From positions 1 through 41,474 of IMG/VR virus record IMGVR_UViG_3300021085_000075: DNA of 41,474 nt. The stretch is one strand, 5' to 3'. Position numbers and translations under genes: made by a program. The first letter of the stretch is position 1. Each line of letters opens with the position of its first letter. This DNA comes from a virus. The notes below the pieces were generated by a model, which did no database searches, was not told where the DNA came from, and saw nothing but the letters and a program-made list of their open reading frames with translations. Below are positions 1-41,474 of this stretch, piece after piece.

Positions 1-462
1 CGGCCCTATTGGTTCCCAAAAGAAACCACAGATCAATCACACATTCACACGTGTACTATATAATAGAGAATAAAAGCTTAGGATTGTTTTGTCGTGCACC
101 TTAGGACCTTGAAGATCATCAAGCGACTTAAAGTCTCCCGTTGGCTCATGTTTACAAGGGCTTTGCGATCCTTTGGTGGCCTAAATGGTGGCCCTAGGTG
201 TGATAGACACCCCCCACCCCCCTTGCATTCGATCCACACGCCACCCGCGGCCCCCTATGGGGGAACCAGCTTCAGCCCTTACCTTAATAACCCTTTCGGA
301 TTTTTGGGAGTAAAATGCCCCAAGGTCCCTTAAGACCCTGAGGCTTCATAAATAACTACTTACACTAGTGATATTGAGTATGTCTTGTGTTGTATCCCCC
401 TAGGACCTACTGGATTCCAATGCTTACCTTAGGTATGTAAAGGGGCTCTGGGGAGACTTCTT
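1..462. other. Non-coding left-end region
   Basis: No convincing gene lies downstream of the terminase stop. The stretch holds perfect inverted repeats: GGTGT/ACACC at 197-211 and CCCCC-TAT-GGGGG at 251-263. A weak relative of the TTGCAC palindrome (TTACACTAGTGATA) lies at 360-373. By analogy with T7, the non-coding DNA beyond the large terminase gene would hold the genome end or terminal repeat and packaging signals, but I cannot see a long terminal repeat here. The first 11 bases (CGGCCCTATTG) match the last 11 bases of the window (CGGCTCTATTG) at 10 positions. A short 79-codon plus-strand reading frame at 94-333 has low-complexity proline-rich content and no ribosome site, so I do not count it. 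Confidence 0.5.
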
Positions 463-484
463 CCGATACCGTCATTTATTAGAC
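463..484 (-). promoter_or_regulatory. Phage RNA polymerase promoter at left end
   Basis: Read on the minus strand this is GTCTAATAAATGACGGTATCGG, shown here as its parts GTCTAATAAATG and ACGGTATCGG. It matches the promoter-like sequences at 36849, 34297 and 23341 (AATAAAkGnCnnTATmG) and is similar in layout to T7 and SP6 promoters. Predicted start is near 464, reading out of the terminase gene towards the genome end. A promoter in this place is comparable to phiOR of T7, which serves replication or packaging. The downstream sequence shares a C-rich stretch and ACATACCTA with the promoter before the RNA polymerase gene. It differs most from the other three (GG for CA/CC in the core). Confidence 0.6.
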
Positions 485-489
485 ACCCC

Positions 490-2166
490 CTACATCCAAG
501 TGGTTGTTTGGTCTTCTTTGGGGCCCTTAAGGAACAAGGAATTGTTCTTAAAGTTGTCTAATTCTTGCATGAAGATGTCTTGTTGACGGTCTAGCATCTG
601 CCTGTCGGCGTCTGCGGCCATCTGATCGACCCAATATGCTACAGCCATCGAAAGAGCGTCTAAACGGTCATCGTGTGCTACAGCGCCTCTTTCGCGGCTC
701 ATACGTGTCATCTGGTGTATGAGGGTATAGCGAGAAGCTTTCTCTGGTGGATAGTGTTGTACGCTTTTCCAGTCTTTTTCAATGACCTTAGGGTCTATGA
801 CTAGCCTGTGTTGGTTCATAATAGGCTCTAGGGTATCAATGATCCTTAGTTCCTTTTGTTTACTGTGGCGAACCTCTTCTAAAGTACATGGATATGACTT
901 GGTGAAGTATGGTTTGATCAACTCAGTAAACATACCGTCACCGAAGTTGCTCTCGATGGTTACGTAGTTAACTTTGTACGTCTTAGCGAGTGACACAAGG
1001 TGCTCTAAAGTATCCTTAGAATAGCCCCCTGAGATACCCCCTGCGTCTGCAACGTATAGGATACCGTTTTGCATCTTTACGATGGCATATGCTGTCTCAT
1101 CTGAGCCCCTACCAGAGGGGTCAATAGCCATTACGCTACCACTATACTCCAACCAGTCCCCAAGGGTCTGTACGGGGCCGTAATAGCGGTCTCCAGCTAA
1201 GGCTAGGTTAGGTAGATCGTTGACCTCTACTTGCTTACCCCAGACTGCTTTCTCTGGTGCTTTGTCGTTGTCTACTCCCATGACAATTAGATCACTCACC
1301 TTGAGGGGATACTTGTCAGCATCGCTTAGTGATGTGTCTAACATGAACTGTAATGCAAAGCCTGAGCGACCATAGGACAACTCACGTTCTGTTAGGTCCT
1401 CTTCGTCGAAGCGCTTAGGGTCCATAGGACTACCTGCTTCTACTTTGTCGGCATCAAGAGCGTCAGCAACCATAGGGGCAAGACGATCATTGTATTTGTC
1501 TCTCTGGGCTACCGTCGGGTATCTTGCAGGCCAAATGCGTAGGTTGTACCCACGGTTTCTTAGCTCTTCATAAAGAGACATTTCGCACTGAGGAGTGCCT
1601 AGGTAGATAACACGTCCATCAGGTTTAAGAACAGCGTCAAACTCCTTAACGCTTTCCCCAAGCTTTTCACGCATCATCTGTGTTGCTGAGTTATTAGGAA
1701 CCTCAATGTCGTCTGCAATGATAATATCTGCGCGAGACCCTGTAAGCTGTCCTGTAATACCAACGGACTTGACCGAAGGAGACCCTGAGGCTTTTGCAGG
1801 AGCAACGTCAAAGGCGATCTTGGACCACCGCTGTTCGTCTTTTGCAATTAAGTGCTGGGTGAAAGGTAGCTCAACGATCAATCGCTGTGTGAAGGTACTG
1901 AAGTCGTCGGCTCTCGATTTAGAAGCTGAGATAACCATGAACTTCATGTCGGGGTTTAGTAGTAATTGGTGCACTACATAAGCACATGTGATGTATGACT
2001 TTCCTACACCTCGAAAAGCCTGAACCACCATACGTCTAGGACCACCTTGAAGGTATTCGGCCATGTCGTATTGAACCGGAGTTGGTTCGGGTAGGTTCAG
2101 GTGTTTCCAAACAAGGTATAAAAAATTCCTAAAGTCGTGAAGCTGCTTTGGAATTTCTGGGTTCAA
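490..2166 (-). CDS. Terminase large subunit (T7 gp19-like)
   Basis: Motor ATPase and nuclease that pumps DNA into the prohead and cuts the concatemer. The 558-residue protein is close to T7 gp19 in length. It shows Walker A RGVGKS at about 52-57, Walker B-like ADIIIADDIE near 145-154, the SVKSVGITGQLTGSRAD block typical of this family, and the nuclease motif AIDPSGRGSDET near 350. The only good start is TTG at 2166, preceded by AAAGG with a nine-base spacer, and the N-terminus then aligns with gp19. It follows the membrane protein gene after 12 bases and is the last gene of the late operon. Confidence 0.96.
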   Translation of the reverse strand: MNPEIPKQLHDFRNFLYLVWKHLNLPEPTPVQYDMAEYLQGGPRRMVVQAFRGVGKSYITCAYVVHQLLLNPDMKFMVISASKSRADDFSTFTQRLIVELPFTQHLIAKDEQRWSKIAFDVAPAKASGSPSVKSVGITGQLTGSRADIIIADDIEVPNNSATQMMREKLGESVKEFDAVLKPDGRVIYLGTPQCEMSLYEELRNRGYNLRIWPARYPTVAQRDKYNDRLAPMVADALDADKVEAGSPMDPKRFDEEDLTERELSYGRSGFALQFMLDTSLSDADKYPLKVSDLIVMGVDNDKAPEKAVWGKQVEVNDLPNLALAGDRYYGPVQTLGDWLEYSGSVMAIDPSGRGSDETAYAIVKMQNGILYVADAGGISGGYSKDTLEHLVSLAKTYKVNYVTIESNFGDGMFTELIKPYFTKSYPCTLEEVRHSKQKELRIIDTLEPIMNQHRLVIDPKVIEKDWKSVQHYPPEKASRYTLIHQMTRMSRERGAVAHDDRLDALSMAVAYWVDQMAADADRQMLDRQQDIFMQELDNFKNNSLFLKGPKEDQTTTWM

Positions 2167-2178
2167 AGTAAATTACCT

Positions 2179-2535
2179 TTATTTTTTTTCTTGCCACTTC
2201 ATCATGCAGAACCCTAGGGCGGCAGCGCCTACCCCTGTGCACAAAGCTTCCGCTAGTTCAGGTCCAAAATGTGTGGGATGTATCAGAAGATCAGCGCCTG
2301 CTGTCAGTACGCCAATAGTCCATGTTGATAAGATTATGTTACCTTCGAGTTTCTTAGAAAAACTCAAGGCCACAAAAGACACGCCAGCAATAGTACCTGT
2401 CTTGGCTGCTGTTATAGCGTGGTTTAAAGTTACGACTGTTAAGTCCCCTTGGACCATGCAAAGCAGGCAGGCCAGCCAAGCCTCCCTAAACCTATGAATA
2501 AATAAGATATATTTTTGGTATATTATTTTTGCCAT
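2179..2535 (-). CDS. Small membrane protein, possible second holin
   Basis: A 118-residue protein of unknown family with three hydrophobic stretches (around residues 45-62, 67-87 and 93-111) and a short basic tail QEKK. It lies between the terminase small and large subunit genes and overlaps the DUF1127-like gene by 13 bases. The length, three possible membrane passes and place in the lysis-packaging block would fit a holin or a holin antagonist, but the gene at 3161-3565 already has clear holin-family features. The ATG at 2535 has a poor ribosome site, so translation may depend on coupling to the upstream gene. Function is inference from context. Confidence 0.65.
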   Translation of the reverse strand: MAKIIYQKYILFIHRFREAWLACLLCMVQGDLTVVTLNHAITAAKTGTIAGVSFVALSFSKKLEGNIILSTWTIGVLTAGADLLIHPTHFGPELAEALCTGVGAAALGFCMMKWQEKK

Positions 2536-2699
2536 CTAGCACACCAAGGGCACTTTGCATGTGCCATTTGATTGATGTCGTTTCGTGTTATACCAATATC
2601 TTTTAGCTGTTGGTTGCTGTGCATACGCAACGTGTCGCCTGCCCATACCGCTCTGCGGTGGTACATATAATCTTTATACAGTTTTACTATTTTTTTCAT
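2523..2699 (-). CDS. DUF1127-like small basic protein
   Basis: A 58-residue protein running from ATG at 2699 to TAA at 2523. It contains QQLKDIGITRNDINQM at residues 30-45, which closely fits the core of the DUF1127 (YjiS-like) family, followed by CPWCARW. The N-terminal part is basic. DUF1127 proteins are small arginine-rich proteins common in Alphaproteobacteria, and some are linked to RNA turnover and phosphate or carbon stress responses. It overlaps the terminase small subunit stop by four bases (ATGA-like coupling) and the next gene by 13 bases, so it is part of the late operon. A CxxC pair near the C-terminus is unusual for the family. The family call is strong. The function in a phage is unknown. 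Confidence 0.8.
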   Translation of the reverse strand: MKKIVKLYKDYMYHRRAVWAGDTLRMHSNQQLKDIGITRNDINQMAHAKCPWCARWQK

Positions 2700-2929
2700 T
2701 GCTTAAAAGCCTGCTGAATATCTGCGTCTTCGAAAGGCAACGCCTCGAAAAGACGTCCCATGCTGTTGTCACCTGTTGGAATTGACTCGACACCGTTGTC
2801 TTTTAGGAACTTGATGGCTGCGCTTATTTCAGCGCCTGTTGCCTGTCCTGATTTAATCTTGTCGAGTAGATCGGTAGCCACTGCTGCATGCAGAGCCTCC
2901 AATAAATCGAAAGAAGCTTTACCACTCAT
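2696..2929 (-). CDS. Terminase small subunit (T7 gp18-like)
   Basis: DNA maturase A recognises the concatemer and works with the large subunit in packaging. The 77-residue sequence resembles T7 gp18 in size and pattern: LLEALHAAVATDLLDKIKSG followed by an AAIKFLKDNG helix. A good ribosome site (AGAGG) precedes the ATG. It lies two bases after the HNH-like gene stop and overlaps the DUF1127-like gene by four bases. Two small genes separate it from the large subunit, whereas in T7 the gap holds the spanin genes. The match is by pattern rather than by catalytic residues, which this family lacks. Confidence 0.8.
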   Translation of the reverse strand: MSGKASFDLLEALHAAVATDLLDKIKSGQATGAEISAAIKFLKDNGVESIPTGDNSMGRLFEALPFEDADIQQAFKQ

Positions 2930-2930
2930 T

Positions 2931-3164
2931 TTATGACCTCTTTGGTTGTTTTGATCTGTTTGCGCTTGCGGTCATAATCTTAAGGTTGCTTGGTCTGTTG
3001 TCGGTAGCGTTGTGGTTTTTGTGGTCCACCTCTTTGCCATCTCCCTTACGAACCAAGCCTTTTTTAGTTGCGTACTTACGTGCCGCGTTACGCCCAGCGC
3101 GTCTTTTCTTTTGCTCTGGTTTTGCGTGGTATTCGCGGTATTCCTTTTTGTAGTCGCGGCTCAT
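2931..3164 (-). CDS. Small HNH-type endonuclease-like protein
   Basis: A 77-residue, very basic protein. The C-terminal half reads EVDHKNHNATDNRPSNLKIM, which is the D-H...N...N-P-S-N-L pattern of small HNH nucleases in phages (DHI-N-DNR-NL type). The N-terminus is a lysine/arginine-rich helix, likely for DNA contact. The start ATG overlaps the TGA of the holin gene (ATGA). It lies directly before the terminase genes, a place where HNH proteins often assist terminase cutting in other phages. It could also be a free-standing homing endonuclease. I see no neighbouring intron. Confidence 0.75.
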   Translation of the reverse strand: MSRDYKKEYREYHAKPEQKKRRAGRNAARKYATKKGLVRKGDGKEVDHKNHNATDNRPSNLKIMTASANRSKQPKRS

Positions 3165-3565
3165 TTAGAAACGCCTTTCATTTTTTCCCAAGTGCGTAGG
3201 CCCGATAGACCAAGCATCGCTAGGACTAGCTCTAAGACTTGTTCCATTGGAAATAGTGGGAAGGATGATATTGGAAGGCCGTACAGAGTAGCACACCACT
3301 CAGAAATAGGCTGACCGATAAACGCCCAAAAGACGCCTAAAGCTGCTACCCAACCAATAGCAGGACGCCACCCAGCGACCCATAAGGATCGGTGAGCGGC
3401 TTCTACTTTATTAGTTTCTGCTTGTGATTTATTGACTTCATTAACTGCTGATAAGATTTCAAACTCAATACGCTGTTTAGCTAATTCTGCTTGCGCCTTG
3501 TCAGGTAATGTTTTGTCAATGATTGCTACAATGTTTGGCAGGATAGTCATAAGACCTGCTAACAT
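3161..3565 (-). CDS. Holin, GTA-type three-membrane-segment family
   Basis: Makes the timed membrane lesion that lets the amidase reach the cell wall. The 134-residue protein carries the block EAAHRSLWVAGWRPAIGWV followed by hydrophobic segments and ends GLSGLRTWEKMKGV, the signature of the GTA_holin_3TM family found in gene transfer agents and phages of Alphaproteobacteria. The N-terminal 60 residues are a charged helix, and membrane segments lie at about 67-85 and 108-122. A ribosome site AGGAT precedes the ATG. The neighbour upstream is a small coiled-coil membrane protein, and the endolysin is far away at 32715. Confidence 0.88.
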   Translation of the reverse strand: MLAGLMTILPNIVAIIDKTLPDKAQAELAKQRIEFEILSAVNEVNKSQAETNKVEAAHRSLWVAGWRPAIGWVAALGVFWAFIGQPISEWCATLYGLPISSFPLFPMEQVLELVLAMLGLSGLRTWEKMKGVSK

Positions 3566-3568
3566 TTG

Positions 3569-3793
3569 TTATCCTAGTAATTTAAAGATTGCTGTTAATC
3601 CGAATTGATCGGCCATGAACAGACAAGAGACCCCAATAGCAAACCATTTGATTTGCACTAAGGTTTCGTGGATGCCACAAAGGGTGGCCCTGAGCTCTTC
3701 TGAGGTATCAAAAAGCTCTTTAATATTGTCGTTCTGACGCTCTATGGTCCATTCGATTTTATTTAAGCGGCTTTCGGTATCAAGACTGCTCAT
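3569..3793 (-). CDS. Small coiled-coil protein with C-terminal membrane anchor
   Basis: A 74-residue protein: heptad-like charged helix (ESRLNKIEWTIERQNDNIKELFDTSEEL) up to about residue 45, then a hydrophobic segment from about 48 to 70. This layout is like the XhlA/hemolysin-type accessory proteins next to holins. It ends three bases before the holin gene start and overlaps the upstream gene by 14 bases. ATG at 3793 is chosen. A TTG three codons upstream (3802) is possible. Neither has a clear ribosome site. Role in lysis is inferred from position only. Confidence 0.65.
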   Translation of the reverse strand: MSSLDTESRLNKIEWTIERQNDNIKELFDTSEELRATLCGIHETLVQIKWFAIGVSCLFMADQFGLTAIFKLLG

Positions 3794-3998
3794 TGTGATC
3801 AATTATCGTTTCAGTGCATTTAAACCAGAGATCGTTTTCTGGCGGATTAAAGTAAGGAACATCACCCTCAGGTGGTTCCACACGGGTGATGGGTCCTACA
3901 TCTGTGCCGCGTACAATATATCTGTGGTCCATTTCATAGACGGGGGTATTTGTAGCAACTATTCTGTAAAGGACACTTCTAAGGGTGTTGGGATCCAT
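3780..3998 (-). CDS. Hypothetical 72-residue protein
   Basis: Not recognised. An acidic, proline-rich soluble protein (VEPPEGDVPYFNPPEND) without membrane segments. ATG at 3998 has GAGG five bases upstream. It overlaps the previous gene by 40 bases and the next by 14, so it is translated as part of the tail-to-lysis block. The GTDVGPITRVEPPEG stretch looks like a small beta-rich domain. It may be a tail-fibre accessory or chaperone, by place only. Confidence 0.6.
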   Translation of the reverse strand: MDPNTLRSVLYRIVATNTPVYEMDHRYIVRGTDVGPITRVEPPEGDVPYFNPPENDLWFKCTETIIDHNEQS

Positions 3999-4624
3999 GC
4001 CTCGTAGTCTCCGTTTGTAATTTTTTGATCAACACTAGGGTTCATCTGTTTTTCGTACTCATATTCCATGTGGTGCGTATGTAGAGCCATGACCGCTAGT
4101 GTTGGGGATAAAGAACGCATTTGTTGACCAGTGGTCTGGTTAAACCATTCAAAAGCGTCGAAGCTTTCTGGGTCTATTGTTTCTATGTCTAGAAAATTAA
4201 AACCTGTAAAAGTCTTTGTACCGTCTGGGTTATCGTTAACCCCAGTAATGTTACTAATGGTTCGCGCAGCCTTTACTCTTGACGATTTCAAGGCCTCAGC
4301 TTTTTCAACCAAAGTATCGTGGTTAGTAAAAACTTCTTCACTATTTAAGCGCCACACGTTTTGCACGACATGTTCATTTAAGTACGTTAATACGCTTGGC
4401 ATAACACTTAGCACAGTGAACCACTCAACATAATAATCGTGAGTTTCTTCTGATCCTAGTTCTAATAACTTACTTGTAATAAGTTCTTCAGAATTAGTTA
4501 ACAACGTCAGGGTCTCGTCGAAGTCGAAAACATCTTCTTCTTGATCGCCAAACCATTCAGTAAATATTGTTAAGGCGTCGCCTTCTAGGCCGTGGTCTAT
4601 GAGTAGCTGTAGATTAATGTTCAT
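3959..4624 (-). CDS. Hypothetical acidic protein after the tail adhesin genes
   Basis: A 221-residue acidic, mostly helical protein with no family I recognise. It starts at ATG 4624, overlapping the TAA of the upstream gene (TAATG). An in-frame ATG six codons earlier (4642) is less likely. Features: DEESF-type acidic helices early, then VMALHTHHMEYEYEKQMNP near the C-terminus. It lies directly after the glycine-rich adhesin genes, where many phages encode fibre assembly chaperones, so a chaperone or baseplate-like accessory is one guess. Confidence 0.65.
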   Translation of the reverse strand: MNINLQLLIDHGLEGDALTIFTEWFGDQEEDVFDFDETLTLLTNSEELITSKLLELGSEETHDYYVEWFTVLSVMPSVLTYLNEHVVQNVWRLNSEEVFTNHDTLVEKAEALKSSRVKAARTISNITGVNDNPDGTKTFTGFNFLDIETIDPESFDAFEWFNQTTGQQMRSLSPTLAVMALHTHHMEYEYEKQMNPSVDQKITNGDYEAWIPTPLEVSFTE

Positions 4625-5031
4625 TAAGAGACTGCTCCCCATACATTTGTTGTATTGTTAATGGTTACTGAGTTACCGTTTGTTACAACGGCAGAACCGC
4701 CAAGCTGCTGATATTCCCACTCAAAAGTTATTAAATAGTTATTGCCCCCCGGAACGGGAGTGTTAGAGTTAAAAAGGGCATAATCGTTATAATAATAAGC
4801 GACATGCTCTGAAAAGGTTCTGATGGTACTCCTTTGGCCATAGCCGTTTTCGCCAATGTCATTTTCAGCGGGGATCGAACCACCAGAGGTGTATGTCCCA
4901 CTTCCGCTACTCGAATAACACTGGTCTCCATCAGCATAATTTCTTGTTGGGATTACAGTACCACCTGTCTGCCCTGAAAACCCTTTTTGATATTTAACGA
5001 CAAAAGTATCTTGTCCGCCTCCACCACACAT
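4624..5031 (-). CDS. Small glycine/serine-rich protein, possible tail-tip component
   Basis: A 135-residue protein starting MCGGGGQDTF, rich in Gly, Ser, Thr, Asn and Tyr (SSSGSGTYTSGG), with a beta-rich C-terminus ending in NNTTNVWGAVS. The composition is like receptor-binding tips and very unlike the enzymes in this genome. ATG at 5031 has GGAG eight bases upstream. It follows the glycine-rich adhesin by 14 bases and its stop overlaps the next start. No known family seen. A structural role at the fibre tip is inferred. Confidence 0.6.
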   Translation of the reverse strand: MCGGGGQDTFVVKYQKGFSGQTGGTVIPTRNYADGDQCYSSSGSGTYTSGGSIPAENDIGENGYGQRSTIRTFSEHVAYYYNDYALFNSNTPVPGGNNYLITFEWEYQQLGGSAVVTNGNSVTINNTTNVWGAVS

Positions 5032-5045
5032 TATAAATTCTCCAT

Positions 5046-6045
5046 TTAGTAATTTGATCCACCACCGAGATTGGTTTGACTGCTCCAGATAAGATTTCCA
5101 ATGCCGCCTCCGCCATCCGCGGGGGTTGCCTCTCGGTCCTCGTTGAGGCCTACACTTTGTACGTTAAAAGCCGATGTAGGACCCAGTTGCCTAAAAGCTT
5201 GACGCCCTGACTGTCCTATACCTGTAATTGCGGGAGGTTGGTCTGTAGGGTAGTGAGGGATATCTTCACCAATAATACTATGTTGCATTAAGGTAGTACG
5301 CCCGCCACGACCACCGCCAGCACCACCGCCCCAGCCGCGAGACAATCCTGGGACAAATTTAATGTTACCTCCGGAAGATGCAAAGGCCCGATGTCTGTGA
5401 GGCTCTTCGTCAAAAGTCGCTAATGCAAAGAACGGTTGCGTCAGGGGTGCACCAGAAGCGAACTGCTCCCAGACCGCATTACCGCCTTGAGGGCCGCCTG
5501 CCCCGCCACCAGCTATATAACCTGAATTGTTTATTATAGCCGTACAGTTAACAGCTAAAGCTGGGCCACCCGCTTGACTAGGGGCCACTAAATTGGATCG
5601 CCAACCTTTTGCTGTGAGTGTAAAACCCCAGTTGGAACTCGTTTGAGGTCTAAACCCATTTGGAATATTGAACGAACATGCGTCACCGCCCTTGCCCATA
5701 ATAATACCGTTGTTGTTTAGTATTAGAGAACCCAAGTTCCCTGTAGTTAGGGCTGGAACACCAATATCGTTGGACCAGAAAGTAGTGCCACTTGCGATAT
5801 TAATTTCAAAGCTGTTGGGTACACTATATCCTAAACCTGTAACCCAACTTTCTAAGTTTACCTTCTGATGGTTACCTGCTGGATACGTCAGTGATATAAC
5901 TGCTGACGCTCCATAAAAGCTGCTGTACGTTATTGCTCCTGAAGTAGCGATACCCGAAGCTACGCCATAATATTCGTTAAGAGAATGAGGGGCGGACCCC
6001 CCAAACTCATTAACAATATCAGTCATAGCAAGCGGTCCACTTGAT

Positions 6046-6056
<11 letters not shown>
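5046..6056 (-). CDS. Glycine-rich tail adhesin / receptor-binding protein
   Basis: A 336-residue protein. The N-terminus ([25 protein letters not shown]) matches the short attachment module seen at the start of many marine phage fibre proteins. The middle and C-terminal parts carry glycine-rich loops ([31 protein letters not shown]), like polyglycine-helix adhesins of the gp38 type in T-even phages. These loops usually decide host range. The ATG overlaps the end of the S74 fibre gene by 11 bases and has AAAGGA upstream. Probably binds the outer membrane receptor at the end of the collagen-like fibres. Fold call is from composition and motif, not alignment. Confidence 0.75.
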
Positions 6057-7704
<1,648 letters not shown>

Positions 7705-7709
7705 ATATT

Positions 7710-9434
<1,725 letters not shown>

Positions 9435-9447
9435 TTAATACCTATAT

Positions 9448-9472
9448 GAAAAAGACCCCTCCGAAGAGGGGC
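9448..9472 (-). terminator. Rho-independent terminator after the internal virion protein
   Basis: On the minus strand: stem CCCCTC, tetraloop TTCG, stem GAGGGG, then TCTTTTTC. It lies between the 1231-residue internal protein gene and the tail fibre gene, so it lowers fibre expression relative to the capsid and core genes. Confidence 0.9.
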
Positions 9473-9478
9473 CGTTCG

Positions 9479-12400
9479 TTAACGATTAAAGTCGAGGAGT
9501 TGCTGTCCAGTTTGTTTAGCTACTTTTCGAGCAACATACTCATCCCTTAGCTCTGGGAACTCTTGTATTAGCTCTGCCCTTGCACTCTGGATATGAGCAG
9601 AAATAACCTTACGGGTTAAATCGGCCTGCTTATTGAAGCCTTCGGCTGTTAACTCAAAGTCACTTGCGGCTGCGCTATAAGCTTCGCTTGCAAACAGTTT
9701 CTCAAGGTTACCCATAAGGTTTCTACCGTTTATCTTAGTAGTACCCGCAAGGCGCTGATAAGCGGCAAATTCCTCAGTGTTTAGCTTGAACTTCAAATCT
9801 GACATAGTTTTAGTCGGACCACGGAAACCTACTTTTAGGCTTACCAATTCTTCTAAAACTTTATCTTCAGTTGCATCGACTACTGGCAGACCTGAGAAGC
9901 CCCCGTAGTTGATCATAGGCTTACCTGTTAACCAGTTGTACTTTGTTGGTAGCTCATCGTTTGATGTAACCCACCTACGGCGGATTTTGTCCACGAGACC
10001 AACAGCTTCTTTCATCTCTTCAGGCTGTCCGTCCATCATGTACTGCACACCCTCATAAATTTGTTCAGGGGCTGCGGGTACAAAGGAAGTTACATACTGT
10101 TCACCAATACGGCGTAACGAGTTTTTCTGTGCAGGGTTTTCACTTGTCAAAGCAGCAATTAAGTTAGAAATGCCTTGAAAATAAGCCTTATCCTCTACAG
10201 TCTTTGTAATACCTAGGATCATAGAAACCGCGAGGTCACTAACAGGTACATTCGCTATGTCTTTTACGTCACCAGAAAATGCAGGTGAATAAGACACAGA
10301 GTCATACATGTTTGCCACAGCCGCGATTGGCATGAAGTTAGGGTCCATTCGTTGATAACTTACCCACTTACCACCTACTTTGATGCTATAAGGTTGGTTA
10401 CCTGCTTGTCGCCATGTACGGTTTTGTGCTGGATCGGAAGGGCCTGCGCCAGTCACTAGGCCTTTATAAACAAGACTTAGTGCACCACCATAAATCACCA
10501 TTCCGGTGGCCAACTTACCTTGAGCCTGTGAACGTACAACCATGTCAGTACTATTAAGCTGTTCCTGCAAGTCTTTAGAAAGCTTGCTTAGCATTGGTGT
10601 ACGCTGGACAGCGGACGTGATTAAGTTGGTTGGGGTCCGTACAAAGGGTAACACCATCTGAAACGAGGGGTTACTTGCTACAAACGAGTGAAGCTTTTGA
10701 GCATGAGAACCCTTACGAAGCTCTTGTGTAAAGGTAACACGACGGGCCATATCCACAGCCTGTGAGTGCTTAAATTTACCGTTTGCAGTAGCGGCTGCTC
10801 CCGAAGCGTCAAACGCATCGTCAAGGTTTTTTGAGATAAAGGTTGAAAGCTCTTCGCCTTTGAGACCGCGCCCAGCGCCTTCTAGCTTTGAAGCAGCGTA
10901 GACAGCCGAGCGGTAGTTGATCTGTTTGAAGAACTCATCCTCAGCGCCTAAAGCTCTTAAGGACATACGACTTGCTTTACCTGTATAGTTTAAGAAACCA
11001 CCAAGGAAAGTGTCAGAGGCTACATCCCAATATTCGCTTGTAATCTTATTGGCCTGTGTGATGTCATCAACCTTACCCACAGTGTCTAGTAAGTTTTTCT
11101 CAAGTTGAAACGCTCTTGACGATTGAACGATTGCAGCGTCAAGGCCCATAAAGAGCCCTTCTACTTGTGCAGAATAGTAGCTACGTGCCGCAGCGGCTTC
11201 TGCCGAGAATGCACCTTTACCCATAAAGGACCCAACATAACCCTCCATTGGGCGTAGAAAGGTTTCCATCCCACCTGACAACATGTTGGTTACGTGTGTC
11301 TTAGTGTTCAGCAAGATCATAGAGCGGAAAAGCTCAACTACAGACCGCATACCTTTAGTGGCATTACTTTCTTGTGTAGCCTTAATAACCTTGTTCATGG
11401 CTTTAAAATTACCACGACCTGCGGCAACAAAGGAGGCTCGAAGCTGTTCTAGACCTTTCTTACCACCGTAAGCTTTTAGGACATGCTCTAGCTCTACGAT
11501 TTCGTCACGTTCAAGTGATTTCATCTTAAGCTGATCAGCATCCATTACGGGCTTTTTACGGAGGTTCAAAGCACGACCAAAGGCTGTTTCCTGCCCTTGG
11601 AGGGACTTGAGCAGCATTGAAGAACTCTCAAGGGCCTCTAGCGTTGTCTGAGTGAAAGCATCTTCAGTATTAAAACGTACATCTAATAGGCTGTCATACA
11701 GGTCTTCGTATTGCTTCTTTACTACGCTTTCAGCGGCACCAAGAACAAACGAGGCGTCCTCAGTAGCCTTTGTAAAGTTAGTTACAATACCCGCAATCTC
11801 TTCGTTTTTGAGACCAAACATGTCCCCAAAGCGCTCAGCAATGTCATCCTCAGCATCTTTCCAAGACTGAGTGCCTCGAACTGCCTGAAATTCTTTTGCG
11901 TTCACTTTGATAAGATTAGAGACAGTGTCTTTAACACCCGCAGGGTTGGTAGGGTCCCAAGTTTTAGGATCGTACAAGTTACCCTTCTTTAAGGAATCTC
12001 CAAGGTCCTCTGGGTTTTTAGCAATGTTTTTTATCTGAGCAGCGTCGAGTTTCTTTATTTTAACCTTAGTGGGCGCTTTGACACCTTTATCAGAAACTTT
12101 GGTTTCTATTTTAACAGTGTTCTTTGCTTTAGGAACGTCCACGCCTTTGTAAAGATCATCAACAACTGTATCCAACAGCTTAGCTTTAGTACGTGAGTTT
12201 TTAGAAGACAGCTTAATACCGAGCATTTCAGCATAACCAACAAGCTCTTTTTTAGACGTAGCCTTTATCAGCTCATCCTTGGTTTTATTCTTAAGGCCTT
12301 CATCAAGCTTACGCCTAATCAACTCTTTTGTAGCTGAAAGCTCAGGAACAACAGCCTCGCCTACCTCTTCTAAACCATCATCTAGAATAGTCTGTGGGGT

Positions 12401-13174
12401 GTTAGTTGTACCTTTAGCTTTCTGTTCAGCAATCAAATCAGATTTAAGCGCCTGAGTGATTGCATTTTCTGTAGCAACTTCTTCAGCGTCTAACTTAACC
12501 GCAGCATCAATCTCCAAGTCCTGCTTGGCCACGGACTCAGTAATATCTTCACCTGCATCAATAGCACGTTCAGTACGCTTAAATGCCTTACCTACTTTAA
12601 ACACAGCTTCGACTGCGGCACCTGTTAAGGCACCTTCGATACCTGCTTTAAACTTACCCTCAGCAAAACTGTCTTCAGGGTCCGCAGCTAGATACTGTGT
12701 CACCACGTTATCAAGAGCAGGTACGTCCTCTAAGACGTTAGACAGGCGCTCTTCGTAGGGGTTTGACACGATTGTATCGCCTACAGCACCTTGCCGAATG
12801 TTACGGCTCCAGCCTTTACCCATTAAGAGATGGTCAAGACCGCGTCCTAGCTTGCCTACCGCTTTGATTTTACCAGCACCTACAAAGCCTAGACCAAACT
12901 GAGTAAGGTCCTCGACAACTTTACCACCCATTGTTCTTGGGCGGTTAGGTTTATACGTAATTATAGGCTTCCGAGTATCCTCAAAACCTTCATAGCCTGT
13001 GAACTCAATCGCAGTGTCGATAGCTGATTTACCAAACTGTAGGGTTTCCTCAGCAGCATCAAGTGCACCTGAGGTTATACCACGTCCGATTTCATCCCAG
13101 AAACCAACGTCGTTATCTACAATGGCTTGAGCCTCTTCGTCGAGGACCCATTTGCCATTTTTATCAAAGGGCAT
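9479..13174 (-). CDS. Internal virion protein D (T7 gp16-like)
   Basis: A 1231-residue protein, close in length and gene position to T7 gp16, the largest core protein that is ejected into the cell envelope and forms the DNA channel. Hydrophobic segments appear near residues 90-105 and 860-885 (ATGMVIYGGALSLVYKGLVTGAGP), and long charged helices fill residues 200-450. I see no clear lytic transglycosylase motif at the N-terminus, unlike T7 gp16. Its ATG overlaps the stop of the gp15-like gene (TAATG), and a strong terminator follows the stop. The call rests on size, order and neighbours. Confidence 0.82.
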   Translation of the reverse strand: MPFDKNGKWVLDEEAQAIVDNDVGFWDEIGRGITSGALDAAEETLQFGKSAIDTAIEFTGYEGFEDTRKPIITYKPNRPRTMGGKVVEDLTQFGLGFVGAGKIKAVGKLGRGLDHLLMGKGWSRNIRQGAVGDTIVSNPYEERLSNVLEDVPALDNVVTQYLAADPEDSFAEGKFKAGIEGALTGAAVEAVFKVGKAFKRTERAIDAGEDITESVAKQDLEIDAAVKLDAEEVATENAITQALKSDLIAEQKAKGTTNTPQTILDDGLEEVGEAVVPELSATKELIRRKLDEGLKNKTKDELIKATSKKELVGYAEMLGIKLSSKNSRTKAKLLDTVVDDLYKGVDVPKAKNTVKIETKVSDKGVKAPTKVKIKKLDAAQIKNIAKNPEDLGDSLKKGNLYDPKTWDPTNPAGVKDTVSNLIKVNAKEFQAVRGTQSWKDAEDDIAERFGDMFGLKNEEIAGIVTNFTKATEDASFVLGAAESVVKKQYEDLYDSLLDVRFNTEDAFTQTTLEALESSSMLLKSLQGQETAFGRALNLRKKPVMDADQLKMKSLERDEIVELEHVLKAYGGKKGLEQLRASFVAAGRGNFKAMNKVIKATQESNATKGMRSVVELFRSMILLNTKTHVTNMLSGGMETFLRPMEGYVGSFMGKGAFSAEAAAARSYYSAQVEGLFMGLDAAIVQSSRAFQLEKNLLDTVGKVDDITQANKITSEYWDVASDTFLGGFLNYTGKASRMSLRALGAEDEFFKQINYRSAVYAASKLEGAGRGLKGEELSTFISKNLDDAFDASGAAATANGKFKHSQAVDMARRVTFTQELRKGSHAQKLHSFVASNPSFQMVLPFVRTPTNLITSAVQRTPMLSKLSKDLQEQLNSTDMVVRSQAQGKLATGMVIYGGALSLVYKGLVTGAGPSDPAQNRTWRQAGNQPYSIKVGGKWVSYQRMDPNFMPIAAVANMYDSVSYSPAFSGDVKDIANVPVSDLAVSMILGITKTVEDKAYFQGISNLIAALTSENPAQKNSLRRIGEQYVTSFVPAAPEQIYEGVQYMMDGQPEEMKEAVGLVDKIRRRWVTSNDELPTKYNWLTGKPMINYGGFSGLPVVDATEDKVLEELVSLKVGFRGPTKTMSDLKFKLNTEEFAAYQRLAGTTKINGRNLMGNLEKLFASEAYSAAASDFELTAEGFNKQADLTRKVISAHIQSARAELIQEFPELRDEYVARKVAKQTGQQLLDFNR

Positions 13175-15387
13175 TATTCCTGTCCTCCTTCGTTATTTAA
13201 GATTAGACGCTCAATTTCTCTTGTGAAATTTGGTCCTTGAGTGTCGAGGCCGTAACTTAATTGTTGGAGTAGTCCGGCTATTTCAGGTTGCGAAAGGAAG
13301 CTCATAATCCCTTGTGGTAGGTCTTCTGGTACAAGATCAGGGTACAACCCTCTCGCCGTACTCATAAATACATCCGCTTCGATAGCGTCCTGCCTGTTCT
13401 GTTCTTCACGGGACGACTGTATCTCTACTGCCATAGCTTCCTCTTCAGAAACTGGTGGGTTAGCCACTATTTTAGCGGTTATCTGTCCCAGTACTTTCTC
13501 AACAGGAATGCCTAGACGTGCAGCCATGACAAAGGCTTTCGACTGTCCCCAGTCTCTTGTTGGGTCAATCGCGATCTGGTTAAACTCAGTAATAATACCT
13601 TCAAGGTCCTCAAGGGTTTCTACCTCATCAAGAGGGTTGATATTCGTACCTTTTAGATCAGCATCGGGGACTATAAATTGTGGACGCTTTGTCTCGATGG
13701 CTAGTCTACTTACTGACTGAGTATATGTCTGAGGCAAAAGAAGAAGCGTTTTCTGAACATTTGGGCTTGCCCCTGTCTCTTCAACTTCTTGCACCTCTGG
13801 AAGAGTTTTTCCTAGTTCTGGATCAACAGTCTGGCCTTTAATCTCCGCACGTTTAGCTTCGATTATTGGTGCCTGCTTTTTCATCTGATCTATGATGTAA
13901 GCATTAGCATCCGCCTGTCCCTCAGGGTCTTTAAGGTCAAACCTTTGGGCCGCAGCTAAGACAATATTGTTACCAATTATTTGTGCTTCAGATTTCAATT
14001 TAGTGTAAGCAGTTGTGCCTTCCATAAAGGCTAGAGGGTTGCTGCTATCTGAGCGAGTGGCGTCAGAAACAAAACCTGCAACATGGTTAGTACCTAGTGA
14101 ATTGGTAATGTTACCTAGACGTTGGCCTTGTTGACTAGCACCTAGCAAGTTGACCTTATCTTGAGGACTAAGTTCCCGCGAAGTTAAGACTTCAGTCGTG
14201 ATGTCTCGACCTCCAAGCGCTTGGCTTTGGAAATCAGCCAGCGTCTCAGGATCACTTACAATCGTTTCTCTAAATTCAATCTCAGACCGGATATTGTTTA
14301 CAACACCCTGTCCACCTTGAGGATTAACTAAAATAGCTGACAGTAAGTTTTTACCATCCTCAGTTTCAAAATAATCAGGGCCTTGGTTTACCAGTTGAGT
14401 GTAGGCGTTTTCTTGTAAAACATCTAATTCACGCTGTTGATCTTTAACATCCCGTGCGTAAATTTCATCTTCCTGAGCTTCGTACTTATTATCAAACTGT
14501 TCAGAAAGCTTTGCGACTGAAAGCGCACCTTTTCCTGTTTCGCCATAAGTACCCACACGTGTTTTAATATTCTGCATGGCGCTTATATAAACGTCACGGT
14601 TTTCAAGGTCCTCAAGGCCAGCGGCTTCGAGGTGGGAAAGAGAATTAGTAATAGCTGCTGACGGGTCTAGCCCTTGGTTAATGTAATCTTGAATTACTTC
14701 GTTTGAGGCTTTGGCATAACTTGCAGCATCAAGCTGTCCAGTTTCCTGATTAAAGTTATCGTTACGTGCGGCCACCATGTCCTTACCTAAATTGGTAAGC
14801 TGGGCCTGACGTGCTCTTTGAATGCCGTGCTCATACGCACGTTGGTTGACCATGTTGGAGAAAGCTTCGGCACGTGTGCCAAACTCAGCGTTAAAGACTT
14901 CAGCGTCAAATAACTCCAAGGCGTTCTTTTTGATAAACTCATCCTGACGTGCGGCCACAAAGCCGTTTACATCTCGAATACCGTTTTTGTTGCTGTTCCA
15001 GTCACGCATTAGATCGTTACCGAACTCACGTGCCTTATCTCTTAGGATACCCCGTGAGAGACCCTCAATAAAGAAGGGGCTTTCGATTTCATCAATTTCA
15101 CCTGATTTAATCTTGTTTGCGTATGCTTTACGCTCTTTTGAGGAGGCCTCTAAATAACTCTGAAGGCCCTCTGCTTTTGCATCTTTCTTGTTTGTCTCTG
15201 CGGTCCGGTCAAAGTAACTTGTAAGGGTAGGCTCGATTTGCGCTAACGCATTAGCTATCTGCATACCTTTACTGTTACGGCTCACCTGATTGCTGACAGA
15301 CGTGTATGTGTCCACAGGACGTGCCACGATACGGCTACCCTGTCTCATTCCCCGCAGGGAAGAGGTATCAGTTGGAACTCTTGCCAT
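13174..15387 (-). CDS. Internal virion protein C (T7 gp15-like)
   Basis: A 737-residue, mostly helical, charged protein with the size and place of T7 gp15, which forms the periplasmic part of the ejection channel together with gp14 and gp16. Motifs are few: repeated Gln/Asn-rich helices and no membrane segments. Ribosome site TTAGGAT precedes ATG. It lies 12 bases after the gp14-like gene and is coupled to the next gene by TAATG. The call rests on gene order and length. Confidence 0.82.
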   Translation of the reverse strand: MARVPTDTSSLRGMRQGSRIVARPVDTYTSVSNQVSRNSKGMQIANALAQIEPTLTSYFDRTAETNKKDAKAEGLQSYLEASSKERKAYANKIKSGEIDEIESPFFIEGLSRGILRDKAREFGNDLMRDWNSNKNGIRDVNGFVAARQDEFIKKNALELFDAEVFNAEFGTRAEAFSNMVNQRAYEHGIQRARQAQLTNLGKDMVAARNDNFNQETGQLDAASYAKASNEVIQDYINQGLDPSAAITNSLSHLEAAGLEDLENRDVYISAMQNIKTRVGTYGETGKGALSVAKLSEQFDNKYEAQEDEIYARDVKDQQRELDVLQENAYTQLVNQGPDYFETEDGKNLLSAILVNPQGGQGVVNNIRSEIEFRETIVSDPETLADFQSQALGGRDITTEVLTSRELSPQDKVNLLGASQQGQRLGNITNSLGTNHVAGFVSDATRSDSSNPLAFMEGTTAYTKLKSEAQIIGNNIVLAAAQRFDLKDPEGQADANAYIIDQMKKQAPIIEAKRAEIKGQTVDPELGKTLPEVQEVEETGASPNVQKTLLLLPQTYTQSVSRLAIETKRPQFIVPDADLKGTNINPLDEVETLEDLEGIITEFNQIAIDPTRDWGQSKAFVMAARLGIPVEKVLGQITAKIVANPPVSEEEAMAVEIQSSREEQNRQDAIEADVFMSTARGLYPDLVPEDLPQGIMSFLSQPEIAGLLQQLSYGLDTQGPNFTREIERLILNNEGGQE

Positions 15388-15399
15388 TTCTTATCCTAA

Positions 15400-16008
15400 T
15401 TAAGTGGTATATTGCGAATATTGATTATAACCGCCGACAGCGGACCCACCGATCTTAAGTCCTGTAGCCAGTAGGCTAGGACGCTCGATCATAGGTTGAC
15501 TGCTAATTCTACTTTCAGTCGCTGCTTTAACCCCCATGCCGTCAAAGACTGCTTGAGCGCGTACTGCGTCTTGATTTCTATTGATTTGAGATATGTTTCG
15601 GGCTTCCGTGCGGTGTACGTCACGAAGCATGTGATCAAGGCCCATACCTGAGATACCAGCTTCACCAGCGGATGCTCTCATGCGGGATTTGATACGTGCT
15701 GCCTGCAACAGACTGTCAACCCTATCATCTACAGCAGCGCCTGCCTCTTCCATCACACGGGTGTTTAACTGACGGAACTGGTCATCCTGACTTCTAACTG
15801 CGTTTTGGGCGTTAATATCGTTTTGACGTGCCTGTTGTTCTGCTTGAATTGATGCGTTTCTGTGGGATAGAGCGGCAGAACCAACTCCCATCCCAGTACT
15901 AATAGCAGCCATACCTAAGTTTAAGGCTGCTGCTGATGCGGCGGCTCCAGTGCCAAGGCTAATGCCTAAAGCGGGAGCCAGTGCTGCGCCTAACATGACT
16001 ACACACAT
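15400..16008 (-). CDS. Internal virion protein B (T7 gp14-like)
   Basis: A 202-residue protein with an Ala/Gly-rich hydrophobic N-terminus (about residues 5-45, GAALAPALGISLGTGAAASAAALNLGMAA) and a Gln/Arg/Asn-rich helix after it (AEQQARQNDINAQNAV). This is the typical look of gp14, which inserts in the outer membrane during ejection. AGGAT lies eight bases before the ATG at 16008. A second in-frame ATG four codons later is possible. The gene follows the gp13-like gene without a gap. Confidence 0.85.
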   Translation of the reverse strand: MCVVMLGAALAPALGISLGTGAAASAAALNLGMAAISTGMGVGSAALSHRNASIQAEQQARQNDINAQNAVRSQDDQFRQLNTRVMEEAGAAVDDRVDSLLQAARIKSRMRASAGEAGISGMGLDHMLRDVHRTEARNISQINRNQDAVRAQAVFDGMGVKAATESRISSQPMIERPSLLATGLKIGGSAVGGYNQYSQYTT

Positions 16009-16458
16009 TTATTTTATCCTAACAAATTCATAAAAGGGTTTCTTCATCATCCCGTGATCTGGGACGTAGCGGATCATCACGAAACCAAGACGCTTAAGCC
16101 AAAGTATGGCAGCGCGATTATCCTCTGAAACGTAATTATAAAGGAGGGGGTATTCGAGAAGGTAACTGTCTACCCAAGGCTTCGCTGTCGCATGTAGCGA
16201 CTTTGCAAAGGACACAATTTCAGGTGTCCCTAAAAGCCAAGGGTAGCCAACAGTCCCTGCATGACCTACGCCCCTCATGCCTACGATTTGACCATTTCCG
16301 TAAATAGTCTCAGGCTTGTGCGAGTTGTTAACAGAAGCAAGTAAAGCACCCAGAGGGTTTAAACCGCTAGAATGAAAAACTTCTCTTGCATCTGTTTCTC
16401 GCATATTGGGAGCAAGTTCGTGACAATGTTCTATTGTTGAGTGTTTAAACTCGATCAA
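16009..16458 (-). CDS. T7 gp13-like, GNAT-related internal protein
   Basis: A 149-residue protein resembling the gp13-like family (DUF2833), small acetyltransferase-fold proteins needed for virion assembly. Visible: GLNPLGALLAS, then GVGHAGTVGYPWLLGTPEI, then SEDNRAAILWLKRLGFVMI, the last typical of a GNAT C-terminal helix. I place the start at TTG 16458 because AAGGAG lies six bases before it and the TTG overlaps the TGA of the tail tube gene (TTGA). An ATG at 16497 would extend it by 13 residues but has no ribosome site. Confidence 0.82.
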   Translation of the reverse strand: MIEFKHSTIEHCHELAPNMRETDAREVFHSSGLNPLGALLASVNNSHKPETIYGNGQIVGMRGVGHAGTVGYPWLLGTPEIVSFAKSLHATAKPWVDSYLLEYPLLYNYVSEDNRAAILWLKRLGFVMIRYVPDHGMMKKPFYEFVRIK

Positions 16459-18779
16459 TCTAGTCTCCTTGATCTGATGTGGAAGACAGCCTCCCATTCA
16501 GCAGATTGAAGAACTACGGGTAGAAAGGATGTCGAGTTGACCAAGATACTTGTGTTACTGGCTTCGGATTGAATGCCAATTTGAAAGTTTCCTGTTTCTA
16601 GTTTGGATTGACCCGTAATCAGAGAGGAACCGAGATCGTTAGATGCTCTGTACTCTACAAAGTTTAGCTCTTGATTAGGGAGCTTACGCCGGATCGTTAA
16701 GTTGTACGCACCTGTGTCACTATAAACTAGATTGAAGCGTCTAAGCTGTAAGCGGCCTGTAGTTATAGGCTTATCGTTAGCCTTCATAACAATAGGTGAA
16801 AACTCGTACTCAAAGTTATACTTAAACCCTGCATAGACTTTGGCATTAAGCCCAGCGGTAAAGACGGCCTCGGCCTCAGACACTTGCCGTCCGTCGTTAG
16901 TACAAAGGACGTAATCAGTGTAAGGCAGTGCTTGATCTACTGCTGTAATCTCGATGCGACGGTCAATTAATACTGGGTAGGTCAAACTACCTGTGACTGA
17001 TGTATCAACGCTTAGGTTAATAGTCTCTAAGCAAACACCTTCAGCACGTTCCACCAAGAGGTAAAGCGTTGTGTTTTCGACTGACATGTGAATGACCGGA
17101 GCGTTAATGGTCCAGTAGTTCCAAGCAGATTGAAGTTTTTCACCCGCACTCCAATAGTAACTATAGGTATAAATGCGGTCTGGGTAACTCTCCGCAGTAG
17201 CAAACAACATGTCTAAGTTAGAAGAAGCTAAAAGCTGTGTCACTTCACCGTCAATAAAATTAGGAACGTGTGATGTAATATCTGAGGCGTCGTTTGTATC
17301 ATTATCGCTATCTACAAAGTACTCGCGTAGGCCTGACCAAGTACCTCTTAAGAAGGGAAAGAATACGTACTTTCCAGCAGAGGCAGGTTTGGCTCTTAAT
17401 GAAGCCTCAAAGTTTGTGGTAACCGAAGCTGATACCGTAGCTGGCGAGAAAATGTCTGCGTTCAAAACCTTAAACTGTGCAAGGTCTGAGAACAGGATAA
17501 TACTCTCGTCAAAAGGTACCCCATGCTTGAGGATACTCACTGTGTTATTGGTCACCGCAATATCTACAACACCATCGTCTAGTAACGTGAGAACAGTGGT
17601 TTGAAAGAAGTTGAAGTAGGACCCAGTTTGACTGGCGATTAAGTTTTCATCCGATAAGAAACATAAGCGGTCTTTATAAAAGAACACATCGTTAATTGTG
17701 TATCGCCCAAGGGGGTACTCTGCGGCGTCATAGTTGGCAAAAGACGGATACGGGTTTGTATCATCGTCACCAGAGTTTCTTAGTGTCCATGTTACGGGTT
17801 CAAAAGTAAAAGTACCGTCGGCATTTCGTATTAGCTGGTGAGGTAAAGTTTCAGCATCGAAATCTAATAGAATATCGAAACCTACGCATTCTTTCCAAAC
17901 AAAGTCAGAACCGTCATCAGGCTGTTGTAGCTCAACAAAGTAATCATCCTGACCCTTTGTAGTGTCACCGTTAATACGTACTCGGAAACCTAGTTTACCC
18001 TGCGCTGGCAGGTCCTTTAGATCACTTACAACACCTTTAATACCCTTGATATGTGTATCACCAAAGGAGTCGGTAGCGTCGAGGCTGAACACAGCGTTAT
18101 CGTCTCGAAACACGTAAATGATGTTATCAAGAAGCTCAAAGGTGAAACCCGCGGGTACCGCCCCCTCAAGGGCTGTTTTTAAACTAGATGCAATGTTTGT
18201 GGTTTTTACATCAGGCTCATGTAGGACATCTGAGCTATCCCGTGTTGTGTAGGTTGCAGTGTAGTCTGTGCCTGCATACGCAATAGTTACAGAATAGTCT
18301 GAACTGTAATCACCCTGCTTAACAAAGATCATACCCTCTTGTTTCAAAGCAGCACTACGTGTTGAACCTGTTTTTACCTTTTTCTTTTTGTTAACGATAA
18401 AGGTATAATCGGCAACGCTAGTTGCGCCAAAGTCCTCTGAGGCGGATGTAGTGCCTGACAGGTATTCAATGTTATCAGCAGTGACTGTTTGAGCCTCTCC
18501 TGTCTCATTAATCACTTGGATTCCTGTAGGAGAAACAATGACAAAATAGGTCTCTAAAATGTTCTGAGCGCTAAGAAGCCTGACAGTGTGAATAAAAGAG
18601 TTGGTAGTAAATGAGCTCAGCAAAGCAACGTGTTCTGTGGGTGGCCTTTTATAGAGACCCTTAACTACGCTCGATACGCCGTTAACTTGTCGCTCGGCCT
18701 GCGTGTTTAGCCTTAAGCTAGGAGGCTGCTGCGATACCCCGTTAATTACGTTAGGGATCGCGCCTGAAATTAGAGCCAT
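16455..18779 (-). CDS. Tail tubular protein B (T7 gp12-like)
   Basis: A 774-residue nozzle protein that makes the lower tail tube. The N-terminus is typical of the family (MALISGAIPNVINGVSQQPP, then LRLNTQAERQVNGVSSVVKGLYKRPPTEHV). Long beta-rich sequence with no membrane segment. It follows tail tube A by two bases with AGGGGAT as ribosome site and overlaps the gp13-like start. Length is close to gp12 (about 794). Confidence 0.95.
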   Translation of the reverse strand: MALISGAIPNVINGVSQQPPSLRLNTQAERQVNGVSSVVKGLYKRPPTEHVALLSSFTTNSFIHTVRLLSAQNILETYFVIVSPTGIQVINETGEAQTVTADNIEYLSGTTSASEDFGATSVADYTFIVNKKKKVKTGSTRSAALKQEGMIFVKQGDYSSDYSVTIAYAGTDYTATYTTRDSSDVLHEPDVKTTNIASSLKTALEGAVPAGFTFELLDNIIYVFRDDNAVFSLDATDSFGDTHIKGIKGVVSDLKDLPAQGKLGFRVRINGDTTKGQDDYFVELQQPDDGSDFVWKECVGFDILLDFDAETLPHQLIRNADGTFTFEPVTWTLRNSGDDDTNPYPSFANYDAAEYPLGRYTINDVFFYKDRLCFLSDENLIASQTGSYFNFFQTTVLTLLDDGVVDIAVTNNTVSILKHGVPFDESIILFSDLAQFKVLNADIFSPATVSASVTTNFEASLRAKPASAGKYVFFPFLRGTWSGLREYFVDSDNDTNDASDITSHVPNFIDGEVTQLLASSNLDMLFATAESYPDRIYTYSYYWSAGEKLQSAWNYWTINAPVIHMSVENTTLYLLVERAEGVCLETINLSVDTSVTGSLTYPVLIDRRIEITAVDQALPYTDYVLCTNDGRQVSEAEAVFTAGLNAKVYAGFKYNFEYEFSPIVMKANDKPITTGRLQLRRFNLVYSDTGAYNLTIRRKLPNQELNFVEYRASNDLGSSLITGQSKLETGNFQIGIQSEASNTSILVNSTSFLPVVLQSAEWEAVFHIRSRRLD

Positions 18780-18781
18780 TC

Positions 18782-19357
18782 TTATCCCCTACGGTTAATG
18801 ATGCTATAAGTATCGACGCCATTAAAAATGTTGTAATCAGCGTCGCGGTTTTCTTGCTCATCAAGCTCTAACTTAGCTTCCATTTCGTCGCGTTGTTGGA
18901 AGCCGTGTAGCTCGGATGAACCAATGGTGCGGTCTTGAAAAACACGGGCTGCCCGTAAGGCAATATAACGACGTGCAACCTCTGGAATATCCTCGAAATC
19001 CAAAAGAAGGATGATCGTTACTTTAACCGCATTATCAAATGAAAATGTATGTCCTACGCGGTTGTAAAGCTTACCGCTGCGCTGGGCTATATCAAGTGTT
19101 GTAGACTGTACGTCACCGTCCACACCAAGGGTGTTTGTTGGTAAAGTAATCTGTTTGGTTATGTTATCAGGGGTTAATGGGTAGCCATTTTCAGTGTTAA
19201 AATGCCAGCCTTTTGATTGAACCTCCCTGTTCGCATTGTTGAGAATTGTCTCAGCAAGCTCAGCGTCCAACAATCCAGACGACAAAGAGTTAACAGGGGC
19301 TTCACCAATAGAGGACAGCATTACATTGACCGCTTCTAGTTTGGATGTCGGAGTCAT
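18782..19357 (-). CDS. Tail tubular protein A (T7 gp11-like)
   Basis: A 191-residue gatekeeper that joins portal and nozzle. Characteristic N-terminus: SKLEAVNVMLSSIGEAPVNSL, then ILNNANREVQSKGWHFNTE, and a C-terminal RRYIALRAARVFQDRTIGS. ATG is preceded by AAAAGGAT. It follows the capsid gene and its terminator, as in T7. Confidence 0.95.
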   Translation of the reverse strand: MTPTSKLEAVNVMLSSIGEAPVNSLSSGLLDAELAETILNNANREVQSKGWHFNTENGYPLTPDNITKQITLPTNTLGVDGDVQSTTLDIAQRSGKLYNRVGHTFSFDNAVKVTIILLLDFEDIPEVARRYIALRAARVFQDRTIGSSELHGFQQRDEMEAKLELDEQENRDADYNIFNGVDTYSIINRRG

Positions 19358-19370
19358 GTTGTATCCTTAA

Positions 19371-19405
19371 AAGAAAAAAAGGGAGGCCCCCTAAGGAACC
19401 CCCCA
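19371..19405 (-). terminator. Rho-independent terminator after the capsid gene
   Basis: Minus strand: GGGGGG, loop, CCTCCC, followed by seven T (19374-19380). The position, directly after the major capsid gene, is the same as T-phi in T7, and it would leave capsid mRNA in excess over tail mRNA. Confidence 0.85.
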
Positions 19406-19412
19406 ATAATAT

Positions 19413-20417
19413 TTAGGCTGTCAAAGCGACTGCACATGCTGGACGCAAAATGTTGTGTCCCATTGCATATTTAGCAACCATCAAAGTACCCTGACGATCA
19501 ATCTGGTATTCAGATTCAACACCTAGGTCCATCAACTTAACAGTAGCTGCTGCGTCACCTGAGAAGATTACACCTTTAAGTGTAGTGTAATCACCTTTGT
19601 ACTGTGTAGGACGTGACAAAGGCTCTGGTGTTGCTGAAGTTACTGACTCGTCGCCTGATGGCAAGTGGTTAGACATCAAGATACGTACACCACCAATTAC
19701 TGGTACTGTTGCAGTAGCAATGGAACCTGTGCCGCCAATATCGCGGTTCATGTAACCAAGGTTACCTACTGCTTGGCCAGCGCCGAACAATTTGTAGTAT
19801 TCTTGTGGACCCAAGACGCAAACTTTCTCGCCTGTGATGTCCTTTTTGTCAAACTCTTCGAGAGCGCCGTAGATCGCAGCAACGATGTCGTTACCGGATG
19901 CAGCCGCGTTGGCTACTGCTACGTTGCTTGTGAAGACTTCACCGTCGAATGTTTCTAGACCAGCAGCAGCAGCAGAAGCGCCGTCAGTGATCATAGCGGC
20001 TTTAGCAATCATACGTGCTACGTTCTTATCGGCAGCGTTAGCAAGTGCTTGGCCAGCTTCAGAAGAGTAGATGCTACGGACATCAAAATGTGTCATAGCT
20101 TCGTCGATGTTTGCAATAAACTGTGTGGAGATCAGTAGATCGTCAACAGTTACAGTGCGCTCACCCTTCTTGATGATGTCACCCTCGATCAAAGAACCAG
20201 GAGTGTGGTACTTTGCGCTGGCGGTACCAGTCATTGGGAACTGAGCGGACTTGCCGTTAGAGATAGCACGGACGCGGTGCAACGGCATGAAGATGTTTTT
20301 CTCTTCAAACGCTGTAAGCACTTCGCCTGCATACAATTTTAGGAATAGGGAACGTGCATCGCCTGCACCGTTCTTTTGACCGATACGTGATACGGTCTGG
20401 TCTGTTGGGAATGCCAT
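19413..20417 (-). CDS. Major capsid protein (T7 gp10-like)
   Basis: A 334-residue HK97-fold capsid protein of the T7 type. The N-terminus has SRIGQKNGAGDARSLFLKLY and GEVLTAFEEKNIF, followed by HRVRAISNGKSAQFPMTGTA and a long domain ending ILRPACAVALTA. Length is close to gp10A (345). AAAGG precedes the ATG. No frameshift product is evident: the stop is followed at once by the terminator. A 158-base gap upstream holds a palindrome (20552) and a small hairpin, so capsid transcription may have its own signals. Confidence 0.96.
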   Translation of the reverse strand: MAFPTDQTVSRIGQKNGAGDARSLFLKLYAGEVLTAFEEKNIFMPLHRVRAISNGKSAQFPMTGTASAKYHTPGSLIEGDIIKKGERTVTVDDLLISTQFIANIDEAMTHFDVRSIYSSEAGQALANAADKNVARMIAKAAMITDGASAAAAGLETFDGEVFTSNVAVANAAASGNDIVAAIYGALEEFDKKDITGEKVCVLGPQEYYKLFGAGQAVGNLGYMNRDIGGTGSIATATVPVIGGVRILMSNHLPSGDESVTSATPEPLSRPTQYKGDYTTLKGVIFSGDAAATVKLMDLGVESEYQIDRQGTLMVAKYAMGHNILRPACAVALTA

Positions 20418-20496
20418 TGGTTAGGCCTTTCAATATGATGTTGATTTAGAGATTGTTTCCTAATCAGCACCACACAGTCACATTCACTAGGGTTGT

Positions 20497-20512
20497 CCCT
20501 CGCAAGGGGCCA
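20497..20512 (-). other. Small hairpin upstream of the capsid gene
   Basis: Minus strand CCCCTTGCGAGGGA can fold with a CCCT/AGGG stem and a TGCG loop. It has no T run, so it is not a terminator. It could be an RNA processing site or a diverged phage promoter (AGTAATTATGGCCCCT precedes it, about 11 of 18 positions agree with the promoter core). Weak evidence. Confidence 0.3.
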
Positions 20513-20551
20513 TAATTACTAGTTTAGTGTTTAGCTTTTTAGATAAGTCAC

Positions 20552-20566
20552 GTTTACAGTGTAAAC
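20552..20566. promoter_or_regulatory. GTTTACAGTGTAAAC palindrome (family 1)
   Basis: Perfect 7+1+7 inverted repeat, located 10 bases after the scaffold stop and upstream of the capsid gene. One of seven copies in the window (also 27387, 34135, 36945, 39907, 40416, 41436). Probably a protein binding site. Confidence 0.75.
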
Positions 20567-20575
20567 GCTTGGCAC

Positions 20576-21337
20576 TTAGAGAACTGAGGATCGGGCCAGT
20601 TTATCAGAAACTGCCTTACGATACGCGGAATCTCGTTGGTACCTTGGGTCCGACATAGCCGCTGTGAGTTCAGCTACGGATTGGTAGGACCCAGAGGATG
20701 CTGTACTAGCCTCACCAGAAATCAAGTTAGGTTCTTGACCATTATCCATACGGTACTGAGCGTTTAGACCAGAAATTGCTAGTTTCGTAGCATTCGGGTC
20801 ACCGCTTTCAACGGCAGCATTGTAAGCATTAACTTCCTGTTCGTTTAGGTTGTTAACGGCCCACTCTACCATTTCGTTATAGTTCTGTTCGCCGCCTACA
20901 GTAGCAAAGGCGTCGGTTCGAGCCTTGTCTGCTACGGCCATCTGTCCGTCAATAAACGCATCAACAACGTGACTAGGAATGCCAGCGTTGTTTAACTTGT
21001 CATAAGTATCATCGGAGAGAGATTGGTTTTCCCAAAATTCACTAGACATTGCCTCAAAGTCCATACCTGCATTTTCAACAACTTCACGGGCTGCTTCTTC
21101 TACATTCTCGGCTTCAGGCGTCTCTTCGGGGGTTGTTCCAAGCTTACTTTCTAACTCTGAGTAAGCTTTAGCTAAGTCCTCGGCTGATTGAAATTTCTCA
21201 GGAAGCCACTCTGGGCGGTCCTCCTGAGATACTTCATCGGCTTCGGTAGCAGCACCTTCGGTCTTCTTAACCATTTCATCAATATAAGCTGGGTCTTCAG
21301 CCTTAGGTGCTTCGTAAGTGTTAACTTTTTCTACCAT
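20576..21337 (-). CDS. Scaffold / capsid assembly protein (T7 gp9-like)
   Basis: A 253-residue very acidic, helical protein (ETPEAENVEEAAREVVENAGMD) with a basic C-terminus (YRKAVSDKLARSSVL), as expected for a scaffold that binds the capsid protein by its C-terminus. It lies between portal and capsid genes as in T7. Its ATG overlaps the portal stop (TAATG). Includes the family-typical RPEWLPEKFQSAEDLAKAYSE block. Confidence 0.92.
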   Translation of the reverse strand: MVEKVNTYEAPKAEDPAYIDEMVKKTEGAATEADEVSQEDRPEWLPEKFQSAEDLAKAYSELESKLGTTPEETPEAENVEEAAREVVENAGMDFEAMSSEFWENQSLSDDTYDKLNNAGIPSHVVDAFIDGQMAVADKARTDAFATVGGEQNYNEMVEWAVNNLNEQEVNAYNAAVESGDPNATKLAISGLNAQYRMDNGQEPNLISGEASTASSGSYQSVAELTAAMSDPRYQRDSAYRKAVSDKLARSSVL

Positions 21338-22902
21338 TACTGCTCTTGTGATTGTTGTAATTGTTGCTCAGGCGATTGCTTTGCCAACTCAGGGGCAGCA
21401 CGTTCTGCCATTTTACCCATAGTGGCTTGCATCATCTGTTGTTGCTGAGCTTGTTCTGCTTGCTGCTGTTCAGCCTGCAATTCCTCAGGGCTCTTAATCA
21501 AACCACCTGTGTCGATACCCAAAGAGGCACCTAGGCGATCAATATAATCATCAACATTCATGTACTTTTGGATGATTTCAGGACCTAGCGGCTGAAGATA
21601 GTTCAACAACTGAGCTAGTCTGTTTAAATCCTGACCACGTCCAAGCGCTTCAATACCTGTTACAATCTGTGGCTTAATGCTGTCCTTAGGCATCTTAGGC
21701 ATTTTGCCTTGAGACGATAGACGATTAAGCAACAGCTTAACTAATGGTAACTGAAACTCTTGGCTCAAGATGGAATAGACACCACCAAGGGCGCTTTCTA
21801 ATTCTTGGGCCATAAAGCGCACTTCTTCAGCAGTTACCCGTTCCGCGTTACGTTGGACGCTGGAGTTAAGTAAGAATGCAAAGGAGAGACGTTCTGTGAT
21901 GATTTGGATTGTTTGAAGTGCGACGGCAAAGTCACTGCCTTTCTGCACTTGCAGAGTTGATACATCATTAGCACTACCTGTAACGATGGCACCATTAGGT
22001 GACTTAGCTAAAGTAGATGCTTTTGTAGTACCATTAGGGGCTACTAAAAATAGCACCTTCGCAGAAGCTGCGGAACCTTCGACAATAGCGCGTGTTAGTT
22101 GCTCTAAACTCCGAAGGTCACCTAAATACTCTTCTACAAAACCACGTCCATAATCTTCACCGTCAATACGGTTGAGACGTAGTGGGATAAATGGATTTTT
22201 GTCTAAAGGGTATGAACCTTCAGTACCGTTAATTGTTTCACCTTTGACCTCTTGGTGGATTTTCCAGCCTCGGTCAGTGCGTTTTACACAAGTAAATAAG
22301 TCAATATTCTTTGTTGTATCACTTTCGTCGCCTAGGATTTCTTGGGCTTCTTTAGGAAGCATCATAGGACTAACGGACTCTTTGGTAATGATTTCCATCA
22401 AATTACCCATGTAGTCACGTTTAACGACATAACGATCTAAACGATAAAACTTCACAGAGCCTTTCTTGGGCATGTAAAGCAGTCCGTTACCACCTACTAA
22501 GAGGTGCTTTAGGATTTCAAAGGTTGGAACACGTAATGCTAGGGCTTCAACTTCGCCCATTGCTGTACGCTCGATACGAGCTAAAGCCTCTTCTACTGCG
22601 CCACGTGCGTCTGGGCCTGCAACTTCAACAATATCGAAGTCGTCTATGGTAAGACGGAAGAAAGGGGCATTGGGAGGTAGCAGGGCCATTAAGAGTTTTG
22701 AGGCAAGGTTATTAACGCCCCGCGCCCCTACAGCTTGATAAGGTGTATCAAATTCTGTTGACTCACTGTGACCCTCAGGGGGTATCAAAGACGGGATAGT
22801 CAGTGTTGAAGCTTCCCTAGCCCGTCTAAGATAGCTTTCTCTAGATGTAGAAAGATGGGCATAGCGCTGGGCTACGCTTTGGTATTCTGAACTATGCACC
22901 AC
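21337..22902 (-). CDS. Portal / head-tail connector protein (T7 gp8-like)
   Basis: A 521-residue dodecamer-forming portal. Diagnostic stretches: RYAHLSTSRESYLRRAREAS, NLASKLLMALLPPNAPFFRL, and VEEYLGDLRSLEQL, with a Gln-rich C-terminus (QAEQQQAEQAQQQQMM). Length is close to gp8 (536). The start is GTG, with two GTG in a row at 22902 and 22899. AAGGAG lies four or seven bases upstream, so the second may be the real one. It is followed by the scaffold gene. Confidence 0.96.
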   Translation of the reverse strand: MVHSSEYQSVAQRYAHLSTSRESYLRRAREASTLTIPSLIPPEGHSESTEFDTPYQAVGARGVNNLASKLLMALLPPNAPFFRLTIDDFDIVEVAGPDARGAVEEALARIERTAMGEVEALALRVPTFEILKHLLVGGNGLLYMPKKGSVKFYRLDRYVVKRDYMGNLMEIITKESVSPMMLPKEAQEILGDESDTTKNIDLFTCVKRTDRGWKIHQEVKGETINGTEGSYPLDKNPFIPLRLNRIDGEDYGRGFVEEYLGDLRSLEQLTRAIVEGSAASAKVLFLVAPNGTTKASTLAKSPNGAIVTGSANDVSTLQVQKGSDFAVALQTIQIITERLSFAFLLNSSVQRNAERVTAEEVRFMAQELESALGGVYSILSQEFQLPLVKLLLNRLSSQGKMPKMPKDSIKPQIVTGIEALGRGQDLNRLAQLLNYLQPLGPEIIQKYMNVDDYIDRLGASLGIDTGGLIKSPEELQAEQQQAEQAQQQQMMQATMGKMAERAAPELAKQSPEQQLQQSQEQ

Positions 22903-22910
22903 TTAGCTCC

Positions 22911-23144
22911 TTATTTAGTTGGGATGGAGACTGACTTGTTAGTCAATCCGCTTGTTCCCACCTGTGCTTGGTTTTGACGACGACCAATCCGCAAACCACG
23001 TTTACCACGGGTTTTCTTACGGATCATATCGGCCTCAGATTGTGGATCAGCCAGTTGAAGTTTTGGGTCCAAATCACGAGCAGCAGCTTTCGACTGGGAC
23101 GCAGTTACCTTCATTTCTGGCATCTTAGGTGTAGACATGCACAT
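22911..23144 (-). CDS. Small basic protein before the portal gene
   Basis: A 77-residue (75 if the second ATG is used) basic protein: QSKAAARDLDPKLQLADPQSEADMIRKKTRGKRGLRIGR. Small proteins with a KKTRGKRGLRI-like segment are common just before the portal gene in marine T7-like phages. Position corresponds to T7 gp7/gp7.3, which are virion-associated. Function unknown. The ribosome site is weak (AAAGAG). Confidence 0.7.
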   Translation of the reverse strand: MCMSTPKMPEMKVTASQSKAAARDLDPKLQLADPQSEADMIRKKTRGKRGLRIGRRQNQAQVGTSGLTNKSVSIPTK

Positions 23145-23158
23145 ATTTGTGTTTCTCT

Positions 23159-23341
23159 TTATTTTAAAAGTAGGTTGATCTTATCTAATACCTGTTGCTG
23201 TCCTGCGAGTACGCCAAGTTGGTAAGGCGTGAGCTCTGTCCGCGGTAGCTTATCAGGGAAAAGGCTAATTAATTCTTGTCTAAGAACGTCAGCGTTGTTG
23301 AGTTTAAGACTATTAATTACTGTTGTTTCCATTGGGTTCAC
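23159..23341 (-). CDS. Hypothetical 60-residue protein at the late promoter
   Basis: Not recognised by fold. Helical sequence ELISLFPDKLPRTELTPYQLGVLAGQQQVLDKINLLLK, a pattern often seen in a small gene near the portal in T7-like phages. The start is either GTG at 23341 (AAAGGA eight bases before) or ATG at 23332. The predicted start of the late phage transcript is 23342, so messages from that promoter begin at the GTG codon itself and could only use the ATG with a 10-base leader. Translation may mainly come from read-through transcripts. Confidence 0.65.
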   Translation of the reverse strand: MNPMETTVINSLKLNNADVLRQELISLFPDKLPRTELTPYQLGVLAGQQQVLDKINLLLK

Positions 23342-23363
23342 CGATAGGGTCCTTTATTCGGAC
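23341..23363 (-). promoter_or_regulatory. Phage RNA polymerase promoter, late genes
   Basis: Minus strand core GAATAAAGGACCCTATCGG. It agrees with the promoter at 34297 (AATAAAGGACACTATAG) at nearly all positions. Predicted start 23342, just before the block of portal, scaffold, capsid and tail genes, the place of class III promoters in T7. Confidence 0.75.
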
Positions 23364-23374
23364 AGAGCGTTTAC

Positions 23375-25357
23375 TTAACGGATCGGACACGCACCAGTGG
23401 CGCATTCGTCGTCAGTTAACTCATCCAAAGAGTTTGCTGCATCGAGACTGACTTCAGAAATGTTGGACATGTAGGCGTCGTAAATTTCCTTAGTTACAAC
23501 CTCTTGTGGGAGGTAAGCGTATCCTAGGTCTTCTGCGCTTTTGGTGGGGTCATTACGGTAGATAAACGATACACCAACGTAGCTATCCCAGTTGGTCATA
23601 ATCCAATCAATAATGGCTGGGATTTCTGTCGGATCGTAACTAATCGTTACAGAGCAATTATGGTCCACATAGTTGTCCATCATCAGCTTGTAACGGTCTA
23701 GCTGTTCTACTGCTGTCTCAAGATTAACTTCTTTACCGTCAACAATTTCAAACTCAACGTCTTCGTAAGCTACAGGAAACGTAATTAAGACACTGTCTGG
23801 CTCGAAAGGTTTCTCAATAATTTTGTACCCACCTTTTTCCATGATAGGGACAATAGGGTCATGCTTAGAGAAAGTAATATTGTTAAAAAGGTACTTACCT
23901 AGCGGACGGTGGACGCCCTCTGTAGTCGACATGACCTTTGATAATGTCCCACTTGGCTTGACAGTGCTCACAAGCTTAGGACGCGGTAGGCCCAGATCAT
24001 CCGCCATAGAGTACGCACCACTTTGGGCAGCTTTTTGTAGTTCTCTGAGCATCGCAGGTAGGTGAAGCTTTTCGTAATGATCTAAGAACTTAACGATACC
24101 TGTGGCACCTACACCGCAGAGACGTAGGAACTCATTTAGCTCATGCCATGACCGCTGTAGAATACCATCATCAAGATTTACGCATGTTTGTCGGTAGTTT
24201 GCACGGGCTGCTAGATAGACAGCTTTCTTTAGGTCCTCAAACTTACCTAGGTACTTACCCCAATCGCACTCGACTAAATTACAGAAGGATTTATTTCCTA
24301 ATAATATCTCCGCGCAAGGATTTAAACCCTTGAAATGTGGTGCTTTTTTCAGTGCAGCCTCAGCGTTGATAAATCCTGGCTCGGAGCCCCCTGCCTGTAC
24401 CATACGGTCAAAGATATAAGACAATTCCCACTTGGTAGGTTGTTTATAAAACATGACTGAATTGTTGGACTGTTGACGGTGGGCGTTGTCATGCAGCCAA
24501 AAGTCTTTCTTTGCTGAAATAAACTCATCAATCTCTGGGCCATCTACAGGCATCAGAGCAATTTCCGCAGATCGGCGTGAGGATAGTGTAGTACCCATGT
24601 GGTTAAGCAGGTCTAGAATATCCATACGAGTTAGAAGTTGACCCGCACGATTATTCATAATCTCGCATATACGGCTCAAGGCAATATGCAGCGTGTCATC
24701 ACCAGATGAAATCCAACCGTAGCCTTTTAGACGTGTTCCGGCTGGGCGTATTTCACGGTAGTCTAAGATGAGACGATCTACAGGGTCTTTAAGCGCTAAG
24801 ATTTTACCCAAGGCCTTTGCCCAAGCTTTCGCACTATCCCCAATCGAAATACGGTAGATGCGGTAGCCTTCTTCAGTGACTTTTAGTTCTGTTTCATTAT
24901 CCTCATCACCTTTATCGGTGCGAGTTGAACGCCATGTTTCAATTTTAGTCTTACGGGCGAAACCATTCAATGTACCCACTACAGGTTCAAAGCCTACACC
25001 ACAGCCCTGAAGCAACAACCAGAACGCATCAACTACGTCATGGACTGTCTCGATACGTCCGAAGCTACAGTTGAACTGCGATGCTTCGTGTTTCTTAGCT
25101 ACGTCTGTACCACCAAGCCACAATGTGCGGCCTGAAGTTGTAGCTTTACGCTCAAGCATCAAGTCGCGGAACTCTTCAAGCTCACCAGTCTCGCCTTGGT
25201 TAAGGGCCTCACCTTTGGCACGTTCCCAGAGCCATTGCTGGTGGTTGATTACGCGGTCTACCGTTTCCGGCCATGTTTCAAATACTGTGCCCTCATCATT
25301 TAGAGGACGGTTATAGGTGCGGCGAGTTACCACCTGTGATCGTACATCATTAGTCAT
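23375..25357 (-). CDS. Adenosylcobalamin-dependent (class II) ribonucleotide reductase
   Basis: Reduces ribonucleoside triphosphates to deoxynucleotides for phage DNA synthesis. The 660-residue monomeric type (RTPR-like) lacks the usual ATP-cone. Seen: CGVGFEPVVG near 115, LNPCAEILLGNKSFCN (active-site Cys loop), VKPSGTLSKVMSTTEGVHRP, and the C-terminal redox pair CATGAC (Cys652 and Cys657). It needs coenzyme B12 from the host. The ATG overlaps the MazG stop (ATGA). Glutaredoxin and ThyX are close by, making one dNTP block. Confidence 0.95.
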   Translation of the reverse strand: MTNDVRSQVVTRRTYNRPLNDEGTVFETWPETVDRVINHQQWLWERAKGEALNQGETGELEEFRDLMLERKATTSGRTLWLGGTDVAKKHEASQFNCSFGRIETVHDVVDAFWLLLQGCGVGFEPVVGTLNGFARKTKIETWRSTRTDKGDEDNETELKVTEEGYRIYRISIGDSAKAWAKALGKILALKDPVDRLILDYREIRPAGTRLKGYGWISSGDDTLHIALSRICEIMNNRAGQLLTRMDILDLLNHMGTTLSSRRSAEIALMPVDGPEIDEFISAKKDFWLHDNAHRQQSNNSVMFYKQPTKWELSYIFDRMVQAGGSEPGFINAEAALKKAPHFKGLNPCAEILLGNKSFCNLVECDWGKYLGKFEDLKKAVYLAARANYRQTCVNLDDGILQRSWHELNEFLRLCGVGATGIVKFLDHYEKLHLPAMLRELQKAAQSGAYSMADDLGLPRPKLVSTVKPSGTLSKVMSTTEGVHRPLGKYLFNNITFSKHDPIVPIMEKGGYKIIEKPFEPDSVLITFPVAYEDVEFEIVDGKEVNLETAVEQLDRYKLMMDNYVDHNCSVTISYDPTEIPAIIDWIMTNWDSYVGVSFIYRNDPTKSAEDLGYAYLPQEVVTKEIYDAYMSNISEVSLDAANSLDELTDDECATGACPIR

Positions 25358-25674
25358 CGGTTATCTCCATCACCTTTAATTGTCCCACGTGCGTGACGGG
25401 AAGCTAATTTCTTGATATTTTCATCTGCTATTTCTTGCAGCGGAGTTTCGAGCAGACGAGCGAACTCAGAGACGAACCAAAGTACGTCCCCTAGCTCAGC
25501 TATTAGGTCTTCTTTAGGAAGCTCTGCTTGGTCCTTACGCCAGTATTTGGCCATCTTGCCTGTAAGCTCACCAGCCTCCGCGGCTAGTCCTGATGTTAAG
25601 TATTCTAGGGCTTTGTCTTCAGGGTAAATTGCAGTCTTTGCTGCATTCTCTTGGTAGTTATTTAGTGTTCTCAT
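25354..25674 (-). CDS. MazG-like nucleotide pyrophosphohydrolase
   Basis: A 106-residue all-alpha NTP pyrophosphatase. The Mg-binding pattern is complete: GLAAEAGELTGKMAKYW followed by LIAELGDVLWFVSE (E-x2-E...E-x2-D). It hydrolyses non-standard dNTPs or, as proposed for phages, (p)ppGpp. AAGG lies seven bases before ATG. Start and stop overlap both neighbours by TAATG and ATGA, so it is tightly coupled to the reductase. Confidence 0.9.
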   Translation of the reverse strand: MRTLNNYQENAAKTAIYPEDKALEYLTSGLAAEAGELTGKMAKYWRKDQAELPKEDLIAELGDVLWFVSEFARLLETPLQEIADENIKKLASRHARGTIKGDGDNR

Positions 25675-25895
25675 TATTGTACCTTGTACGTCCCCGCTGG
25701 CAGGTCCTGTGCCGCGATTAGACTTTGAAATTGTTGGGGGGAGATGACGATAAGATGATATTCTTCTTCGTCTTCAACATACTGCCTCAGGACCACACTG
25801 GTGCCGTCTTGGATTAAAAGGATGTCGTCGTATTCGCCTTGTTCGTCTAAAACCGTTACCGCTGTGCAGTCGTCATGGAACTCAACCGTCAGCAA
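25674..25895 (-). CDS. Hypothetical acidic 73-residue protein
   Basis: Not recognised. A short beta-rich acidic protein (VEFHDDCTAVTVLDEQGEYDD, then VEDEEEYHLIVISPQQFQSLIAAQDLPAG). There is no ATG in frame, so the start must be a TTG at 25895, inside the 3' end of the thyX-like gene with a 14-base overlap. Its stop overlaps the MazG start. It is likely expressed by coupling within the dNTP operon. Confidence 0.6.
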   Translation of the reverse strand: MLTVEFHDDCTAVTVLDEQGEYDDILLIQDGTSVVLRQYVEDEEEYHLIVISPQQFQSLIAAQDLPAGTYKVQ

Positions 25896-26547
25896 GTAAG
25901 GCCGCCCATGCTACAGGGAATAACCCAGACATCTTTGCACTGATCTGATCTGCGACTAGACGGCTTTCGAGTTGAGTATCGGCGGCACATCTAAGGCGAC
26001 ACATGTCTGCAAAAGCATCTAAAGAACCGCTCCAGTACCACTCTGTGATGGTGGACTGTGGTAGAACCATACGGGCTTGCTCAGGGGCTACACCAGATTG
26101 AAGCAAAGCCTCATAAGCACAAAGGGCTTCATAAGGACTGTCTGACACAATCAATCTGTCTAGTGTGCCTAGTTGAACTGAACCTTCACTACCTTGCTTC
26201 TTATCGGCACTGCGTCCGCGCCATACATCAGGAACATAGAACTCAGGCACTTCATCTACGTAACGACGGCTGATCTCATTCCACCGCAGGAACTTATGCT
26301 TCACTAACTGACGTGCCACAAAGATAGGCGCCTTGACGTGGAAGCTGGCAAAGGCATGGCCGAAGGGGCTGATATGTTTATGCTTGGCTAGGTATTTTAT
26401 TAACTTAGTGTCTGCCTTGCTCATGGCATACTTACCTTTGACAAGGTCTGTACACTCAAGTTTAGATTTTTTACCGAACGAAACACGGGCCGCGTTAACT
26501 ACTGAAAGGTCATCACCGCAGTGAGTAATGTAAGTTGCTACGATCAA
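25882..26547 (-). CDS. thyX: Flavin-dependent thymidylate synthase (ThyX)
   Basis: Makes dTMP from dUMP using FAD, NADPH and methylene-tetrahydrofolate. In the 221-residue protein the ThyX signature appears as KHKFLRWNEISRRY at 83-96, a diverged form of RHRxxSxNExSxR: the two His/Arg positions are Lys-His-Lys and the first Ser is replaced by Arg-Trp, which is worth noting. Downstream SGSLDAFADMCRLRCAADTQLESR fits the family. The start is TTG at 26547, with GGAG nine bases upstream and overlapping the glutaredoxin TGA (TTGA). Confidence 0.92.
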   Translation of the reverse strand: MIVATYITHCGDDLSVVNAARVSFGKKSKLECTDLVKGKYAMSKADTKLIKYLAKHKHISPFGHAFASFHVKAPIFVARQLVKHKFLRWNEISRRYVDEVPEFYVPDVWRGRSADKKQGSEGSVQLGTLDRLIVSDSPYEALCAYEALLQSGVAPEQARMVLPQSTITEWYWSGSLDAFADMCRLRCAADTQLESRLVADQISAKMSGLFPVAWAALLADG

Positions 26548-26825
26548 TTAAAATGCTCCAAATCAGAATAGCCCCCGATATGGAGGCCTGTTGTTGTGAA
26601 TATTTGAGGGACGGTGGTGAGGTCTGACTTCTTAATCAAAGCCTTCAGCCAAGCGTGACATCCTAGGTCATAGTAAGTGTAAGGGATGTTACGCTTATCG
26701 CAGAACTGTTTGGCTCTTGTGCAGTGCACACAGTTACCAGCACCAATGATGATGTAGGAAGTTGGACTAGTGGCTTCGAGTGATGCCACAAAGTCGTACC
26801 CATCTTTGCTATTTATATTACCCAT
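26544..26825 (-). CDS. Glutaredoxin
   Basis: A 93-residue thioredoxin-fold protein with active site CVHC at 32-35, the cis-Pro motif TVPQIF and GGYSDL. It is the likely electron donor for the phage ribonucleotide reductase. The ATG overlaps the stop of the DUF3310 gene and its own stop overlaps the ThyX start, giving a coupled series. Confidence 0.93.
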   Translation of the reverse strand: MGNINSKDGYDFVASLEATSPTSYIIIGAGNCVHCTRAKQFCDKRNIPYTYYDLGCHAWLKALIKKSDLTTVPQIFTTTGLHIGGYSDLEHFN

Positions 26826-27048
26826 CTTGGCGTAACTCCGAGATCAAACGATCAAGATACCAAGAGGCTTTTTCTAGGTCCTGAACTGGACGGCCTTTGT
26901 AGCGGTAACGATGCACATACTTTTTAACAGCACCTTCGAGGTAACCAAGGAACATGGTCACTTCCATGCTGTCTTTCATGTACTCAATGCACTCAATGCT
27001 ACCGTTTGTATAATGTTGGGGTTTGTTGACTGTGTCTTGGGTGTCCAA
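26818..27048 (-). CDS. DUF3310 protein
   Basis: A 76-residue protein with the DUF3310 pattern: NKPQHYTNGSIECIEYM, then FLGYLEGAVKKYVHRYRYKG and LEKASWYLDRLISEL. Such proteins are widespread in phages next to nucleotide or replication genes. Function unknown. The start is TTG at 27048 (GAGG eight bases upstream), inside the end of the exonuclease gene with a 73-base overlap. Confidence 0.85.
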   Translation of the reverse strand: MDTQDTVNKPQHYTNGSIECIEYMKDSMEVTMFLGYLEGAVKKYVHRYRYKGRPVQDLEKASWYLDRLISELRQDG

Positions 27049-27752
27049 AGCTTTACCTCGTTTGTTGATATGTCAAATTCATTAGGACGTAGAATACGTG
27101 CCAACCGTGCTTGTGTGATTGCGTCTTCAACTGTGAGACCTTGCTTTAGGAATGCAGCCTCTACAGCCGCCCAAGGGTCTTCACAGTCTAAAGCCTTCTT
27201 GGCTTTTACAGGCCCATAGGTAGGACAACCTTTGTAGTTATCTGTCGTATCGCCTGTGAGGGTTTGCATTAGGAAGTTGTGATCGGCCTCTTGTTCAGTG
27301 ACCTCATAGAACCCTTTGTCAGCACTCCAGTGAGCACCTTTAATTGTCAGAAGGTCCTTATCTTTAGACACAATAACTGAGCCATCGTTTACACTGTAAA
27401 CTCCGATAGCGTCGTCGGCCTCGATGCCTTCGTGTAAGACAGCGTCATAGTTTTCCATGAGGTACTTACGAAGCCATTTAATAAGCATCGGCTTACGCTT
27501 GGTAGCCCTGTTTGCTTTGTAGTCTTCATGCAAAAACTTACGGTAGTTAGCACCACCTGTGAGAAAGATCGTGTAATCTTTGATACCTGACTTATCCAAG
27601 ATGAAGCCTAGCTTATCTTTAAAGATGCCTAGGGCTTCGTCTTCACGGGCATGTATTGTCCAAAGACCATCGCCCCAGTTTATTTCTTTCTCAGCGGCTA
27701 CGGCTGCTTCGTAAACAAGGATGTCACCGTCTAAAAGTATCTTCATCTTCAT
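26976..27752 (-). CDS. 5'-3' exonuclease (T7 gp6-like)
   Basis: A FEN/PIN-like exonuclease, in T7 needed for primer removal and host DNA breakdown. Acidic metal ligands are visible: LLDGDILVYEAA at the start, GIEADDAIGVYS and SKDKDLLTI, and a later GDTTDNYKGCP. About 258 residues. I choose ATG 27752 (GGAG nine bases upstream). ATG at 27758 or 27746 and a longer form from 27782 are alternatives. It overlaps the small membrane gene upstream and contains a family 1 palindrome (27387). Confidence 0.92.
   Translation of the reverse strand: MKMKILLDGDILVYEAAVAAEKEINWGDGLWTIHAREDEALGIFKDKLGFILDKSGIKDYTIFLTGGANYRKFLHEDYKANRATKRKPMLIKWLRKYLMENYDAVLHEGIEADDAIGVYSVNDGSVIVSKDKDLLTIKGAHWSADKGFYEVTEQEADHNFLMQTLTGDTTDNYKGCPTYGPVKAKKALDCEDPWAAVEAAFLKQGLTVEDAITQARLARILRPNEFDISTNEVKLWTPKTQSTNPNIIQTVALSALST
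27387..27401. promoter_or_regulatory. GTTTACACTGTAAAC palindrome (family 1), inside the exonuclease gene
   Basis: Perfect 7+1+7 inverted repeat, coding in the exonuclease frame. A copy inside a gene is unexpected unless the site is bound or is under selection there. Compare 20552, 34135, 36945, 39907, 40416 and 41436. Confidence 0.65.
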
Positions 27753-27909
27753 GGTCATCTTCTCCCTTTTTTCCCAATACAATCTTAATATCGGAGGTGA
27801 CTTCTTTGTAATCGAGCACCGCTTCCATGATGAACTTGAAGGCCAGCGCTATGCTGACGAATAGGAAGGCGCACACTGTTATGAGGTGAAGGACAAAGGT
27901 TATTTCCAT
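27724..27909 (-). CDS. Small membrane protein, 61 residues
   Basis: Hydrophobic N-terminus (ITFVLHLITVCAFLFVSIALAFKFIMEAVL, residues 3-32), then a charged tail (KKGEDDHEDEDTFRR). One membrane segment with a cytoplasmic tail is likely. ATG at 27909 overlaps the stop of the 52-residue gene. The AAGGA is directly against the ATG, which is too close, so the start is uncertain. It overlaps the exonuclease start by 29 bases. Function unknown. Confidence 0.5.
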   Translation of the reverse strand: MEITFVLHLITVCAFLFVSIALAFKFIMEAVLDYKEVTSDIKIVLGKKGEDDHEDEDTFRR

Positions 27910-28058
27910 TCCTTAAGTCCCTTCTTTGTAGCCTCAAGAATGTACCACCACGCGGCACCCTCCCCTAGCTTTGCTAGTCGGGTAACCTCTTTTAATGATG
28001 CTTCCATTTGAAGACATCTTTGGCATTCATGTTGTTTTTCAGTAGGTTTCTTAGCCAC
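27900..28058 (-). CDS. Hypothetical 52-residue protein
   Basis: A small basic protein, GTG start at 28058, directly after the PhoH stop (TAA-GTG), with AGAGGG seven bases upstream. It has a Cys pair CQRC near the N-terminus followed by LEGAAWWYILE-like helix. I do not recognise it. The good ribosome site and tight packing (10-base overlap with the next gene) argue it is real. Confidence 0.7.
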   Translation of the reverse strand: MAKKPTEKQHECQRCLQMEASLKEVTRLAKLGEGAAWWYILEATKKGLKEWK

Positions 28059-28763
28059 TTAAATACCCTCTCGATTAAACGATTTGATCCACATGGCGCA
28101 TATGTCTGAACGGACAATGTCATCCTCACCGAACTCAATGATGGGAATGGGCATGCCATACTTTTTTGACATGTGAATGATCTTGCTGAGACCACTGCTT
28201 TCTTTGAGGTCTGTCTGTGCCACATCACCGTTAATGATGACTGTGGTGTCCTCACCTATTCGAGTAAGGAACATTTTGATTTCACCTATGGTGGTGTTTT
28301 GAGCCTCATCCAGCACGACAAAAGCATTGTTAAAGGAACGTCCGCGCATAACTTCTAGCGGTACGATCTCAATCTCATTATTCTTTCGCGCTATATCATA
28401 AGCATTAGGACCCATGTGTAGCTTCAACACTTCCGTGAAGGGGGCTACCCAAGGCTCTAGCTTTTCTTCCATAGTACCCTTGAAGAACCCAAGAGATTTA
28501 CCTGCTGCCACATTCGGGCGTGTCAGGATGATTTTCTTAATCTCCTTACGGCGTAAGAGATCAGCAGCAACTGTAGCGGCAATGTAAGTCTTACCAGTAC
28601 CCGCACAGCCAACAGAGATTACCTGAGGGTTGAGATTAATTGCTCGAATGTACTCAGACTGTCGCTCTGTCTTGGGGTGTAACTCGATCCTTGAAAGCTT
28701 GCGTTGGACGTAAAACTTTTCTTTAGGCTCGGTTCGTGTTCGTGTTTTTTGTCTATGTTTCAT
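28059..28763 (-). CDS. PhoH-like ATPase
   Basis: A 234-residue P-loop protein. Walker A GCAGTGKT at 52-59, Walker B FVVLDEAQN near 140, and the family stretch RIGEDTTVIINGDVAQTD. PhoH proteins bind ATP and RNA, and many marine phages carry them. Role in infection unclear. ATG at 28763 overlaps the upstream nuclease stop (TAATG). A TTG seven codons earlier is less likely. Confidence 0.92.
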   Translation of the reverse strand: MKHRQKTRTRTEPKEKFYVQRKLSRIELHPKTERQSEYIRAINLNPQVISVGCAGTGKTYIAATVAADLLRRKEIKKIILTRPNVAAGKSLGFFKGTMEEKLEPWVAPFTEVLKLHMGPNAYDIARKNNEIEIVPLEVMRGRSFNNAFVVLDEAQNTTIGEIKMFLTRIGEDTTVIINGDVAQTDLKESSGLSKIIHMSKKYGMPIPIIEFGEDDIVRSDICAMWIKSFNREGI

Positions 28764-29158
28764 TAATCGCGGTGCTTTTTCCAAGAGAAAGATCGTGTCG
28801 CAACGTCAAAGTCCAACAACTGAACACCTAGCTTTTTCTGTAACGGAGAACGTACAGAGGCTATGTTGTAATCAGTGTTGGACCGGACTGTTTTGACATC
28901 AATTAGGATTGTTTCCCCCGCAGGGGTGATCGCTAATATATCTACCGGACCAGTACAGGTAGTGTTGCGAAACACCATGTAGCCTTTGTCGAGTAGATAC
29001 GTGATTGCGTAGTACTCAGAGATGTCTCCAAGCACGTTAGGGTCAGTGGGTGTCTGCCCAGTTTCCGCCTGTGTTGTATTCTCCATCGAGGGGGATTCTG
29101 AAGTCGTAATACTGTCCAGAAAGTTTAATTGCCTCGACGCAGAGTTGCCCAAGCTCAT
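28763..29158 (-). CDS. PD-(D/E)XK nuclease, nested in the end of the polymerase gene
   Basis: A 131-residue protein with a nuclease core: GDISEYYAITYLLDKGY, then TGPVDILAI, then ILIDVKTVR, giving the E48, D73, D87-x-K89 active-site set. It resembles small Holliday-junction resolvase-like or VSR-like nucleases of phages. ATG at 29158 has a strong ribosome site AGAGGAG (seven-base spacer), so the gene starts 116 bases before the polymerase stop. The first 40 residues are low in conserved features and share their DNA with the polymerase C-terminus. Confidence 0.82.
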   Translation of the reverse strand: MSLGNSASRQLNFLDSITTSESPSMENTTQAETGQTPTDPNVLGDISEYYAITYLLDKGYMVFRNTTCTGPVDILAITPAGETILIDVKTVRSNTDYNIASVRSPLQKKLGVQLLDFDVATRSFSWKKHRD

Positions 29159-30830
29159 CGGCTAACTCCTCTTTAACTAGGACTTGGATTTCATCATGGA
29201 CGTAGGCGACCTGAGTGTAGTCGCGGCCATCTATGTATCCATTTTCCTTGAGTAACTTGTGATAGGTAACTACCCAGCGTTTGCAGATAATTGCCCCACA
29301 ACTTTGCAACAATGTATTGAGCGCTGCATGGGTGTGACGAATAGGAACGTGCCTGCCATCAATGCCCCGTAAGTAGCCTTGCTCTGCCTTCTTTTGGACT
29401 GCATCGCGTAGCTTCTTAATGGCTGGAGTGGCTTTGAAATACTTACGCTTTAGCGCAGCACCTTCCTTTTTGCCTCCACCTACAATCGAGCCAATTTTTT
29501 CATCCCCTCCACCGTAAAGTAAGGCATATTGGAATGTTTTGGCCCCTGACCTAGTTAGGCCTGTAGCGTCCGCAGTTGCTTGGTGGATGTCACCTTCCAA
29601 AAGAATATTGGCGTAGGTACCTTTGTCCCAAGCAGAAACAAAATGGGCAAGTACACGAAGCTCCAAACCTGAAACGTCGCAGCCCATAAGTTTCCAACCT
29701 TTAGGTGCATGGAATAGCTCCCTACACTCTCGGCCATACTTAGCTCCAACACTTGGAATTTGGGCAGTGTTTGGCTGCTGATGCGTACATCTAGAAGTCA
29801 CAGCACCCATAGTGGTTACACGCCCGTGAATCTTACCGTCTTTGACAAGTTTCAACCAAGCCTGCTTGCCTTCAGCTAGTTGCCCTACCCTCTTTTGTAA
29901 AAGAAGATACTCTGCAAGTAACTTTGCTTCAGGATACTCAAGTTTGCTAAGCACACTGTCGTCTACTTTAGGTTCACCAGTATCCGTATGCTCTTTTGCG
30001 ACCCAACCGTATTTCTTGGTCAAGCAACGTGAGATATGAAACCGACTAGCAGGGTTAAAAGTTACATACTTGATCTTTGTGTAAGGAGCCCCTGCTGTAA
30101 CACTATGCCTAGTAAGGGACTTGTATTTGATACTCCGTGCTGGGGTAACAACACCATCTGCTTCCCACCATGAACCAAAGGACGCTACAACTTCGTCGTA
30201 AATCTCTTGGCGTCTTGCTGACAACTTAGAGTAAAGTTTTACCGCCTTCTCTTCGTCGAAAGGAAAACCATCTGCCGTCTGCTTTAGGCAAACACGGTGA
30301 ATGTCATGTTCTAGGTTAGACGCATCCGAAGCCTTATTATGCTTTTCAATCAACTTAAAAAGCTTGAGGTTAACAACGACATCTAGCTCACAGTATTCAA
30401 GCATTTCCATTGAGAAATCTTGCCAATCTGTTTGCTCTGCAAAGTCGCCTTTGAGTGTCCCCATCCGGTAACCCCAAGCCTTCAAGGCGTGAGAGCCAAT
30501 AAGCTTGGGGTGTAGTTTACCTTCTCTGTAAATCTTAAAGTCTTTTTCACGGCGGTCAGGCCAGATTAGACGTGACAGAACTAACGTATCTGTAACTTTA
30601 CCCGCATATTCATTAAAGAGCGCTGGGTAAAACTTACGCATAACACGTAGATCATAGTCCATTATGTTATGGCCTATTAGTTCTTTAGCTTTACTGAGAA
30701 ACAAAGCACCTTCGTCGAGAGTATCACCGTAAAAGCTATAGGCTTCGTTGGTTTCTAGGTCTCGACAAGCGATACAGTGGATAACTGTGGGGTCTAACCC
30801 GTCTGTTTCAATATCAAATATTAGTCTCAT
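29043..30830 (-). CDS. DNA polymerase, family A (T7 gp5-like)
   Basis: Replicative polymerase with 3'-5' proofreading. N-terminal exonuclease: FDIETDGL (Asp6, Glu8), HNIMDYDL near 54-60. Polymerase: TGR-like HGRVTTMGAVTSRC near 335-348, motif A GCDVSGLELRVLAHF (Asp385), motif B TRSGAKTFQYALLYGGG near 426, motif C VHDEIQVL near 545. 595 residues, shorter than T7 gp5 (704), which fits the loss of a thioredoxin-binding loop: I see none between the thumb helices. AGAGGA precedes the ATG. Confidence 0.96.
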   Translation of the reverse strand: MRLIFDIETDGLDPTVIHCIACRDLETNEAYSFYGDTLDEGALFLSKAKELIGHNIMDYDLRVMRKFYPALFNEYAGKVTDTLVLSRLIWPDRREKDFKIYREGKLHPKLIGSHALKAWGYRMGTLKGDFAEQTDWQDFSMEMLEYCELDVVVNLKLFKLIEKHNKASDASNLEHDIHRVCLKQTADGFPFDEEKAVKLYSKLSARRQEIYDEVVASFGSWWEADGVVTPARSIKYKSLTRHSVTAGAPYTKIKYVTFNPASRFHISRCLTKKYGWVAKEHTDTGEPKVDDSVLSKLEYPEAKLLAEYLLLQKRVGQLAEGKQAWLKLVKDGKIHGRVTTMGAVTSRCTHQQPNTAQIPSVGAKYGRECRELFHAPKGWKLMGCDVSGLELRVLAHFVSAWDKGTYANILLEGDIHQATADATGLTRSGAKTFQYALLYGGGDEKIGSIVGGGKKEGAALKRKYFKATPAIKKLRDAVQKKAEQGYLRGIDGRHVPIRHTHAALNTLLQSCGAIICKRWVVTYHKLLKENGYIDGRDYTQVAYVHDEIQVLVKEELADELGQLCVEAIKLSGQYYDFRIPLDGEYNTGGNWADTH

Positions 30831-30856
30831 TTACGTCCTCTCGCTGGAGTAACAAC

Positions 30857-30870
30857 TTGCACATGTGCAA
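30857..30870. promoter_or_regulatory. TTGCACATGTGCAA palindrome (family 2)
   Basis: Perfect 14-base palindrome, 27 bases upstream of the DNA polymerase gene. Related sites: 33620, 34321, 36923, 36999, 39077, 39986, 41385. This is the most symmetric copy. Confidence 0.65.
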
Positions 30871-30874
30871 CTAA

Positions 30875-31105
30875 TTAGTCGTGTTGAAAACTGGCAAGCC
30901 TTAGCTCTTCCGCCCATGCCAGAAAGCACCTTGAAAGATCGCTAAGCTCAGCGCTGTCACTGTTGCCAATAGCATCAGCAATCATTTCTTCCCAAGAAAT
31001 AGGGATTTCCTCAGCATCCTCATCTTCTTCAGAGAAGACATAGACCGACACGCCTTCAAGAGACAGGTCAGCTTCTACTTCATACTTTGTGTTTATCTCA
31101 GTCAT
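30875..31105 (-). CDS. Hypothetical acidic 76-residue protein
   Basis: Very acidic (FSEEDEDAEEIPISWEEMI), helical C-terminus. No family recognised. ATG overlaps the primase-helicase stop (TAATG). It lies between helicase and polymerase. A DNA mimic or replisome accessory is only a guess. Confidence 0.65.
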   Translation of the reverse strand: MTEINTKYEVEADLSLEGVSVYVFSEEDEDAEEIPISWEEMIADAIGNSDSAELSDLSRCFLAWAEELRLASFQHD

Positions 31106-32745
31106 TAGAAATCCTCTTCAACTGTAAATATTTCATCATCACCACGTGCATCAGCAGTGATTGCCATTTCGGTCATTCGGTTAGTATGACGATCAAAACC
31201 AAGCAAACTCGCTATGCCTGTTTCGCCCGTGTGTCGATTTTTCAACAACCTAAGAATAGTAATGTTTGCATTCTCAGCGTCTTGTTGGTTCCGCTCACAT
31301 CCTATCACCAGATCACTAAGCTGAGCGATTGCTGCTGAGCCTCGTAAGTGAGAAAGAGAAGTCTGGCCTCCCTCCTCATGTCCCTTACCTTCGGGACGCT
31401 TAAGGTGAGATACTAAGATAATAGTGACATTCAATTCTTCGCAAAGTGCGCGGAGCTTTGTCATGGTATTGTCAATTATCCGTCGTTCGTCTCCACCTTC
31501 TAGGCCACTAACCACAATACTAATGTGGTCTAAAACGATCCACCCACAGTCACAGCCATTAGCTAAGAAACGTATCTTGTCTAATAGGTTGTCACTGTCT
31601 GTGCTGCCCCAGTGATCGTACAGGAATACTCGGCCTGTCCCTAGGGTATCATCAAAGGCCTGCTTTTTATCCTCAGGGCTGATGTCTACGTTCTGTAGGT
31701 GTAGAGGTTTGTTTGCAGCAATAGCCATCATGCCCAAGGCGCTACGCTTTACACTTTCCTCTAACGCTACAATCCCTATGGTCTCGCCCTGTATCAACAA
31801 GTGATACGCAAACTCACGACAAATCTGGCTTTTACCAATACCAGAGCCAGCGGTCACAGTTATGATCTCGCCCTTTCTAATACCTTGGGTCATGGCGTTA
31901 AGCCCTTTGAAGGGATAGTCCCAAGACTGAATGTCCTCTTCTAAATTAATAGAGTCCCACAGGTCAGCCCCGTTAAGTATGCCATCAGGCCTGTGCTCTT
32001 TAGCACTCCAAATGGCGTCAATAAGTTCTTGTGTCTTACCTTGTACCAGCATTTCACTAGCATCTTTCAGCGGTAGGTTAGCAATGCGCGACTTCGAGGG
32101 AGGAAGCAAAGCTGCACATTCTTTAGCGGCTGAAATACCTGCTGTGTCATTGTCGAAACAAAACACGACTTTCTCGAACTTATTGAGCCATTCGAGTTGC
32201 TTTTGGATAGCTTTCTTTGCACCTGCTGCGCCCGTTGGGATGGACACGACAGGCCATTTGTTTCCAAAAGCTTGCGAGAGTGAGAGAGCATCAACTTCGC
32301 CCTCACATATAGTGACCATCTTGCCACCATCTCTCCAAAGGCTTTGGCCGTATAAACCAGCAGCCTTTGTATCACCCAGAAAGAGGAAATCCTTGTTAGG
32401 AAATCTAACTTTCTGAGCAACGGTTACACCTTGTGCGTCTTTGTAATTTGCTACTTGGACCTGTCGGCCCTTGTAGTCTCCAATGAAATAATCCCACTTT
32501 TTACAAGTGTCTAAGCTTAACTTACGTTTACTTAGAGGTTGGAAATTAGAACGCTCAACTAACTCTGTAGTTGCCATATTCACCTCAGATTTTTTAGGGG
32601 TTTCGCCACCTAACGCATTTGAAGCGTAATGGTGACACACAAAGCAGTAACCATGCCCGTCATCAAATATGGCAAAGCCATTTGAACTTGGACAATTGGG
32701 ACATGGCGCATGCGTTAAGAACTCGGATTCCTGTTGCTCTGCCAT
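31105..32745 (-). CDS. DNA primase-helicase (T7 gp4-like)
   Basis: Unwinds the fork and makes primers. About 546 residues from ATG 32745. Zinc-binding primase domain with CPNC (15, 18) and CFVC (34, 37). RNA polymerase domain with CEGEVDALSL, and FCFDNDTAG. RecA-like helicase with Walker A GSGIGKS near 290 and DHISIVVSGLEGGDERR. An upstream TTG would add eight residues. Overlaps the amidase by about 30 bases. Confidence 0.95.
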   Translation of the reverse strand: MAEQQESEFLTHAPCPNCPSSNGFAIFDDGHGYCFVCHHYASNALGGETPKKSEVNMATTELVERSNFQPLSKRKLSLDTCKKWDYFIGDYKGRQVQVANYKDAQGVTVAQKVRFPNKDFLFLGDTKAAGLYGQSLWRDGGKMVTICEGEVDALSLSQAFGNKWPVVSIPTGAAGAKKAIQKQLEWLNKFEKVVFCFDNDTAGISAAKECAALLPPSKSRIANLPLKDASEMLVQGKTQELIDAIWSAKEHRPDGILNGADLWDSINLEEDIQSWDYPFKGLNAMTQGIRKGEIITVTAGSGIGKSQICREFAYHLLIQGETIGIVALEESVKRSALGMMAIAANKPLHLQNVDISPEDKKQAFDDTLGTGRVFLYDHWGSTDSDNLLDKIRFLANGCDCGWIVLDHISIVVSGLEGGDERRIIDNTMTKLRALCEELNVTIILVSHLKRPEGKGHEEGGQTSLSHLRGSAAIAQLSDLVIGCERNQQDAENANITILRLLKNRHTGETGIASLLGFDRHTNRMTEMAITADARGDDEIFTVEEDF

Positions 32746-33134
32746 TCTTTTACATTGAAACACGGGCAAGCCTTGTTGGAGAACTCATTGTGTCCGGCGA
32801 TCTCAACATCCCCAAACCTTTCGAGTAATCCATCAACGGTCTCATCCAGTGTTTTCCATTGCTCCTTAGTAAAGTTACTCTCCGGCTGACCGTTTTCGTC
32901 TAGTCCGCCGATCATACAAATGCCGATACTTCGAGAGTTGTGCCCTTTAATGTGAGCACCAACTTCCTCCAAGGCCCGACCTTTTTCCACCATACCCTCA
33001 CGGGTAATAACGATGTGGTAGCCAATCTTTCGCCACCCACGTGCTCGGTGCCATTTATCAATAACAGCAGCGTCACACTCCTGATCAGCCTTGGTAGCTG
33101 AACAGTGGATAGCAATGAGCTCAATTTTTCTCAT
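32715..33134 (-). CDS. N-acetylmuramoyl-L-alanine amidase (T7 lysozyme-like)
   Basis: Endolysin that cuts the peptide from the glycan; in T7 it also inhibits the phage RNA polymerase. About 139 residues with Zn ligands: IAIHCSATKADQ, HIVITREGMVEKGR, and C-terminal HNEFSNKACPCF (His and Cys). Strong likeness to T7 gp3.5 in the order IELIAIHCSATK ... GYHIVI ... SIGICMIGGLDENG. ATG 33134 has AAAGGA eight bases upstream and overlaps the endonuclease stop. The holin is over 29 kb away at 3161. Confidence 0.94.
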   Translation of the reverse strand: MRKIELIAIHCSATKADQECDAAVIDKWHRARGWRKIGYHIVITREGMVEKGRALEEVGAHIKGHNSRSIGICMIGGLDENGQPESNFTKEQWKTLDETVDGLLERFGDVEIAGHNEFSNKACPCFNVKEWQSNRNPSS

Positions 33135-33540
33135 TAATCCATTCCTTTGGGATATAACCTTCTGCGTACAGGAAGCCGTAACGCTCACACCACTTGCGGC
33201 ATGTCATAGTGCTCCCTTGAACTTTGGAATCGAGACGTTGGAACACAAACCGAATGTCTCGGTCTGGGTACTGTTCCTTAAGGTTTCTCATTTTCCGTTG
33301 ATCAGCAGATTTAAACCAGCCCTTGGCTTCGATAACGATGCCGTTTGGTAAGACAAAGTCTGCTAAATATGTGCGCTCTACTGTGTAAGGAAACTTCTCC
33401 TGTTCATACAGGTATTCCTTTGTGGACTTGTCTAAGTCTCGCGCAATATGAAGCTCTAAGCCTGACCTGAACTTGGTCTCTTTAGAAGTCCCCGTTGTCA
33501 GTGGTGACTTCAGTATTGTCGTCTTCGGTAAAGATTTCAT
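33121..33540 (-). CDS. Endonuclease I (T7 gp3-like)
   Basis: Holliday-junction resolvase and host DNA nuclease. 139 residues. FRSGLELHIARDL, then YLADFVLPNGIVIEAKGWF (D and E-x-K of the PD-(D/E)XK core), then LKEQYPDRDIRFVFQR, all closely paralleling T7 gp3. The ATG lies inside the SSB gene end (59-base overlap), with a poor ribosome site. Confidence 0.95.
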   Translation of the reverse strand: MKSLPKTTILKSPLTTGTSKETKFRSGLELHIARDLDKSTKEYLYEQEKFPYTVERTYLADFVLPNGIVIEAKGWFKSADQRKMRNLKEQYPDRDIRFVFQRLDSKVQGSTMTCRKWCERYGFLYAEGYIPKEWINEKN

Positions 33541-34114
33541 CGGGTTGCTTTACGTCGCTTTCTGAAAACTCATAACCTTCCTCTTCCTCGAACTTGAAGC
33601 TGCCTAAGCCGCCTGCTCCTTGCACTAGTGAGACTAGTTGAACAGCCGTTAGTCGTAGAGACACACCAGCACCAGCAATCGCTGTGTAGTAAGGGATAGC
33701 CTCATACGCAACTTTGACTGTGGAGCCGTTGCCTACGTCTACTTCTTCAACAATGGGCTTACCTTTAGCATCAAATACTGCTGGTTTCTTTTCCATTGTG
33801 CCGCGTCGAGTTTTGATTACAGCTTTCTGTTTAAAGTTAAATTCAACCTCGCCAGTTTCATTACCCTGCTCATCGTAAACATCTGTGTACGGAGGGTTGC
33901 CTGACTTAATTGAGCCCTTCTTAGTGGGGTTCTCTTTCTTCGCCATATCAAGGCTCTCTGACATAACCTGATTAATATAATCGGTGGTTGCGTCAGCTTG
34001 GTCCTTGGGAAGTCGAAGCTTAATAGAGTAAACTCCATCAGCATCAAATTTCGTATCGGGACGAAAGAGTTTAGCCCAAAGTGCTGAGCCTTTAGGTGTT
34101 TGTCGTACTGCCAT
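33482..34114 (-). CDS. Single-stranded DNA-binding protein (T7 gp2.5-like)
   Basis: Coats single strands and contacts polymerase and helicase by its acidic tail. 210 residues, OB-fold region in the N-terminal 170 and C-terminal DEIFTEDDNTEVTTDNGDF ending in an aromatic residue as in gp2.5. CGAGG precedes the ATG. It starts 34 bases after a small 41-residue gene. A family 2 palindrome lies in its coding region (33620). Confidence 0.93.
   Translation of the reverse strand: MAVRQTPKGSALWAKLFRPDTKFDADGVYSIKLRLPKDQADATTDYINQVMSESLDMAKKENPTKKGSIKSGNPPYTDVYDEQGNETGEVEFNFKQKAVIKTRRGTMEKKPAVFDAKGKPIVEEVDVGNGSTVKVAYEAIPYYTAIAGAGVSLRLTAVQLVSLVQGAGGLGSFKFEEEEGYEFSESDVKQPDEIFTEDDNTEVTTDNGDF
33620..33633. 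promoter_or_regulatory. TTGCACTAGTGAGA site (family 2), inside the SSB gene
   Basis: Exactly the same 14 bases as the sites at 39986 and (on the minus strand) 41385, but in coding sequence (frame of SSB). An exact 14-base match makes chance less likely. Confidence 0.6.
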
Positions 34115-34134
34115 GTGTTACCTCGTTGGTTGGT

Positions 34135-34149
34135 GTTTACAGTGTAAAC
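34135..34149. promoter_or_regulatory. GTTTACAGTGTAAAC palindrome (family 1)
   Basis: Perfect 7+1+7 inverted repeat in the 34-base gap between the 41-residue gene and SSB. Identical to the site at 20552. Confidence 0.75.
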
Positions 34150-34274
34150 TAAGCGCCATATTTCTTTTCAAGCGCGGTTACGTCTATGCCTTCGGCTAAA
34201 AGCTTGGCGGCTAAATCCAAAGGCAAATGTTGGTGTCTCTTAAGCAGGACTATTGCTACTGCTCTTGCGTTCAT
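34149..34274 (-). CDS. Small 41-residue protein directly after a phage promoter
   Basis: ATG at 34274, ribosome site GAGG with six-base spacer, TAG at 34149. The transcript from the promoter at 34297 would start near 34299 and have a 25-base leader, so this is the first gene of the replication block. Sequence begins with NARAVAIVLLKRHQHLPLDLAAKLLAEGID, a helical protein. Not recognised. The position is near that of T7 gp2, the host RNA polymerase inhibitor, but I see no likeness. Confidence 0.75.
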   Translation of the reverse strand: MNARAVAIVLLKRHQHLPLDLAAKLLAEGIDVTALEKKYGA

Positions 34275-34296
34275 TTGATGCCTCACTGTTGGGTAG

Positions 34297-34319
34297 GACT
34301 ATAGTGTCCTTTATTGTAC
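34297..34319 (-). promoter_or_regulatory. Phage RNA polymerase promoter, replication genes
   Basis: Minus strand: AATAAAGGACACTATAGTC. Core AGGACACTATAG is close to SP6 (GTGACACTATAG) and T7 (CGACTCACTATAG) promoters. Predicted start 34299. It lies between the RNA polymerase gene and the small gene. A family 2 site abuts its upstream edge at 34321. Confidence 0.8.
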
Positions 34320-34320
34320 T

Positions 34321-34334
34321 CTCACTTGTGCAAG
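34321..34334. promoter_or_regulatory. Family 2 site abutting the promoter
   Basis: Plus strand CTCACTTGTGCAAG; minus strand CTTGCACAAGTGAG. It is one base upstream of the phage promoter, so a bound protein would touch the polymerase. Confidence 0.7.
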
Positions 34335-34347
34335 TAGTTATAGAAAC

Positions 34348-36801
34348 CTAACTGAAGAAAAACTCACTCTTCAGTACGCCTCTTATGTCTAGGCTCCCAC
34401 GCTTAGGAGGCTCAGGTACGTCATCTAAAACCTCTAAAGCTGCTTGCCTAAATTTCTCCAAGGGATCGTTTGACTCATACATTTCTACAAAAGCTTCACG
34501 CAGGGCATCAAATAAGATGTCAGTGCAATTCCGGCCATCACCTAGCTGTCCGGCGTGTACTGCATAACTGTCATGGATCATGCAGAAATCAGACAAGCCT
34601 TGTTGGCGACATATGTTGATCGTTTTAGTCATTGCCGCAGCATCTAGGCTGTGAATGAAATTTGGAGAGCTACCATTCACGCTACGGCGTTTATCTATTG
34701 TTCCTTCCTTTGGTTCTCTGAATTGTGGCTTGATTAAAGTACCATCAATGTGGGTGTTGATGCGTTTACTGGTCACCTGCTCATAAAACTGAGTGACGTA
34801 AGCGCCTGATGGTGAAGTCCAAGACGTAGGCAGTCCCTCTTTGCTCAGAAGACCACTCACGCCTTGTATCCAATTCATAACTTCACGGGCTGAGACCACC
34901 ACTTCGCTGATCGCTTCCCATAAAATATGAGCTAGGTAGTTAGATGCTTCAAAGTACTTACCCTCAAAAAGATCGGGCTTTCCGGCTGCTAGTTGATCGT
35001 GAATGTATTCCTCGATGTAGCCACGGCAGCTAAACATTTTGCCCCCGTAGGGTACCACCATGACCGGACGCTTGCAGGTTTTCCTAGTTACTCCGAAGTC
35101 TAGCCAAAGCTGCGCCATCCTATCATCTTTGCGGCTCTCAAGAACCTCCAGACAAACATCAGCTACCTCTTGGTAAATATCATTAGGACGTGCGCTGGGC
35201 ATAAGGTTAGTAGCCGCACCACCACGCTCGTCACGTGCAAGGGCACTAAGGTGTTGGATACCGTTGTTACAGCCGTCAAGGGCAATAGGCTGGCGTGAAA
35301 GGTAAGAAGTCCCTTCCTCTTTGTAACCCTTCCACTCAAAACAGAATGCCAAGAACTGCCAAGGCTTATCTGTTTGGGTCCAAAGGGTGTTGGTCAAAGG
35401 GTCAGTAGCACAAGCGACAATCTTATCAGTATTTGCCTCAGACCATTCATAACGCTCTAGCAGCGTGACCTTATCGTTCCCAAAGGTGTTGGCACCCTGT
35501 ACGCCCAACCAAAAGGCACCTCGGTCACCTAAAGGACGCCCCTGAGAGAAGTGTAACAACGATTTAGTGGGGTCACTGCCTTGAGGGCTAAGAAAGGTAC
35601 TACAGACATATTTTCTGAAGCGGAAATCATTTTGATAAACAAAGTAAAAGTCGTCCTCCTGAGAAAACTGTTCAGCCACCTTTAGGGTACGCTCGGTGGC
35701 AATACGTTTAGACAGGGCACGTGCATTGAATTGGTACACACGTGTTGCAGCCTTTTTCCAATCCTTAAAACGCAACTGATCAGCCTCGCCCAGCGCTTTG
35801 GTATCGACATCAGGGCTAAAGGGAAAAGGAGGAACAGGGTTATCGTATTTAGACGGTAAACCAGCCCATGACTGGCCGCTGTCCCAGCAATGCCTCATCA
35901 CTTCCAAAACTTCTTTGTTCACTGCAAACTTAGTACCCTGAAGAGTGTTAACCGCTGAATATTCTTCAGGCATTGGGTAATACTTCATGTCCTGAAAGTA
36001 ATTCAGGTTAGAAGTCTTGATCATGGGTACTGAAAACAATTCTGGGGTGTAGTATCCACCATTAACAGGCGTGGTCCAATCCTTAGGACGTACCAAGCAA
36101 GGCATGTAGGAAGTGTTAAGGTTTTCACCCCGTTCGTTTACCTGCTTGATCCAGTCCAAAGTTGTTTCGGTAGCACGTACAAACATCACTGTTTTGTTGC
36201 GACCCATAGAGTGCTTTTCAACTTTGATTAACCCTGTGTACTGAATAACAAGATCAATAAGCTTAACACCTACCGACATCTTTTCCTGCTTAGTCCAAGC
36301 GTTTGCCATAGTGAGCTCAAGACGCCCAAACTCTCTAAGCATGTTGTAGCGGCGGTAATAACGGTTAGTCGTCTTGCGTGTTACGTTCTTGTATATCTTT
36401 GAAAAGACAAACCCATCTTGCTCTTTCATAAATTCTAATTTGAATTGATCCTCAAGGGCACTCGCCAAGCCCATTGCAAGACGTGTCAAAGTTGTCGTTG
36501 TCGATACACTGTCCACGCACTTCTTAAGTGCAATGTAAGCTGCAATCTCTGGGTCAAACTTGTTCAGAGTTACAGCAGAGTAAGCAGCCTTAGTCGTGGC
36601 ACCTGATAGGGCTGTAGTTACGAAATCAGTAATAGCCTGAGCTACATCATCCACAGACTTCTTAAGTAATATTACACCATAAGCAGTGTTGCTTTCGGCT
36701 TGGCTCTGCAAGCTTTTGTTCACGTTCTTTCTGTAAGCTTCTACACCTAGCTGGTGCATCTGTAGTTCAAGCTGTCTCTGTTTCTCCAAGAGGTCAGTCA
36801 T
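34348..36801 (-). CDS. Single-subunit phage RNA polymerase (T7 gp1-like)
   Basis: Transcribes middle and late genes. 817 residues (T7: 883). Catalytic motifs visible: LDGCNNGIQHLSAL (first Asp), KRPVMVVPYGGKMFSCRGY (Lys, Tyr, Gly), SPNFIHSLDAAAMTK and FCMIHDSYAVHAG (second Asp), with C-terminus SEFFFS ending in aromatic residues as in T7 (FAFA). AAGGAT lies eight bases upstream of the ATG. The leader at 36802-37139 carries a phage promoter and three or four palindromes, implying tight control. Confidence 0.97.
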   Translation of the reverse strand: MTDLLEKQRQLELQMHQLGVEAYRKNVNKSLQSQAESNTAYGVILLKKSVDDVAQAITDFVTTALSGATTKAAYSAVTLNKFDPEIAAYIALKKCVDSVSTTTTLTRLAMGLASALEDQFKLEFMKEQDGFVFSKIYKNVTRKTTNRYYRRYNMLREFGRLELTMANAWTKQEKMSVGVKLIDLVIQYTGLIKVEKHSMGRNKTVMFVRATETTLDWIKQVNERGENLNTSYMPCLVRPKDWTTPVNGGYYTPELFSVPMIKTSNLNYFQDMKYYPMPEEYSAVNTLQGTKFAVNKEVLEVMRHCWDSGQSWAGLPSKYDNPVPPFPFSPDVDTKALGEADQLRFKDWKKAATRVYQFNARALSKRIATERTLKVAEQFSQEDDFYFVYQNDFRFRKYVCSTFLSPQGSDPTKSLLHFSQGRPLGDRGAFWLGVQGANTFGNDKVTLLERYEWSEANTDKIVACATDPLTNTLWTQTDKPWQFLAFCFEWKGYKEEGTSYLSRQPIALDGCNNGIQHLSALARDERGGAATNLMPSARPNDIYQEVADVCLEVLESRKDDRMAQLWLDFGVTRKTCKRPVMVVPYGGKMFSCRGYIEEYIHDQLAAGKPDLFEGKYFEASNYLAHILWEAISEVVVSAREVMNWIQGVSGLLSKEGLPTSWTSPSGAYVTQFYEQVTSKRINTHIDGTLIKPQFREPKEGTIDKRRSVNGSSPNFIHSLDAAAMTKTINICRQQGLSDFCMIHDSYAVHAGQLGDGRNCTDILFDALREAFVEMYESNDPLEKFRQAALEVLDDVPEPPKRGSLDIRGVLKSEFFFS

Positions 36802-36848
36802 GTGATGTTATCCTTAAGGTTACTATAGGTATGTTTGGGGGACCTAGG

Positions 36849-36870
36849 GCGATAGTGGCATTTATTGGAC
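36849..36870 (-). promoter_or_regulatory. Phage RNA polymerase promoter before its own gene
   Basis: Minus strand: CCAATAAATGCCACTATCGC. It matches the promoters at 34297 and 23341 and the left-end one. Predicted start 36850, about 49 bases before the polymerase ATG, giving self-amplifying transcription. Two palindromes lie 50-90 bases upstream (36923, 36945). Confidence 0.7.
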
Positions 36871-36922
36871 ACCACCGCCTACGCCACCACAGCCTGAGGT
36901 GTGGCGCGAAACCTGAAATCTA

Positions 36923-36936
36923 TTGCACATGTGAGA
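36923..36936. promoter_or_regulatory. Family 2 site in the RNA polymerase leader
   Basis: TTGCACATGTGAGA. It lies eight bases from a family 1 palindrome at 36945, the closest pair of both families in the window. Confidence 0.7.
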
Positions 36937-36944
36937 ATGACTGA

Positions 36945-36959
36945 GTTTACAATGTAAAC
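36945..36959. promoter_or_regulatory. GTTTACAATGTAAAC palindrome (family 1)
   Basis: 7+1+7 inverted repeat (central base A) in the polymerase leader. Confidence 0.75.
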
Positions 36960-36998
36960 CCTAGGAGTTGCCATATAAATAAGGGATTTGGCGGACAT

Positions 36999-37012
36999 TT
37001 GCACAAGTGATA
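36999..37012. promoter_or_regulatory. Family 2 site near the tRNA
   Basis: TTGCACAAGTGATA, further upstream in the polymerase leader. Differs from the consensus at the last three bases. Confidence 0.55.
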
Positions 37013-37067
37013 GGAGGTAGCAGGACATTTTAAGTCTCCCGTAGGGATGTAGGCGTTAACGTGTTTA

Positions 37068-37097
37068 GACGGTAAATCAATTAAAATATCTACCGTC
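37068..37097. repeat. Inverted repeat GACGGTA ... TACCGTC
   Basis: 7-base arms with a 16-base AT-rich middle, just after the tRNA on the minus strand. No T run, so not a clear terminator. Could be an arm-type integrase or excisionase site near the attachment site. Confidence 0.5.
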
Positions 37098-37139
37098 AAG
37101 TCTACTTCACCAAAGCTGGAAAAGCGTTTGTTTTCATAA

Positions 37140-37223
37140 TGGTACCCGTGGCCGGACTCGAACCGGCACGCCGCAAGGCCACAGATTTTAAGTCTGCTAT
37201 GTCTACCATTCCATCACACGGGC
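37140..37223 (-). tRNA. tRNA-Leu (anticodon UAA), full length, likely attachment site
   Basis: An 84-base tRNA on the minus strand. Acceptor GCCCGTG pairs with CACGGGT (G-U end pair), then A and encoded CCA. D arm GATGGAATGGTAGACAT, anticodon stem GCAGA/TCTGT, loop CTTAAAA with anticodon UAA (37188-37190), long variable arm GGCCTTGCGGCGT as in class II tRNAs, T arm GCCGG-TTCGAGT-CCGGC. All arms can fold, so it may be a working tRNA. Next to the integrase gene, its 3' half is the likely attP core, as in other T7-like phages that insert into tRNA genes. The sequence looks like alphaproteobacterial tRNA-Leu(UAA), from memory of the family. Confidence 0.93.
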
Positions 37224-37289
37224 AAGGCCACTGAAGGCCACTAGCGCCACAGCTTACGCCACAGGCTAGATAGGCCGTAGATATACTCT

Positions 37290-38288
37290 CTACTGTTCCA
37301 AAGAAGCAATCGCATTTTGCGAGTTTAGAGGGGAAATCTTAGCATACTTCAAAGTGGTCTGGATCGTCTTGTGACCCATCAGTGCTTGGACCACCTGTAG
37401 GGGTGCCCCTTTTTGAACTAGGCGGGACGCAAATGTATGCCTGAGCGTATGCCAAACAACGTCCTCGCCTAGTCCTGAAAGTCCCCTGACACGCTCCCAC
37501 CCACTTCTCCACCACGATCCGCGGGGGAATAGGTACTGAGGCTGTGGACTATCGCTAAGAGCTCGACACCTTCGAGCAATCACAGCCTTAGCCCTCTTGG
37601 TCAGGGGGATGGATCGCCAGTCGTGGTTTTTGCCATCAACTAGTAACCCACCGTCTCGCATGCTGTCAGTTTTCAACGCATGTAATTCTCCCGCACGGAT
37701 ACCAGTGTCCACGGCAATTACAATAGCATCCATGAGGTCATTATAACCTAAATATTCAGCTTTGTTGATTATCGCAGATACTTCATCTTCAGTGAGCCAG
37801 CGCATGCGCCATTTAGTTTCCTGAAGCCGTCGAAGTTTAGGTTTTTTATCAATCTTATCGTACTCCAAAGAAACGGTAAGCATCTTGGATAATGCCGCTA
37901 AGTGTCGATTGATTGTGGCATTAGATTTGGAGAGGTTTTTGAGCTCAAGAATATACTCGTCTACCATCTCGGTTGAAATATCTTTCACAGGCATTTTTGA
38001 ACCAAAGAATTTAAGAGCTCTGTTCATGTTATATACCATCTTGGTTTCAGAACGGGAGCCACGCCAAGCAACCTGATAAGTGCGGTCACCAGCGTCTTTT
38101 AGGGTCCAAGTCTGTGTCGAGGGTAATTTAGATGATAGGGTGGGTAAGTCTTTACCTAAGACAAGCGCTTCACGTGCCTGCTCTTCCCAAATCAAAGCGT
38201 CAACTTTGGTATCAAAACTCCTGCGAACCCGTGTACCATTACTAGAGATGTAGGCTTGGTACTTTGATCCACGTTTTGATACGGTCAT
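37290..38288 (-). CDS. Tyrosine recombinase integrase
   Basis: Inserts and excises the phage genome at a tRNA gene. 332 residues, with N-terminal SAM-like core-binding domain (about 65-150) and catalytic domain from 165. Catalytic residues visible: DTGIRAGEL (Arg198), WHTLRHTF (His280, Arg283), MGHKTIQTTLKYA (His306, Tyr315 nucleophile). It sits four bases after the MarR-like gene and 66 bases before the tRNA. The minus-strand start region AATAAATGACCGTATC resembles the phage promoter core but is coding, so this is probably chance. Confidence 0.95.
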   Translation of the reverse strand: MTVSKRGSKYQAYISSNGTRVRRSFDTKVDALIWEEQAREALVLGKDLPTLSSKLPSTQTWTLKDAGDRTYQVAWRGSRSETKMVYNMNRALKFFGSKMPVKDISTEMVDEYILELKNLSKSNATINRHLAALSKMLTVSLEYDKIDKKPKLRRLQETKWRMRWLTEDEVSAIINKAEYLGYNDLMDAIVIAVDTGIRAGELHALKTDSMRDGGLLVDGKNHDWRSIPLTKRAKAVIARRCRALSDSPQPQYLFPRGSWWRSGWERVRGLSGLGEDVVWHTLRHTFASRLVQKGAPLQVVQALMGHKTIQTTLKYAKISPLNSQNAIASLEQ

Positions 38289-38292
38289 TTAT

Positions 38293-38622
38293 TTATTCAA
38301 GAAGCGTACTCACATTGTGAAACAACTTCTTGCCTCTGTTGGTTAAAAGAAGAACTTTTCGGTTACCATTAACCACGTCTCTGGTGATGGTAATTAAGGC
38401 CATGCCTGAATCGCCTTGCCGTCTTGTATCAGACAGCATTTTGCAATGGCGGGAGGCGGAAGCCATAGTAATATGCAGCTTGTCCACAATGTCGGAAATA
38501 ATGAGGGGTTCTGCGTTGGTGGATTCGTTGTAGCCGATGGCCATGAACACCTGAACGGTGGTCACACGAATACTGTCGTCATAATGCTTAAATTGATCTA
38601 AAATAAGGTTAAGATTTCTCAT
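38293..38622 (-). CDS. Winged-helix transcription regulator, MarR-like
   Basis: 109 residues with a winged helix: TTVQVFMAIGYNES, then LIISDIVDKLHITMASASRHCKML (recognition helix ASASRHCKML), then the wing ALITITRDVVNGNRKVLLLTNRGKKL. MarR-type proteins bind palindromes as dimers, which fits the two palindrome families. Four bases before the integrase gene, so probably co-transcribed. Candidate repressor of lysis genes. Weak ribosome site. No ligand site seen. Confidence 0.8.
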   Translation of the reverse strand: MRNLNLILDQFKHYDDSIRVTTVQVFMAIGYNESTNAEPLIISDIVDKLHITMASASRHCKMLSDTRRQGDSGMALITITRDVVNGNRKVLLLTNRGKKLFHNVSTLLE

Positions 38623-38667
38623 TCTTACTAATTACACTGGCACAAAGCCAAAGTCTCCCAAAAGTTA

Positions 38668-38683
38668 AGTCGAACCCTCGACT
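38668..38683. repeat. Inverted repeat AGTCGA-ACCC-TCGACT
   Basis: 6-base perfect arms with a 4-base middle, in the 209-base gap between the two regulator genes. May be an operator or a hairpin. A TATGAT (-10-like) follows on the plus strand at 38692-38697, without a good -35. Confidence 0.45.
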
Positions 38684-38738
38684 GATCCCACTATGATACA
38701 CAAAAGAAGGATTCAAGGACGAAGTTTCGAGTGTTGAA

Positions 38739-38816
38739 ATGAATATTTCACAGAATTTGGTTTTTATAAACATCTGCATTGCCTGTATTGTATTGATTAT
38801 TGGCGGAATAGTATAG
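38739..38816 (+). CDS. Possible plus-strand membrane microprotein, 25 residues
   Basis: ATG at 38739, TAG at 38814. Begins with MNISQNLVFINIC and ends in IIGGIV: an almost fully hydrophobic single membrane segment. The start codon lies in an inverted repeat TGAAAT-GAAT-ATTTCA (38735-38750), which could hide it, and a plus-strand terminator follows eight bases later. This is the only plus-strand gene candidate. Size and make-up recall type I toxins or superinfection exclusion peptides. The ribosome site is weak and there is no clear promoter, so the gene is uncertain. A 56-codon frame on the minus strand overlaps. Confidence 0.35.
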   Translation: MNISQNLVFINICIACIVLIIGGIV

Positions 38817-38823
38817 GATTGAA

Positions 38824-38852
38824 GAGGGGGCCTAAGCCCACTCCCCTTTTTT
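38824..38852 (+). terminator. Plus-strand rho-independent terminator
   Basis: GGGGGC-CTAA-GCCC stem with outer GG/CC pairs, followed by CTCCCC and six T on the plus strand. On the minus strand the hairpin overlaps the stop of the winged-helix gene (38832) but has no T run. It therefore points to a transcript coming from the left on the plus strand. Confidence 0.65.
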
Positions 38853-39056
38853 AATGTAAGTGTAGCGAACATAGCGCTGCCCAGTGACTGGGTGCTTTTT
38901 GCTAACTGAAGTAATTTCATGGCCCAATTCCCGTAAGTCGCGAATGCGTCGGGTAAGGCTTGATATGCTGTATTCAATAAGTGCTTCGCGGACTGTAATT
39001 GTAGAAGTCTGCTTGAAGTGGTGAAGTAGTGTTTGAACTTGTGTACTAGTAGCCAT
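38832..39056 (-). CDS. Small winged-helix protein (HTH_39-like)
   Basis: 74 residues: TQVQTLLHHFKQTSTITVREALIEYSISSLTRRIRDLRELGHEI then SKKHPVTGQRYVRYTYIKKGEWA. Matches the phage winged-helix type in which a LTRRIRDLRELGH recognition helix is followed by a basic wing. ATG 39056 (MATSTQ) is chosen over 39131; AGAAAG is the ribosome site. A family 2 site lies 21 bases upstream (39077), so it may bind its own promoter. Could be a repressor or an Xis-like protein. Confidence 0.82.
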   Translation of the reverse strand: MATSTQVQTLLHHFKQTSTITVREALIEYSISSLTRRIRDLRELGHEITSVSKKHPVTGQRYVRYTYIKKGEWA

Positions 39057-39076
39057 GTTGGTTTCTTTCTGTTTAT

Positions 39077-39090
39077 TTGCATTAGTGCAA
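39077..39090. promoter_or_regulatory. Family 2 site upstream of the winged-helix gene
   Basis: TTGCATTAGTGCAA, with perfect TTGCA/TGCAA arms. It is 20 bases before the start of the winged-helix gene, a natural place for auto-regulation. Confidence 0.65.
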
Positions 39091-39091
39091 G

Positions 39092-39259
39092 TTAAAAAGG
39101 CGGTTCTTCGCCGTTGTATGAGGGTTTCCACGCTACGTAACTTTGTGGCTCCTCGGTTTCGTCGTCGGGGTAATCTTTGGAAGGCACTGGGCCGAGGAAA
39201 TCTGATAGGAAGTCCCTAAGCTCCCAGCCCATGCCATCGGTATCTTTAGGCAATGCCAT
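39092..39259 (-). CDS. Hypothetical 55-residue acidic protein
   Basis: Begins MALPKDTDGMGWELRDF and ends in YNGEEPPF. Not recognised. ATG at 39259 overlaps the upstream gene stop by 14 bases, so coupling is likely. Another start 20 codons upstream is less likely. The ending next to the family 2 site at 39077 leaves only one base between. Confidence 0.6.
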   Translation of the reverse strand: MALPKDTDGMGWELRDFLSDFLGPVPSKDYPDDETEEPQSYVAWKPSYNGEEPPF

Positions 39260-39890
39260 GACGTACACGCCAATGGGTCCAAGTAACGGCCTGAACCTGC
39301 ATAGGCAGAATATCGACACCCTCTACTTTGGAGATTATGCCAGCCGCTTCACGGTAAGCCGCGGCAATGTGGTGGTACTCTTTGTCGCCCATTGATTTAG
39401 ACTTGAGGGCAACACGGGTACCGTAAAAGATATTACGGGCATGACCATCAACACAGACAGCGTGGTGATTATTAGGATTGTTGATACACTCAAAGAAAGC
39501 TTTGGTCTTGTTACCGTTGAGTATTTTATTAATTTTATCAGAGCCTAAGACGCCTTCGGTCAGTATTCTCCAAGCTTTTTCACGGTTTAATGGGTAAGCA
39601 CTAAGACGCACCTGAGTATAGTCCCAATCCTCTTCACCGAGTGTAGACTTGTAGGCCTGTAGAAAAGTCTCAGCGTCTTTAACATTGCGCTCCCAGCGGA
39701 CATTAGGTGATAGGGCAGCAATCACGCCTTGCACTAGGTCATTACGTACATTGACCAGATCGCCAATACGTGAGGATATGTCATTGGCTGTTTGGTACCA
39801 CGTTTTGCCTGCAATATGTTCTTCAGGTGAAGCGCTGAACCAACAACCTACAATGTTGAATGGGTTGTTTTCATAAACTTTCTTAGTCAT
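39246..39890 (-). CDS. Conserved phage protein of unknown function (214 residues)
   Basis: A full-length soluble protein: NPFNIVGCWFSASPEEH, then LVQGVIAALSPNVRWERNVKDAE, then KTKAFFECINNPNNHHAVCVDGHARNIFYGTR and QVQAVTWTHWR at the end. I recall similar proteins in several phage and plasmid groups, without known function. The VCVDGHA ... VQAVTWxxWR pattern with an internal helix-hairpin-like LNGNKTKAF brings DNA glycosylase-type folds to mind, but I cannot show it. AAGGA lies eight bases before the ATG. Family 1 and family 2 palindromes lie 17 and 96 bases upstream. Confidence 0.8.
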   Translation of the reverse strand: MTKKVYENNPFNIVGCWFSASPEEHIAGKTWYQTANDISSRIGDLVNVRNDLVQGVIAALSPNVRWERNVKDAETFLQAYKSTLGEEDWDYTQVRLSAYPLNREKAWRILTEGVLGSDKINKILNGNKTKAFFECINNPNNHHAVCVDGHARNIFYGTRVALKSKSMGDKEYHHIAAAYREAAGIISKVEGVDILPMQVQAVTWTHWRVRHGIA

Positions 39891-39906
39891 TGCGATAGTC
39901 CTTAGA

Positions 39907-39921
39907 GTTTACACTGTAAAC
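39907..39921. promoter_or_regulatory. GTTTACACTGTAAAC palindrome (family 1)
   Basis: Perfect 7+1+7 repeat, 17 bases before the ATG of the 214-residue protein, where it would cover a promoter or ribosome site. Confidence 0.75.
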
Positions 39922-39985
39922 GCTGAGCATGTGGTGGTCACAACGCTTACAGTAGGTTTGAATTTAGGTGATGAATTTAGTCTAG

Positions 39986-39999
39986 TTGCACTAGTGAGA
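39986..39999. promoter_or_regulatory. TTGCACTAGTGAGA site (family 2)
   Basis: Upstream of the 214-residue gene and eight bases after the stop of the next gene. Exact copy of the sites at 33620 and 41385. Confidence 0.7.
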
Positions 40000-40007
40000 T
40001 ATGTCAA

Positions 40008-40202
40008 TCAGACACTACAAAAGCGTACAAAATCTGGTGTGAGGTCTTCGCCGTTGTCGCCTGTAGCCTCAAGGTCAACGCCTATACAGTCGCCATCGCT
40101 TAATTCGATCAAGGCACGTGCAGCTTTACGAAGTGTCTCACCTTGAACATAAAACAACTCGACACCGTCGGCACCTTCGTACCATCCGTTAATGTGAAAC
40201 AT
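40008..40202 (-). CDS. Hypothetical 64-residue protein
   Basis: Acidic small protein (FHINGWYEGADGVELFYVQGETLRKAARALIELSDGDCIGVD), beta-rich, unknown. ATG 40202 (MFHING) is chosen; a GTG at 40247 would add 15 residues with a low-complexity start. Ribosome site weak. It follows the terminator at 40357, so it needs its own promoter; a TTTGAG-16-TATCAT-like pair lies near 40290-40320, weakly supported. Confidence 0.55.
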   Translation of the reverse strand: MFHINGWYEGADGVELFYVQGETLRKAARALIELSDGDCIGVDLEATGDNGEDLTPDFVRFCSV

Positions 40203-40356
40203 GGGGTAAACTTTCTGGGGTAATACTACACACACACCCCCCTCCACAGACCATGAGAACCCACAGGCGTGAGTTCGTCGGGTAATGCGTACAGGCGGTA
40301 ATATGATAGGAATGATAGGTTTTTCTCAAACTCATTTTGAATGATCGAAAAACCAG

Positions 40357-40384
40357 AAAAAAAAGGACCGCCCGAAGGCGATCC
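40357..40384 (-). terminator. Strong rho-independent terminator of the early operon
   Basis: Minus strand GGATCGCC-TTCG-GGCGGTCC followed by eight T. Eight-base stem with a single T-G pair. It closes the right-end group of small genes and separates it from 40202 onwards. Confidence 0.93.
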
Positions 40385-40415
40385 AAGTTGAGGGAGGTAT
40401 GATTGAGGGCGAGGC

Positions 40416-40430
40416 GTTTACACTGTAAAC
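40416..40430. promoter_or_regulatory. GTTTACACTGTAAAC palindrome (family 1)
   Basis: Perfect 7+1+7 repeat overlapping the stop codon of the 34-residue gene and just upstream (in transcription sense) of the terminator. Confidence 0.7.
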
Positions 40431-40522
40431 TTTTTGGCCACCCCCTGAAGGTAATGATCAGCAACAAAGGCGAGGGCCGGAAGGATTACAAAGAACCCCC
40501 CCACAAAGACTAGCGCCCCCAT
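40418..40522 (-). CDS. Small membrane protein, 34 residues
   Basis: ATG at 40522 overlaps the upstream TAA (TAATG), stop TAA at 40418. Begins MGALVFVGGFFVILPALAFV: one membrane segment, then a short basic tail ending in KKFTV. Unknown. Probably translated by coupling to the upstream gene. Early membrane peptides can serve superinfection exclusion, but this is only an idea. Confidence 0.6.
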   Translation of the reverse strand: MGALVFVGGFFVILPALAFVADHYLQGVAKKFTV

Positions 40523-41133
40523 TATATCATCGCCGCTTGTTGTGCCTTGGCTTTCGCCTTTGGGACTTTGATAGACGCCACTGCCGCCTTAGGTTCTTGC
40601 GTTGGCTTGTTGCCTTTGACGTGATCCTGAAGCGTTGTTGTCAACATGTAGTCAAAATTCTGAAGGGCTTTTGTTTCGCCGCGTTCTTTCAGTTGATTAC
40701 GGAATTGCGCAAGGGCTTGGATGATAGGGTCAAGTTTTACAGTTGGCGCTTTGTCTGCCTTGGACTTAGCGTTGCCGTCTTTTGGCTTTTCGTCACCGCG
40801 TTTAATTTCTTGAATGTTGGTATAGGCTTTACGAATAGCGCCAAAGGTACCTTGACGGATGATCCACTCAATCCCGTGGTTCGCATCATTGGCAACACCA
40901 ACAAGGTGAGTGCAATATTGCTTAATGGTGGCCGGAATAGCGTTATCTTCTGAAGCGTCTTTGGCTGTGGACTTGATAACATCAACCATGTGGCTGAATG
41001 CCTTTTGGCTATCGTCTTTGAATGCCTTATCGGTTCCCATGTAATCCTGAAGGGCCGCTAAGATCGCCGCGCTTTTCGCGCTTTCAGCTTTTACGAATGC
41101 TTTGATAGTCTTTTGAATGTTTTGAATAGTCAT
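40522..41133 (-). CDS. Hypothetical early protein, 203 residues
   Basis: Helical, lysine-rich, with an Ala/Lys-rich tail (KVPKAKAKAQQAAMI). The middle region (HMVDVIKSTAKDASEDN, IEWIIRQGTFGAIRKAY) gives no family match I know. GGGAG lies nine bases before the ATG. It is in the first operon at the right end, so it may be among the earliest proteins made, for instance host takeover. Confidence 0.75.
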   Translation of the reverse strand: MTIQNIQKTIKAFVKAESAKSAAILAALQDYMGTDKAFKDDSQKAFSHMVDVIKSTAKDASEDNAIPATIKQYCTHLVGVANDANHGIEWIIRQGTFGAIRKAYTNIQEIKRGDEKPKDGNAKSKADKAPTVKLDPIIQALAQFRNQLKERGETKALQNFDYMLTTTLQDHVKGNKPTQEPKAAVASIKVPKAKAKAQQAAMI

Positions 41134-41149
41134 GTTCTTAGTCTCCCAA

Positions 41150-41311
41150 TTAAGCTTTGATTGTTACGATTGCGAGGTGAGCCCAGCCCACGAAAGCGAT
41201 CATGGCGACGCCAATAGCTTCAGCCTGAAGATCAGCGGCCAACATAAAGAGCGCGAGGGCTGTTGTTGTTAGTGATAGGGTAGCGACTAAGAATTGAAGA
41301 ACGGTTTTCAT
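41150..41311 (-). CDS. Small membrane protein, 53 residues, first early gene
   Basis: MKTVLQFLVATLSLTTTALALF start: two hydrophobic segments (about 3-22 and 28-47) with a short acid turn (AADLQAEA) between, so a hairpin membrane protein. ATG 41311 has AAAGGA eight bases upstream. Longer versions lack a ribosome site. Function unknown. Confidence 0.75.
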   Translation of the reverse strand: MKTVLQFLVATLSLTTTALALFMLAADLQAEAIGVAMIAFVGWAHLAIVTIKA

Positions 41312-41382
41312 TATCTCGATCCTTTCCAAGATCATAAGGTGGTGGGCCGTGGTGGACCCCATGTTGTAGACCTTAGCGATCT

Positions 41383-41411
41383 ATTCTCACTAGTGCAACC
41401 ACCTTTTCCAA
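41383..41411 (-). promoter_or_regulatory. Possible host sigma-70 promoter of the early operon
   Basis: Minus strand TTGGAA (-35), 17 bases, GAGAAT (-10). The family 2 site at 41385-41398 covers the spacer and part of the -10, as a repressor operator would. Hexamers each match 4 of 6. Confidence 0.4.
41385..41398. promoter_or_regulatory. TTGCACTAGTGAGA site (family 2), early operon
   Basis: On the minus strand, same as the sites at 33620 and 39986. It lies upstream of the first early gene. Confidence 0.7.
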
Positions 41412-41435
41412 AAGAATACAAAAAAAACAGATAGG

Positions 41436-41450
41436 GTTTACACTGTAAAC
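41436..41450. promoter_or_regulatory. GTTTACACTGTAAAC palindrome (family 1), right end
   Basis: Perfect 7+1+7 repeat, 37 bases from the family 2 site at 41385. Together they frame the early control region at the right end. Confidence 0.75.
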
Positions 41451-41474
41451 GATTAGACCAGCGCGGCTCTATTG

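Follow-up and report, generated by a model that had tools for sequence, protein, structure and literature searches.

The region between the RNA polymerase gene and position 39,090 of the window, i.e. the whole 41,474-base record of a T7-like virus analysed here, probably serves integration and immunity in an uncultured temperate phage of marine-type bacteria, with a MarR-fold protein that would act as repressor through a family of palindromes scattered across the genome. The operator map described below, which includes sites inside the mapped early promoters of the laboratory phage LUZ100, makes it testable by binding and reporter assays whether, and by what means, T7-like phages with an integrase stay quiet.

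All main genes of the record lie on the minus strand. In the order of transcription, the module comprises the genes for an HTH_39 winged-helix protein of 74 aa (38832-39056; PF14090, E=4.3e-10), a MarR-fold winged-helix protein of 109 aa, i.e. the proposed repressor (38293-38622), and a tyrosine integrase of 332 aa (37290-38288; PF00589, E=3.6e-24), followed by a complete tRNA-Leu(TAA) (37140-37223; ARAGORN), the polymerase leader (36802-37139) and the gene for a single-subunit T7-type RNA polymerase (34348-36801; PF00940 (RNA_pol), E=5e-97; phrog_414). The same tRNA is found at the same place in relatives and is probably the attP carrier. All of these proteins and the tRNA had been listed in the first-pass annotation, together with a promoter and three palindromes in the leader, which were likewise found (at 36850-36873 and at 36923, 36945 and 36999, respectively). 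The two regulators had been described as flanking the integrase, which is wrong, as the HTH_39 and MarR-like genes are both located upstream of int. An open reading frame in the leader was rejected as a conserved peptide, since its codon changes (two synonymous versus nine non-synonymous) give no sign of selection.

The nearest named relatives of the polymerase, i.e. those of LUZ100, Limnohabitans phage YIMV22061 and roseobacter CRP phages, are just 35-37 % identical, and the terminase is around 60 % identical to those of roseobacter CRP phages, the closest one stemming from a roseobacter phage. The similarity of the tRNA-Leu to those of potential hosts is ambiguous and slightly roseobacter-like. 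With the patterns used, a host search by tRNA attB gave no match, and no prophage relatives were found in bacterial genomes.

The assignment of the proposed repressor is based on profile, homology and fold. The protein matched phrog_9665 ('transcriptional regulator', E=2e-14) and its homologues in pelagiphages carry a MarR annotation; a Pfam search matched neither a MarR model nor any other family. Its AlphaFold model (mean pLDDT 90.2, five-sequence alignment) predicts a winged-helix core that is complemented by N- and C-terminal helices of the MarR type, and the top fold matches in the PDB belong almost without exception to the MarR family, i.e. MepR, MarR, SlyA, AdcR and PefR (E about 5e-4 to 3e-3). 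Moreover, a MarR homologue lies beside int and upstream of the polymerase gene in nearly all integrase-bearing T7-like genomes compared, and the order MarR, int, RNA polymerase is conserved in almost every temperate T7-like genome of the comparison.

The most likely operator of this protein is a palindrome family, termed B, with the sequence TTGCAC-WW-GTGCAA and degenerate flanks, which occurs at nine sites genome-wide versus 1.07 per shuffle (maximum 4). Because collagen-like tail-fibre repeats dominated the unmasked genome-wide palindrome search, it was repeated on non-coding DNA, and in this unsupervised search B ranked first among the window's de novo palindromes (p=5e-10; none of 40 shuffles was as good). 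A second, 15-bp family, termed A, has seven perfect copies in the record versus none in the reversed control. Taken together, these counts indicate that the palindromes of the leader are not due to chance.

Early promoters of host type, the leader of the polymerase gene and the phage promoter behind this gene all carry or adjoin putative B operators, and a further one precedes the gene for DNA polymerase. The two leader sites, TTGCACATGTGAGA (36923-36936) and TTGCACAAGTGATA (36999-37012), are near-palindromes. One site is located upstream of the first early gene (41385-41398), one lies within the spacer of a host-type promoter, TTGACA-17-TAGACT (site 39986-39999, promoter 40007-39979), and one lies 21 bp before the HTH_39 gene (39077-39090). 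Another abuts the post-polymerase phage promoter (34320-34333), and a perfect copy precedes the DNA polymerase gene by 27 bp (30857-30870). The remaining two are found inside the ssDNA-binding protein gene (33620-33633) and, as a weaker match, after the terminase gene (360-373). The palindromes are therefore present in the leader as first annotated and are not confined to it, as the leader holds only three of the 16 sites of the two genome-wide families.

The phage-type promoter motif, about CAATAAAKGACACTATAG, is found at four places (36873, 34322, 23365 and 487) and is shared with relatives. The predicted promoters, all on the minus strand, are GGTGTCCAATAAATGCCACTATCG in the polymerase leader (36850-36873) and a copy directly after the polymerase gene (34299-34322), with further candidates at 23342-23365 and downstream of the terminase gene (464-487). 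G002, a divergent relative with a 66 % identical polymerase, has a promoter motif of its own in equivalent locations, including the orthologous positions after the polymerase gene (9366 in that genome) and downstream of the terminase gene (42947). Of these promoter copies, one directly adjoins an A site and one, located after the polymerase gene, a B-type site, so that B lies against the post-polymerase promoter in both genomes. Between the window and G002, the MarR proteins show 46 % identity but have the segment ASASRHC in common, which is part of the helix predicted to bind DNA. The B sites of the two genomes share a CAC/GTG core.

Palindromes of similar form were obtained by the same unsupervised search in other temperate T7-like phages, i.e. 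the CTATCCAC-N2-GTGGATAG type in LUZ100, ATCCAC-N2-GTGGAT in RHEph21, TCCCAC-N2-GTGGGA in G035, TTGCCA-N2-TGGCAA in three further genomes (G038-G040) and GTCACT-N4-AGTGAC in Pasto, with the form CAC-N2-GTG being common to the first three. They are dispersed, with seven sites in LUZ100 and ten of its own type in Pasto. In LUZ100, two palindromes exactly fill the spacer between the -35 and -10 boxes of the mapped early host promoters P1 and P2 (TTGACA-17-TAAGAT) and one adjoins the mapped promoter phi2. The LUZ100 paper mentions neither palindromes nor inverted repeats and places MarR binding, by hypothesis, at phi1 (PMC10134795). The same search yielded no significant palindrome family in HTVC021P, HTVC201P, CRP118 and G037, and BB8 has no family with the layout of the window.

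This layout was counted in 17 genomes outside the window's clade, using the top palindrome family of each. Among these genomes, which share ancestry, a post-polymerase site is present in ten versus 2.3 expected (P=7e-6), and leader and post-polymerase sites are both present in six versus 0.6 expected (P=1e-5). When one close group was counted only once, the latter number became four versus 0.58 (P=2e-3). Leader sites alone were not enriched in this set after collapsing relatives (P=0.11).

As TTGCAC resembles a -35 box, the B sites could instead be promoter elements, or sites of a host regulator, rather than phage operators. Palindrome scans can indeed pick up promoters, as seen in T7, where the top match of our search was the phage's own promoter core. 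However, B occurs in both orientations and also inside and downstream of genes, and the flanking bases of B-type sites vary among phage lineages with the same layout, which makes this explanation highly improbable.

In the model that we favour, and which as a whole we consider probable, the MarR-fold protein would dimerise and bind the B palindromes, each with a TTGCAC half-site and a two-base centre. In a lysogen, it would sit in the -35/-10 spacer of the early promoters and thereby block the host RNA polymerase. It would likewise block the leader of the polymerase gene and the phage promoter that directly follows this gene. With both of the latter blocked, the self-amplifying polymerase loop could not start. 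B sites in other places, such as the one preceding the DNA polymerase gene, might stop leak-through, while the integrase would act at the attP in the tRNA-Leu. The earlier proposal of a repressor acting on the leader within a lysogeny module fits this evidence, but proved too narrow considering that the sites occur throughout the genome.

The same protein could also serve as an early regulator for the take-over of transcription, with integration being transient and without true lysogeny. A 2025 pelagiphage study found MarR and int expressed early in lytic infection and took this expression of MarR as a sign that host transcription is being taken over and not as repression (PMC12753301). Furthermore, T7-like cyanophages integrate without lysogeny (PMC8776855) and LUZ100 yielded no stable lysogens (PMC10134795). 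Sites that lie within promoter spacers and abut a phage promoter, on the other hand, suit a repressor, and we therefore regard the take-over reading as unlikely.

Essentially this scheme has been published for LUZ100, where a MarR-like regulator and the integrase form one operon and the polymerase gene is preceded by a phage promoter that would have MarR sites on both sides (PMC10134795). Where the LUZ100 paper gives its sources, this model is derived from Boeckman et al. 2022 and extends, through citations, to other T7-like phages (PMC10134795). Since the combination of MarR repressor, integrase and self-activating polymerase promoter had thus already been published for LUZ100 and its relatives, the module does not represent an undescribed system, as had initially been supposed. 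The window contains the corresponding elements, i.e. a MarR-like gene and an integrase gene upstream of a T7-type polymerase gene with a predicted leader promoter, and resembles LUZ100 further in its T7-like genome, the MarR-like gene beside the integrase, the adjoining tRNA-Leu and, as found here, CAC-N2-GTG-type palindromes dispersed over the genome. In contrast, the operator flanks of LUZ100 are CTATCCAC instead of TTGCAC, its polymerase is 37 % identical to that of the window, it has no A family, and its HTH_39 gene is found in the replication region and not beside the MarR gene. The T7-like pelagiphages HTVC021P and HTVC201P and the Roseobacter CRP phages, all marine, also share the order of MarR, integrase and polymerase, but they have no A, and HTVC021P, HTVC201P and CRP118 gave no significant palindrome family by the same method.

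A further parallel is found in the stoperators of mycobacteriophage L5 and cluster A, where one repressor reads many dispersed sites (PMC9283540, PMC6550527). The nine B sites of the window are similarly dispersed and would, as we infer, also have a single reader. However, stoperators lie in one orientation and terminate elongation, and L5 sites are asymmetric and bound by a monomeric repressor (PMC9283540, PMC6550527), whereas those of the window are palindromes or near-palindromes found in both orientations, with a MarR-fold protein as their proposed reader. What is new is the operator map of the clade, the layout shared across phages, including the mapped promoters of LUZ100, and the second family A, although some of the operators may already be listed in Boeckman et al. 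2022.

Family A, with the sequence GTTTACANTGTAAAC, probably forms an overlapping second network that would be read by another factor. Its putative operators comprise the perfect palindrome GTTTACAATGTAAAC in the polymerase leader (36945-36959), which is orthologous and arm-invariant in G004 and G005, and sites 21 bp before the ssDNA-binding protein gene (34135-34149), 17 bp before the DUF7178 gene (39907-39921), in the early region (40416-40430), upstream of the first early gene (41436-41450), inside the exonuclease gene (27387-27401) and 135 bp before the major capsid gene (20552-20566). In the 96 % relative G005, all seven sites are present at orthologous places, even in places where the identity of one flank falls to 39 % or 59 %. 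Between the two genomes the arms are without any change, and two of the sites have a different centre base. G002 harbours ten different A sites, not counting those in its terminal repeat. As a network, A occurs only in the window's clade: it was found in all relatives whose polymerase is at least 66 % identical and in no relative at 48 % or below.

Regarding the reader of A, the first early protein was discarded, being the least conserved (30 %) and without a confident fold (pLDDT 43). The HTH_39 protein might be a second dedicated lysogeny regulator that reads the A palindromes, resulting in a two-repressor switch. Besides it and the MarR-fold protein, no DNA-binding protein could be recognised that the window and G002 have in common. 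Its gene lies directly upstream of the MarR gene in A-bearing genomes that include the region, as opposed to the replication region in other T7-like phages, and in the G002 group an A site is located directly upstream of it. Nevertheless, T7-like phages without any A site encode homologues that are 56-61 % identical to the HTH_39 protein of the window, i.e. closer than that of G002 (46-52 %). Its helix region also differs between the window (SSLTRRIRDL) and G002 (VCLAKRIQEL) while A is invariant, and that of the A-less phages (QSLTKRISEL) is nearer to the window's. Since neither these homologues nor the helix region track A, HTH_39 was set aside as its reader; a co-repressor role finds no support among its relatives, and a two-repressor switch, in line with the two-regulator idea of the first-pass annotation, is possible but doubtful.

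All seven A sites also match the consensus of parS2, NTTTACANTGTAAAN, the centromere of Vibrio cholerae chromosome II (PMC7022226), at every specified base. A might thus be a centromere-like site of ParB2 or KorB type, from which a host or undetected phage ParB-type protein spreads and silences or positions the phage DNA, as ParB2 is known to spread from parS2 and to silence promoters nearby (PMC3688505). The invariance of A while the phage regulators diverge would be expected of a site read by the host. However, no ParB_N domain was present in six A-bearing records, which led us to reject a phage-encoded ParB as the reader, and four plasmid records, searched among Vibrio (two records) and roseobacters for multiple A copies, contained none. 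The tRNA-Leu is nearer to roseobacter (83 %) than to Vibrio (78 %) sequences, and the nearest terminase stems from a roseobacter phage; a 12-base match to some known motif may also be coincidental. We hence consider a centromere-like function quite improbable. Compared with parS2 and ParB2 in Vibrio cholerae, no ParB was found in the phage and its sites, equal as they are at the specified bases, are spread over a 41-kb genome. It is even less probable that the A sites recruit a chromosome-partition protein of the host to the phage or prophage genome, with host ParB serving as a second silencer or segregation handle over the MarR network. Regardless of its reader, an invariant palindrome found genome-wide in one clade points to an added layer of control or segregation.

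Palindromes also adjoin promoters in other T7-like phages. One phage-type promoter of G002, a divergent relative carrying A sites (the 15-bp palindrome family), is directly abutted by an A site, and another by a B-type site, i.e. of the putative MarR operator family (L183 6428-6465 and 9353-9388). Pseudomonas phage LUZ100 (L193) harbours palindromes at 376-393, 577-594 and 6689-6706, which fill the -35/-10 spacers of its mapped early host promoters P1 and P2 and adjoin the mapped promoter phi2; these palindromes at P1, P2 and phi2 appear to be previously undescribed.

The HTH_39 gene lies in the replication region of T7-like phages outside the A-bearing clade (e.g. L193 8740-8934), and only within this clade has it shifted to a position beside MarR. 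An A site also precedes the gene of a DUF7178 protein (window 39246-39890, minus strand), which is kept in G002 at 43-44 % and shows motifs reminiscent of HhH-GPD-type DNA glycosylases.

The polymerase leader contains a 49-codon reading frame (window 36879-37028, minus strand), within which both an A site and one B site are located. Its start context, GGGAGACTTAAAATG, is the same in the divergent G002, while its codon changes (2 synonymous versus 9 non-synonymous) revealed no selection on the peptide.

Genome-wide repeat searches were dominated by the tail-fibre region (window 6046-8900), where collagen-like GGTCCTACAGGT-type repeats are abundant.
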